Source: Tenrec ecaudatus
Taxonomy: Eukaryota > Chordata > Mammalia > Afrosoricida > Tenrecidae
DNA length: 64,000 bases
Direction: 5' to 3'
Assembly: GCF_050624435.1 (NCBI RefSeq)
Contig: NC_134540.1
Location: 105,367,739-105,431,738, forward strand
Shown: positions 1 through 64,000 of the stretch, one piece after another
How positions within the stretch are numbered: the stretch's first letter is position 1
Layout of the letters: each line of letters opens with the position of its first letter
Position numbers and translations under genes: made by a program
Notes under the pieces: model-generated
What the model saw: only the letters and a program-made list of their open reading frames with translations
What the model was told of the DNA's origin: nothing
Databases searched by the model: none

Positions 1-148
1 GTCTTATTGAATCTTACTGACATGGCCTGGGGGGAAGGGCCAGACACAATGGATCAACAAGTATATGGTGAGGAACGGTTTTCATCCAACATTGTCTTGA
101 AGAACAATGAAAAGAATTGCCTTGCCTTACCTTAAACAGAACTCTCAG
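1..148. other. Unassigned flank before first L1
   Basis: No gene, exon or repeat that I recognise. The L1 3' UTR sequence begins near 149. Confidence 0.3.
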
Positions 149-573
149 TCTGACCACAAGGATCTATATGTGACCTCCTCCCTGGGGGACAGACAACAGA
201 AAAGGGGGGGAAGGGAGACGCCTGACAGGGCAAGATATGACAAAATAATAATTTATAAATTATCAAGGGCTCATGAGGGGAAAAAGAAGAGGACCTGATG
301 CAAAGGGCTTAAGTGGAGAGCAAATGCTTTGAAAATGATTAGGGCAAATAATGTACAGATGTGCTTTATACAATTGATGTATGTATATGTATGGATTGTG
401 ATAAGAGTTGTAAGAGCCCCTAATAAAATGTAAAAAAAGAAAAGAGGAGAAAAAAAACAAAGAAAATGATTAGGGCAAAGAATGTATGGATGTGCTTTAT
501 ACAATTGTTGTATGTATATGTATGGATTGTGATAAGAGTTGTATGAGCCCCTAATAAAATGTTTAAAAAAATA
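149..573 (+). mobile_element. L1 3' end with duplicated terminus (double tail)
   Basis: This is a 5'-truncated L1 that contains only the end of the 3' UTR. The first terminus ends near 430 with the AATAAA-bearing tail. An A-rich spacer of about 35 bases follows, and then a second terminus of roughly 110 bases (about 464-573) repeats the same 3' end with its own AATAAA. The spacer carries the string gaaaagaggag and is almost the same as the spacer in the minus-strand copy at 57479-58225, so the doubled end was inherited from a source element. No coding capacity remains. Confidence 0.85.
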
Positions 574-594
574 AACTTGGACATGGACTAAGGA

Positions 595-1002
595 AAACTG
601 AAGAAGAATTGACGCATTTGAATTACGGTGCTGGCAAAGAATATCGAAAGCACCACAGACCATTAGAAGAATTATCCATTTCGTCCCGGAAGATGTACAG
701 CCAGAAGGCTCCTTAGAAGCGAGGGTGGTAAGACTTTGTCCCCTGTACTTTGGACATGTGATACGATCAGGAGAGACCAGGCCCTGGGAAAGGACCGCCT
801 GCTTGGTGAAGGAGAAGGGCAGTGAAAAATGGAATACCTCTCCATGAGACGGAATGACACAGTGGCTGCAACAACGGGCCCCAACATCGCAGCAATGGTA
901 AGGATAGTGCAGGACCAGACGGTGTTTGGTTCTGCTGTACAAAGGGTCACTGTGAACTTTGTGAAAACAAACGGATGGCACCTAACAATAAAAACAACCC
1001 GA
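595..1002 (+). mobile_element. RTE LINE fragment, 3' end of ORF2 and tail
   Basis: The decayed reading frame corresponds to the C-terminal end of an RTE/BovB-type ORF2 (cysteine/tryptophan-rich 'RRLLxxPWT' area, then a 'YFGHVxRRDQSLEK' area), followed by the RTE tail ending in a 'ggcacctaacaa' repeat near 985. Frameshifts and stops are present, so it is inactive. AfroSINEs share the last part of this tail, as expected if RTE mobilised them (known for Afrotheria). Confidence 0.7.
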
Positions 1003-1065
1003 GCCATAATATTTTCAGTCATTTCATAAGCATGCAAAAGCTGCATAATTAACGAGGACAGTGGG

Positions 1066-1376
1066 GGAATTGATATATTTCATTATGGTGGCAAAGAATA
1101 TTGAATATACATGGACTGAAATGTCATCAAAACATTTCTCAGAAACGAAGTAGCAAGACTCCATTTAATGCATGTGTTTTGACCATGTTAGTAGGAGGAG
1201 CCAGTTTCTGAAGAAGAGCGTCGTGTTTAGTCAAGCGGCGGATGAGCTGTCCCCAATGGCGTCGATGGACACAGTGATTCCCACAAGGGGCTCAAACCCA
1301 GTTGTGAGGGGAGGATGGCCCAGGACCAGGCAGCATCTTGTTCTGTTGTCCAAGTGGTCACGATGAGTTGGAAATG
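1066..1376 (+). mobile_element. Older RTE LINE fragment
   Basis: A second, more diverged piece of the same RTE ORF2 C-terminal region follows the first one in the same orientation. Matching segments include the 'ggcaaagaatattgaatata' start and the 'caggaccaggcag' end. It lacks a clear tail. Confidence 0.5.
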
Positions 1377-2286
1377 CCTCTGTGGCACTTGGGAACAACA
1401 TGCCTCTTTCATGATCCAGTGGCAGGTCTAATCATAACTCTAATTTCAGAGCAGTGATGATATTTTGAAGTACTTGCAATGTTCACCAAAGAATCTGTGA
1501 TTTCTATCAGCGATAAAGGTCCTCATCTCATGGTGGCCTATTGTCCATGTTCAGAACTGAAGTGCCACGTGTCAGCTAAAGTCTAGTGAAAACAAAGATG
1601 GAGTTGTTTTCCCATCCAGGGCCACGGACTTCCTGGACTCTCCCTCATACGAAGGACTAGCTCATCTCTCCCACACTTCCCTCTCTGGCAGCCGCAGATG
1701 GCTGTCATTTCTGTCTCTGAGAAAGTCATCATCTTGTTGGAACGAAACGCTTCTGTCCAAGGAACAATTAGAGAACAGCCCAACAAGGTGTGAATGTCGT
1801 GCACTAGACCCAGGGTAATCACAGAGTGCATGCCAGAAAGCAGACGCCGGTGAGTGTGGGAGCGCCTGTAGAACTGGCTTTTCTATGGAGGTTAGAATTG
1901 GCCAAGGCAAGCTGCCTCTCATACTTAACACATGGGCAGTAGCGATAACTTCATAAGGAATCAAAGTTTCCAGGGCAAGGCTGTGTTTCAGATCTTACTT
2001 ATGCCTGGGCATGGACACAAATGAAGGCCACCAGGTGCTCACCAATCACAGACACACACACATGAATAGCCCCACGCCGACTCACAGTTGACACTCAGAA
2101 AATGCTCATCGATGAATAAAGAATAAATAGTTAGGGGGTATCCTATAATTCCTGGCCTTTTGGGGGCCTTCTAAGTCTCTTCTTTTGTTGTCCAAAATTG
2201 TCAACACCCTTGACTGTTAACCAAAAGATTTAGAGTCAAGTTCATGGAGAGGTGCCTCAGGATAACAGCCTGGCTATCCGCTTCTT
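1377..2286. other. Unassigned intergenic DNA
   Basis: I see no exon-like open frame with splice sites and no recent repeat. A short stretch near 2080-2130 resembles the 3' end of old MIR/L2 elements, but too weakly to call. Confidence 0.3.
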
Positions 2287-2287
2287 G

Positions 2288-2473
2288 AAGGAGCCCTAGT
2301 GGCACACTGGTTAAAGTGCTTGTCTACTAACCAAAAGGCCAGCAGTTCAAATCCACCAGCTGCTTGGCTGGAAAGAGAAATATCAGTCTATTTCCATAAA
2401 GTCTTGGGACTGTTACCAGGCAATTCTACTCTGCCCAATAGGTGGCCATGAAGTAGAAGAGCTTTGAGGACCG
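2288..2473 (+). mobile_element. AfroSINE
   Basis: tRNA-derived SINE head ('gagccctagtggcacactgg'), an A/B-box-like segment ('aaccaaaaggccagcagttc') and the body with 'ggcaattctactctgcccaa'. It is diverged and ends without a clean poly(A) tail. Confidence 0.8.
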
Positions 2474-2787
2474 TGGGCTTATTGTTTTTTTTTAATCTGG
2501 TTCTGAAAGTCAGCCACTGGAAACCTTATGGAGCACAGATGGGGTCGCTGAGGCAGGGTTGGCTGTAGAGCAGCTAAGTGGTCCGTGACTTGAAGCTGGA
2601 TGGGCGGGGTCATCTGGGGGTTGTGGCTTGTGTATTAGCCAGACACCTCTGGCACAGCATCGAGTCTTTCTCCTGGGGCAGTGGGGGATCAGGGGGCATC
2701 TTTGTGCCAGTTCTTGCCACAGACCCAACTATTTAAGGAACAGTTTTCAGAGGCTCAAAGAAAAGTCTTGCTTTTTTTTTCCCTCTT
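2474..2787. other. Unassigned DNA between AfroSINE and L1
   Basis: Contains a short AfroSINE-like scrap near 2515-2560 (GGAAACC..TATGGAGCA, then GGGGTCGCTGAG). Otherwise nothing is recognised. Confidence 0.3.
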
Positions 2788-2803
2788 GAAAATAGACTGT
2801 ACT

Positions 2804-3772
2804 CAAGAGGAGCTGTCACCAAAGGCTCAAATAGAAAGTGTTTAGAAGATGATGATGGCAACATATGTACAAACAGGTTTGATACAAAGGATGTATGGAA
2901 TGTTATAAGAGCTGTAAGAATCCAGGAAGATTTAAAAAAAAGAGCTGTAAGAACCCCCAATAAAATGATTAAAAAATAAAAGTAAAAAAATGAATAAAGG
3001 TAAACAAGCAGTCATCTAGCTCAGAAGCAACAAAGCCCACATGGAAGAAGCACACCAGCCTGTGTGATCACGAGGTGTCAAAGGGATCGGGTATCAGGCA
3101 GCATCAGAACAAAAAAATCATATAATTGTGAATGCTGGGGAGTGCAGGTGGATATCCAAAGCCCATCTCTAGGCATTTGGACATCCCCTTACGGAAGGAT
3201 CTTAGGGAGGAAATAAGCCACTTAGGGTGCAGTGTAGCAATGACGAAACATACAACTTTCCTCTAGTTCCTAAATGCTTCCTCCACCCCCTACCACCACT
3301 ATCATGATCCCAATTCTACCTTACAAATCTGGCTAGACCAGAGGATGTACACTGGTACAGATAGGAACTGGAAACACATGGAATCCAGGATAGATGATCC
3401 CTTCAGGGACAGTGGTGAGAATGGTGATACCGGGAGGGTGGGGTGGAAAGAGGGAACCAGTTATAAGGATCTACATATAACCTACTCCCTGGGGGATGGA
3501 CAACAGAAAAGTAGGTGAAGGGTGACATTGGACAGAGCAAGATATGACAAACTAATAACTTATAAATTATCAAGGGTTCGGGAAGCAGGGAGGGAGGAGA
3601 AAAATGAGCTGATGCCAGCGGCTTAAGTAGAGAGCAAATTATTTGAGAATGATGAGGGCAATGAATGTACAAATGTGCTTTACACAATTGATGTATGTAT
3701 GGATTGTGATAAGAATTGTATGAGCCCCTAATAAAATGATTTTTAAAAAAGTCTTTAAAAGTCAAAAGGAAA
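2804..3772 (+). mobile_element. Composite L1: old 3' end followed by longer L1 3' UTR
   Basis: A perfect 16-bp direct repeat (gaaaatagactgtact) at 2788-2803 and 3773-3788 flanks this block, so it behaves as one insertion unit. Inside, a short diverged L1 3' end with A-rich tail (2804 to about 2990) precedes a longer 3' UTR segment (about 2997-3772) with its own AATAAA tail. The simplest reading is an L1 that later received a second L1 in its A-rich tail. No ORF survives. Confidence 0.8.
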
Positions 3773-3788
3773 GAAAATAGACTGTACT

Positions 3789-3912
3789 TGTGGTAGTTAC
3801 ATAATTTTGTGTCAACTTGAAGATATAAAAGTGTAAGGGTGGAATTTAGCCTGTCATTCAGGTCTGATGGTGCCTACTTGTGGGCGTGACCTTCTCATAA
3901 GGAGGGTCCGGG
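3789..3912 (+). mobile_element. MaLR-type LTR, 5' part (split by L1)
   Basis: Starts with TGTGGTAGTTACATAAT and 'tgtgtcaacttgaag', the typical start of MLT1-like MaLR LTRs. The element stops at the L1 insertion and resumes at 7866. Solo LTR remnant without coding sequence. Confidence 0.7.
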
Positions 3913-5297
3913 TAGTTAAGATGTCAGTTCTGCCTAAGGCACTATATAAATTTAATGCAATCCTGATACAATTACCCTCATCTTTCTTCAAAGAAATGGA
4001 AAAACTGATTACGAACCTCATATGGAGAGGGAAGAAGCCCAGAAATAGCAGAGAACTCCTCAAGAAGAAGGACACCGTGGGAGGGCTTGCTTTACCTGAC
4101 TGGCACATACTATGCAGCCACAGTAGTCAAAACTGCATGGTATTGGTACAATGACAGCTACTCAGATCAATGGAAAAGAACTGAAAACCCAGAAATAAAG
4201 GCATCAGCATATAGACAACTGATCTTTGATAAGGGCCCCCCAAATGTCAAATGGGAAGCAGATGCCCTCTTTAACAAGTGGTGCTGAAAAAAATGGATAT
4301 TTACCTGCAGAAAAATGAAGCAAGACCCTTATCTCACTCCATGCACAAGAATAAACTCAAGGTGGATCACAGACCTTGAAGTTAACCCCCAAACTATTAG
4401 GGCCATCAATGAGGGAATTGGAGCCAACTTGAGAACTTTGGCGCAGGGAATACACAGGCTATCAGAAATAGGGAAGGACACAAACACAGAGGAGGCACAA
4501 ATTGACAAATGGATATACTGAAGATAAAACACCTGTGTACATTGAAAGAATTCACCAAGAGAGTAATAAGAGAGTCCACAGACTGGGAAAACATCTTTAG
4601 CAATAACTCATCAGACAAAGGCCTTATTACTAAAATCTACAACACTCTGCTAGCTTCCAAAAAGAAAAAAACTAATGGCCCACTTGAGAGGTGGGCAAAG
4701 GACTTGAACAGAAGTTTCACAGGGGCAGAAATCCGAATGGCCAACAAACATATGAGAAAATGTTCCCGATCTTTAGCCATAAGAGAAATGCAAATTAAAA
4801 CAACAATGAGGTACCAACTAACACCCTCAAAGGTAGCCCAATTCAAAAAATCAGAAAGCAAGTGTTGGAGGGGCTGTGGAGAGACAGGAACTCTCATCCA
4901 TTGCTGGTGGACTTGTAAGTATTTATAGCCACTATGGAAATTGATCTGGTGATACCTAAAACAGATGGAAATAGAGTTACCATATGACCCAGCAATCCCC
5001 CTACTGGGCATACACCCAGAAGAAGCAAGAAACAGACCAAGGCCAGACATCTGTGCTCCAATGTTCATTGTGGCACAGTTCACAATTGCAAGGAGCTGGA
5101 AGCAACCCAAATTTCCATCAACTGATAATTGGATTAAAAAACTGTGGTATATACATACAATGGAATACTACACATCACTAAAAAGCAGTGATGAACGTAT
5201 GAGGCACATAGCGGCATGGGAAGAACTGGAGGAAATCATGCTAAGCGAAGTAAGTCAGGCAAAAAAGGACAAGTACAACATGAGCCCGCTGAGGTAA
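3913..5297 (+). pseudogene. L1 ORF2 C-terminal part, broken
   Basis: Translation in shifting frames gives the C-terminal third of an L1 ORF2 protein (end of the reverse transcriptase and the cysteine-rich C-terminus). Recognisable elements are the 'LPSSFFKEMEK' area, the '[17 protein letters not shown]' zinc-knuckle-like area, the 'YDPAIPLLGI' area and the 'WIKKLWYIHTMEYY' area, ending with the stop at 5295-5297. Several stops and frame changes break it, and the endonuclease and most of the RT domain are missing. It cannot encode an active protein. Confidence 0.85.
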
Positions 5298-7865
5298 GTG
5301 TTAAAAAAAATGCAAAATGGGCATAGGGACAAAGCTAATGTATACAAACATTCTTGGGGTGAGGACCGTGTAGTATGGCAGGGACCAGATCAAATGCAAG
5401 GATGCACATGGTAGACAACTGGGGAGGAAGTGGGGAAAGGGAAAAAAAAGGAGGAATATAAGGAAGAAAAGGGTAGTGGGGGCATGGGACACTAATCCAC
5501 CCAAGGGGAGGGTATTGTTTATATCTCCACAGGGAAAGAGGGACCAGACTTAAACCCAGTGCCGCAAGGTGTGAATACAACATTCCAGCGTGAAGTAGGG
5601 AGCCAGTAGAGCGGTCTCGGGGGCTGGCCCCAGTACCAAATACTAACTAGATGCCTGTCCCTCCCCCAGAAGAATTTATTTCAAAGGATGGCATTGAATC
5701 TGCAGCTCGGGAGAGGGACATGTCTGATCCGAGCACACAGGAGCAGACCATATGGGGAGTAGGAGAGAGTAGAAAACATCCTGGCCCACCAGGCCCTGGG
5801 GACGATGACCCCAATTAGAGCAGCCAGTCCACAGAGAAGACCCCATGGCCAGCCCCACTATGAGACATGACGTCCCTCACTGATCCATGGCCCTGCAGTG
5901 GACAGCATTGGAGACACAGTGTGGCAATTGAGCCCGACCTGATCCCACCACACCGAGGCAAAGCACTGGGGGAGTGCAGAGGAACAGCAAAGGAATGGAA
6001 TGGAAGGTTCCCAGGGAATGCTGAAAGTGGACTTTGGGGCCAGGGCGTGGTGCCCCAACAAACTGGATTGTAACACACTCCAAAAGGCCAACAAATGACC
6101 CTTGAACTAACTACAAGCTTTTCTTTCTTGTTGAGTTTTGTTTTGTTCTTTGTGAATGGTTTGTTGTTGTTTTGTTGTATATTGTTGCTTAGTTTTTCTC
6201 TGTCTTGTTTTTGTGCATGTTATTATCTCCACATGTCTGTCTAAATAAGATAGGCTGGATGAACTATCTGGAGGAGAAAACAACGGGACTGACAGTTCCA
6301 GGGGGACATGGGATAGGAGGAGGTTGGGAGAAATGGAGTGATGTTAATTAGCCCAGAGAGAAGGAAACAACAAGGGATTCAAATTGGTGGTGAGGTGGGT
6401 GTGGCAGGCCTGGTAGGGCATGATCAAGGGTGATGTAACAAAGAGGTATTGCTGAAACCCAGGTGGGGACGGAGCATGATAGTGGGACAGGAGGAAAGTC
6501 AAGGGAAATAGAGAAAAGAGCTTGGAGGCAAAGGGCATTTATAGAGGCCTAGACAAAGACATGTACATATACAAATATATTTATATATGCGGATGGGGAA
6601 ATACATCTATGTGCCTATATTTATAGGTTTAGTATTAAGGTGGCGGAAGGACATTGGGCTTCTCCTCAAGTACTTCCTCAATGCAAGAATACTTTCCTCT
6701 ATTAAATTGGCATTCTATGATGCTCACCCTCCCGACACAACTACTGAAGACAAAGCGGGTGAATAAGCAAATGTGGTGAAGAAAGCTGATGGTGCCCAGC
6801 TATCAAAAGAGATAGTGTCTGGGGTCTTAAAGGCTTGAAGATAAACAAGTGGCCATCTAGCTCAGAAGCAACAAAGCCTACATGGAAGAAGCACACCAGC
6901 CTGTGTGATCAAAGGATACCGGGTTCCAAAGGATTAGTTATCAGGCATCAAAGAACAAAAAATCATATCATTAGCTGCACACCTCCATGATTCGATCCCT
7001 GAGGACAAACGGGTTCATAAGCAAATGTGAAGAAAGCTGATGGTGCCCAGCTATCAAAAGAGATAGCATCTGGGGTCTTAAAGGCTTGAAGGTGAACAAG
7101 TGGCCATCTAGCTCAGAAGCAACAAAACCCACATGGAAGAAGCACACCAGCCTGTGCGATCACAAGATGTCGAAGGGATCAGGTATAAGGCATCATCACA
7201 ACAAAAAAATCTTACCATAGTGAATGAAGGGGGAAGTGCAGAGTGGAGATCCAAAGCCCATTTGTCGGCCACTGGAGATCCCCTTGCAGAGGGATCTAGG
7301 GGAGGAAATGAGTCAGTCAGGGTGTGATGTAGCACCGATGAAGAATACAGCTTTCTTCTACTTCCTAAATGCTTACTCCCCACCCCCCTACTATCATGAT
7401 CCAAATTCTACCTTGCAAGTCTGGATAGAGCAGAGGTTGTACACTGGTGCAGATAGGAGCCGGAGGCACAGGGAATCCAGGGCGGTTGATACCTTCAGGA
7501 CCAGGGGTGTGAGGGGTGATACTGGGAGGGTAGAGGGAGAGGGGGTTGGAAAGAGGGAACCGATAACAAGGATCTACATGTGACCTCCTCCCTGGGGGAC
7601 GGACAACAGAAAAGGGTGTGAAGGGAGACGCTGGACAGGGCAAGATATGACAAAATAATAATCTATAAATTATCAAGGGCTCATGAGGGAGGGGGGAGCG
7701 GGGAGGGAGGGGGGAAATTAGAGGACCTTATGCCAAGGGCTTAAGTGGAGAACAAATGCTTTGAAAATGATGAGGGCAAAGAATGTACAGATGTGCTTTA
7801 CACAATTGATGTATGTATGGATTATAAGAGTTGTATGAGCCCCAATAAAACATTAAAAAAAAAAA
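3913..7865 (+). mobile_element. 5'-truncated L1 inserted into a MaLR LTR
   Basis: A 3.95-kb L1 begins inside ORF2 and continues through a long 3' UTR to an A-tail near 7850-7867. It interrupts a MaLR LTR, and about 14 bases of LTR sequence (aaggagggtccggg, 3899-3912) recur after the tail with small changes (7866-7880). That is a target-site duplication. The 3' UTR from the ORF2 stop to the tail is about 2.5 kb. It includes a tandem duplication of about 250 bases (6746-7000 and 7001 to about 7225). The copy is very similar to the element at 42641-46755. Confidence 0.92.
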
Positions 7866-8200
7866 AAGAAGGGTCCTGGGTTTCGCCCCCTCTCTCTGTG
7901 CCTTCACCTTCCTATTGAGGAGCCTTGCTGAGACCTGCGTGAGCCTTTGAGATGTGTCCGCTGCCATTGGATCCACAAGACTTTGCACCCACCAGCCAGT
8001 GATGTTCCTGCAATCTGCATCATTGCATGCAGTTGCCTGAGTCTGGAGAGGGACTTATGGCCTAGTATCAGACTTAGGGACTTGAGGTGCACTGGGCTGG
8101 GATGTTTTATTGATGCATAATTACTTGACATAAAGCTCTCTCTTAGACATACATGAGTGTCACTGGATTTGTTTCTCTAGTCAACTGGGCCTAACACCGC
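7866..8200 (+). mobile_element. MaLR-type LTR, 3' part
   Basis: Continuation of the LTR that starts at 3789. It ends with the motif 'ggatttgtttctctagtcaa', the reverse complement of the start of the minus-strand LTR at 14161. Together the two halves form one solo LTR of about 460 bases split by the L1. Confidence 0.65.
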
Positions 8201-9809
8201 ACCCTTTCCAGCTGTTTTAGCTAAACGGAGCCATACATCACTGTCCCTAGCCCGGGCCCCGGGTTTCTCCTATGACCGACATCTTGCATCCTCATTCGTT
8301 ATCATTGGTGAGCCAGTCCTGGGTGTCGTATATGAACGGAAGTCCATAGTCCACAGTTCAGTTCTCACGCTGTGCGGCACAGTTCTCTGAGCGTCCACCA
8401 GTGCTGCTTCCCCTGGCTTCCTGCGCTGCTTTCTCCACGGCGGGTGTGGGGCCACATTCTTGGCTGGGTGAAATCCAGGCACACAGCCATCCTGCCTTGG
8501 AAGCCAAGTTTGTTTGGAGGGGGCTGGAGATGGGAAACAGCTCGAACATGTGGGCACTGGTGCCCTTTCTGTGACAACATCTGAGCCCCGCAGGCTGTGT
8601 GGATGCCTCATTTACTAGCCAGCTGCGAGGTGGGGGAAGTTGTTCTCTGGGAAATGAGGAGAGAAGCGGGTGGAGTGGGCGCAGCCTCACCCGTGCCTTT
8701 CCCTGCTGGGAACTGACAAGTCTGCCCAACTCCTGCCAGGTGTGATCCTCGGGAGTGCTCCCGTCAGGGAGGCAAAGGGTTTTTCAGGCACCATTAAGCC
8801 CCTTGCTCAGATCACAAACCCTGGGAAGGGTGGTCTCTGCTCGCTCCACTCTGTTGGCCCTGGAGGCTGATCATATCAGGGTCTCCAGGCAGCCCTTGGT
8901 GGCTTCTCTAGTACGCCTCGCCCAGTGGGCCCAGGACCCAGTTGCTTTTGAATTTCCACTGCAGAGTGCTCCATTGTCTGGATGCCAGCCTGCAGGGGGC
9001 AGCGAAATGGGAGAGTAAGGAAATGGCTTCTTACAACCAGCCTGCCTCCCTGTAGCCACGGAGCTGGCCCTCGCCTGTGCGAACCTGTGGCTGAGTACAC
9101 AGAGCCTTCTGTGGTAGAGATATCACCTGGCCTGATACACTGTCTGTCTTTCCCCCTCCCTCAGTGGTGTGTGGAGGGCGGAAGAGGGGAGTGTGTAGTG
9201 TGGTGAACAGATTGCAGATTCTTGCAGAGGGGAGGGGACCAGGGCACACTGGGTGCCCTGGGCCTTGCTGTAAAAGGCTGCTGGCTGCCGGGCAAGGTGC
9301 TGCTGACTTCCCTAGGCATGCTGCTGGGTGCAGGGAGGTAAGTCAACGCGGTGGGCGGGGGTGGGTTGGGGTCGGGGGTTGTCTTTGCAGGGCATGAGAA
9401 AGACTCTTGGAATTAGAGAGACAGGCTCAGATTGGAGTTGCTTTTCATCTACTTCTGGCTCCCTCGACTCCAGCCCTCTCGTCCTGGTTCTATGGTTAAC
9501 GTCAGTGGGTTTTGATTCTAGCACTCCACCCAACATCCCGGCCGTTTCATTCTGGGGAAAAGGACAGGTCATTTAGGCTGAGGGAGGCCTGGTGGGGGGC
9601 CTGGCCGGTGTTCCTGGGGTCTGTGGGGAGATGGCTTCTAGAAGCTCTCCTGAGAACTGGTGGCCCACTGTCCAAAATGTATCCCACCACTGACCAAACT
9701 GCCCTCCACTATCCAGTACTGTGAGTCTCAACATGCACAGAGGTGAGTGAAGGGGAGACACCTGAGACACCCCTATTCAGCCACACAAGGAGGCAAATCA
9801 AACAGACAC
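8201..9809. other. Unassigned, fairly GC-rich intergenic DNA
   Basis: Several open frames occur on both strands, but none has family resemblance, a codon pattern or splice context that I can recognise. No recent repeat is seen. It could hold regulatory or non-coding transcribed sequence, and nothing visible decides this. Confidence 0.3.
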
Positions 9810-9995
9810 TGCCAAACCAAAAGCCAAGCCAGCTGTGGCCAAGCCAGGTCGGTCCCCACTCATGGGAAGCCCACGTGTTACAGCTAGAACTGGGCTCCAC
9901 AGAGTGTCCGCAGCCACGATCCTCTTGGAAGCCATTCCCCAGGTCTTCCTGCAGGGATGTGAACCATCAACCTTCCGGTTGGCAGCAGCACCCAC
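9810..9995 (-). mobile_element. AfroSINE, diverged
   Basis: Reverse complement of the SINE: 'aaaccaaaagcc' tail at the left, then 'gaaccatcaaccttccggtt' near the right, which corresponds to the B-box region. Confidence 0.6.
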
Positions 9996-10499
9996 CGGGG
10001 ACCTGTGTGACGGCATGCCGAGCAATCCCAGGTCATTTCCTATGAGCAGGTGGAGATGAGGCCGAGGGGAGGGAATGGGATGCGCTGGTGAGGAGCGCAC
10101 CCATGGGCACAGGGAGGGGCTGAGGAGCACCCCTCGCGAACATGCAACTGACCAGCGCAGGAGTGGGCCAGCAAGCAGCCCCCGTTGGGGGGAAGCGGGG
10201 TGCACTCTGCTGCTTGCACTGACGTCAGTAAGTGAGGCTCCATGTGCTAGGGCTTCAGAGCTTGGCCCTCTTTCGCTGACCCCACGTTGCAGATGGCTGG
10301 CTGTCCAGTCTCTGCATCTGACTTTTCTCGGGGTGTCTCTTGGAAGGAAGACGGTGAGATTTCTAGCAGCATCCGGCTTTCTAGGCATTGGCTTTGGGTC
10401 TCTGGAGCTTACGAGCTAGTGTCGATGCAGGGGCACCGGGAGAGGGTAGGTGAGTCAGTAGGAGAAGCCACTGTGAAAAGTGATTTCTGATAAGGTGAA

Positions 10500-10690
10500 A
10501 AAAACCGTTGCCACCAAGTTGATTTCGACCCACGGCCACCCATATGTTAGCGGGGACCACTGCTGCGTCCGCATTTCCCTGGCTGTCCTCTTGACCGAAG
10601 CGGACAGCCAGGCTTCTCTGCCGTGGCACTGCCGCACGGCTGGGTCCACCAAGCTTCAGGTCAGCAGGTCAGTGCCAACTGTACGTGCCA
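10500..10690 (-). mobile_element. AfroSINE, diverged
   Basis: Begins with 'gttgccaccaagttgatttc', the reverse complement of the 3' tail shared by RTE and AfroSINE. The body is decayed with CpG loss and the head is weak. Confidence 0.6.
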
Positions 10691-10699
10691 CCTGGAATA

Positions 10700-11579
10700 C
10701 AGCAGTCCTGTGGCCAAACTTGCCCTCCCCCCCACCCCCACCCCCCGGCAGGAAGTCGTCTTGAGGCTGTTTCCCCAGAGCTGGGGGCAGAGCTAAGTCT
10801 CTGGGGTTGGATGGTGTGAATGGGGAAAGCGGTAGTGAGCTGGGGGCGGGGGGTGGGGGGGTGGAGAGCGGGAGGACAGCGGGTCTTCCTCTGGGGAGTC
10901 TACCTTTTGCTCCTGAGCCAGGCAAAGTGCTCCAGAGAACCTTCTCTCCAGCCTATCCGTGATCGTTCTGCCCCCGCCTCCACGAGCTAAAGGTGGCATG
11001 GACCGTGTCTGTTTACCAGGGAGCAGGTGCAACGCGGGCTGGCTTGTGCTCACTTCCTACTTTGTCATGAACGATTTCAGTTTTCACCACGTCAAAGATT
11101 CTGCACCTTGGCCTGTGTCTTGCCTCGCCCTCCTACAGGGACACGTTCAAGTGTGTCCTCCCTGACAAGGACGGCACCCATTAAGCCAGGCTCACTTACT
11201 AATCGGTCCTGAACACTTGCCTGCCGGTTGTCACCTTCTCTGGGTACTCCGCTCCTGGGTGTGAACTGGGTGTGGGTGGCAGGTGGGTCCCCATTCCAAA
11301 TGTTGTCCTCAACCCGACAGAGGTGGCTTCTTGAACGCACTTCTCGGAGGTGTGTGCTCACAATTCTGCGTGAGTCAAATCTGCTGAAAGAAAATCAAAT
11401 GAAACAAAAGAGCAAGATGGCAATTGTGTGTGTGTTTATTATTGTATGCATGTTCGATAAGGCTACATTTGTTTTTTTAACTCTTTATTTTTAAGCCTAC
11501 ATTTAATAGAAAGCAAAGAATGAACAGTGCTAGTCACAGCTTCTTTGTTCAACAATTTTAATGACCTACTTCTCTCCTT
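10700..11579. other. Unassigned DNA with C- and G-rich runs
   Basis: Contains C-rich (around 10725-10746) and G-rich (around 10840-10862) low-complexity runs. No gene is recognised. Confidence 0.3.
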
Positions 11580-11638
11580 CATCTGTTTATAGTTATAATC
11601 TCCCCAGCTACCTATCACCCTGTTCATCTAGCTACCTA

Positions 11639-11826
11639 AGGAGCGCTGGTGGTGCAGTGGTTACACATTGGGCCACCAACCGCCAGTGCAGCAGCTCTGA
11701 GGGAGAAAAACCAGACTTTCTACTCCCGTGAAGAGTTGCAGCCTGGGAAACCAACAGGGGCAGTTGACCCCGGTCCTACAGGGTCACTGTGAGTCAGAAT
11801 TGATTAGACAGCGGTTTGAATGCTTG
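11639..11826 (+). mobile_element. AfroSINE
   Basis: Head 'ggagcgctggtggtgcagtg', pyrimidine-flanked body 'gaagagttgcagcctgggaa', and tail 'ggtcactgtgagtcagaatt'. It sits inside the degenerate tetranucleotide repeat. Confidence 0.85.
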
Positions 11827-11929
11827 GGGGTTTTACCTACCAACCTATTACCTTATCTATTTATCAACTATCATCTACTTACCTACCTACTGATGTATGC
11901 CTCTCTCAATGATCTACTTACCTACCTAT

Positions 11930-12107
11930 GGAGCTCTGGTGATGCTAAACACTCACCTGTTCACTGAAAGTCAGTGGTTCAAAGCCATCAGCGGCTCAGG
12001 GGAAAACTGTTTCACTCTGTTTCCGTAAAGACTTGCAGCCGTGGAAACCGTATAGCAGAGCTCCACCGTGCCGGAACAGCCCATGTCAGTTGGTTTGGTT
12101 TTGGTGT
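11930..12107 (+). mobile_element. AfroSINE
   Basis: Head 'ggagctctggtgatgctaaa', B-box-like 'cagtggttcaaagccatcag', and tail 'ttggtttggttttgg'. It is more diverged than its neighbour. Confidence 0.75.
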
Positions 12108-12180
12108 ATCTATCTGTGTGTCCACTCAACCATCCATTCGTCCATTTATGATCTGCCTATACACCTACTGATGTTCACGG

Positions 12181-12580
12181 GGCTTTCCAGTGCTCCCCTC
12201 CCTGCCTTCCAGTCTAGTTTCTTTCCTTTCTATTTAAATGGCAGCTGGTCTCCATTTTCAGACTAGACAGAGTGCCTTTGCCTGGGTTGACACGAGAAAC
12301 AACCTACCTTGGTCTCTGGACTAGTCAGCCTCAAATTCGTAGACCAAGAGACAGCTATGTCCTCACTCAAGACTTAGGAGCTCATGACCTTGGTTTCTTT
12401 AAGTCAGCAGCTGACTGCAGAAGTCAGTCATTCCCAGCTGAGCCCTCTGGTGCTGGTTCTATGAGCCACTCTGGCCCTAGATAGACCACACATCTCTGCA
12501 CAGCTTAGGGCTTACATATGTGTCGCATAGCCAAGCATGTAGGCTCTGACCTGCTGTACCGAGAGCATTGGGTAGATCTA
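12181..12580. other. Unassigned DNA
   Basis: No gene or recognised repeat. Confidence 0.3.
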
Positions 12581-12820
12581 CCATATATACTCGTGTATAA
12601 GCCGAGTTTTTCAGCACAAAAAAATTCGCAGAAGCACCTGTAGTGATTCACTTACACCGGCAGCTGAACTGGTAAGGATGTGTCTGTGGCTGTGCTCCGC
12701 CTTTCCCCTCTGGTTTCTGTGTTAATTCACATCCTGTATTTCCCACTCTAGGAGTCAATCAGTTTTTCTGGTTTCCCAGGTAATAATTAGGTACCTCAGC
12801 TTATATCCGAGTATATATGG
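12581..12820. mobile_element. TA-flanked MITE, internally deleted copy
   Basis: The ends are imperfect inverted repeats built on CC(A/G)TATATACTCG..TATAAGC(C)GAG. The inner sequence matches, in the opposite orientation, parts of the 450-bp copy at 61234-61683. The 5' flank is TA and the 3' flank is CA, consistent with a decayed TA target duplication. No transposase is encoded. The superfamily is not certain (a TA site favours Tc1/mariner-like). Confidence 0.75.
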
Positions 12821-12956
12821 CATATGCGATCTCTTCTTCTGTAGTAGTGTGGAACTAAAGAATTAACTAATGATTGGAATGCAGCTAGTGGACAAAGAGT
12901 TACATCTTTTAAGAAAACATACCTTTAACAGACTGGCAAAAATGGATTTGAGAATG

Positions 12957-13744
<788 letters not shown>

Positions 13745-13789
13745 GAGAGAGAGCAGAAAAGCCTGCTCAAAGGCCTCACCGAAAGAATC

Positions 13790-14160
13790 CATGAGCAGAA
13801 TGAAAAATGTTTTCAGCTGCCAAGTTTTGGGGAGATTTGTTACACATCAAACATGGCTGGAACAGTATGCTAGACTTCAACAGTTTAAGATGTTTTTGTC
13901 CTGTATGTGCATCAAAAGATTTCATCAAAAGAATAACAAGAAAATACATAGACTGGGGAAAAAAAAATTTGGGCAATGAGATATGGGGCAAGGGACTCAT
14001 CTGTAAACTCTATAGAAAATGTCCACACTTCAACAAGACAAAGACACGATTGAAACTGGGCCGAGGACAGGAACAGACAGTTTGCCGAGGAAGACATGCA
14101 GGTGCACAAGAGTCATATGCAGAAACGCCAAGCATCCCTAGACATCCGCGAGACGTAAGC
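13790..14160 (+). mobile_element. Ancient L1 ORF2 fragment, 5' part
   Basis: Resembles L1M-type ORF2: 'KRFHQKNNKKIHRLGKK' in one frame, then sequence corresponding to the region before the conserved 'aaatcaaaaccacaatgag' segment. It is interrupted by a MaLR LTR and resumes at 14677. Confidence 0.6.
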
Positions 14161-14676
14161 TGTGGTAGTCCGGGTAGACTAGAGAAACAAATCCAGGGAC
14201 GTTCATATGTGTAGAAGAAAGAGCTTTATATACAAGAGTAATTGTATATTAAGAAAACATGCCAGTCCAGTCCAGATAAAATCCGTAAGCCTGATATTAG
14301 CCCACATATCCGATACAAGTCTGTAAATTCCTCTTCCAACTCACGCAACGCATGCAATGACGCCGAGTGCAGGGAGAGCACAGGCCAGTGGGTGGAAAGT
14401 CTTGTGGATCCAGTGGCTGTGGACGCATCTTAGAGCTGGCTTGGGTCTCCACGTGGCTCCTCCAGCTCCAAGGCTCTGGCTGCCACCAGCATAGCTCCAT
14501 GTGGCTTGTCAACAGGAGTGTCTAACAGGGAGTGAGTGCATCCCACCTCCAGTGAGCTATTTATCTCCGTAGCGCCTCCAAATGAGGTCATGAAGCTACA
14601 AACTGATTAACAGACTAAACCCCACCCCTTCACTCTTAAGAGTCTCAAGTTGGCACCAGATTATGTAATGGCCACA
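14161..14676 (-). mobile_element. MaLR-type solo LTR
   Basis: Begins TGTGGTAGTCC and ends with GGCCACA, so both ends fit TG..CA on the minus strand. Flanking 'taagc' and 'taaat' are a plausible decayed 5-bp target duplication. The LTR belongs to the same family as the split one at 3789/7866. It lies inside an ancient L1 fragment. Confidence 0.7.
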
Positions 14677-14935
14677 TAAATCAAAGCAACAATGAGATAC
14701 CACCTCATCCAGCATTGATAGCAACGGTCAAAAAAGCCTCAAACAACAATCAATAATGGAAGGGATGTGGAGACACCGGGACCCTCCCTCACACACTGCC
14801 GATGGGCAGTGAAACAGTACAGTCCCTGTGGAAAGTAGCCTGGCGCATCTTTAAACAGTGGGAAATAGAAATACCAGACGACCCAGAAACAGCGCTACAT
14901 ACCCCACAGAAATAAAAACGGTACCATGAACAGAT
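14677..14935 (+). mobile_element. Ancient L1 ORF2 fragment, 3' part
   Basis: Continues the L1 interrupted at 14160. 'aatgagataccacctcatcc' and 'tggaagggatgtggagacac' correspond to conserved ORF2 C-terminal segments. It is heavily diverged. Confidence 0.65.
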
Positions 14936-15376
14936 CAAGGCGTAGCCTTGCTCATCCTGGATTGTGGCATATATTTCAAATGCTTTCAATTGTCAGGGGG
15001 TTACTAAGTAATTTGCTCTCACAAAGGGGAGTAAGAGGTCACCTAGGTTTGGGAGCCTCCAGGTTAGGGGGTAGACAGGTGTTACCTTCAGTGAAGGGAA
15101 AGAGAATGTGTGACCAGAGGGAAGTTGGGGGGTGGAGGGGGCGGGGAGGAAACGGGCAAGCCACTGGGAGGTTTGGTCAGTTGTTTAAGTTGAATGCAAA
15201 GCCAATAACCTCATATGTCAACCATCGCCTAATTCACAATACAAAGTTTGGGGGGTGGGGGCAGATGTGTTTTTCTTACATACATTGCTCCAGCAAAATG
15301 ACTAATTATTCTTGTTTGAAAGGTGTTACACCAGATATGATATTATCTTTGTTTCCCCCCATTGTTTCCCCCTGCC
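14936..15376. other. Region upstream of the GPCR coding exon
   Basis: No repeat is recognised. The last part (about 15340-15376) is rich in T and C and forms a polypyrimidine tract in front of the predicted splice acceptor. It is most likely intron of the receptor gene, and the upstream 5' UTR exon was not located. Confidence 0.4.
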
Positions 15377-15378
15377 AG
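15377..15378 (+). promoter_or_regulatory. Predicted 3' splice site of receptor coding exon
   Basis: A C/T-rich tract ends in 'ccctgccag|gaatctc', and the likely start codon follows 13 bases later. Human GPR183 also has a non-coding first exon and begins its coding sequence just inside the second. This is an inference from sequence, not from a transcript. Confidence 0.55.
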
Positions 15379-15391
15379 GAATCTCTCTGAG

Positions 15392-16450
15392 ATGGCTTCC
15401 AATGAGACTAACTCAACCACCCTCTGCCTTTCTCACCTACCACCCAGGGCCGCCAGCCTGGGGCTCGCTCTGTTCTACACGGCCCTCTTGGTCTTCAGTG
15501 CCTTGGGCAACAGCCTGGCCCTTGCCCTCGCCTGCCCGAAGCGGGAGAGGATCAGCTCAACAGGCATCTACGTGGTGCACCTGGCAGTGTCTGACCTCCT
15601 GTTCACGTTGGCCCTGCCCGGGAAGATCACCTACTACACCCTGGAGAGCAGCTGGCCTTTTGGAGACGGGTTCTGCAGGCTGACGGCTTTCATATTCTAC
15701 CTGAACACCTACGGGGGCGTCTACCTCATGACGTGTGTGAGCGTGGACCGCTACCTGGCTGTGGTCCGCGGTCACCGGTGTCCGCAGCTCCGCCAGGCTG
15801 GCCGAGCACGGCGGGTCTGTGCCATTGTCTGGGCCCTGGCGCTGCTGCAGACGGGCCCCTTGCTCTTCCAGCCCATGACCAAGACCGTGGAAGGCAAGGT
15901 GACCTGCATGGAATATGCCAGCGTGGAGCACACCCTCAGCCTGCCTCTCTGGGTCCTACTGGCCTGTGCTCTTAGCTTCTGCGGGCCAATGGGGATTATA
16001 TTATTTTGTTATGTGCAGACCACCTTGAAGCTGTGTCGGACGGCCCGAGCAAACCCCCTGACGAGCAAGAGCGGACACCACCGCAGGGCCTGCCTGCTCA
16101 TTCTGGGGGTGCTGGTTGCTGTGGTGGTGTGCTTCAGCCCCTACCACATCAACCTTATCCAGTTCATGCTGCGGCAGCTGCTCCATCCCTCCTCCTGCGC
16201 AGAGCAGGAAGCGTTCAAACTCTCTCTTCAGGTCACGGTGTCCCTCATGAATATGAACTGCTGCATTGACCCCGTCATCTACTTCTTTGCATGTAAAGGT
16301 TATAGGAGATGGCTTCTCAGCATTTTAAAATTCAGACTGGCAGCATCGTCCTCTTCTTCAGGGAAAGCTTCCTCAGAAACCCCAAACATCAACCAGACAG
16401 TAGGCTCCGTGCCCCTAGAGGAGAGCAAGGCCGAACGCATCCTTGGCTAG
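15392..16450 (+). CDS. EBI2/GPR183-like class A GPCR, single coding exon, 352 aa
   Basis: Intact seven-transmembrane receptor of the rhodopsin class, P2Y-like/EBI2 group. Landmarks: two N-glycosylation sites (N4, N7); TM1 GN (N40); TM2 'LAVSDLL' (D68); TM3 C95 paired with C172 in ECL2 'TCMEY'; D119-R120-Y121; TM4 W147; TM6 'CFSPYH' (P250); TM7 'DPVIY' (293-297); helix 8 'FFACKGYRRW'; Ser-rich tail 318-328. Similarity to GPR183 is strongest in TM2-TM3, ICL3 'NPLT.KSG' and TM7, about half identical by eye over the core. Oxysterol contacts Y112, Y116 and Y260 of human EBI2 correspond to Y103, Y107 and Y251 here, while R87 corresponds to K78. ICL2 lacks the usual proline after DRY. I prefer the ATG at 15392 because the in-frame ATG at 15362 lies upstream of a good splice acceptor, and because 'MASN' aligns with 'MANN' in GPR183. 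Probable plasma-membrane receptor, possibly for oxysterols. The alternative is true GPR183, which seems too diverged. The GC-rich coding sequence has no disruptions. Confidence 0.9.
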   Translation: MASNETNSTTLCLSHLPPRAASLGLALFYTALLVFSALGNSLALALACPKRERISSTGIYVVHLAVSDLLFTLALPGKITYYTLESSWPFGDGFCRLTAFIFYLNTYGGVYLMTCVSVDRYLAVVRGHRCPQLRQAGRARRVCAIVWALALLQTGPLLFQPMTKTVEGKVTCMEYASVEHTLSLPLWVLLACALSFCGPMGIILFCYVQTTLKLCRTARANPLTSKSGHHRRACLLILGVLVAVVVCFSPYHINLIQFMLRQLLHPSSCAEQEAFKLSLQVTVSLMNMNCCIDPVIYFFACKGYRRWLLSILKFRLAASSSSSGKASSETPNINQTVGSVPLEESKAERILG

Positions 16451-18454
16451 AAGACTGAATGTAGGGAAGGGAATGAGGCTTGGACAGTTGGTGATGGTGG
16501 TGGCGAATTTTTTTTTATTTTTAAGAATACAAATAGCAAACAGAAATTTAGATACAGGGTCTTGAACGGTGCTATGCAGTGAGGGATCCCGAGGCTTGAG
16601 TTTCATTAGCTTCGTGATAAATCCATCTCTAATTCACCGCACTGAAGCTCCTTGGCCTCAGAAGGCAGTGAGAGCATTTCTTCTAGAAAAAGAGCCGATT
16701 CAGAGCAAGTGCAAACAGTACCAAAGGCGGAGGACTAGAACAGACATTTTCGAATGTGTTCCAATTTGGGGAAATGAAATGTTCTCAAGGGCCAACATGC
16801 CACCGTCCAAACCAACCAACCAACCAACCAAGCAACCAACCAACCAACCAGCCAACCAACCAGCCAGCCAACCAGCCAGCAAAAAGAAACCACACTTAAA
16901 TTTACCTACAGTCAACATTTGCTAAAAAGTCAAGGCTTTCCTGGAAAAGCAAAACAAATGTCAAGAGGCTACACCCCAAGCTCTTGACTGTGCTGCCTGG
17001 CAGGATGGGGCGGCGGAGTGGTACTTCGTTCCTCTCTTTCTTTAGCTGAGACTTGGGCAACAGGAAAGCATTCACAGATTCCTTGTATAATTGGGAAAAT
17101 GTTAAGGGGTGGGGGAGCACAGAAAACCAGGAACAAGGGTTTTTTTCTTCTTTGTTCTGTGTGTGCAAGAATGGGGTGGGCAGGGAGGCCACGTCTGACT
17201 TCACAAGGAGGAAGTAGGAGAATTCCCCGCCTGAGGCTGATTCCTGAGGTCAGCTGCGCCTCCACCCTCCAAGCTTCTTCACCCTTTTCTGATACCAACC
17301 ACCCTCCCAATGCCTTCACTTCCCTGTGGGGTTCCAAGTGACACTCGCAGATGACACTCGTGATTAGGGGTTAGTGGAGAAGTTAGGTTACATTTCAGGA
17401 TCAGAAACAGCAGTTGCTCTTTCAAGAGAGCTTCTTCTCAGCTGTGCTCAAAGACAAGGCTCTCTAGTCTGCAGCCCCTCACACAAGAGTCTCCTTGGCC
17501 TCGGTCACACTTGGGCAAGTGTTACAAAGCTTTTTTTGCACTGATAAATGCCCGAGAGCAGCCCAGTCTGCAGCCAGCTTCCTGCCTGAACACACCCAGC
17601 TCTGCTCATTCTCTGGCCTGGGATGTCTGCTCTGTCTCATGCTCTTGGGGTCACTGCCACTGCCACCAGGCAGGGATCTCCGGGTCCACATGATGTGCTC
17701 TCCTCATAAACCCTTCTTTCTCGAGAGCCCCTTTTCTCACTTGAGATGGTTTGCTTTATCGCCAGCGAAGTGGCAAGACTGACCAGGGCCCACGTTAGAG
17801 TCCCCTTCGTCTCGTCTGCATGTTCTCATGCAGTCATTCGGTGAGAGATACAAAGCTGATGATTGGCTAGAGCCCGACCAAGCATTTCAACGGTGCCACT
17901 GCGGGTCAGAAAGGGCTTACCGACAGGCACGTGCCGTTAGGCTATGGTTTGTTGAAACGGCTGAAGCTTCCAGCACTTGACGGGACATTTCAACTTGAGG
18001 GACTTTGCATCTTGTAGAAGAAAACTCTCACAGACGTGCAAAAGCGTAGCAGGCACCACATCCAGCATTGCCCTCTGGGTCCCATCCGTGCTTCCTCCAG
18101 AGGCATGGTGGTTTCCCATCACGCTCCTCTGCCTCCCACCTTCCAGAGCTGAGATCAGGTGGGGGGAGGATTGTCCCTGTTTCAACTGCCAACAGGAAGG
18201 CGGTGCAGCCGCAGAGGAAGATGTGAGGGTGGGACTGACTGCACCAGGGCCACCCCGCTGAGGCCCAGGTGGGTGGAAAGCGACACCGTGCCGCGCCCTG
18301 TGGTGGATTCAGATGGTGGCAGTGATGCTGCTGCAGGTGACAGCACTCTACGGCTCCTGGATTGCTTTCTGTTTCTCAGCCTTTGATGCTCAGCCATTGA
18401 GGAACTGATCTTTCGGAATTTTCCAGGAAATGCCACACAGGTGCTTTTATTACC
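16451..18454. other. Downstream of the receptor: 3' UTR and unassigned DNA
   Basis: The first few hundred bases are likely 3' UTR of the receptor, but I see no close AATAAA. No other gene is recognised. Contains the CCAA microsatellite. Confidence 0.35.
16808..16880. repeat. (CCAA)n / CCAG microsatellite
   Basis: About 70 bases of CCAA units, with CCAG variants towards the right end. Confidence 0.95.
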
Positions 18455-18560
18455 TCCACCCCATCGGTGAGGAAAAGGAAAGGCTGAGGCCTCCTGGGAG
18501 GTAGATAGCAGAGCAGGGGTTTGAATCCAGGCCTTTCTGAGGGCAAAGTTCACATTCGAA
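18455..18560 (+). mobile_element. MIR fragment (ancient SINE)
   Basis: 'cagagcaggggtttgaatcc' followed by 'aggcctttctga' corresponds to the MIR core and 3' part. The flanks are decayed. Confidence 0.5.
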
Positions 18561-18744
18561 TCCAAGGTGTGCACAAGCACTGGGCTCCAAGGCAGTCACT
18601 AGAGAGCGGTGAGGGCAAGAGCCAAGCTCATGACAGTGCAGTGTGACCAAGAGCCCCACCCCCCGCCCTCATCCTTCCCACCATCCCAGGTAACCAGTCT
18701 CCTGGCATTGCCCATCTGGGGCAGTTAGCATTCTTGGCAAGTGG
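18561..18744. other. Unassigned DNA
   Basis: Nothing recognised. Confidence 0.3.
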
Positions 18745-19245
18745 ATTATCTTCTAAATAGGGCTGCCATAAGAAATTCCCATAAAGGTTTCGCTTACCCA
18801 GGGGCCTGTATTCTCTCACGGTCCTGGATGGTCGAAGCCTGAGATCCAGGTCTTGGGAGGATTACGTTCCCTTGGGTGCCTTGAGGCGACAACCTCTTTG
18901 CTTCTTCCAGCTTTGGGCGGCCAAGCTCGCTCGGAGTCGGACTAGACTCAGTGGCACTGGGTTTGAGCGGGCGTGGCTTGACCAAGACCCGTCTCTGCCA
19001 TCTCCTCCTCCATCTTCATATCACTCTCCCTTCCATGCATGTTCCTGTTTCATGGCTGCCTCCACCTTCCTCTTCAGAAGACATATGTCCGTAGGTTCGG
19101 GATTCACTTGCTGTAGGATGATCTCCTTGGGACCCTTAACTTCCTCATATCCGCCAAGGCCCTTTTCCAAACAAGATCGGAATTCATGGGTTCCAAGGGT
19201 TAGGACTTTGACGTTATCTTTTTGCGGACCACCATTCACTCTGCT
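18745..19245 (-). mobile_element. MaLR-type LTR (MLT1/MST-like), old
   Basis: Order and content match the reverse complement of a MaLR LTR: 'agggctgccataagaaattc' at the left, 'attctctcacggtcctggat', then 'ggttaggactttgacgttat' at the right. Strongly diverged. Confidence 0.6.
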
Positions 19246-19412
19246 AGGGCTCATCTTTGATTAAAGCTCCACCCACTGCCATTGGCTTCATGTGGTCCTC
19301 GTGATGATTGGATGTCAGCTTCTGGGAGTATAATGAATCTTTCCTGGTCCTGAGGCCCCCACCTCATGGTTAGCAGACCAACACGTACAAGGGGTCACCA
19401 GGACTCCTTTGA

Positions 19413-19557
19413 GCAGTGCGCCTCAAATTTTAAGAGACACACAAATCACCTGGGGATTTGACCGATTCAACAGGCTGGACTTGCATTTCTGTATTTGCAA
19501 CAAGCTCCCAGGTAATGCTGCTGCTGCAGCTGCTGGTCTCTGGGCCACTTTGAGTCA
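19413..19557 (+). mobile_element. MER5A-like hAT DNA transposon
   Basis: Matches the MER5 layout: 'gcgcctcaaattttaagaga', 'aaatcacctgggg', 'ttgcatttctgtatt', 'aagctcccaggtaatgctg', and 'ccactttgagtca' at the end. Both terminal inverted repeats are recognisable. Non-autonomous. Confidence 0.75.
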
Positions 19558-22500
19558 TAAGATGTTAGAAGATGGAAAACTCAGAACAGGTGGGCCTGGT
19601 TCTTGATTAATTATCCCATTACATCACTGCTTTTCCACTCGGGCTGCACACTGGAATCATTAGAGTAAATAATAAAAATTTAAAAATTGAGCATGGTCTC
19701 TGTGAGTTTCCTCCATGGTGTACCCTAGCCAGGGCCAGAACAGCGGATGACGCAGCCCGCCGACTCCACTTCAGATCCCCGCGGAATGGAGCACGTGAGG
19801 ACGAGGACGGACGGAAGGTTGCGGCGGAGGCTGTGATGAGTACGGGAGCCTCGGATTACATGATTCCGAGGAGATGCCTTCCCCACCAAGTCAAGAAAAC
19901 AACAGGGCGGTTCATGCTGAACGGAGATCACCGACTCTGCTAGAGTGTAGCCAGGGCAAATGATCCTGGAAGCAAGCGGAGGGCGGGGGTCCCCCCTCCC
20001 CCTTTTAAAGTATTGTTAAGTCGCTAGAGGTAGAAACCAGCGTTGTCCCTCTACCGGCCAAGGTCTCCCTCCCACCTCACAGGCACTTGGGAGCCGAGCA
20101 AGGCTAGAGGGCATGCGTCAAGTCAGGCCTTTGAGGGAAGCCAGTACACCTGGGAGGGCCCTATCTAGGCCAGGTGAGCTTAATTCAGCCAATGGGGTCC
20201 ACCAGTCCCGTCGACCACGCCTCCCAGCGGAGGGCCTGAGAAAGTCAGAACCGGGAGCCCAGCGCCCCCTTGTCCGGCTGCTCCTTAGCCGGCCATGCTG
20301 CGGGTTCTCTGGCCTCAGCTCTCCACGTGTGGGTGCAGTGCCGACATGCCTGTGTGAACGGGAAGCTTTTTCTATCCTTTATAAAACTCACTGGACCACA
20401 GACCAGGCTTCAGCAAGAAGCCAAGGTAGGAGGCATTTCTCACTCAGGGAGAAACCTAGCTCACACTGTTCTCAGTACCCTTCGGGCCCTCCGAGCCACA
20501 GGAAATGGCCTCCAGGGGACTGTTCTTATGAAAAAATAAACACGGATGACTGGGTCCCACCTGCCGAGATTCTGCTGGAATTGGTCGGGGGTGTGCCGGG
20601 GCATGGGGATTTTTGTCAAGTTCCCCGTGAATCTGATGGAGAACTAGAGTACATGAGAAAGGATGCGAGAAGGAGCCGGGAGCCTGCCTGTGATTTTGAG
20701 GGGAAATCAAGTGCGGGTCAATGTCAAGCTTCAAAATATACGAGATCAGGACAGCAAGAGGGATGACTGGCGGGACACGGGGTCTGGGAAGAATACATGT
20801 GACTTTGACTTGGGTGAAAGGTGGGGAGAGGTAATAAAATCAGCCAAGATGCCCAGAGGGTATAGAAGGGAGGGAGAGGGGGGGTCCTTCACTCACACGA
20901 AACGTTTAGCTTAGTAACCCAAATACCAAAATGAATGAGCTGGCCACATACCTGTCTGGAAAGTAAATTATCAGTGGAAATGCTCTGTTTTGTTTGAAGA
21001 TGATGACAACCTGATCTAAGGACGGGATGAGCCCCGAGTCACGGGAAGCAAGACAAGCCTTTGGAAACAGCACATGCTGGTGATGTCCCCCCCCCCCCCC
21101 CCCGGGGGCCCAGCTGCCTGGCTGGGAAGCCCGCTGGTGGCTGAGGACTGTGTTCCTCACAGTCTGCCGCACTCTTTGCTTCATCCCTGTGCCTGCCCCC
21201 CCCCATCTCTGTGAATGAAGAGCCTGGGGCTCAAAGACACAACGAATCCCTGGAAGGAACCTGAGAACCGCTGTGGGCTACAACCCAGATGTGCCAGAAC
21301 CGCTGTTTATTTCTTAATAAATTTCTAACAATGTCTACGTTTCTATTTCTTACTTAATTACTCAATCAAATCTCCATTTCAAGCTTCGGCTCATTCCCAT
21401 CACTGGGTCAGGGTCAATGCCAGCTCAATGCAGTCACTGGGGCCGCACACCTTCTATTTGGATGTTTCCCCGTCTCTTTTCCCAGGGGCCGTCCAGGTGG
21501 TCGGCGGGCACAGAAGACCGCATCAGGACCCTTTTTCTAGAATGTTCATCCTGCTGCCTGGCTCGCGGCAGGAAAGTCTCTGGCTCTCTCTGCCCCCCCC
21601 CCTTTTTTGGCCTCTCCCCTTTCAGTGTTTCTTATACTCCCCACTCACCTCTTTGAGCTGTTGTTACTTGGAGAGAAAGTACCAGACCCAGGGACCCTTC
21701 TTACAGCATGGACAGCCTCTAAGTGTCATGTGCACCCATTTCTGAACACAACTCCTTCTCGACACTGTCCATTGAGCTGTCCAGCCTGTCTTCATCTTCC
21801 CAACATTAAGCCCCCATATCACCTCCAAGTCCCATTGCATAGTGATAAGAGAAAAGGTTTAAAAGATTCACTGATTAAAAAACACATTTTGTTTGAACTT
21901 TAAACGAACTCTGTCAAGATATCCCCAGGCCCAAAGAGAAGATCAGAGTGGACATTCTCGTGCCACTCCTGAGTTCCCAGGAAGGTGTGCAGGTCAAGTG
22001 GAGCCCTGGGCTCAGAGCTCTGGGGTGAGGCTCCTGGCCCCTGGAGGTGTTGGAGTGGAGAGTGGCTGCCCAACCGCACGGTGTCGGGGGGAGCCGACCT
22101 CTGTGTGGAGGGTTGCTCAGTGACCTCAAAGGTTTACAGGGTGTCATCAGTCAAGTTTGTAGAAAACCCAAATGCTCTTCTGGGTCCTTGGCTTTCTGCA
22201 GAAAGCACATTTCCACCGAGAGGCACCGTTCCTGGGGACTGTGGCACACCACGAGGTAACCACTTTCCAGCTTTCACAACACTGTTCTTTCTCACTTCAC
22301 CAGGCGACTGCGTCAGTCTAGCAAGCGCCACTGGCAGCCCCGGGGCAGGCTGTGTCAGTGGGTCAAACCACGCCTGCATCACAAAGTTCAGAGGCACTCG
22401 TCCAAAAATGGGAAGCCCTCAAAAAATTCAAAAGAAATTTTTGTCCAAAACTTGAAAGTTAACACTTTCAAATGCTAAAGGTCTAGCACTCCTTCCAAAG

Positions 22501-22854
22501 CGCCCAATCCTTCCCTTCCCGGAGGCTCTGCTGCTGCAGTCACTCCCGCAGGGGCATCGGGAGGGAGCCCAGTCTGAAGAGGGGATCGCTCTGTGAGTGT
22601 ATGTGTGTGTTCGTGCTAAAACTTCATCTCATTCCCTTTGCAGAGAAGGTGCGCAATGCTGGAAGCAGACGGAGGCAGGGCAGTGACAGCAATTCAGTCC
22701 CAGTAAACTAGCATCAGGTTTATTCCAAAGGGCCTGAGGGTTCTCTCACAATCCTTCCTGTTTGGAGGCAAGAGGCCCTGAGATGGAAGAGGGTGTGCAC
22801 CCTCCATTTTCAATAACTTAAGTTTTTCTTACTAGCATTCAGTCACTGTTCATC
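19558..22854. other. Unassigned intergenic DNA
   Basis: About 3.3 kb without a recognised gene. The long open frames here (for example 20113-20766 +) lack any family resemblance. A C17 run lies at 21087-21103. A second weak MER5-like scrap may lie at 19640-19670. Confidence 0.3.
21087..21103. repeat. Poly(C) run followed by G5
   Basis: Seventeen C residues followed by five G residues. It is prone to slippage and sequencing error, and the minus strand could form G-rich structure. Confidence 0.95.
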
Positions 22855-22935
22855 ATCAACATTCATTTATTCATTAACCCATACATCCATTAGGTATTTC
22901 TACCAGACATGGGTAGATATGTTTCACAGGCATGT
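22855..22935 (-). mobile_element. L2 3'-end fragment
   Basis: 'acattcatttattcattaac' and 'taggtatttctaccagacat' resemble the reverse complement of the L2 3' end. Short and diverged. Confidence 0.4.
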
Positions 22936-22974
22936 GCAAATTGGACACTGAGTAAGGGAGACCACAGAATAATC

Positions 22975-23346
22975 GGTGGGCTTGAATTGCGGTGCCAGTA
23001 AAGAATAATGAACTACTATGGACTGCCCAAAGGACAAACAGTTCTGTCTTGGAAGGAGTACAGCCAGAGTGCTCCTTAGAGGCAAGAATGGCGAGACTTG
23101 GTTGTACAGACTTGGGCTGTGCTGTCAAGAAAGACCAGTCCCTGGAGAAGAACCTCATGCTAGGTAAAGTGGAGGGCCGAAAAAGAGGCAGGCCGTGAGC
23201 CGGCTTGACACAATGACTTCAACAATGGTCTCAGGCCTGGGGACAGCTGTGAGGATGGCCCGAGACGAGGCGGTGTGTCATTCTGTTGTGAACAGCATCG
23301 CGATGGGTCAGAACTGACTTGATGGCACCTAACAACGATGACAGCA
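22975..23346 (+). mobile_element. RTE LINE fragment, ORF2 C-terminus and tail
   Basis: Contains 'ttgaattgcggtgccagtaa', 'gtacagccagagtgctcctt' and 'aaagaccagtccctggagaa', and ends with 'gatggcacctaacaacgatg'. Same region as the other RTE fragments and also frame-broken. Confidence 0.8.
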
Positions 23347-23527
23347 ACCAGACATTGGAGATACAATGTAGAAATAAGATTGATAGGGCCTCTAACCGAA
23401 AGGATGGTGTAGACCAAAACCAGGGACCAAATGAAACTTTCTATCATCAAGACAATTCTGACTCATGTAGCCTAATAGGGGACAAACACACCCCCTCGAT
23501 TATCTAAGTTCTGCTTCAGTGGAAATA

Positions 23528-23605
23528 CCACAGGTAGGTACCTTTCACAGACGGAAATTTATTTTCTCACAATTCAGACAGGGAGATGTCTGAATTCAGG
23601 GCTCA
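23528..23605 (-). mobile_element. MaLR LTR scrap
   Basis: 'aaatttattttctcacaatt' followed by 'aattcagggctcaggtc' resembles the reverse complement of a MaLR LTR 3' region. Too short to classify further. Confidence 0.35.
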
Positions 23606-23619
23606 GGTCCTAGAACAGG

Positions 23620-24060
23620 GATGTGGAGCATTTGGTCCCCAGGCTGTATAGTGCCTCCAAAATCGTTTGATCTGGCCATGGGTGCCTTGGAATTCAATAA
23701 ATCTAAGAGCTTTTCCCATAGCAACATAACTTCATATTAAATGAATCATAATAATAATGTAAAATGTGAGGGACAAGTGAGGAACGTCCAATATGGGACA
23801 AACAGGACATGTGTACAAGACGGGATGAGCAAGAGTACTTCTTGTCTGCTTCCCAGCCCCGTCCGCTTGGTGTGGTGACCAGGACACTCAGTGCCAGGCA
23901 AAAGTGTTAGCACACAGTGGAGAAGCCAGTGACGATGAGGCAAGACAAGATGGGAGGAGCTGATTCCGCTCGACTTTGAAGACCTTGCTTCCGATGATTG
24001 ACAACAATGTTGTTGACTTCTTTGTCAACACAGACAATAAATCCAACTCAACCACAATCA
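23620..24060 (+). mobile_element. Possible hAT-like DNA transposon remnant
   Basis: Starts with a GC-skewed 'gcatttggtccccaggctgt' block, then 'ctggccatgggtgccttg', then an AT-rich 'aatgaatcataataataatg' segment. The order is reminiscent of a hAT family seen in several mammals. I see no intact transposase or clear terminal repeats. Confidence 0.3.
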
Positions 24061-24544
24061 ACAATCTCCACAAACACTCAGATGAGGATTAAGGAAACTG
24101 CAGTGCACAGATAAGACCTCAAGAGTTGATGATATGAACATTGGATATGTTCCAAGTCCAAGAACAGATCAAAGCAAAATCATGGCATCACAGGCAAGAC
24201 ACCACTGGACAGTTAGTGAAACTGGACATCCTGCAAGCGGCGTCTACAAAGAAAAGCTGAAGTGTCTGTAGGCTGACATGTGAGCGTGTACAGGGAGAGC
24301 TTGTGGGGACCAGCCCGAGCAGGCACAGACTCGGTGTTTCCTGGGGACCCATTTGGTTCTCAGGGATCCTCCACGTCCTCCTTTGCACGTGGCACATTTG
24401 GAATCTTGGGTCCCCTTTTGCACTTCATGGATTTCCCAACTTGGCCCCCAGGAACATTCCATCTCTGCCCTTGGCTGCAGGGAAGCTTTGCTCAGGGGGC
24501 TTTTCTCAGGAAGACTGACCTTGTCCTCCAGGCAGGGGGCATCC

Positions 24545-24960
24545 TGCAAGCTGTCCAGACCTGCAGGTGGCACTGCTGTCCTCTGAAGAGAGCCTGGGGG
24601 TTTCTAGTCCGGTGCCCTTTTGCCTGGTCACCTTTCTGGCTCACCAGAACCCTAGATAATAGGTGGCGCCTTTACACCCACATCTTCATGCCTAGAGGCA
24701 CAACGGAAGGCAGATGTGCCCTCAGAAGGGTGTGGTCCATCCGTACAGAGGGATGCCAACGAGCCCGAGACGGTGAGTGAAGACTGAGCTTGGTGAAAGA
24801 AGCAGGCACACAGGCCACACATTTCCACTTAGAAGATGGAGATTTCCTGAGCAGCTCAATCCATGGACAGAGAGCCATCGTGCGTGCCTGGGCTAGGAGA
24901 GGGCCACCCATGGGGCAGGTTTCTGTTTGTGCTGGCGAACATGCTCTGGAAGGAGACAGT
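24545..24960 (+). repeat. Unnamed repeat, copy A
   Basis: Shares an ordered series of short matches with 27470-27880: 'cactgctg.cctct', 'cctttctggctc.c', 'acggaagg', 'cagggtgtg/cagaagggtgtgg', 'cacatttccactt/cacatgtttccatt' and 'tcctgagcag'. Probably two copies of an old repeat I cannot name. Confidence 0.4.
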
Positions 24961-25409
24961 GGTGATCGTTTTAAAAGGTGACAACCGTAATGCCACTCCA
25001 TCACTGACAGCTGCTTTAGCACCGTCTGAGGGCTCTGCCGTTCGGGAAGCGAGGTTGTGTGCTGTGCACAGGACAGGTTGTGAAGGAGCCTGTGTCTTCC
25101 TATGGTTTGCTCACAGACAAATGGACTCAACATGGTGAACAGATTCCACCAGGGTGGAGACCCTCTGAAAGCCAGGGGAGAATGGGAGAAACCAGGTACT
25201 CACCTGAATGAAGGGCCTTGTCCTGGAGGGCAGAGTTGGTTTCAAAGAATGAGAAGGACGCCATTTCCTGCAACAAAAGGGAAATCACTGCCCGGATGCA
25301 GGACCATCCAAACACAGCGCAACAGCTTTCCAGTCTCCTTGGCAAAAACACGCCCTTCTACAAGGGGAAGCCGCCAAGTGGGGGATTCATAGCAAGCCCC
25401 TCAAACTGA

Positions 25410-25725
25410 TAGGTCTCAACCAAAACCCTGATGGGCCTTGAGTCAATGCCAACCCCTAGCCACCCGATGGGACACAGCAGAAATGTCCTGGTGGGTTTCT
25501 TTTTTAAACATTTTATTAGGGGCTCATACAACTCTTATCACAATCCATACATATACATACATCAATTGTATAAAGCACATCCGTACATTCTTTGCCCTAA
25601 TCATTTTCAAAGCATTTGCTCTCCACTTAAGCCCTTGGCATCAGGTCCTGGTGGGTTTCTAAGGCTGTCAATCTTTCCAGGAGCAGAAAGCTGATAGATT
25701 TGAATCCCCACTGTGTTAGCCAGTG
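25410..25725 (-). mobile_element. AfroSINE interrupted by a small L1
   Basis: Left part (about 25410-25500) carries the reversed SINE tail 'accaaaaccctgatgggcct'. The right part (about 25661-25710) continues with 'aaggctgtcaatctttccag'. An L1 3' end at 25501-25644 splits it. Confidence 0.7.
25501..25644 (-). mobile_element. Very short L1 3'-end insertion with perfect TSD
   Basis: Only about 144 bases of L1 3' terminus, with AATAAA and a short A-tail, inserted on the minus strand. A perfect 16-bp target duplication (gtcctggtgggtttct) lies at 25485-25500 and 25645-25660. The target is an older AfroSINE. Confidence 0.95.
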
Positions 25726-26313
25726 TGTTTCTCTCCAGAGAAACAAAACCAGGACACCTATGATTATATATGTGTATTCGGATATCGCGAGAAGGAATAC
25801 AACAGCCACACAGCAGTACAGAGGGCTCACTCAGTTCAACTCACTTTCATGGAACACTTAATATACTGAAGGTTCTTCAACTCATGGAGTCCAAGGTCAA
25901 GAAAGAGGCAGTGGAGTCTTCCCTCAGGCAAGACAACCTGGGTGGGGCGGCTACAGCGTGAAGATGAGAAATTGAGGTGTAGCAGAGGCCAATCCCATGG
26001 GAGTAGTGAAGGGGTCCTGATGGATCCTCAAGAAGCGTGGAAAGCAGGTCTCCATGGGACCTCAAGCTCTAGCGATGCATGAGATGCTGCACGATCCATG
26101 GGCTGGCTTGGCCCACAGTAGCGGAGCACACGGTTGAGGCAAAGGACTAGCTCAGGCAGCAGAACACTGGTCCACTCATCAGAGAGAAAGAGGGAGGGGC
26201 AAGGTCTGGAAAGCCGTTTATCTCATCGCCCTCCAATCTCGCTGCACGCTGATTTAACTCTGCCGATATGTTCCTATGGAAGCCTAGTTGGTACAATAAA
26301 CCTAACTATCACA
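25712..26313 (-). mobile_element. MaLR-type solo LTR
   Basis: Starts with TGTGTTAGCC..GTTTCTCTCCAGAGAAAC and ends with 'cctaactatcaca'. This gives TG..CA ends on the minus strand and the typical MaLR 3'-terminal 'gttt.tctc..agagaaac' region. About 600 bases. Confidence 0.55.
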
Positions 26314-27154
26314 CCCACCTTGTGGTTAGAAACCAATTCTTAACCCACGATGTCACCAGAGCTTCTTACACTGAGAGCCCAGGCAGACAAAATCAGATGG
26401 ATACGCCAGAGTGAAATGAGCGACGGTCCCCTGATCCGTGGATTACCAACACCTGGTCGACTCTGAAGCCCACCACCTCTTCAGGAGACACACCTGGCCA
26501 CCCTCATGCTCTGCCCCAGCCACTCATTCCCCACCCCTGGGCTGTCTCCTGACCGTGGTCACTGTTGGATTACCCAACTATGGGCAGCCTCCTGAGCTTT
26601 GTCATCTCTTCCCTGTACCAAATGAGCACCCCGAGCCTGGAGGCCTCTTCATTGTACACACTATCTCCCACCTCCTCACATCACCAACTGGGCCACTCTT
26701 CACTCCCTGACCTTCACCTGCCACCAGACACCACCCGCCTGCTCCTTACCCTGCACTGCTGTAGCGTGCTCTCTGCTCCTTACCCACACGCCACTCCACT
26801 CACCTTCCTACACAAGGGCTTTCCCCTGGCCCCTCCCACCTCATTAACACCACACCTTAGTGGTCTCAGGAACCTGCTCATTCTGCTGACTCTGCCTGCT
26901 TCATTCCAACCCCCGCCCCCCACTCCCACCTGGGTGCCTCACAACCAGCAGGGGGTGTGGTGACCTCTGCCAGCTCTTTATCACACAAATGCCTGTCCTC
27001 TGCTACTGCCTCAGCAGCATGTGTGTGTGTGTGTGTCCCACCTTAGTTCCTCACTTCCCATAGGTGCCATTTCTCCTGGCTATTCATGCGTCCTCCAGAG
27101 TGATCCAGAGTCAGGCACAGTTTGGAGCACCTGCTCTGGGCAGAATGTGTCGGA
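26314..27154. other. Unassigned, C/T-rich DNA with short (TG)n
   Basis: A pyrimidine-rich stretch at 26450-26960 with no repeat structure. A short TG run lies near 27019-27036. No gene is recognised. Confidence 0.35.
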
Positions 27155-27275
27155 CTCAGAAAGCCTGGGTCTTGAATCCTGGGCTGCTTCCAGTTCTGGC
27201 TCTTCATCGCTCAGCTGGGAACCTCGCGAAAGTTCTGTGATCTTGTGCAATGATGACAGGTGTCCTGACTGAGCC
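27155..27275 (+). mobile_element. MIR fragment
   Basis: 'agcctgggtcttgaatcctg' then 'tcttgtgcaatgatgac' and 'actgagcctcactg' follow the order of the MIR core. Diverged. Confidence 0.45.
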
Positions 27276-27469
27276 TCACTGGGTCCTTGCCCTTGGTCCC
27301 TGCACGGGGACCGAAGGGCACAGGGAGGGTCTGCACGTAGAAACGTGGGGGTGAGAGCTTGTGAGGACCCGCAGGGTCTGCAGGTTGGGATGTGGGGTGC
27401 GTGGTGAAAGGTACAGGTGAAAGCTAGGGCTTTCTGTGACAGGCCTAGCCCAGGGCTTTCCAGTCCAGG

Positions 27470-27880
27470 CTTCCTGTGACAGGCCCGGCCCACTGCTGCC
27501 CTCTTAAGTCAACCCTTGAGTTTCTACCTTACTGTCCTCCTGTCTGGTTTCCTTTCTGGCTCGCTGGAACCCAGGAAAGAGTAGTGAATATCCCAGTGCT
27601 GCCCGTCTTCACACCCGAGGCACACGGAAGGGCGAGCTGTGATCTCAGCAGGGTGTGCTTCATCCATGCAGTGAGATACCATGGAGCCCCAGCAAGAGTT
27701 AGATGCTGATGCTACAACACTGTGGGTGGAAAAGGTGAGCTAAGGGAAGGAGGGAAGCCATAAAGAGCCACATGTTTCCATTAGAAAAGAAATCCTGAGC
27801 AGATCAAACCCTAAACAGCTGAGTGGCCTCTGGAAGCAGGGGCCAGTGGAGAGAGGCCAGCAGGAGGACTGCTCCCTGGG
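27470..27880 (+). repeat. Unnamed repeat, copy B
   Basis: Partner of 24545-24960 in the same orientation, about 2.9 kb away. See the shared motifs listed there. It may be an old interspersed repeat or an ancient local duplication. Confidence 0.4.
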
Positions 27881-28149
27881 TGGAGGACAAGTACAAGAAC
27901 TGTGTGACATCACATCCATCGAAAGACAAGGGCAGGTAAACGGGTAGGCCCCGAAGTTTCTTACTAGTTCCCAAGGCTTGAAGGCAGAAGGCAGGCGGCT
28001 ATGGCTTGTGTAGTACTCAGCAGGACGAGGCATTGCTCAAGGACAGGGCTTTCTGTACAATTAATGTGATTACTGCCACCTGCAAAATGCTGCCTTGCAA
28101 AGGTTGGGTGATAGATTTATTGACAAAAATGTCAATCGCACAAAGAGTA

Positions 28150-28395
28150 GCTGCTGAGGCTGCTGAAAGGGCAAACAGACCTGTCCTGAACACAAGTGTG
28201 GCCAGAATGCTCCTTAGCGTCTCTGGCGCTGGAGCGACACTTGTTAGCGTGGAGGGGCAGTGAAAGAGTGAGAGGAGGTAACACGGTGGCAGCAGCCACG
28301 GGCTGAGGCCGAGGCACCACTGGCAGTGTGGTTCTGCGGTGCAGGGGTTGCTACGAAGCAGAACCGACCTGCTGGCACTTCACAGCAACAGCCGA
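28150..28395 (+). mobile_element. RTE LINE fragment, strongly diverged
   Basis: 'gccagaatgctccttagcgt' and the end 'gaaccgacctgctggcactt' match the RTE 3' region. The inner part is scrambled by decay. Confidence 0.5.
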
Positions 28396-28686
28396 GGCTG
28401 CGGACATAGAGCAAACCTCATGGAATTTGGCTCTGTGGTCTGGAGGCCGAGGGACATGGTGTCACGGACTCGCCCAGTTAACTGGCCGAATAGTGTGCTA
28501 GCGCTGCGTCGTGCCTCCCGGTTTGCAGCACAGTGGCTGGGGTCTTAAACCCATGCAAAGCACAACGATTCATTGAGAGTCGCTGGTGTAGGCGCTTACT
28601 GATGCTCCTATTTCTGAGTACTGAGCTCAGGAAGTAGAGCGGTAGCCCACGTTTCTCTCAGTTCATGGGTTTCTCTATGTGAAAAG

Positions 28687-28897
28687 GAGCCCTGGGAGTG
28701 CACTTGTTAACACGTTGGGCTGCTAACCAGAAAGTCCGCAGTTCAAAACCAGCTGCTGCTCCTCCAGAGAAAGATGAGGCTTTCTACTCCCCTAATGAGC
28801 TCAGGTCTTGGAAACCCATCAAGGCGGTTCCGCCCTGTCCTGTAAGGTCATTATGAGTCGAAACCGATTCATTGGCAGTGAGTTTGAGACTTTTTTT
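28687..28897 (+). mobile_element. AfroSINE, nearly complete
   Basis: Head 'ggagccctgggagtgcactt', 'ttgggctgctaaccagaaag', 'gaggctttctactcccctaa', tail 'ttatgagtcgaaaccgattc', then a T-run. Confidence 0.9.
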
Positions 28898-29569
28898 TTG
28901 TGAATCTGGGAAAAATCTGCATGGCAGTTTCCAGACATAATCAGTGACATTGCTCACACTGTCAACCTTCTCATGATTTCTGCTCTGGCTGCTTCACTTC
29001 CATTTACTTAATCTCCTTGCTCTCCAACACTGTCATCTGTTTTAAAGCGGCTATTGACCCTGAGTTAGGTCAGTTCTGATTCAAAGGAAGGGTGACAATC
29101 TTTCCTCGCTGGTCTAAGCTGCTCTTTAGTTTAAAGGTGACTGTGGGGGATTGCTTCAACTCAAGGTGTGATGAGCAAGGCTACTACCTCAGCACCTCCT
29201 CCAGACTCAAGAGGTCCAGTAAGCCTGGATGTTTAAGAATTTGAAGCTTGGTTCTATATCACTCCTTCTTTAATCAAGACTTCCCTAGTATGTCCTGATC
29301 AGAGTGTTCAGTAGTGTTAGCCAAGTAGATCTCATCTCAAGGTGGAGGAGGCCGTGGCTCATGTTGATCATTAGTCCTGGAAGCCAGTTCTTTTCCTGAT
29401 TCTTGGATTTTCTTCTTTTTCCCAGAAAAAATATAGACCTGTAGTTGTATCGGAGATGACCACTTGTAAGCTTTAAGAGCCCCATGCACTAATCACCATA
29501 CAAGGAGATTGACACAAGCTTTAAGAACTATGCCGACCAACTAACCCACCACCACCCAATCTATTAGGA
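28898..29569. other. Unassigned DNA
   Basis: No gene or clear repeat recognised. Confidence 0.3.
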
Positions 29570-29718
29570 AACAGTGATCCTCAGGCTTTCTGAGGCTGTC
29601 AATCTTTAGGAGAGCAGATTGTCTCAATCTTCTCCCAAGAAGAAACTGATGGGTTTGAACTGCTGGCCTTCAGGTTAACAGTCCCAACACTAATCTGACA
29701 GCACCACCAGGGCTCCGT
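29570..29718 (-). mobile_element. AfroSINE, partial
   Basis: 'aggctgtcaatctttaggag' on the left to 'cagcaccaccagggctccgt' on the right, the reverse complement of the SINE head. Confidence 0.8.
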
Positions 29719-30516
29719 AAATACAATAGGATGGATTGTTTTCTCAGCTCTTCAGAGTTAGCTGTTGCTAAGCCTGTTTTGTGTTTTGACTTCTAGGCCT
29801 CACTCGCTGTCCTCTGAAGAAGGGGAGTTCCTGACGGGAGGCTCCTCTTCAACACTGGTGAGCAGGTGTTGGAAAACCACGTCAGCAGCTTCGGGCTGTG
29901 GCCACTGTCAAGAGCCAAGAAGTTCAAGTCGCCCCAGGGTTTTGGCTTATCACCAACATGATGACAGGGCATGCTTCAGATGGCAGGTGAGGCAGGATCG
30001 TCTCTGTATGATTACAAGCTCTGTGTGGATCATTTGGGCAAGTAGCCCAGAGCGTCACAGCTGCCCACAGGCATAGTAATAGCTATGGTAGAGGTAGATG
30101 GGGCAGGACGATGGAGCACCAGATATGACAGTTGGCCTACAGGACATGGTTGTGGAAGGTCCAGAAGTTAGAGTGGTTATGACCACTACCCAGGAGGGAA
30201 TGACAGAGACAATGAAGACAAGTGAGATGAAGCACACATGCTTAATGTAGATAGATGCACCAGGCGTAAACCTTCTTCTGATCTAGAATCATCCTTCCAG
30301 ATGGCTGTCTTCTTAAAAGAGGCATGGAGCGCCACTGAAACATCTTTTAGTACAAAAGCTTCTATTTTTGAATTGGCTTCCAGGGTGGTCTGTTACAGGC
30401 CTTTTAGTAAACTCCTTATGTTTCTAAAACTTTTCCCTCATGTTTAAAGACAAATTCTGTGGTGTTGGCAGTGTTTGGGTATTTTTCCTTTTACAGGTTT
30501 TTTAATTTGAGCACTC
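29719..30516. other. Unassigned DNA
   Basis: No recognised gene or repeat. The open frame at 29765-30076 lacks supporting features. Confidence 0.3.
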
Positions 30517-32047
30517 AACATTTAAAAAAAATCATTTTATTAGGGACACATACAACTCTTATCATAATCCATACATACATCAATTGTGTAAAGCACATTT
30601 GTACATTCATTGCTCTCATTATTCTCAAAACATTTGCTCTCCACTTAAGCCCCTGGTATTAGCTCCTCATTTCTTCCCTCCCTCCCTGCTCCCCCTCCCT
30701 CATGAACCCTTGATAATTTATAAATTATTATTTTGTCATATCTTACACTGTCCAACATCTCCTTTGACCCACTTTTCTGTTGTCCATCCCCCAGGGAGGA
30801 GGTTCTATGTAGATCCTAGTAATCGGTTCCCCCTTTCTACCCCACCCTCCCAGCATCACCACCCTCACCACTGGTCCTGAAGGGATCATCTACCCTGGAT
30901 TCCCTGTGTTTCCAGCTCCTATATATACCAGTGTACATCCCCTGGTCTAGCCAGATTTGTAAAGTAGAATTGGGATCGTGATAGTAGGGGGGGAAGGAAG
31001 CATTTAGGAACTAGAGGAAAGTTGTATTTTTCATCGTTGATACATTGCACCCTGACTGGCTCGTCTCCTCCCCAAAGCCCTTCTATAAGGGGATGTCCAA
31101 TTGCCTACAGATGGGCTTTGGGTCTCCACTCCGCACTCCTCTCATTCACAGTGATATGATTTTTTTGTTTTGTTCTGATGCTGCCTGATTGACACCTGAT
31201 CCCTTCGACACCTTGTGATCGCACAGGCTGGCGTGTTCTTCCATGTGGGCTTTGTTGCTTCTGAGCTAGATGGCCGCTTGTTTACCTTCAAGCCTTTAAG
31301 ACCCCAGACGCTATATCTTTTGATAGTTGGGCACCATCAGCTTTCTTCACCACATTTGTTTATGCACCCGCTTTGTCTTCAGCGATTGTGTCGGGAAGGT
31401 GAACATCATGGAATGCCAGTTTAATGGGAACAAAATATTGCATTGAGGGAGTACTTGAGTGGAGGCCCAATGTCCATCTGCTACCTTAATACTAAACCCA
31501 TAAATATATGCACATAGATTTCCCCATCCTCATATAAACATATTTACATATGTACATGCCTGTATTTAGACCTTTATAAATGCCCTTTGCCTCCTAGCTC
31601 TTTCCTCTATTTCCTTTGACTTTCCTCTTGTCTCACTATCATGCTCAGTCTTCATTTGGGTTTCAGTAATCCCTCTTGGTTACATTACCCGTGATCCTGC
31701 CCTACCAGTCCTCCTACGCCCTCCTCACCACCGATTTGGATCACTTGTTGATCCCTTGTCCCTGGGTTTGATAACACCACTTCCTTTCCCCCCACCTCCC
31801 CCTCTCTCATGTCCCCCGGAACTGTCTGTCCTGTTGTTTTCTCCTCCAGATTATCTTATTTAGACAGACCTGTGGAGATAACAACATGCACAAAAACAAG
31901 ACAGAGCAAAACCAAGCAACAAAAGAAAAGAAAACAACAACAAAAAGCCAATGACAAGCAAAGCAAAACAAAAAAACACAACAATAAGAAAGAAAAGCTT
32001 GTAGTTCATTCAAGGATTGTTTGTTGGCCTTTTCCATAAAATTGGCC
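30517..32047 (-). mobile_element. L1 3' UTR, older subfamily without internal duplication
   Basis: About 1.5 kb of L1 3' UTR with AATAAA tail at the left end. It corresponds to the last part of the 3' UTR in the elements at 3913 and 42641, but the ~250-bp unit that is doubled in those elements occurs only once here (31170-31400). 5'-truncated and non-coding. Confidence 0.9.
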
Positions 32048-32459
32048 TTTTTTCCATAAAATTTTTTTTAATGATTAGGGGAATTAAATTTTTTTGTACA
32101 TGATGTTTCTTTTTTATGGCTAGAAACCAATCTCCAAACGTACCTACAAGAAATTTGCATCAAGATCTGAGAGGGAGAGAGAGAGAGAGAGCGCTTGAGC
32201 ATGGTGGAGGAGCAGGAGATGCTTCCTTCTGCCGTGCACGGGATTGCTACGGGATTGCGCTCCCTTGATGGCACCCGGCGTGCATCTGTCTGGGGAATCA
32301 TCCAGGACGCAGAATAAACCAGCAGCCGACACCCCTACCCTCCTCCCTGCTACCCTTCCTGAATCATCGTTGGTGCCTCTTCCAATCAGAAACGGCTCTG
32401 TCTACTGCTACAGCAGACACTCTTTTAGCTGACCGCCACTTAGCCAGTGCTGGGGTGCG
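32048..32459. other. Unassigned DNA with short (GA)n
   Basis: Contains a short GA run at about 32168-32191. No gene recognised. Confidence 0.35.
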
Positions 32460-32662
32460 AGGAAGGAACGCGGGTGGCATAGTGGATTACACTTTAGGCT
32501 GTGAACCACAAGGTCAGCAGTTCAAAACCACCAGCCACTCCACAGTGATGAGGCTTTCTCCACTCATGAATATTTACAACCTCAGACACCCACAGGGTCA
32601 GAAATCCTGTGTACTATAGGGTTGCTATGAGTTGAAATCCGGTCAACGGCAGTGAGTTTCTG
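32460..32662 (+). mobile_element. AfroSINE
   Basis: 'ggtggcatagtggattacac', 'aaccacaaggtcagcagttc', 'agggttgctatgagttgaaa', then 'ggcagtgagtttc'. Confidence 0.9.
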
Positions 32663-32997
32663 AGGAGTGAGAGGGTCTGCCACTCACGGTGCTCATGGCC
32701 AGTGGCCTGTGCCTTTCTCTCCCCGAAGGTGAGCACTGTGCTAGGCTAGACAGCTGTGTTTGTTCATAAACCTTCGGTATTATGAGAATACCTACCTTCC
32801 CTATTATGAAAATGGATAAAGTATAAACGTCAAAAAGAAAGGGAGTTGTTTTTATAAGAACCAGAATTGGATGCTTTGGAAAGTTTCAGAAAAGCGAGTT
32901 AACAAAATAAGACCAACCTTGATGTGGGTGGAATCACCGTAAAAGATTGCGGAAGTGAAAATTCAGAAGGGATATGCATTGATTGCCTTAGAAAGAA
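32663..32997. other. Unassigned DNA
   Basis: Nothing recognised up to the target-site duplication of the following L1. Confidence 0.3.
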
Positions 32998-33009
32998 AGA
33001 GCTCACCTC

Positions 33010-33928
33010 TCCAGGCATCGCCACTCTCACCACTGGTCCTGAAGGAGTCATCTGTCTTGGATTCCCTGTGTTTCCAGTTGCTATCTGTGCCTATGTACAT
33101 CTTCTGGTCTAGCCAGATTTGTAAGACAGAATTGGGATCATGATAGTGGGAGAGGGGGGAGGAAGAATTTAAGAACTAGAGAAAAGTTGTATGTTTCATC
33201 GTTGCTACACTGCACCCTGCCTGGCTCATCTCCTCCCCACAACCCTTCAGTAAGGGGTGTCCGGTTGGCTACCAATGGGCTTTGAGTCTCCACTCTGCAC
33301 TCACCCACCTTTACAATGATATGATTTTTTGTTCCTTGATGCTTGATACCTGATCCCTTCGAGAGCTCATGGTCCCACAGGCTGGTGTGTTTCTTCCATG
33401 TGGGCTTTGTTGCTTCTGAACAAGATGGCCACTTGTTTGTCTTCGAGTCTTTAAGACCCCAGGTGCTATATCTTTTGATAGCCGAGCACCATCAGCTTTC
33501 TTCACATTTGCTTATGCACACATTTGTCTTCATTGATAGTATCAGGGAGGTGGGCACCCATTGATATGATTTTAGTTGTTTGATGTCTGATATTTGAATG
33601 TGGGGTAGAAAGGGGAAACTGATTACAAGAATCTACGTATAGCCTCTTCCCTGGGGGAGGGACAGCAGAGAAGAAGGCGGGAGGAGACATCAGACAGTGT
33701 AACATATTACAAAATAATAATAATTTATGAATGATTAAGTGTTCATGAGGTCAGGGGGAATGGGGAGGGAGGGGGAAAATGAGCAGCAGATATTAAGGAC
33801 TCAAGTGGAAGGCAAATGTTTTGAGAATGATGATGGCAACAAATGTACATATGTTCTTGACATAATGGATGTATGTATAGATTAAGATAAGAATTGTATG
33901 AGCCCCAATAAAATAATTTTTTAAAAAG
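33010..33928. mobile_element. Twin-primed L1 insertion (5' part inverted)
   Basis: A perfect 12-bp direct repeat (agagctcacctc, 32998-33009 and 33929-33940) flanks the element. Its left part (33010 to about 33596) is L1 3' UTR in minus orientation. The right part (about 33597-33928) is the adjacent 3'-terminal segment in plus orientation, with AATAAA and A-tail. The two parts are consecutive in the intact elements, so this is the typical product of twin priming. Only one copy of the ~250-bp 3' UTR unit is present. Confidence 0.92.
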
Positions 33929-33940
33929 AGAGCTCACCTC

Positions 33941-34307
33941 ATCAGTAATAAAGAAACCCAAAGGGGCCCCAGAAGTGATGCAGTCTGAGTGTGGCGTGTC
34001 AAAGACCGCACAAGTCTCTCCTCAGGAGGGCTGCATTCCATCTTAAACAGAGCATGCTCTGTACTGAGGAAACAGCTTGGGCTGCTCCTACCCCTGTAGG
34101 TTGGTGAGTGAGGTACATTTGCAGGTTTATATTGAAGGGTGTCTTTTTAAAAACTCTGTACTTTGTCTAGCTTTTTACCACTAGCTGACAGCCTCCCAGT
34201 CTTAGCCCTTGGGGGAGAGTTTCTGACACACACCATTTGTCTTGTCCATGATGGCCACGCCCCCTAAGGAGAAGGACTTATGACTGGCTAATACTAGTTC
34301 CCATGCT
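33941..34307. other. Unassigned DNA
   Basis: No recognised gene or repeat. Confidence 0.3.
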
Positions 34308-34905
34308 CACTTGGGAGAAAGATGAGGCTTTCTATTCGTGTTAAGAGTTACAGACCAATTACAAGGATCTACATGTGACCTCCTCTCTGGGGGATGGACA
34401 GCAGAAAAGTGGGTGAAGGGAGACGTCAGACAGTGTACGATATGACAAAATAATAATTTATAAATTATCAAGGGTTCATGAGGGAGGGGACAGAGGAAGG
34501 AGGGGAAAAATGAGGAGCTGATGCCAAGGGCTGAAGTGGAGAGCAAATGTTTTGAGAATGATGAGGGCAACGAATGTACAAATGTGCTTGACACAATGGA
34601 TGTACGTATGGATTGTGATAAGAGTTGTATGACTTCCCAATAGAATGATTAAAACATAAAAAGTAAAAGGGAAAAAACATAAATAAAAAGTAAAAGGGTA
34701 AAAAAGAAAACTTCTAAAATTGATTATTGTGATGATTCTACAACTCTTTAATATAATTGAACTATTGAATTATATATTAATTATATGTTAATAAAACAAT
34801 TTTTAAAACATAAAAAGAGTTCCAGTCTTGGAAACCCACAGGGGCAGTTCTACTCTCACCTATGGGTCGCTGAGTGGGAATCGACTTGATAGCAGTGTTT
34901 CAGTG
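34308..34905 (+). mobile_element. AfroSINE split by an L1
   Basis: The left piece ends 'gtgttaagagttacag' at 34353. The right piece (34815-34905) starts 'aagagttccagtcttggaaa' and continues to 'gggaatcgacttgatagcag'. It is a normal AfroSINE body with a 461-bp insertion. Confidence 0.85.
34354..34814 (+). mobile_element. L1 3' end inserted in AfroSINE
   Basis: L1 3' UTR terminus followed by an unusual A/T-rich end of about 150 bases (34660-34814) that resembles an older L1 3' tail ('aaaattgattattgtgatga'). Target duplication aagagttacag/aagagttccag (34343-34353, 34815-34825), 10 of 11 identical. Confidence 0.85.
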
Positions 34906-34927
34906 GTGGAATGCTTGCCTTCCATGT

Positions 34928-35112
34928 GGGAGCCTTGATGGTGCAGTGGTTAAGCACATGCCTGCTAACTGAAAGGGCGAAAGTTCGAACCACCGTCATT
35001 CTGCGTGAGAAGTGTGGCAGGCTGCTTGTGTACAGATTACACCTAGGGACCCCTATGGGGTAGTTCTCCTCTTTCCTATAAGGTCATGACTCTGAATCAA
35101 CTCCAGGACGGA
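34928..35112 (+). mobile_element. AfroSINE
   Basis: Head 'ggagccttgatggtgcagtg', 'tgcctgctaactgaaagggc', tail 'aaggtcatgactctgaatca'. The middle carries a variant segment 'gtgtggcaggctgcttgtgt'. Confidence 0.85.
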
Positions 35113-35375
35113 GGGTTCGGGGAGTGGGGTAGGGAGGGGTGTACATCAACCACGAGCAGCCAGTGGAGGTTTGCGAGCTGTTTTGACGCTGAGCAGGTTT
35201 CAGATGGAGACGGGCTAGGAAGCAGGGTCTGGTGATGCAATTCTGAAAAATCAGCTGATGAAAACCCTACGGATCCCGAGGATCTGATCCTCCTGTGCCC
35301 GGAGCAAGGGGCTGGCCTGCGGGGAGCCAACCAAAAAAGACTCACTAACAATTTACCAGACACCTAGACATCTCG
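35113..35375. other. Unassigned DNA
   Basis: Nothing recognised. Confidence 0.3.
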
Positions 35376-35560
35376 GGGGAGGCAACTGGTGGCGTACTAG
35401 TTACCAGTTGGGCTGTGATCCGCAAGGTCAGCAGTTTGAAACCACTAGCCGCTCCGAGGACGAAAGGCGGGCTTTCTACTCCCATGAACAGTGACAGTCT
35501 TGGGAACTCACAGGGGCAGTTTTACCCTGCCCTATCGGGTGGCTATGAGTTAACATGGCA
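35376..35560 (+). mobile_element. AfroSINE
   Basis: 'ggtggcgtactagttaccag', 'ccgcaaggtcagcagtttga', 'gggctttctactcccatgaa', 'gggtggctatgagttaacat'. Confidence 0.9.
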
Positions 35561-36680
35561 TTGCGATCAAAGCTGGGTGGGGCTAGACTGAATGCGTGTG
35601 AGCCCTTGCCCACTGGGAGCTTCTTAGGGTTTATCCGGCGCGCACTCAGGGACCCAGCCGAGAACCACCGGCATGAAGCAGACTTGCTGTGGGATTAGCA
35701 TCATTAAGTCAGGTCCCGGGGAGACCAGCAGACTTGCTTTGTTGTGACATGCCTGCATCGTTTCACTCCAGAGAAGGTAGAGGCGGGCCCCTGTCGTGGG
35801 TCAGCTCCCTCAGCTGGTCTGTATCCTGCATCTTCCTCTCCACACAATGAGGCTGAGAGCAGAAATCAGGGCTGAGGTGGACTCAAGCCCACCACAAGCC
35901 CAGGTGGACAGTCCAGGCCAGGAGGGGCCCCTTTCGCAGGCTCAACCAGAAGTGTCTCCACTAGTAAAACAGGGGAGTGCTGTAAAAGAAGTTCTTCGGG
36001 GTGCTCTCTCTCCATTCTAACACCGCTCTGGGGCAGATGCGCTGAGAGGTACCAACCTCCATTGCCCACGCACACCTAGCCTGAACTGCTGGACGGAGTT
36101 TGTAACAGGCCAGAATGAGGGGAATGGGAGGCTGCTTTGAAGGGTTTTCCAGGTTTTAGTTAGAGAACTCACATTCCTGTGCAGCTCCACCCACTCAGGA
36201 AGCAGAGTTTACCTTTCAATTACCCTGAAGCGCTCTGTGCACCCTTGATGTGCATCCTTGCCCCAAAGCTAGCCTGTCCTACAATTTGCTTTATCATGTG
36301 GAGTGGTTTGGAGCCACGGAAGTAGACCTTTCATATGCACCTGCAACGTCCACTCACACACCCAGACGGACAGAAGAGGCTGAGGGCGGGTAGTTGGCTT
36401 TATTAATTTTTAAGTAATAAAGCATCGTGAAGATTTGGCCATTTCTGAGCAGAACACCATCCCCGCTCTGCCCAAGCAAGGGGCAGGGGCAGGGCGGGGC
36501 AGGAGGGCCTTCCCCTCTGTTCTGACAAAGCAGCTTGGCTTAGCTAATAATTTGCTGGGCTCTTTATGCTTAAACAAAATGAATTCACTTATTTTTGTTT
36601 TTCCTTAACTAGGTCCTTAAGGTCACAGCAGGTGTGGTAGCATCAAGTTAATCTCTGTGGATATTTAAATAGAACAGCCT

Positions 36681-36681
<1 letters not shown>
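35561..36681. other. Unassigned DNA
   Basis: About 1.1 kb without a recognised gene or repeat. Confidence 0.3.

Positions 36682-36741
<60 letters not shown>
36682..36741. repeat. (CA)30 microsatellite
   Basis: Uninterrupted CA dinucleotide repeat of about 60 bases. Confidence 0.98.
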
Positions 36742-36743
<2 letters not shown>

Positions 36744-37484
36744 CTCCCCCTTTCCTAAGCCCTGAGTGGAGACTCTTGCCTCCCCCGCAAGGACTTCCAC
36801 GATCCTTGGAAACACTGGGGTCTGTCACTAAGTTACAATATGCAAGGATTACAAAAGCGGCATAGACATTACCAAGCTGAAAAATTTTCAGGTAAAACAC
36901 AGGATTTCTGTTGAGCATGACATCATCTTCGATAGAAAGTCAATATACAGACCTGCCCAAATAGCAAAAGGCTAAAACCAGGAACAGGCAATCCCAGTGG
37001 ACTCCTGGGCCTGGCTTCTCCCTCTGTGATGAGCGCACAACCAGTGGGAGAGGCAGAGGGGACCCCAGCTGACGAAGGGCAAGCAGGAATTCTGATCCTG
37101 TTTCCTGCCACAACAGGAGGGCCCTCCCTGCGCCCACCGTCTCTGCAGGCTCCTATCACCTCCACCTCTAACAGCCCAGCAAGGACACAGGGAGTGAGGC
37201 ACAGCGACCCCCCTCATTCCTTGTGACAGCCGCTCCCAATCTCGTGTGAGCGTTGTGAGCATGTGGACACCCATCACCTTTATGCCTGAGGTAGCACGTG
37301 TTCGAAGGTCTGTCCTGGGTCAAGTACATGAAGGGTTTACAAAGCCCCTTTGGGCTGATGTCAGATCCAGTCTCCCATTTAGGCTCCAGCTGGACACCGC
37401 TGCAAAGGCCCATCTCAGAAGGCACCAGTCACCACGGTCCGCATAGGCTCGCGGGGTTAGGAAGCCCACCCCCCCTCCTCTGTC
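36742..37484. other. Unassigned DNA
   Basis: No recognised gene. Overlapping open frames on both strands without family resemblance. Confidence 0.3.
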
Positions 37485-37662
37485 AAGTCTGTTCTAACTC
37501 ACATGGGCCCTACAGGACATGGCAGATGCTCCATCGGCTTTCCAGGAGTGTAAATCTTACCGGGAACAGCCGGCTCCTCTCTCACCCACTGAGCAGCTGG
37601 GATGTTTGAATCACTATGTTGCAGTTAGCATCCCAATGCTCAAACAGCTGCACCACCAGGGA
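37485..37662 (-). mobile_element. AfroSINE, diverged
   Basis: 'gctttccaggagtgtaaatc' through 'cagctgcaccaccaggg', the reverse complement of the SINE. Confidence 0.75.
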
Positions 37663-37715
37663 ATCTTGTGTTAGGAAACCATGCCTTATGTGTAGGTTAT
37701 CTAGTTTCTCATAAG

Positions 37716-37922
37716 CAACCCTGGTGGTGCAGTGTTTACCAATTGGGCTGCTATCCAAAGGGCCAGAGGTTCGAACCCACCAGCCGCTCCTCTGGGGAAA
37801 GAGGCGGCTTTAACGCCTGTAGAGTTAGTCTGGGAAACGCACAGGGGCAGTTCTAACCCATCATTTAAGGTCACCAGAGGTAAGAATCAGCTCAAAGGCA
37901 GTGAGTTTGGTTTTGGTTTGGA
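37716..37922 (+). mobile_element. AfroSINE, complete with tail
   Basis: 'aaccctggtggtgcagtgtt', 'cagaggttcgaacccaccag', and tail 'ggcagtgagtttggttttgg'. The B-box-like segment is well kept. Confidence 0.92.
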
Positions 37923-38509
37923 GTTTCTCATAACTATGTGTGAAGCGGGGAGCAGTGCTGGGGATGGCAAGCTGGCTATGGCTTCTGCAGACTTCAGTCG
38001 TTTGGAGAGGCCTGGGCTCTATGCAGTGAGAGGGTATTTCTCTGCAGTGTCATGTCCCTGAGGGTCCCTCTTCCAGCACTGTCAGCGGGGAGTCCGGGCC
38101 ACCCAGGGTGACATGCTGGTCGGGGAGGGTCTGGGGTGTCTGAAAGCGAGAACTGCCTGCCGGGCAATTCTGAAGGTTGGACCAAGATGGACCTTGCCTT
38201 TCCACCTCTTCCTCCTCCTCCTGGGCTGAGGGCGATCTCCCCCAGCCCCACAGCACGCACGGTGGCCCCATGGTCTCAAGGAAGCATGCCCACTCCGCCC
38301 CGTTCCATCTGCCTGAGTCCTTCTTAGTAGCACCAGTCAACACAGCCACTGGAGAGACACTGCTGGGTCCGGCAGGTGGGCGCACTCAAGATTCGGGCGA
38401 TTTTGACCATCCCTTTGAAAAACACCAAAACAAACACAGAGCTGGGATGGTGAAGTGACGAATGTAGGCTTTTGGCTCTCACAAAAATAAATACTCCCAT
38501 CTGGTTCAA
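37923..38509. other. Unassigned DNA
   Basis: Nothing recognised. Confidence 0.3.
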
Positions 38510-38682
38510 AGGCGCCGTGGTGGCACAGTGGGTTACGAGTTGGGCTGCTAACCGCAGGCTAGCAGTTTGAAACCGCCGGCCCCTCCTTGGGAAAATAATG
38601 AGTCTCAGAAACCCATAGGGCGGCTCTACCCCGCCTGAAAGGGTCGCTATGAGCTGGACTCGTGGATGGCAGTGAGTTGAAT
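38510..38682 (+). mobile_element. AfroSINE
   Basis: 'ggcgccgtggtggcacagtg', 'gggctgctaaccgcaggcta', 'gggtcgctatgagctggact', 'ggcagtgagttga'. Slightly shortened in the middle. Confidence 0.9.
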
Positions 38683-38921
38683 GAGCATTTTTTTCTGTAA
38701 ACATGTAGGCTATGGTTTGGATATGCCCAATTCAACTTTAAGAATAATTGTGAAACGTACATATTATGAGCTCAGGGACTCTAAGAAAGCATTCTAAGTG
38801 ATACTGAAACGTTTTACTATTTTTCAATTTTTCTAACAAGCTTTACCTGGGAAGGGAGGAGGGGTTCACCAAACACCTACGCCCACTTCCTCTTCTGAAA
38901 TCTAACTTGATCATTAAAGCC

Positions 38922-39120
38922 CATGCTGGTGGTGAAGTGTTTCTAAGTTGGGCTGTGATCCACAAGGTCAGCAGTTCGAAACCACCAGTCACCCACAGGA
39001 GGAAGACGGAGCATTTCACTCCAGAGCAGAGCTATATTCTTAGAAGCACAGGGGCAGCTCCATCAGGTCTGACGGGGTCGCTGTGAGTTGGCATCAAGTC
39101 GGTGGCAGTGAGTTGGTCTT
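38922..39120 (+). mobile_element. AfroSINE
   Basis: 'ccatgctggtggtgaagtgt', 'atccacaaggtcagcagttc', 'gggtcgctgtgagttggcat', and tail 'ggtggcagtgagttgg'. Confidence 0.9.
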
Positions 39121-41214
39121 TGAGGCACTCCATTCCCACACGCTCTTTCTGAACCAGAGAGCTCTCTGGCCGACCCCACTGTGTGTGGAGCTTGATGATT
39201 TCCTTTAGGGGGTCTGCCAGCCTGGAAGGCTTCTGGGTATCTTGACAAGACCTGTGGGTGTTCTCAGGTGCTCAAAACCCTGCAGTGGGTGCTGTGCGCT
39301 TGGCTCCACGGCATAAAGACAGAAGAGTGGGCGGGATGGGGACCTCCGTGTGCACGTGTGAACAGTGGACTGGTGGGTGCCTGAAGAGAATGGTAAATAC
39401 CATGTTGTGTTCGGGAGGGAGAGGGCATCGCCACTGTGAAAACCGAGGAAGAGGTTGAAAGAAGCCATGAACAACGCTGAGGTTGCCTCCCAGCCCTGTC
39501 CCTGTTGAGCTACTTGTCTACCTGTGTCTCAGCTTTCCACACTGTCAAGTCAACTTACTGTTGAGTTGGAAGGTCACTGAGGTTCCCTCGCAAAGGGTAA
39601 GGATCTCAGAAATGTTATCACATTTAGAAGGAAATTCTGATTAGAAAACAAACAAGAACTCTTTCATTTGTACTGTGACCATAACACTCCCGAGGCCACC
39701 GCTCCCACCCTCTAGGAGCCAAGACTTGGAATGGCTCAGAGTCCAGGGTGACTTTGGACTCTGACTTAGCTGTTGTGCTTGTTCCCACAGGAGGGGTGCA
39801 TTTGGGTGGGAGTTGTGCCCTTTGGCCCTCTGCATCAGGACGTGCAGAGGATGGATTCCAACCTCTCAGATGCCAATCCCAGGCTCTCCTTATCACAGCC
39901 TCGGACAGTGCCGTGGGACAAGGACATCTCCAATCCCACCCATGCCTCTTTAGAACCTGGGTGGAGAAACTCATCTTCAGGTCAAGTCAGGGCATGTGCT
40001 CTCAGAGCAGCTGGGCTCCCACAAGGTTGCCTGATAGTGGCTCTCTGGCTTTGACCAGCCTCAGGAGTGGGGCCTTAGGACTGCTGACCTGATGGTGCTC
40101 AAGGGCCTGTCCACAGAGGCTTCTCACAAAACAAAACACACCCAAATATTCTGAAGGAAGAGACGTAGGCTGGAAAATTTTGTTCTTTTTTTCTTTTTTG
40201 TGGCAAAGAACACAAAAGAAAATTATTGAGATGGAGCTAAACCCAAAATAAAATGCTAAAAAGGAAAACACGTTGAAAACGTTATTGCAGCACGTATCTA
40301 AATGTGCATCAATTTGACACATCTCTGCCCATTCTGTAGAACCTAACAGTGACACAAGTTTCTTAAGTCATCAGAATCAACGTGCTCTAAGTCTTCATGC
40401 TCATTTCAGCCTATCTCCTATCTCCTGCCTCTTCCTCTTCCCCTGCCCCATGCCACGCTGCCCAGGCCCCAGGGAACCTGGAAGAGCCTGCTTCGGAGGG
40501 GCAGCCGTGAAGTGTGAGGGACAGGCAGGTTCACCTGCAGCCGCAGGGATGGGAGCCAGGAGAAAACACCAAGTAAGGGGCTTCCTCTTCATGTGCACAG
40601 TGGGGTCCAGTTGCCCTGGGCCAACCTGAGAGCTCTCTGGTCAGGCCCTCACATTGTTCCAGGACTCACTCTTGTCTAGGCCTGCTCTTCACACTCCCCT
40701 TTTAGCCTTTTTAGCTGAGAAGGCTAGCTCTGGGTATTCTGAGCAAAATTAATCCCAGTTAAGTTTCACAGAATCTTCCAGAACCTCAAGCGGGTGCTTT
40801 GCGACTGCTGTTTTTCTACTGGCAGCGAGGAGGCGCAGAGACAGAGGAACAGAATCCCGTGTCTTTCTTACCCCGTCACTGAGGTCTACTGTCCAGCTCG
40901 CAGGGGTGGGGGCGCTGGGCTGCCAGTGGGGTTGCAAACACTTTTTCAAAGAAAACAAAAGCAACTGGGAAAGCCCAGACCCAGTACCATCGCCTTTCTG
41001 AAGTAACCGCCTCCCTTCCCGCATGGGAGCACTGTGTGCCAATCAAATCCTAGGTGGGATGACGCACTGCAGTCAGGAGAATGAGGTCCTTTCCCATCGG
41101 GAGTGCCGTCCAAGTTGCTGCAGAAACCGGCCCCTTCAACGCATTGTCAACAGCGCAGGAGGGAAGAGGGACGATGCTCCTGACTCAGGAAAATACCCAG
41201 TAGAAAAATAAAGA
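39121..41214. other. Unassigned DNA downstream of UBAC2
   Basis: About 2 kb without a recognised gene or recent repeat. The right end borders the predicted UBAC2 3' end. Confidence 0.3.
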
Positions 41215-41231
41215 TAGAAAATACATGCTAA

Positions 41232-41237
41232 TTTAAT
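41232..41237 (-). terminator. Candidate UBAC2 polyadenylation signal (ATTAAA)
   Basis: On the minus strand ATTAAA lies about 142 bases after the UBAC2 stop codon and is followed by a T-rich stretch, as expected for a cleavage site near 41215. No AATAAA was seen between the stop and this point. Unconfirmed, and a longer 3' UTR is possible. Confidence 0.4.
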
Positions 41238-41378
41238 GGCAAACTGATTTGTGGTAGTCTGGCTATAACAATCTTGGAGTTAAGGAAGGTGGGGAGGTGC
41301 CCACCCTGGCACGGGGTCCTCCGGCCACCTCCGAAGCAGGGTCATGCCCAGCTCGTCCCTGTTTGGGGGCCTGGACCC

Positions 41379-41486
41379 TCAGTGCTGCAGCAGGAAGTTG
41401 GTAGCCATGTTCAGGTCGTTGTTTGATGCTCGCAGGGCTTCCAAAGCATCCCCTCTGGAAAATCCCATCTCCATGAGCCGGGCCAC
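41379..41486 (-). CDS. UBAC2 last coding exon (UBA domain C-terminus)
   Basis: Encodes 35 residues and the stop: starts 'VARLMEMGFSRGDALEAL' and ends 'NNDLNMATNFLLQH'. This is a UBA domain, with the 'MGF' loop that contacts ubiquitin and the second helix 'DALEALRAS'. From memory it matches the C-terminus of UBAC2 almost exactly; the one difference I note is Met where I recall Val in 'NDLNV'. The acceptor on the minus strand is 'ttctgttcccag|gtggcc' at 41486 and the exon starts in phase 0, which fits the donor at 62977. UBAC2 is an ER membrane rhomboid-like pseudoprotease that binds UBXD8 and takes part in ER-associated degradation. The UBA domain faces the cytosol and binds ubiquitin. Confidence 0.97.
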   Translation of the reverse strand: MARLMEMGFSRGDALEALRASNNDLNMATNFLLQH

Positions 41487-42622
41487 CTGGGAACAGAAAC
41501 CAAACCAATCAAGATGTTGACACACGGCCATCTGCCCCTGCATGCAGGACGGCTCCCGGGGCAGCTCCGTGGCTCATGTGGAATGGTCAAAAGTATCACT
41601 GGGAGAAGGGTCAAATCCGCGTAAAAATTAACCAAAGTGCATCTGTTGTTTAAAAAAGTAGAGCGAATAACACTTGTAAGTACTTGCTGTGCCTTAGAGT
41701 TTCAGTTTCACAAGATGTAGTCAATGTATCTGTAGAATCTCACTTCAATGCGCTAGGTGAGGAACTGGGGGTTCCGAGAGCTCAGTTGGCATGCCAGGAT
41801 CCACCTAGTCCTGGGGGGACACGGCAGCCCCACATTCCGGCAGGGCCATGCAGTCTGATTCCTGAGTAACCCAAGAAAATCCTGCTTCCACACACACGTG
41901 GTTACCTGCACTGCTGAAGGGCTATTCTTGATGCAGACACAGATGTGGAAATGCACTTGTAAGTTCTTATCAGAGAGAGAACTTTGAGGCATGCTTATCT
42001 CTTCACAGCTATACCATTTGCTAAGATCCTGTGTGACAAAGATCTCCCCCCTCCTCCCCAGCATTTCTGCAGGCAGCACTGGCCTGCAAAAGTGAAGTGG
42101 GGCTCAGCCTGGGGCCTCAGCCAGGGCAAGGTGGTAGAGCCACGCACCTGGGGGAGACAAAGCTGGGTTTTCCTTGACGATGGATCCTGCATCTGTGCAA
42201 ACCGACATCTCCCATACACCAATGGGCAGTACTAGCCCCCTGCCGCCCTGAGCTGCTCCAAAGGGTGTTGGAGAGAGTCAACCTTACCGGCCCTGTCGGC
42301 CTCGTCTCTCTGCCTGGTCCACGGTGGGGTGCTAAACGCCTTGGGTCACTAGGCTCCTTCACAGGCAGTATTATGAGGGGTGATCTGTAACCTAGTTGCT
42401 CGGAAATTGGTTTCCTACTAAATAGGGCATTTCAAGACTAGCCAAGGTCCCAGAGCAGCGAAGGGAATCACACATCTCATGGCTTTTACAGTTGCTACAG
42501 GACTGTATGTGCTACCGCATTTACCGTACTTGTCCTTGTTCTTGTGAACGAAGTATTTTTTACTGTGAGTTGTGGTCACAAACAGCAACAAGATGTTTTC
42601 TACAAGAATGGCCTGTGCATGT
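41487..42622. other. Unassigned intronic DNA
   Basis: No repeat or gene recognised in this part of the intron. Confidence 0.3.
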
Positions 42623-42640
42623 GAAAAGGTGAGCAGGCAG

Positions 42641-45600
42641 GAGATAAAAAAGGTGGTACCCAAAAGCCAAATACAAATGGAAATATCTAGGGATATACCT
42701 GACTAAAAGAACAAAAGATCTATACAGGGAAAACTACAGAATACTATTACAGGAATCAAGAGCGACCTCAACAAGTGGAAGAAGATCCCACCTCGTGGAT
42801 TGGAAGACTCAATACAGTAAAGATGTCAGTTCTGCAAGTTTAATGCAATTCCAATACAATTACCCTCATCTTTCTTCAAAGAAATGGAAAAACTGATTAC
42901 CAACCTCATATGGAGAGGGAAGAAGCCCAGAAATAGCAGAGAACTCCTCAAGAAGAAGGACACAGTGGGAGAGCTTGCTTTACCTGACTTCAGCACATAC
43001 TATACAGCCACAGTTGTCAAAACTGCATGGTTTTAGTACAATGACAGATACTCAGACCAATGGAAAAGAACTGAAAACCCAGAAATAAAGGCATCAGCAT
43101 ACAGACAACTGATCTTTGATAAGGGCCCCCAAAATATCAAATGGGAAACAGATGCCCTCTTTAACCAGTGGTGCTAGAAAAAATGGATATTTACCTGCAG
43201 AAAAATGAAGCAAGACCCTAACATCACTCCATGCACAAGAATAAACTCAAGGTGGATCACAGACCTTGAAGTTAAACCCCAAACTATTAGGGCCATCAAT
43301 GAGGGAATTGGAGCCAACTTGAGAACTTTGGCGCAGGGAATACACAGGCTATCAGAAATAGGGAAGGACACAAACACAGAGGAGGCACAAATTGACAAAT
43401 GGGATATACTGAAGATAAAACACTTGTGTACATCGAAAGAATTTACCAAGAGAGTAATAAGAGAGTCCACAGACTGGGTAAACATCTTTAGCAATAACTC
43501 ATCAGACAAAGGCCTTATTACTAAAATCTACAACACTCTGCTAGCTTCCAAAAAGAAAAAAAAACTAACAGCCCACTTGAGAGGTGGGCAAAAGACTTGA
43601 ACAGAAGTTTCACAGGGGCAGAAACCCGAATGACCAACAAACATATGAGAAAATGTTCCCGATCTTTAACCATAAGAGAAATGCAAATTAAAACAACAAT
43701 GAGGTACCACCTAACACCCTCAAAGGTAGCCCAATTCAAAAAATCAGAAAGCAAGTGTTGGAGGGTCTGTGGGGAGACAGGAACTCTCATCCACTGCTGG
43801 TGGGCCTGTAAGTATGTACAGCCACTATGGAAATCAATCTGGTGATATCTAAAACAGATGGAAATAGAGTTACCATATGACCCAGCAATCCCCCTACTGG
43901 GCATATACACAGAAGAGGCAAGAAACAAACCAAGGCCAGACATCTGTGCTCCAATGTTCATTGCGGCACAGTTCACAATTGCAAGGAGTTGGAAGCAACC
44001 CAAATTTCCATCAACTGACGATTGGATTAAAAAACTGTGGTATATACATACAATGGAGTACTACGCATCACTAAAAAGCAGTGATGAACGTATGAGGCAC
44101 ATAGCGGCATGGGAAGAACTGGAGGAAATCATGCTAAGCAAAGTAAGTCAGGCACAAAAGGACAAGTACAACATGAGCCCGCTGAGGTAAGTGTTAAAAA
44201 AATGCAAAAGGGGCATAGGGAAAAAGTTACTGTATACAAACATTCTTGGGGTGAGGATCGTGTAGTATGGCAGGGACCAGATCAAATGCAGGGATGCACA
44301 TGGTAGACAACTGGGGAGGAGGTGGGTAAAGGAAAAAAAAGATGAAAATAAGAAAGAAATGGGTAGTGGGGGCACAGGGCGCTAACCCACCCAAGGAGAT
44401 GGTTATTATTTATATCTCCACAGGGAAAGAGGGACCAGACTTCAACCCAGTGCCGCAAGGTGTGAATGCAACATTCCGGCGCAGAGTAGGGAACCAGTGG
44501 AGAGGTCTGGGGGGCTGGCCCAGTACCCAATACTAAGTGGATGCCTGCCCCTCCCCCCAGAAGAATTGTTTTTCAAAGGACAGCATTGATCTGCAGCTCT
44601 TGGAGAGGGACATATCTGATCGGAGCACACAGGATCAGATGAAGGGGGAGTAGAAGAGAGTGGAGCACATCCTGGCCCACCAGGCCTGAAGGACGATGAC
44701 CCTAATTAGAGCAGCCAGTCCACAGAGGGAACCACATGGCCAGCCCCACTATGAGACATGACAGCCCTCACTGACTCATGGCGCTACAGGGGACAGCACC
44801 GGAGACAGTGTGGGAATTGCACCCAACCTGATCCCACCACACCGAGGCAAAGCACTGGGGGAGTGCAGCGGAATAGCAAGGTAATGGAACAACTAAGTCC
44901 CCAGGGAATGCTGAAGGTGGACTTTGGGGGCCAGGACGTGGTGCCCAAACAGACTGGACTGGAAAACACTCCTAAAGGCCAACAAACGATCCTTGAACTA
45001 ACTACAAGCTTTTCTTTCCTGTTGTGTTTTGTTTTGTTCTTTGTCAGTGGTTTGTGGTTGTTTTGTTGTATACTGTTGCTTGGTTTTGCTCTGTCTTGTT
45101 TCTGTGAAGGTTATTATCTCCGCAGGTTTGTCTAAATAAGATAGGCTGGATGAACAAGCTGCAGGAGAAAACAACGGGACCGACAGTTCCGGGGGGACAT
45201 GGTATAGGGGTGGGTGAGGGGAAAGAAAGTGGTGTTAACAAACCAGGAACAAGGGAACAACAAGTGATCCAAATTGGTGGTGAGGTGGGTGTGGGAGGCC
45301 TGGTAAGGCATGATCAAGGGTGATGTAACAAAGAGGTATTGCTGAAACCCAGGTGGGGATGGAGCATGATAGTGGGACAGGAGGAAAGTCAAGGGAAATA
45401 GAGGAAAGAGCTGGGAGGCAAAGGGCATTTATAGAGGTCTAGATAAAGACATGTACATATGCAAATATTTTTATATATGAGTATGGGGGAAATAGAGCTA
45501 TGTGCATATATTTATAGGTTTAGTATTAAGGTAGCAGAAGGACATTGAGCCGCCACTCAAGTACTCTCTCAATGCAAGAATACTTTCTTCTATTAAATGG

Positions 45601-46755
45601 GCATTCTATGATGCTCACCCTTCTGACACAACCACTGAAGACACAGCAGGTGAATAAGCAAATGTGGTGAAGAAAGCTGATGGTGCTCGGCTATCAAAGG
45701 ATATAGCATCTAGGGTCTTAAAGGCTTGAAGATAAACAAGCGGCCATCTAGCTCAGAAGCAACAACAATGCCCACATAGAACACACCAGCCTGTGTGAAC
45801 ATGTGGTCCCGAAGGGATCAGTTATCAGGCATCAAAGAACAAAAAATCGTATCATTGGGTGCATACCTCCATGATACAATTGCTGAGGACAATGGGTGCA
45901 TAACCAAATGTGGTGAAGAAAGCTGATGGTGCCCGCCTAATAAAAGAGATAGTGCCTGGGGTCTTAAAGGCTTGAAGGTAAACAAGCGGCCATCTAGCTC
46001 AGAAGCTACAAAGCCCACACGGAAGAAACACACCAGCCTGTGTGATCATGAGGTGTCGAAGGGATCAGGTATAAGTTATCATTAGAACAAAAAATCTTAC
46101 CATAGTGAATGAAGGGGGAAGTGCAGAGTGGAGACCCAAAGCCTATTGTCGGCCACTGGAGAGATCCCCTTGCAGAGGGGTCTAGGGAGGAGACGAGCCA
46201 GTCAGGGTGTGATGTAGCACCAATGAAAAATACAATTTTCCTCTAGTTCCTAAATGCCCCCCACCCCCACTATCATGATCCGAATTCGACCTTGCAAGTC
46301 TGGCTAGACCAGAGGATGTACACTGGTACAGATAGCAACTGGAAACACAGGGAATCCAGGGCGGATGATACCTTCAGGACCAGGGGTGTGAGTGGTGATA
46401 CTGGGAGGGTAGAGGGAGAGTGGATTGGAAAGAGGGAATCGATTACAAGGAGCTACATGTGACCTCTTCCCTGGGGGACGGACAACAGAAAAGGGGGTGA
46501 AGGGAGATGTTGCACAGGGCAAGATATGACAAAATAATAATTTATAAATTATCAAGGGCTCATGAGGGAGGGGGGAGCGGGGAGGGTTGGGGGAAAAAAG
46601 AGGACCCGATGCCAAGGGCTTAAGTGGAGAGCAAACGTTTTTAGAATGATGAGGACAATGAATGTACAGATGTGCTTTACACAACTGATGTATGTATGGA
46701 TTGTGATAAGAGTTGCATGAGCCCCTAATAAAACAAACAAACAAAAAACAACAAA
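42641..46755 (+). mobile_element. 5'-truncated L1, young subfamily with duplicated 3' UTR unit
   Basis: A 4.1-kb L1 antisense to UBAC2. Target-site duplication of about 18 bases (gaaaaggtgagcaggcag at 42623-42640, slightly changed at 46756-46773). It contains the last part of ORF2, then a 3' UTR of about 2.5 kb with a tandem duplication (45637-45884 and 45885 to about 46110), and a short tail. It is closely related to the element at 3913 and reaches further 5' within ORF2. Confidence 0.95.
42650..44190 (+). pseudogene. L1 ORF2 C-terminal part, broken
   Basis: Starts in the end of the reverse-transcriptase region ('KYKWKYLGIYLTKRTKDLYR') and runs through '[11 protein letters not shown]', '[20 protein letters not shown]' and 'YDPAIPLLGIYTEEARNKPR' to the stop at 44188-44190. 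A stop near 43036, another near 43177 and a length change in an A-run near 43555-43563 break the frame. Only the C-terminal third is present. Confidence 0.85.
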
Positions 46756-46773
46756 GAAAACGTGAGCAGGCGA

Positions 46774-49700
46774 GAGGTGGCAAGACCCACTCTTGAGAGA
46801 CTGTGGGGTGTCCAATGTGGGTTCAATGTTCTCTCGCCAGAACAGTAGGATTCTCCTCATTTCATTTCTCACCTGGGGCAATCAGCCACAGCTGGACATT
46901 CTCTCGCTGCCCCAAACTGCTGCAGGGCACCAGGGGGATGCTGTGTTCCTGTACATGGGATGTTCCGGGAGGGGGAATCACTGACCAGATCGCAGACAGC
47001 TATTAATGGGGTGAAGGGATAGGCCGTCCACAATGAGGGGGAGGCCAAAGCAAAGGAAGGTAAAGGACACAAAGGTAAGTATTATTAGGGACAGAATCTG
47101 GCAGGAACAGTAAGAGCCAACTTGAATCAGCGGGCAGATACCCATGTGAGCTGAGTGGGTGTGGCATGGTGAACAGGAGCGCACCCACGAGTACATGGAG
47201 GTGTGCAGAGGTTGCTTCCACATATGCATCTGCATGTGTTGCAAACACATCCATGTCTAGCACAGAGCATAGAGACCAGAGTCATGAGGACTGCTTAACC
47301 ATCACTCAACCCCTTGGCGGGCAGCTAGGTAAACTGCATTACATAGCCCCCAAAGGCAAGGCTCTCCATCCTACTTTGGAGAAGCATGACTATGACTTTT
47401 GTCAAGCTTGTGAGCACTCATCTCAGTTGTAACTAACTACTGGTCTCTCTCACCAAGAGCCAAGAAGAGCAATGAAGATCCAAGATGCTAGGACACAACT
47501 GGTCCAAAGGACTAGTCCGAAACACTAGCTGGAGACCAGAAGAGCTAGCGAGCTACCCTGCTGACTGCGATGACACAAGTGGGTGACAACAGAATGTCCT
47601 GGCAATAGAAGGAACATGTAGAACGAAATTCCAAATGAACAAATTAGCAGCAGTCTCTGGTTAACTCTATTTTCTTTCTGTGACCTATGAACATGACATC
47701 AAGGACACAAGACAGTATAGAGACCGTACCACCTGGAAATGAATTCACGTCTGGGATCAGCTTTCAATCAAACGACAGACAGACCCATGGAGGGAACCCC
47801 ACCGCTCGGGAGGTATGCATACCTTAGAGTGATCAGCCAAGTGTCTCGGTGCCACCTGGTGTCAACAGGGGTACCTTCAGACCACAACATTCTAAACATT
47901 CGCAAGTCACCTCTGGAACAATCTCTTTCAGGCTTCCGTGAGACGTGAAACATCAATTTTGTCTTGCAATTCTCAGAACTCACACTTTCCTTTTTCTTGG
48001 GAGGTGTTTCTAAGGATTCTCCTTCCTTGCTCGTGATGCCCAAAAGACACACGTGGTGAGAGATGTTACAGCACCTGGGCTAACAGCAGGGAGAAAAATC
48101 TAGCCAGTCTATGCTTACCAGACTATTTCTAATCTTGGATTGAAGTAACCCTGTTATGGAGTTTATTCCAACTATTTCCAGCTAAAGGTCCATTATCTCT
48201 AGGGGAGATGACTATGCCCATTAGGAGTTGGTTAACTCTCCTTTCTTTCTGTGACCTATGAGCATGACATCAAGGACACAAGACAGTCAGACCAGTTGGC
48301 CTCCTTTAAATAGCACGGAAACACTACACTTACTACCCTAATCACGTGGCCGCCCTGAGCATCTCAGGCACAGCTAGGGCCTGGCTGCTACTTTGCCCCT
48401 GGCCTGCATGCAGACACCGTTTGTCGTGGTCCACAGTTGGTGATTTGCGGCTGGAAAAACCAGGATTCATCCGTGGTTGCTGGTGGAGTACAGACCTAGA
48501 CTCAGCCTTGTGAGGCTGAGTCCATCTCCCGCCCACTGACTGTGACTTTGGTTTGTGAAGCAAAAGATGCTGATGATGGGCTGGCAGGTTACACAGACAG
48601 AGATCCAAGGTGAAGGAGCCGCAGGAAGGCAACACTCCGGACTCTGGATCGCTGGGCGCTATCTGGGCACTAGTCCTGTGAGAGTTCCCTTACCCCCCGG
48701 CCTCGGAGGCTTCTTTCTCTCTAGCCCTCGCCACCGCCGCCTGTCACTGGCTTTAGTAACAGAGCCAGGCTCAGTGTTGGCTGCTGCAGACTTGTTCACC
48801 TCTGGAATGTTGGCGATCATGCTTCCTTCTGCAGCCAAATGTGGTCTCAGAGCTCTCGGTGTTTACTTTTCAGGGCAGAGAAGGCAGTGTGATGAGATAA
48901 TCTTTACGGTGGATTGACTCACTTTGATCAGATAAACCCTCACGAAGTAGATAATGTGTTCACACAGTTCTTTGCCTTCGTTCTTTCTTTTTTTTAAAGA
49001 CCAATTTGAACCTTGAGTTCAAAACTAAAGGCTCAAGGGAAAAAAGCACCATTGCACGCTCCTTTTGCAACTTGCTCGTTGTGCTTGTTTGGATAACCAT
49101 CAGTCCGCAAAGATTATCAGTGAACAGATGTTGAGCTAGCCGGGCCCTTCCTCGGTGGCATGGTGAGCAGACTGAGCTGCTGTGAGCAGTGAGGCGGCCC
49201 TCCCTTTGGGAAGTTACCAGAGCCCAAACTCACAGCTCAGACAACAGATACCCAGTGCTCGCTTTGGAGAATGCTAACAATAAGACTGCTGTTGACCTAC
49301 CTCAGTTCTCTTCTGCTCAGAGAATACCTGTGTGGCCAATCTAGGAGTGTATTTCATTAGGACTGTAAGTGTGAAATCCTGTTCAAATGGCAAGGAGAAA
49401 ACTGAGGCTGATGTCAACTTGTGGTCAGGAGGGCAGAAAATGTGGCCAGGATAAGACACAGGAAGGTCGGGCCCACTGCCCCGAGTGCGCCTGAAGCAGA
49501 GGAGGGCCGCTCTCCCTGGGGTTCCAAAGCTGCGCGTCTACAGGAGCAGACGGTCTTGAGGAGCTGGTGCATGGACCCCTGAGCACGCAGCCGGCAGCCT
49601 GCCCTCACCCTGCAGCGCTCCTGCGACAGGACGCCGAGGCTCACCACACTCAAAGCGAAAGGGACGGCTGGCAGGCACTTTCTATCCAACTGAAGGGCAG

Positions 49701-49934
49701 CCGTCCTTGCTGGCAGTGGGGGCCCCTTCAGATGGCAGTGGGGTCCTGAGCTGGCAGTCTGGTCCCAGTTCACACGGCTCCTGATTTTCTCAGTCTTGAA
49801 GCGTGGAGACATGTTATGTGGAAAGGCCTGGGGTAGTGGCTGGCACATACCATGGACTTCAAAATGTTGGTGGAAAAATGGAATGAAAAGATAATGGAGT
49901 TTTTCCAAAGATTTTTGTGAAAGCCCTTCGTAGG
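46774..49934. other. Unassigned intronic DNA with a dispersed direct repeat
   Basis: About 3.1 kb without a recognised element. Two stretches of 59 bases repeat in direct orientation (47658-47716, 48229-48287). The 248-codon open frame at 49414-50160 (-) runs across SINE remains and is not believed to be coding. Confidence 0.35.
47658..48287. repeat. 59-bp direct repeats 571 bp apart
   Basis: 47658-47716 and 48229-48287 share 'ggttaactct', 'tttctttctgtgacctatga' and 'catgacatcaaggacacaag' with only a few differences. They could be terminal repeats of an old element or a local duplication. No TG..CA ends are evident. Confidence 0.6.
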
Positions 49935-49980
49935 TGTTGCTATGAGTCGGAATTGATCCAATGGCAGTGGGGTTGGCTGG
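49935..49980 (+). mobile_element. AfroSINE 3' tail remnant
   Basis: 'ttgctatgagtcggaattga' followed by 'ggcagtggggttgg' is the 3' end of an AfroSINE. The rest is lost. Confidence 0.6.
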
Positions 49981-50437
49981 CTTTGGGTCATAGGAGTTCA
50001 ATGTGCATCTGTGCAGTCCGATCCCACTCAACTGTGAGGGGGCTTTGTGTGTGAAAATCCCGATTCCTGAACAGCCCAGAGACTTTGTTAGTGTGACAAA
50101 ACCGCCTGCATTCCCACGCCTCTGGGATCCTGGAGCTGTTTCTGTCATTCCCTGTGGCATGCTTTCCCTGCCACTTTGCTAGGGAGAGAACGCGTGCGTC
50201 TTTCACAACGGCGGCACAGGACCATTTTCAGAGAGGGCCTCTAGTAGCCTGGACAGGCCGAGAGCTGAGCTTTGGATCACAGATGCCACCCTTCCTGACC
50301 CTTGGTCATCGCCATAATGGAGAAACCCATTGTCCCTGCCAGGTGACAGGAAACCCAAAGAAAGGATTGGCTCCACAGCTAAATACGTGACATATACACA
50401 TAGCTCACCCAACCTCGCTCCCCCACCCCAAATGCAA
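49981..50437. other. Unassigned intronic DNA
   Basis: Nothing recognised. Confidence 0.3.
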
Positions 50438-50615
50438 ACCCACTGCCATCAAGTCAATTCTGACTCATAGGGAGCCTACACAGATGGAGGAGAACGGCCT
50501 CCTTTGGGTTTCTGAGGTGGTAACTCTTTATGGGAGCAGGCAGCCTCATCTTTCTCCTTCAGAATACTGGTGGTTTCGAACTGCTGACCTTGTGATGAAC
50601 AGCCCACTATGTAAC
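50438..50615 (-). mobile_element. AfroSINE
   Basis: 'cactgccatcaagtcaattc' on the left and 'cgaactgctgaccttgtgat' on the right, the reverse complement of tail and B-box. Confidence 0.9.
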
Positions 50616-50674
50616 CAGTTCATCTCAGTATATAGCAATCTCAAAATCCTTTTCTCTAACTTGTTTTTACCTTA

Positions 50675-50925
50675 AACCCATTGCTGCGGAGTTGATTCTA
50701 ACTCGTAGTGACTCTATAGGATGGAGCGCTGCCCCTGTGGGTTTTGGAAGCTGTACATCTTTTTTATCTTTATAAATTGTTTTGTTGGGGGCTCTCGTGG
50801 CTGCAAGGTTTTATGGAAGTGGATGCAGACAGTCACATCTTTCTCCCACAGAGCGACTGGTGGCTTCGAGCCGGCAACTTTCTGTTAGCAGCCAACTGCT
50901 TATCCACGGGGCCACCCAAATGGCT
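50675..50925 (-). mobile_element. AfroSINE with internal extra sequence
   Basis: 'aaacccattgctgcggagtt' to 'caactgcttatccacggggc'. About 50 bases of T-rich sequence ('tttttatctttataaattg') and a second start-like segment lie in the middle. It may be two overlapping SINE pieces. Confidence 0.8.
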
Positions 50926-52169
50926 TCTCACTTCTTGGAGAAACCAGGGATCATTGAGTTAATATCTAAAGTGGGTGCTATGCTTCCCATATCTCCTATT
51001 TCTACTTGTTCATGAAAACTCAGGTTAATAAAATGTGGCCTTTCGAGAACGGAAGAGTTGACAACACAGAGGTAAAGATCAGAGGGAGGGAGACACCCTT
51101 GTGGGCGTGTTTACTGTGTCCCACTGGGAGCAAGCAGCGGTGCAAGTTCCCCTCAGCTACGAGGTGTCCCCGGCACCTGGAAGGACACTGGCATGACAGC
51201 TGTGTGGCTGGTTCATGGAGTGGTGGTGCTGCCAAGCCACGGCCATTTGGGAACCCGCGGCAGAGAACTGTCTACAAGAGACCCGGGAAGGAGACTTTTG
51301 CCTGTACTACGCTTGTCCACCAGAGACCAAACTGAAGCGTGAACGAGCAGTTAAAAAGATCAAGCTGTAAGTGCATCGGAGTCCCTTTCCTTTACAAACC
51401 CACAATACACATTCTGCCTTGGGGGGACAGCTGGGTGTCCCTGGGATCCCAAGATCTTCGTTACCCAAGTCAACGAGGGAAGCCCATGCCGGCATCACTC
51501 TGCGTGCTGGCAGCTCAACTACTCTTGGCCTGAGGAAGAGTCGGACAGTCATTCCAATGAGAATGATAAGAAATTTCTCAGTGAAATCTGTTGTTTTGTT
51601 CAAACAAGACTGTGGTTTTCATTAACTTCCCTTTAGTTAAGGGTGCTGAAAACAAATGGTTCCTTTTTCTTTTATTTCCCAAATTTGGACACTACTAGAG
51701 ATGGACATGCCCACTGGAAGGTGCCTCTCAGACGGCTGCCCAATGGTGGCACACACTTCCCTTTCGGGGTCACATACACATCTTTCTGGGAAAGCCGCTT
51801 ACGTGAAAATGTGGCTTGCCTTTCTCTTTGTGATGACAGTATTTACTTGTTATACCACCAGGCACACCGTGTCCCCCAGCCAGTTCCCCCAACCCCAACC
51901 TTATTCTGATGCAAGAGAAGATCACGCTGTAAGATGTCTTGGGTCGGGGCAGCTTCCTCCCTATTATCTGACCACTCTCTTCCTCCTCCTCATTGGGACC
52001 TCTCAACAAACGCTACTACTTACTTTTCTTTCCCACACCGCCTGCAATCTGCTCAGTGGCCGGATCAGATGGGTGCTCCCCATCTGTGCGCGTCTAATAA
52101 CTTCAGGATTCGGTACTGAGCAGGCCCTCGATGAAGGGTGAAAGGGTTCCTTTACATCTTCGTTTTGGA
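50926..52169. other. Unassigned intronic DNA
   Basis: About 1.2 kb without a recognised repeat or exon. Confidence 0.3.
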
Positions 52170-52372
52170 CTAAAACCAAACCTACTGTAAACCAAGTCAA
52201 TTCAGACTTGTAGTGACCCCACTGGACAGAGCAGAACTGCCCCACAGGCGCCCCACAGCCCTGGAATCTTTCAGAAAGAGACATCTTTCTCCTGTTGACC
52301 ATTTGGTGGGTTCAATGCCAACCTCTGGCTAGTCGCAGGGCATTTAACCTGTGCAGAGCCAGGGTTCCACTC
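52170..52372 (-). mobile_element. AfroSINE, diverged
   Basis: 'ctaaaaccaaacctactgta', 'agcagaactgccccacaggc', and 'catttaacctgtgcagagcc' in reverse-complement order. Confidence 0.75.
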
Positions 52373-52499
52373 AAGTAGATTAGGTAGCCATGAACAGGTA
52401 AGTATTTGATTGCCACCTAATATTTTATTGTGACAAATTCAACTTTTTATATTCTACTAGAAAATACATTTCTGCTTGATTACAACTTTAGGTAAAGAA

Positions 52500-52862
52500 A
52501 AGGAATCCAGAGGCACAATGGTTCAGAGCTTGGCTGCTAATTGAAAGGTGAGCAGTTTGAATCCACTGGCTGCTCTGAGGGAGAAAGATGGGGCAGTGTC
52601 CTTCAATAAAGGGCACAGCCTGGGAAGCCCTAAGGGGCAGTACACCTGTCCTGGAGCAGGGGTTCTCAGCCTTCCTCATGCTGCGACCCTTTCATACAGT
52701 TCCTCATATGGTGGTGACCCCCAACCATAAAATTATTTTCCTTGCTACTTCATCACTGTCATTTTGCTTCTGTTATGAATCAGGTGACTCCAGTGAAAGG
52801 GGTCATGGCCCACAGGTTGAGAACTGCCGTCCCAGAGGCTTGCTATGAGTTACACACCTCAA
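52500..52862 (+). mobile_element. AfroSINE carrying a SPIN-type MITE
   Basis: Left part (52500-52656): 'ccagaggcacaatggttcag', 'tgctaattgaaaggtgagca' and 'ggcagtacacctgtcctg'. Right part (52838-52862): 'gcttgctatgagtt'. The hAT MITE sits between the 'cctgtcct' and 'gctatgag' parts of the SINE. Confidence 0.85.
52657..52829. mobile_element. SPIN-type hAT MITE
   Basis: 173-bp non-autonomous element. 12-bp terminal inverted repeats (CAGGGGTTCTCA and, reversed, CGGCAGTTCTCA) are close to the SPIN terminus CAGCGGTTCTCA. Flanked by an 8-bp target duplication (tcctggag/tcccagag, 6 of 8 identical), as expected for hAT. Inner landmarks 'ctgcgaccctttcatacagt', 'aaccataaaattattttcct' and 'tcatggcccacaggttgaga' match the SPIN/URR1 layout I know. 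SPIN elements are known to have entered several tetrapod genomes, tenrec included, by horizontal transfer. Confidence 0.88.
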
Positions 52863-53454
52863 TGGCACACAGGAAAAAGTTAGAGGTGAACGAATGGATA
52901 CAGCTCCACTCTGCAGTCAAGTTGCACATGGAAACCAATGTCCCGAAAGCCTGTGTGTGAGCTTCTGGTCTGGGTGCTGCTGGTGTGTGGGACTAAGTCA
53001 GTCGGACATGGTACATGGTATCAGCCTCCCTGGAGCTTACTATCCACCAGGGAGAATGGCCACCACAAGTCACTCTGCAAATACTCAGGTCGCTGCCCTA
53101 TCAATACTCACAGAAAGTCAAGATATAGGTCTAAACAAATCAATTACTAAGGGTGCTGTTTTTAGAGGGTGAAGATTTGGGAGTTGTGATGGGCTCTTGA
53201 GTTTCTGAGATGAGAAGAGACCCTCACTAAGACTGAGCCTCTAATACTGACACAGTTTGCTACTTATCAACCAAGATTAAAATTGTCATGTGTGATTAGA
53301 GCTTGTCTCCACTGGAGCTAATCAAAATTTCAGAGGATGTACGTAGAGCCACAAGATGTTTCTTATCAGTGTAGGGTCTCAAAGCTGCAACACATCTCAT
53401 CAGGCGTCTTGTGAAGCAGCCTGATTACACAGTGTTTTCTGGACAGGGGTGGGG
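52863..53454. other. Unassigned intronic DNA
   Basis: Nothing recognised. Confidence 0.3.
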
Positions 53455-53620
53455 AAAAGTGTATCAAGAATGGATTCCAACTCACAGCAACTCTATGGGG
53501 CAGGGAACTTTCTCATGTCTCTCTCCTGTGGCGCAACGAGTGGGTTCCAATTGCTGACCATGCAGTTAGCAGCCTAGCTTGTCACCCACTACCTCACCAG
53601 GGCAAGCTGATAATGATTGT
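53455..53620 (-). mobile_element. AfroSINE, diverged
   Basis: 'ggattccaactcacagcaac' to 'cactacctcaccagggc' in reverse-complement order. Confidence 0.75.
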
Positions 53621-54139
53621 ACAGCCCATCCTCCAAGGACGTCTGATGGTGTTACTCTGCAGTGTAAAAAGCTTCCACGGTCCTCTTACACGTACAGTAT
53701 AAAAATGAGGCTCCACTGTACTGCTGCTGCCTCCTCAAGCTTCTCTTCCCCCCACCCCCGTGTCCAGTCCACCCCACCCATCGCCTTTCACTCCAACCCC
53801 ACCTACTTGTGGTTCCTCGAATTTGGTACATTCTTTCACTATGCCACATGGTTATGCCACTGCCCTCACGCTCACTGCACTTGCAATCCTTTCTCAGCTT
53901 TAGGGGTGCACTCGTCACACTCGGAAGGTGCTGTAGAAGTGCCAGAAGCCCGGCAGCAGGAGAGTCTGCAGTGATCGCGACGGTTCAAGACCCCAGCACA
54001 GTGTTTAGCTGGGTGCAGAGTCAACAGTGATAACTACTGGGAGACTAAAAGGAACTCAAGAAAGGCATAGAGGAAAGGGAAGCTAAATTTGTAGCAGTTT
54101 TTGTTGATCTTCCTTGTATTAAATTCTAGATTTGGCTTA
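53621..54139. other. Unassigned intronic DNA
   Basis: Nothing recognised. Confidence 0.3.
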
Positions 54140-54320
54140 TGGGCCCAGGTGGTGAAATGGTTAACCTCTTAGCTTCTAACAGAAAATTCAGAGGTTTGAA
54201 TACACCAACTACCACCTGGGAGAAAGGACCAGGAGATCTGCTCCCATAAAGATGAAAGCTGGGGAAACCCAATGGGCCAGTACTACATTACTATGGATCA
54301 GAATCGATGGCACACAACAA
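54140..54320 (+). mobile_element. AfroSINE, diverged
   Basis: 'gggcccaggtggtgaaatgg', 'ctaacagaaaattcagaggt', and end 'gaatcgatggcacacaacaa', which resembles the RTE tail. Confidence 0.75.
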
Positions 54321-54844
54321 AAGACTTGGCTTACTTTTGGTTTAACTTCCTTGGTAGACTATCTGTGCCCACTGATTATACACTGAAGGGTAATTTCTGA
54401 TGCTTGGGAAAGGTCCAAAAGAGACACGTTTGGTGAGTTTTTTTTCTCCCTCTTTAACAACAACAACAAAAGAAATCAATATAACCAAACCCCATTAGTT
54501 GTTAATTTCAAGTATTAGGTATAGAAGTGGAAGATAAAGTCCTCACTTGGGAATGAAAAAGGAGATAAATGGATAATGGATGTGCTTATTTTTATGTTAA
54601 TAGGTATTTGAGCATATCTGATAATTTTACAAAGAGTTTATTGGGCGGCCTGTGATTTTTGTGTATTTTCAAAAAGAGCAGGATGGTGTTTCCAAGAACA
54701 TACAGGAATGGAATGAGAAGGATTAAGAACCGAAAAACTTAACAACAGCAAAAGTAGCCAAAGTATAAAAGGTGGGGGAGATTTTCTACAGGTACGTGCT
54801 AGACCACTATTGGATTTAGGAAGGGATGCACATTAGTTCTTAGA
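54321..54844. other. Unassigned A/T-rich intronic DNA
   Basis: No recognised element up to the target duplication of the following L1. Confidence 0.3.
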
Positions 54845-54861
54845 GCAGTTTGCTTTCCAAT

Positions 54862-56938
54862 GACACATCAGACAAAGGCCTTATTACTAAAACCTACAGT
54901 ACTCTGCTAGCTTATAAAAAGAAAAAACTATTTGCCCCCTGAGGAGGTGGGCAAAGGAACTGAGCAGAAGTTTCACAAGAGCAAAAATCTGATTGGCCAA
55001 TAAACTTATGAGAAAATGTCCAGAGTACAGAGGAGCAAATGAAAAGGGAAGGAGAGAGAGTAGAACACATCCTGGCCCACCAAGTCCTGAGGATGATGTT
55101 CCTGCTCAGAGCAGCCGATGCAGAGAGGACCATAGGGCGGGCCCCACTACAAGACACATTCCCTCACTGACCCATAGTGCTACGAGGGACAACACTGAAG
55201 GCACAGTGCCAGAATTGTGCCCAATCTGACTCCATAATCTGACTCTACCACACCAGGCAAAATGCTAAGGGTAAGCAACAGAGCAGCAAGGGGAGCAAAA
55301 CAATGAAGTCCCTGGGGAATACCAAAAAGACTTTGGGGCCAGGCCGTGGCACCCCATCAGACTTGACCAGAAAACACTCCTAAAGGCCAACAAACAGACC
55401 TGGAACTATTTATTAGTCTTTCTTTTTCTTTTGTTGTTGGTTTTGTTTTCTTTTGCTTTGTCTTGTTTTTGTGCTTATTATTGTCTCTGCATGTCTATCT
55501 AGATAAGATAGATGGGATAAACAATCTGGAGGAGAAAACAAGTGGACCAATGTTTCCAGGGGATATGGGAGAGGGGGATGTGGGAGAAAGGAAGTGGGTA
55601 TTAATAAACCTAGGGATAAGGCAAAAACAAGTGATCTAAAATTGATGGCGAGGAGGGTGCAGGATGCCTGTTGGTCTTAATCAAGGGCAATGGAACCAAG
55701 AGGAATGACTGAAACCCAAATGAAGGCAGAACATGATAGTAGGACAAGAGGAAAGTAAGAGTAAATAGAGGAAAGAACTAGGAGGCAAAGGGGTCAAATC
55801 GAGGTCTAAATACAGGCATGTGCATATGTAAATATATTTATCTATAACGATAGGGAAATAGATCTATGTACATATATTTATATGTTAAGTATTAAGGTAG
55901 CAGATGGACATTGGGCCTCTACTCAAGTCCTCCCTCAGTGCAAGAATACTTTGTTCTAATAACCTGGCATTCTGTGATGCTCCCCTTCCCCACAATCACG
56001 GAAGACAAAATGGGTGCACAAGCAAATATGGTGAAGAAAGCTGATGGTGCCCAGCTACCAAAAAATATAGCATCTGGGGTCTTAAAGGCTTGAAGATAAA
56101 CACATGGTCATCTAGCTGAGAAGCAACAAAACCCACATGGAAAGAAGCACACCAGCCTGTGTGATCATGAGGTGTTGATGGGATCAGGTATCAGGTACCA
56201 AAGACCCAGAACAAAAAATCATATCAATGGGAATGAGGGGGAATGTGGAGTAGAGACCCAAAGCCAATCGATAGACAATTGGACACCTTACAGAAGGGTC
56301 ACAGGAAGAGATGAGTCAGTCAGGGTACAGTTTAGCACCAATGGAACATACAGCTTTCCTCTAGTTCTTTACTGCTTCCTCCCCTTATCATGACAGCAGT
56401 GCTACCTTACAGATCTGGTTAGACCAGAACATGTACACTGATAGAGATAAGAACTGGAAACATAGGAAATCCAGGGCAGATATACCCTCAGGACCAATAA
56501 CGGGAGTTGTTACACCAGGAGAGTAAGGGGAAGGTGGTGGGAGAAAGGGGGAATTGATCACAATGATTTACATATAAACCCCTCCCAGAGGGAAAGACAG
56601 CAGAAATGTGAATGAAGGGAGACATCGGTCAATGTAAAACATGATAAAATAATAATAATTTATAAATTATCAAGGATTCACGAGGGAGGGAGAAAAATGA
56701 AGAGCTGATACAAAGGGTTCAAATGTTTTGAGACTGATGAGGGCAACAAATGCACAAATGTGCTTGACACAATGGATGGATATATGGATTGTGATGAGTT
56801 GTATGCGCCCCAATAAAACGATTTAAAAAATGATGTTAACAACATATGTACAAATGTGCTTGACATATGGATGTATGTATGGATTGTCATAAGAGCTGTA
56901 CGAGCCCCCAATAAAATAATTTTTGTAAAAAAAAGAAT
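54862..56938 (+). mobile_element. Older L1, 5'-truncated and internally deleted, single 3' UTR unit
   Basis: Begins in ORF2 ('gacaaaggccttattactaa'), keeps about 160 bases of it, then jumps near 55021 into the 3' UTR, so ORF2's end is deleted. The 3' UTR has only one copy of the ~250-bp unit. The 3' terminus is doubled: a first end near 56820 and a second of about 105 bases to 56935. Flanking 'agtttgctttc' at about 54847 and 56939 looks like the target duplication. More diverged than the elements at 3913 and 42641. Confidence 0.88.
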
Positions 56939-56949
56939 AGTTTGCTTTC

Positions 56950-57315
56950 AAAATACATATATACATTTCCTATATATTAGGTTTACTTAAAATAGTCATT
57001 AAGAAATGTACTTGTTTACATTAGGGGAAAAATCTTTGCTTGCTTGGTTTATAGAATTATTAAGTTTCTGAACACATTAAATTATAGGACACTCATTAAA
57101 TAAAGGAAAATAAGCACACTTAACAGAGTAAGAAAAAGTCTTGTTAATTCAAATGATTTCTAGCTGCATTACTAACAAATGCTACTTTTCATACAGTCTA
57201 GCATCAACAAAGTAAGCAAGAGGTTAAACATGAACTACAAGGTCTAAATTTTGCTGTAAACATCCTGAGGACAAGAACTGCAGGTCTCTTTTTGGCCTTT
57301 TACATTCTCTGCAAC
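56950..57315. other. Unassigned A/T-rich intronic DNA
   Basis: No recognised element. Confidence 0.3.
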
Positions 57316-57445
57316 CCTGGTGCAGAAGTGGTTATGGCGCCGACCAGGCTTTCTACTCCTGTAAGGAGACAGTCTTGTAGCCCACGGGGGCAGTTCTCTG
57401 TAGAGTCACTATGAGTTGCCATTGACTTGATGGCACTGAGTTGTT
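57316..57445 (+). mobile_element. AfroSINE, internally deleted
   Basis: 'aaccctggtgcagaagtggt' joins almost directly to 'ccaggctttctactcctgta', so the middle (B-box region) is missing. Tail 'agtcactatgagttgccatt'. Confidence 0.8.
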
Positions 57446-57478
57446 TGTTTTGTTATTTATTTATTTAATTTATTTATT

Positions 57479-58225
57479 TTAACATTTTATTAGGGGCTCA
57501 TACAACTCTTATCACAATCCATACATATACATACATCAATTGTATAAAGCACATCTGTACATTCTTTGCCCTAATCATTTTCTTTTTTTTTCCTCCTCTT
57601 TTCTTTTTTTACATTTTATTAGGGGCTCATACAACTCTTATCACAATCCATACATCAATTGTATAAAGCACATCTGCACATTCCCTGCCCCAATCATTCT
57701 CAAAGCATTTGCTCTCCACTTAAGCCCTTTGCATCAGGTCCTCTTTTTTTTTCCCCTCTCTCCACGCTCCCCCCTCCCTCATGTGCCCTTGGTAATTTAT
57801 ACATTGTTATTTTGTCATATCTTGCCCTATCCGGAGTCTCCTTTCTCCCCCTTCTCTGCTGTCCATCTCCCAGGGAGGAGGTTACATGTGGATCCTTGTA
57901 ATCAGTTCCCCCTTTCCAACCCACTCACCCTACACTCTCCCAGCCTCACCCCTCACACCCCTGGTCCTGAACGTATCATCCGCCCTGGATTCCCTGTGCC
58001 TCCAGCTTCTATATGTACCAGTGTACAACCTCTGCCCTATCCAGCCCTGCAAGGTAGAATTCGGATCATGGTAGTTGGGGGGAAGGAAGCATCTAGGATC
58101 TGGGGAAAAGCTGTGTTCTTCATCGGTACTACCTCGCACCCTGACTGACCCGTCTCCTCAGGGGATCTCTAGTGGTCGACACTTGGGCTCGGGTCTCCAC
58201 TCTGTACTTCCCCCTTCATTCAATA
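57479..58225 (-). mobile_element. L1 3' end with duplicated terminus (double tail)
   Basis: Read on the minus strand, a 3' UTR segment (58225 to about 57611) ends in AATAAA and an A-rich spacer. A second terminus of about 105 bases follows (57581-57479), with its own AATAAA. The spacer is almost identical to that in the element at 149-573. Both also share the subfamily-specific 'tttataca' and 'tgcaaaggg' variants. Confidence 0.9.
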
Positions 58226-58226
58226 T

Positions 58227-58320
58227 GGTGTGTATATATATATACATACACACACACATATACATACATACATACATACACACATATATACATACATATA
58301 TATATATATTTTTTTTTTTT
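58227..58320. repeat. Compound TA/TACA microsatellite with T-run
   Basis: Mixed 'tatata', 'tacatacata' and 'cacacaca' units ending in a run of T. Confidence 0.9.
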
Positions 58321-58376
58321 GCATGATGCCTTTTTCAAGTAAGAGAGAAATAGGAGGTTTTATACTTCCACTGTGA

Positions 58377-58485
58377 TTTAAAGTTTTGGAAACTCAAAGT
58401 GGGTGGGGGGCAGTTCCATGCTGTTCTATAGGGTGGCTCTCAGAAGGAATCAACTTGCTGGCAGGGAGTGTGGCTTGAAAGTACC
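58377..58485 (+). mobile_element. AfroSINE 3' half
   Basis: 'tttggaaactcaaagtgggt', then 'tagggtggctctcagaagga' and 'ggcagggagtgtggctt'. The head is missing. Confidence 0.65.
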
Positions 58486-58491
58486 GACCGA

Positions 58492-58715
58492 GGGGCGCTG
58501 GCTGTGTACTGGATTCCTCTTTGGACTGCTAACCACAAGATCAGTGGTTCAAACTCACTAGCAGCTCTGAGGGAGAACGATGAGGCTTCCTGCCTTTGTA
58601 AATATCATTACCATGGGAAACCCAAAGGATCAGTTTTACTCTGTCCTGCAGGGTCACTATCAGTCACACTCAGGGTTACTATAAGACTGGATGTCAGTGA
58701 GCTTGGTTTGGTTCA
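58492..58715 (+). mobile_element. AfroSINE
   Basis: 'gaggggcgctggctgtgtac', 'aaccacaagatcagtggttc', 'gggaaacccaaaggatcagt', and a short tail duplication ('agtcacactcagggttacta'). Confidence 0.8.
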
Positions 58716-59357
58716 TGACACCTAGCATAAGAGAGACCAACGGGGTGCTTTATAAATAATGCTGGCAGGGACTCTGTGTTTTTAATGCGATGAGGCTCTA
58801 CCTACCATCTTCAAGACAGTCAAGAAACAAACCAAAATTATCTAGAAAATCAGTGAATAAGAAAAGATGTTAAGACAAAACCTTCGATGTATGCCCCACA
58901 GCTTTTCACATTAGAAGTAAATGCTCTTTTAAAACTGAATTTGACCACATGTTAACCTCACTGTTGTCATCCTTGGGAGGATAAAGGGCAAATGATTCAT
59001 TAAAAAAAACCCCTAAAAACTTCAATGACATGCATTCTTCTTGCTCTTGCCTTTTGACACCTTTCTCCCAAAGTGCCTGAACAAGAAAGAGCTCCCCTTC
59101 AAGCCCCTCATCTCTAACGGCTGCCCTGTGAGGGAGGTGACTCACTCCTATGTTCAGTACACAGCAATACACCAGAAGCTGAATTTTTAAAATCTGAAAC
59201 TGAGTAAGATCATAATTCAAGAAATTGTTATCGTGAAGTTCCTACAAATGAAGTTACCGGGATTTAATTTCTTATCCACGAGAACGCTATTTTGCTGGAG
59301 CCTCCTTCCCTAATGGTGTGGAAGATGAGAGGTGTGGCCCCATGCCCTGCACTTGGT
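58716..59357. other. Unassigned intronic DNA
   Basis: No recognised element. Confidence 0.3.
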
Positions 59358-59577
59358 CCTAAAACCAAACCAAACTCGCTGCTGTCAAGTGGATACTGAG
59401 TCACGGCAGCCCCACAGCTCTGCTACTTGATCAGGTGTCTGCAGGACAGGGTAGAACGGGCCCGGAGGGTCCGAGACGGTAACTCTGCTGGAGTAAAAAC
59501 CCATCTTTCCCATGGCGGGGCTGGTGGTTTCAAACCGCTGACCTGGTGGTGAGCAGCTATGCCAGGAGGGCTCCTGA
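59358..59577 (-). mobile_element. AfroSINE
   Basis: 'aaaaccaaaccaaactcgct' tail at the left, 'ttcaaaccgctgacctggtg' and 'aggagggctcc' at the right. Confidence 0.88.
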
Positions 59578-60278
59578 AGAGTCACTGAAATTCTCAGCCT
59601 GCGTTGATTAGCTCTGAGAGGGAGGACAGGCTGGGTAAAATCCATGAAAACATGAATTGGACTTCTTTCAAAAGCATGTATTGTGACCTAACCCACGAGT
59701 GGCAGTGGCAGCCCTGCCCAGGCATGCCTGGAGCTCCAAGAGGGTCAGGCCAGCCTGCAGACAGTTTCCTCTGCGGTCGGAGGACAGGGAGCCTAGGCTT
59801 GGACCATGTGCACAATTGGGAAAAGCTTGTTTTGTTTGCTGAGAATCGCGGTGCAGAAAGCAAATTCTAGAAATTTGACATTTACACACTAATAATCTCA
59901 TCTGGGTTACAGGTTCATCAATGGACCCTAGAATGTAACTAGCACTCAAAACTGCACTCCTCCCACTGTTGCAATCGAATTCCACGCCATGCATTACATT
60001 TACTGATCATGGGCCGTCCATTCCCTTTGTCCTCTAAGGGTCCACAGCATTGGTACCACTGAGGCAGAGAAGCCTAGGCACTCACTCTTCGGGAGGCTCA
60101 CCCAGCCAGTCACCCGGTCCTGACTTTTTAACAGCGGTGCCCGTGTCACGGTGGCACATCGGAGGCACACCAAGCCCGCTTGTGTCATCACTGGTGACAT
60201 TCATTTTGACAGCTTGGTTGGGATGTGCTTCAGTTTTCCCCGGAGGAATTGACTGATTTCTTTTGTAATTAATAAGTA
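59578..60278. other. Unassigned intronic DNA
   Basis: No recognised element. Confidence 0.3.
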
Positions 60279-60519
60279 CCGTATGTACTCGTGCATAAGC
60301 CGAGTTTTTCAGCTCATTTTTTCCTGTTACTATTAATATTTTATTTTGTTTTCTCCTGATAGTATTAGCATACATATTTTTCATTTTAATATTGAAATCA
60401 CAAAATGTGCGAGATTTAGTGCTGTTTTCCCCCTGATCAGCTAATTTTTAATGCAGTTTTTGTGGTAAAATTAGGTGCCTTGGCTGATAGCGGGTTGATT
60501 TATATTCGAGTATACACAG
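60279..60519. mobile_element. TA-flanked MITE, second copy
   Basis: Ends CCGTATGTACTCG..ATAAGCCGAG and, on the right, 'attcgagtatacacag'. TA on both sides (60277-60278 and 60520-60521). The inner part is A/T-rich and differs from the 450-bp copy except near the ends ('aaattaggtgcc.tggct'). Confidence 0.75.
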
Positions 60520-60549
60520 TAATTTGGGGGGATACTGTTTGAACCTACA

Positions 60550-60583
60550 TATATATATATACATGTGTGTGTGTGCTTATATA

Positions 60584-60613
<30 letters not shown>
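60550..60613. repeat. TA/TG microsatellite
   Basis: Mixed 'tatatata' and 'tgtgtgtg' units. Confidence 0.9.
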
Positions 60614-60614
<1 letters not shown>

Positions 60615-60942
60615 TCCTTGTATACCGATGAGTCTTCCTTAAAGGAATTTTTAAGATGAAGGAAGCAGTATTGTGATTTTTCCAATAGCATAGCCACTCT
60701 TTCTGTATTTCCTCCTTGACATTCTACAGAAAGGGAAAACATTTCCTTCCTACTGTGTGTGTATGTAATGTGTATGAATGATCATCTATTAACCTCATTG
60801 TAAACTCAGGAATTTCTCCCTACAACCCCATCTCCCCCTGCCCCCAACCCGGAGGATTATATTACATTACCTTCATTTTTAATTTTGATGGTCAAATCTG
60901 GTATCAAAGCTTGAGCACCAGGTGCCCAGGTTAGGCCTCTGG

Positions 60943-61182
60943 GATCACACTGACGTCAGTGTCTCTGTGACATGCTACCATTAGCTATGAGATCACACTG
61001 ACATTAGTGTCTCTGTGACATGCTGCCATTAGCTATGAGATCACACCGACGTCAGTGTCTCTGTGACATGTTACCATTAGCTATGAGATCACACCGACAT
61101 CAGTGTCTCTGTGACATGCTACCATTAGCTATGAGATCACACTGATGTCAGTGTCTCTGTGGCATGCTACAATTAGCTATGA
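60943..61182. repeat. 48-bp minisatellite, five copies, with palindromic CRE-like core
   Basis: Five tandem units start at 60943, 60991, 61039, 61087 and 61135. Each has 'gatcacac.ga..t.agtgtctctgtg.catg.ta.cattagctatga'. The first unit contains the 14-base perfect palindrome CACTGACGTCAGTG, which includes a full CRE (TGACGTCA). The other units show mostly CpG-decay changes in it. It lies in the UBAC2 last intron. Confidence 0.97.
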
Positions 61183-61233
61183 AGCACTCTTTGGCAGCAA
61201 AGAGGTAACAATTTGTGCTGCTGAAAACTACTA

Positions 61234-61683
61234 CCGTATATACTCGAATATAAGCCGATCCGAGTATAAGCTGAGGTACCTAATTATTACCTGGGAAACC
61301 AGAAAAACTGATTGACTCGAGTATAAGCCGAGGGTGGGAAATTCAGGATGTGAATTAACAGAGACCAGGGGAGAGATGGAGCGCAGCCACAGACACATTC
61401 TTACCAGTTCAGCTGCCGGCGTAAGTGAATCACTACGGGTGCTTTTGCAAATTGGAGCTGTCCACATCATAGGACGGCTCTGATTGGTTAGATGTGAGTA
61501 AATAAACAAACATTCCAAGTCCTGCAGTGTCAGCGGGGCTTTGAATGAACAGCGGAAGAACAGCAATCACCCGCGAGATGTTACACCTCGCTGGGGTACC
61601 ACTGATCTGTGTATAAGCCGAAAATCAGTTTTTTAGCACAGTTTTTGTGCTGGAAAACTCGGCTTATACACGAGTATATATGG
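61234..61683. mobile_element. TA-flanked MITE, longest copy (450 bp)
   Basis: Terminal inverted repeats CCGTATATACTCG.(A/T)TATAAGCCGA at both ends, with TA on both sides (61232-61233, 61684-61685). Near the left end further 'ctcgagtataagccgag' subrepeats occur. No transposase. The 240-bp element at 12581 appears to be an internal deletion derivative in the opposite orientation. Confidence 0.85.
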
Positions 61684-61689
61684 TAACTG

Positions 61690-61850
61690 CTCCGAGGGAG
61701 AAAGAAAAGCTTTCTACTTCTGTAAAGAGTTACAGTCTCATAAACCCACTCAGAAATCCAGGGGGGCAGTTCTACCCTGTCCTATAAGCTCACTATGAGT
61801 CTGCACCAACTCGGTGGCAGTGAATTAAGCTTTGGTTTGGTATTTCTAAT
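61690..61850 (+). mobile_element. AfroSINE, head missing
   Basis: 'gctccgagggagaaagaaaa', 'gtaaagagttacagtctcat', 'ataagctcactatgagtctg', and tail 'ggtggcagtgaattaagc'. The MITE at 61234 directly precedes it and may have replaced or hit its head. Confidence 0.85.
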
Positions 61851-62178
61851 AGAAGAAGCTGCAGGATCACCTCATCTGAGTGTCACTATTTCTCTAAAGA
61901 GACCTGGCTCCCCTTAGTGGGGAGAGGTATTAGAAACCAAGATCTTGACACAAGATATGCTGTGACTACTGAAATGTCATGGGTTCTGAGCCCTTTCAGT
62001 AAACTGAGGTAAGGGTCACACACACACACATACACATTTCTGCCATCATGAGTTCATGATGACACCTCTAATTGCTATCCCACCCGACCCAGCTCCTCCT
62101 TGCTGTTCCCTGTTCTATACTTGTATTTTCCTTCTCACAAAGTAAGAGCAATACACTTATTCATATGCTCTAGGCTAA
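61851..62178. other. Unassigned intronic DNA
   Basis: Contains a short CA run near 62018-62030. Nothing else recognised. Confidence 0.3.
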
Positions 62179-62208
62179 TATATATATATATATATACACA
62201 CACACATA
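62179..62208. repeat. TA/CA microsatellite
   Basis: About 30 bases of TA followed by CA, adjacent to an AfroSINE tail. Confidence 0.9.
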
Positions 62209-62398
62209 CTTACTGCTATCAAGCTGATTCCAACTCATAGGGCAGGGGAGAACTGCCCCTGTGCATTCCTGAGGGTGTAATTCTTTACAGGAGTAGAAAT
62301 CCCTGCCTTTCTTCCACAGAGTGGCTGGTGGTTTTGAACAGCTGACTTTGTGGTTAGTAGCCCAGCAGTAACCACTATAGCCCCAGGGCCCTTCCTAG
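62209..62398 (-). mobile_element. AfroSINE
   Basis: 'tgctatcaagctgattccaa', 'gaactgcccctgtgcattcc', and 'ccactatagccccagggccc' in reverse-complement order. Confidence 0.88.
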
Positions 62399-62976
62399 CC
62401 TACTATACACACAATATCATTTTTAGAGTTGTTGTATTTATTCATTGCGAAGAATAAATCTTTTTAGGTAAGTGTAATATCTGTCTGGAATTCTTTTTAT
62501 TTTTCTTTAGACAGAGGTTATATAAACTACTACATTCAATACTTACTACTGACATTAATTTCCTTGGAAATATAGTTGGCTAATTTATTTGTTTCTTTTC
62601 ATTTTACACATGTACCGTTCATGATGTGATGTTTATTATCTACCACATTAACATAAATCCCCAAATCAAACCATATACATTATACTCCTTCCCCATCCCT
62701 TTTAGTCACCCCCATCTCTGCCTCTTCTAGGGATGTCAGCATCATAATTTCTCATTACATATGACATTGCAAATTTAAAAACAAGCTATTATGCCACACC
62801 ATGCCTGCTTCAAATGCCAGAGACCCGGATATCAACAAAAGCCCAGGTTGGAGTTTAATTGTTATAAAAGCCCTTCGTCTCTGCAGGCTGGGGTTCTTTC
62901 TAGCGTTGGTCACAGGCATGGCTGGCTTGCCATTTAAAGCCCGGGCTCAGGTGAGGGAGGAAGAGTAACTGATTAC
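62399..62976. other. Unassigned A/T-rich intronic DNA
   Basis: No certain repeat. It may include an old L1-derived stretch around 62600-62760. Confidence 0.3.
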
Positions 62977-63093
62977 CTGCTCCTCGGAAATTTCGAGAGG
63001 AGGGGATGCTTGCTGCTCAGATCCCCGACCATCCTGATAATTTCGTCGTTGGCGAAGAGGAGGGAAAAGGCGGTTCCAATTGATCATTCCTCC
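62977..63093 (-). CDS. UBAC2 penultimate coding exon (linker before UBA domain)
   Basis: Encodes exactly 39 residues in phase 0 at both ends: starts 'GGMINWNRLFPPLRQRRNYQ' and ends 'PPLEISEEQ'. This matches the cytosolic linker of UBAC2 between the rhomboid-like membrane part and the UBA domain. The acceptor on the minus strand is 'ctgtttttag|ggagga' and the donor is 'gagcag|gtaatc'. Its last residues 'EEQ' continue with 'VARLMEMGF' in the exon at 41379-41486. Upstream exons, including the membrane segments, lie beyond the window. Confidence 0.97.
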
Positions 63094-63715
63094 CTAAAAA
63101 CAGATCAACACATGTTTATCACACACAGAAGGAGCTGGACCAATACACTTTCAATACACTCACATCTATGCACTATGAAAGACAATGTTCTATCGGATTT
63201 ACGTGAGCAAGTCCAATCTGGCAGCAGCACAACAACGGGGTGGAACTGGTGAACTGCAGCGGGGCACAGAGCGTAAGGGAGGCAGTGAAGCTGCCATTTA
63301 TCTGTGCAATCCACACCACCTGCACAGCGGTCCAAACGAGCCTCCACCGACCCTGCTCCAGCTCAGCCTGACTCTCAGGGGGCCCAGCTGGCCAACTGTT
63401 TTGCTTTGGACAACCTCATGAAAACTTGGGGTCTCATAGCACGGACCCCTCAAAGTCGGCCTGAGCACGTGCCACCTGCAGATGTTGGCGCTTTCCCAAC
63501 CTTCTTGGTGTAAAGGAAGCAATTCTGTTACCGTGGGCTCGGGACAGCCGGGTTCTGTGAGAGGCTGTGTGGTAGGACAGCCTAGGCCGGTAGGTCAGAC
63601 GCTGGACCATTTTGAATGCCTCCGCACAGCGTCCCCGGAAGATGAAGGCACTTGAGAGTTCAGAGGTCAAATAGGACTGCCAGAACATTTAATTTTTATG
63701 AACTCCAATTTATCT
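63094..63715 (-). other. UBAC2 intron upstream of the penultimate exon
   Basis: Unassigned sequence. The open frames here overlap on both strands and have no recognised homology. Confidence 0.5.
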
Positions 63716-64000
63716 TTCCCCCCCACTTTTTGCTGATGTTTTGGGGGCATACTTGAGTCCATTTTAAAAAACAAGGGTCTATTTTCCAAAACAAGGTCTT
63801 AAAGATTTACCCTATCTTTTTTCCCTTTCTTATACATAGGGCATTTTGAGTTAAGTTTTGTAATATGGTGTGAGCTATGAGGCTAACTTTATTTATTTTT
63901 TGCATGTGACAATCTAGTTGTTCCAATACCATTTAATAAAGAGACTATTCCTTCCCTGGTGGACTTGGCATCTTTGTCAAATATCAATGGGATTTATCTC
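63716..64000 (-). mobile_element. Ancient L1 ORF2 fragment, reaches the window edge
   Basis: Reverse complement of a conserved L1M ORF2 stretch: 'tttttgcatgtgacaatcta' then 'ccaataccatttaataaaga' and 'tggcatctttgtcaaatatc'. Old and diverged. Confidence 0.65.

Follow-up and report, generated by a model that had tools for sequence, protein, structure and literature searches.

Is the intact receptor frame that lies beside UBAC2 in Tenrec ecaudatus the species' own GPR183 (EBI2), a recent copy of it, or a different receptor, and what might such a receptor do? The question was addressed in the window (the whole 64-kb stretch of DNA analysed, numbered from its first letter), on the surrounding contig (C91) and in the rest of the genome.

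An intact class A receptor gene

The gene as we delimit it in the window consists of the following features:

15379..15391, + strand: likely start of the coding exon, 13 nt of 5' UTR (inferred from an acceptor-like site and from camel and pig models)
15392..16450, + strand: coding exon of a GPR183-like receptor, 352 aa plus stop (open reading frame, 7tm_1 match, protein search, tree)

The coding frame, at 105383130-105384188 (+) of the contig, has no internal stop and translates into 352 residues, which match Pfam 7tm_1 with 186.6 bits (cut-off 30.5). A sequence-only reading had described an intact class A GPCR of this length with the motifs DRY, CFSPYH and DPVIY, and all three were found in the translation, at residues 119-121, 247-252 and 293-297, respectively. 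Together with the full 7tm_1 domain, the protein carries D2.50, the C3.25/ECL2 cysteines, DRY, CFxP and DPxxY, which we take to be the class A motif set. The closest solved relative in a PDB search was human GPR183 (7tuz_R, 306.7 bits), followed by GPR17 (7y89, 158 bits). The two directions of the BLAST comparison with human GPR183 gave identities of 45% (312 aligned columns) and 43% (328 aligned columns); the earlier claim of a best likeness to GPR183 was right, while its estimate of about half of the core positions was slightly high. The longest open run at the locus was 369 codons against a maximum of 283 in 200 first-order shuffles of the window. As shuffles with the composition of the coding sequence itself reached 372 codons (500 runs, 21 kb, one strand), ORF length alone is weak evidence, and on sequence grounds it is homology that is decisive for the gene.

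A pyrimidine tract followed by CAG, which ends at 15378 and leaves 13 nt to the receptor ATG, resembles a splice acceptor, and the orthologue models of camel and pig (P0010, P0026) have an upstream exon spliced on at the homologous position, which makes a structure of one 5' exon and a single coding exon likely. No convincing exon matching these two models was found upstream in the window or its flanks (best E-value 0.41). The extra N-terminal exon is alike in both models and ends in ..LHNHSW, and the pig model lacks the usual start Met; an alternative N-terminus of the orthologue may exist. There was no poly(A) signal near the receptor stop, and within 4 kb 3' of it just ATTAAA at 19260 and AATAAA at 19671. 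RNA families and tRNAs were not found within the 64-kb window. A perfect (AT)48 run occupies 13645-13740, about 1.7 kb 5' of the receptor gene, and two related ORFs (4509-4928 and 43205-43600) resemble by eye what we presume to be LINE-1 ORF2 remnants.

Chromosomal neighbourhood

Around the receptor, the following features were located in the window and on the contig, UBAC2, TM9SF2 and GPR18 being identified with queries that we take to be the human proteins:

41379..41489, - strand: UBAC2 last coding exon with stop (97% over 36 aa to the presumed human UBAC2)
62974..63093, - strand: UBAC2 penultimate coding exon (79% over 42 columns)
C91 near 105248.8 kb, - strand: TM9SF2 exon (82% for one exon)
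C91 about 105409.1 kb, - strand: UBAC2 3' end (exon matches)
C91:105523010-105524083, + strand: canonical GPR183, 357 aa (genome search)
C91 from 105564124, + strand: GPR18 (88% to the presumed human GPR18)

The last UBAC2 exon runs from 41489 to 41382 (-) and is followed by the stop codon at 41381-41379. From stop to stop the distance to the receptor is 24.9 kb, the receptor lying beyond UBAC2 on the opposite strand, just as had been read from the window alone (about 25 kb past the UBAC2 3' end). The order along the contig is TM9SF2 exon (-), receptor (+), UBAC2 3' end (-), GPR183 (+) and GPR18 (+). The search of the species' own genome covered 3.92 Gb in 2140 contigs; its match to GPR183 scored 310 bits (45%), the best match after GPR183 scored 163 bits (34%), and none of the 115 matches scored was a second copy of the window gene. 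The canonical GPR183, 87.5% and 88.2% identical to GPR183 of chimpanzee and sengi, respectively, lies in the same orientation about 140 kb from the window gene.

Equal-sized contigs carried GPR183 and GPR183-like genes in 11 of the 14 species named with both among the matches listed, as would suit an old pair on a single chromosome (Dromiciops, Microcaecilia, Rhinatrema, Discoglossus, Rhinophrynus, Hymenochirus, Protopterus, Amia, Sardina, Scleropages and Cynocephalus) and unequal ones in three (Ascaphus, Xenopus laevis and Conger), contig size being that of the longest contig of a protein cluster and, for Protopterus, a rounded 2 Gb for both genes. In Hymenochirus the tags of the two genes are consecutive (GDO86_004011, GDO86_004012).

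An ancient sister of GPR183

When the window protein was used as query (7996 candidates scored), proteins called 'GPR183-like' headed the best 120 of 366 matches. Identity to the window protein was 78% in Rhynchocyon, 72% in Ceratotherium, 70% in camel, 65-70% in bats and 65% in marmot, 54-58% in marsupials, about 51-57% in turtle, crocodile and birds, and 46-54% in amphibians and fishes; partial models of tenrec (89%) and aardvark (81%) each covered 44% of the protein. A search with human GPR183 (best 120 of 442, 61% identity or more) returned canonical GPR183 from chimpanzee to fishes. In a 91-row tree with GPR17 as outgroup, the 36 canonical GPR183 rows formed one side of a branch (support 97/96), and 51 bony-vertebrate GPR183-like rows grouped together (96/91). 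The latter group contains the window protein alongside 'GPR183-like' proteins of sengi, bats, camel, marsupials, turtles, frogs and fishes; both clades hold ray-finned fishes, coelacanth, lungfish, amphibians, sauropsids and mammals. Three sharks attached weakly to the GPR183-like set (83/40). A 53-row tree again gave canonical GPR183 (100/100), but the GPR183-like set needed two changes, and the root and the shark placement are therefore provisional.

The shark proteins (P0091, P0099, P0102) combine clade-typical residues with this weak joining, and may be orthologues or carry ancestral states. Coelacanth, duck and Megalops each have two differing clade proteins (P0056/P0116, P0049/P0084 and P0083/P0085, respectively), which could be further duplications or else alleles or assembly copies.

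Could the window gene nevertheless be the GPR183 of this species, fast-evolving or relocated? Its best solved relative is indeed GPR183, but the genome holds the separate canonical gene of 357 aa on the same contig, about 88% identical to that of chimpanzee and sengi, and a position of the window protein inside the GPR183 clade was rejected (AU test, p 7.0e-9). Both of these had been named beforehand as the check on the idea of an additional EBI2-family paralogue, which came through it; a fast-evolving or relocated GPR183 is refuted, and we give it practically no credence. We think just as little of a recent local duplicate specific to mammals or to afrotherians. The shared contig and orientation at about 140 kb would suit such a copy, but AU tests refuted it: they rejected a tree that joins the window protein to the GPR183 of its own genome (p 1.1e-6) and another that unites the mammalian members of both genes (p 8.7e-40), and fishes are present in both clades. 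The local duplication suggested earlier holds as a very old, probably tandem event and fails as a mammal-specific one. The window gene is, with hardly any room for doubt, the orthologue of a vertebrate GPR183-like receptor that is the sister of GPR183.

Constraint and decay in placental mammals

The evolutionary rate of the window gene is more than double that of GPR183, with a path to sengi of 0.295 vs 0.131 and one to Dromiciops of 0.823 vs 0.299. A set of 28 placental rows was checked for core motifs, made up of the window protein and 27 named listed matches (unnamed placental rows and short models excluded). Six of them lack a core class A motif or residue: pig has DRS, Sturnira DCY, rabbit H at D2.50 as well as DCY, hare H at D2.50, pika DHY and RFNP, and in tamarin the TM3 region is scrambled.

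In addition, at least 12 placental orthologue models (P0242, P0243, P0244, P0246, P0247, P0248, P0250, P0251, P0254, P0255, P0038 and P0061) skip a near-identical in-frame stretch, which measures about 118 residues and in three of the models is shorter. It spans window residues about 154 to 271 and typically joins LQT to RAFKLSLQ. By alignment, the donor falls at residue 153-154 in 9 of the 12 models and the acceptor at 271-272 in 11 of them; the alignment of P0254 is ambiguous at this point, and P0250 is scrambled elsewhere too. Sister species of the skipping models have the full frame (Ceratotherium, Camelus dromedarius, Marmota), and the window sequence at the donor point is GG, not GT. The shared skip could be an exonic intron or propagated annotation.

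Taken together, the fast evolution, the six damaged rows and the skipped core residues might mean that the gene is being lost, its frame surviving here by luck or under weak constraint, and that it is largely non-functional in placentals. We consider this improbable: all motifs checked are kept in the other 22 of the 28 rows, every one of them is intact in the window protein, and simulated neutral drift of 0.15 substitutions per site left the frame free of stops in only 2% of 2000 runs (indels uncounted).

No ape (human included), mouse, rat or carnivore protein of the clade was named among the best 120 matches of the search with the window protein or among the 120 rows of a further listing. 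Each cluster shows one name and hides those of its other members, and the absence from human and mouse is therefore no more than suggestive; a loss in human and mouse would fit the matches listed, and the earlier proposal of a loss in human and some other mammals would also fit the damage seen in the tamarin and the three lagomorph proteins.

Ligand-pocket residues and predicted structure

The residues that GPR183 needs for 7alpha,25-dihydroxycholesterol are named in two reviews (PMC4209795; PMC4371701, where the printed His216 was taken as His261), and N114 was later assigned to an allosteric metal site, according to PMC8391951. The window protein keeps 8 of 11 such residues (Y112, N114, Y116, E183, Y260, H261, V294 and M297) and differs at three (R87K, L197V and I264L, in GPR183 numbering). 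The 11 residues were kept above matched controls with p 0.005, 0.013 and 0.034 at rising strictness, but not significantly so against the strictest control (p 0.12).

Position 87 is R in all 120 GPR183 rows (best 120 of 442). In 113 clade proteins (the best 120 of 366 minus three sharks and four shorter than 300 residues) it is R in 75, K in 36 and T in 2. K stands in 26 of 27 chosen placental rows, a choice that leaves aside lagomorphs, tamarin, porpoise, gundi, mole-rat and some others. A wider choice had K in 24 of its 28 rows. Compared with the 120 GPR183 rows, the changes typical of the clade include F130Y (110/113), H291Q (111/113) and Q287K (99/113) among the listed proteins. Of the typical states L70, A74, Y130, K287 and Q291, the window protein has four exactly (as A65, Y121, K276 and Q280), with V61 in place of L70. 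The sharks carry the same states, some of which may therefore be ancestral.

An AlphaFold2 model from a 37-row alignment was helical, with a mean pLDDT of 81.9 and a pTM of 0.75. Its first Foldseek match was the oxysterol-bound GPR183 structure 7tuz (45% identity, rmsd 2.2); VIA-align put GPR183 level with OXGR1, PAR1 and P2RY8. The predicted fold supports a class A receptor and does not speak for any ligand.

These observations leave some weight, slightly short of an even chance, to a working receptor for a ligand of another class, be it another lipid, a nucleotide, a small acid or a peptide. An arginine invariant in the listed GPR183 rows is replaced by K in nearly all chosen placental rows, H291 and Q287 are exchanged in most listed clade rows, and the ligands of receptors with this fold are highly diverse. 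Against this, the window protein and 21 of the 28 placental rows retain all of Y112, N114, Y116, E183, Y260 and H261, R87K conserves the charge, and R is still found at position 87 in 75 of the 113 listed clade rows.

Proposed function

Our main reading, to which we give a probability of roughly 0.6, is that the window gene is the orthologue of the ancient GPR183 sister and encodes a Gi-coupled lipid receptor that guides migrating, probably immune, cells. A duplication, probably in tandem, would have produced GPR183 and its sister before the bony-vertebrate split, which took place over 400 million years ago, and the sister still sits beside UBAC2, GPR183 and GPR18. At the plasma membrane this class A receptor, probably Gi-coupled, would most likely act much as GPR183 does, taking up a small lipid between its helices and guiding or tuning the migrating cells. 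The kept oxysterol-binding residues would point to a hydroxylated sterol as ligand, and R87K in placentals together with the nearly clade-wide Q287K and H291Q would suggest a shifted ligand preference.

That the gene makes a functional Gi-type receptor in this species appears probable. The analysis establishes what the gene is, its orthology and ancient origin, its intact frame and its neighbourhood, whereas Gi coupling, a sterol-like ligand and an immune role are inferences. An oxysterol or a close sterol, suggested by the pocket residues, is a tentative candidate that we hold somewhat below even odds. Bolder still, and unlikely in its entirety, is the picture of a second sterol-sensing, chemotactic EBI2-type receptor, as old as GPR183 and kept near it for more than 400 million years, lost in human and mouse, which in placentals may also be switched off post-transcriptionally, by a shared in-frame splice within the coding exon that removes the end of TM4, ECL2, TM5, TM6 and ECL3.

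With the GPR183-like clade, naturally occurring variants of the oxysterol pocket become available, and so does an approach to the ligand of the ancestral receptor. Comparative immunology gains a mammal with two EBI2-type receptors, against the apparent single one of human and mouse. Both clades also share a database name, as do both Xenopus laevis proteins, so that work on fish or amphibian 'gpr183' may mix the two genes. The sister relation to GPR183, the age of the gene and its largely kept oxysterol pocket make for a clear, testable question.

Comparison with known receptors

The window receptor gene is real and little-known, but it is already in the databases and is not a new kind of system. 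Clade members are named 'GPR183-like' or 'GPR183' there, and the earlier description of a poorly described receptor is fair. In its accessible text, one paper (Rinne et al., 2019; PMC6504862) names a tentative 'GPR197' in one sentence, with the accession ENSLOCP00000021877, and gives no synteny, ligand or sister relation. Its taxon list agrees with the GPR183-like matches, including two coelacanth proteins, platypus and opossum, and by this list, not by the accession, the clade is very likely GPR197. A functional study of the gene was not found in the open-licence literature as far as titles and the beginnings of abstracts go, and the near-total neglect is perhaps due to human and mouse seeming to be without it.

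A 2014 review recognises no receptor as structurally close to EBI2 and names GPR17, at 31%, as the nearest (PMC4209795). The identity to GPR183 is 45% for the window protein and reaches about 52% in some members from coelacanth, amphibians, crocodile and birds; judged by these alignments, the GPR183-like clade is clearly closer to EBI2 than GPR17 is. GPR17 is a class A relative of the window receptor with about 33% identity and the next PDB match after GPR183, and GPR18 shares the neighbourhood with 26% identity. With GPR183/EBI2 (7TUZ, 7TUY) the window receptor has in common the class A fold, 43-45% identity, a nearby locus in the same orientation, a splice-acceptor-like site shortly 5' of the ATG and the six pocket residues from Y112 to H261. 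It differs in forming a separate clade that evolves more than twice as fast, in having DRY where GPR183 has DRF, and in R87K (in placentals), Q287K and H291Q.
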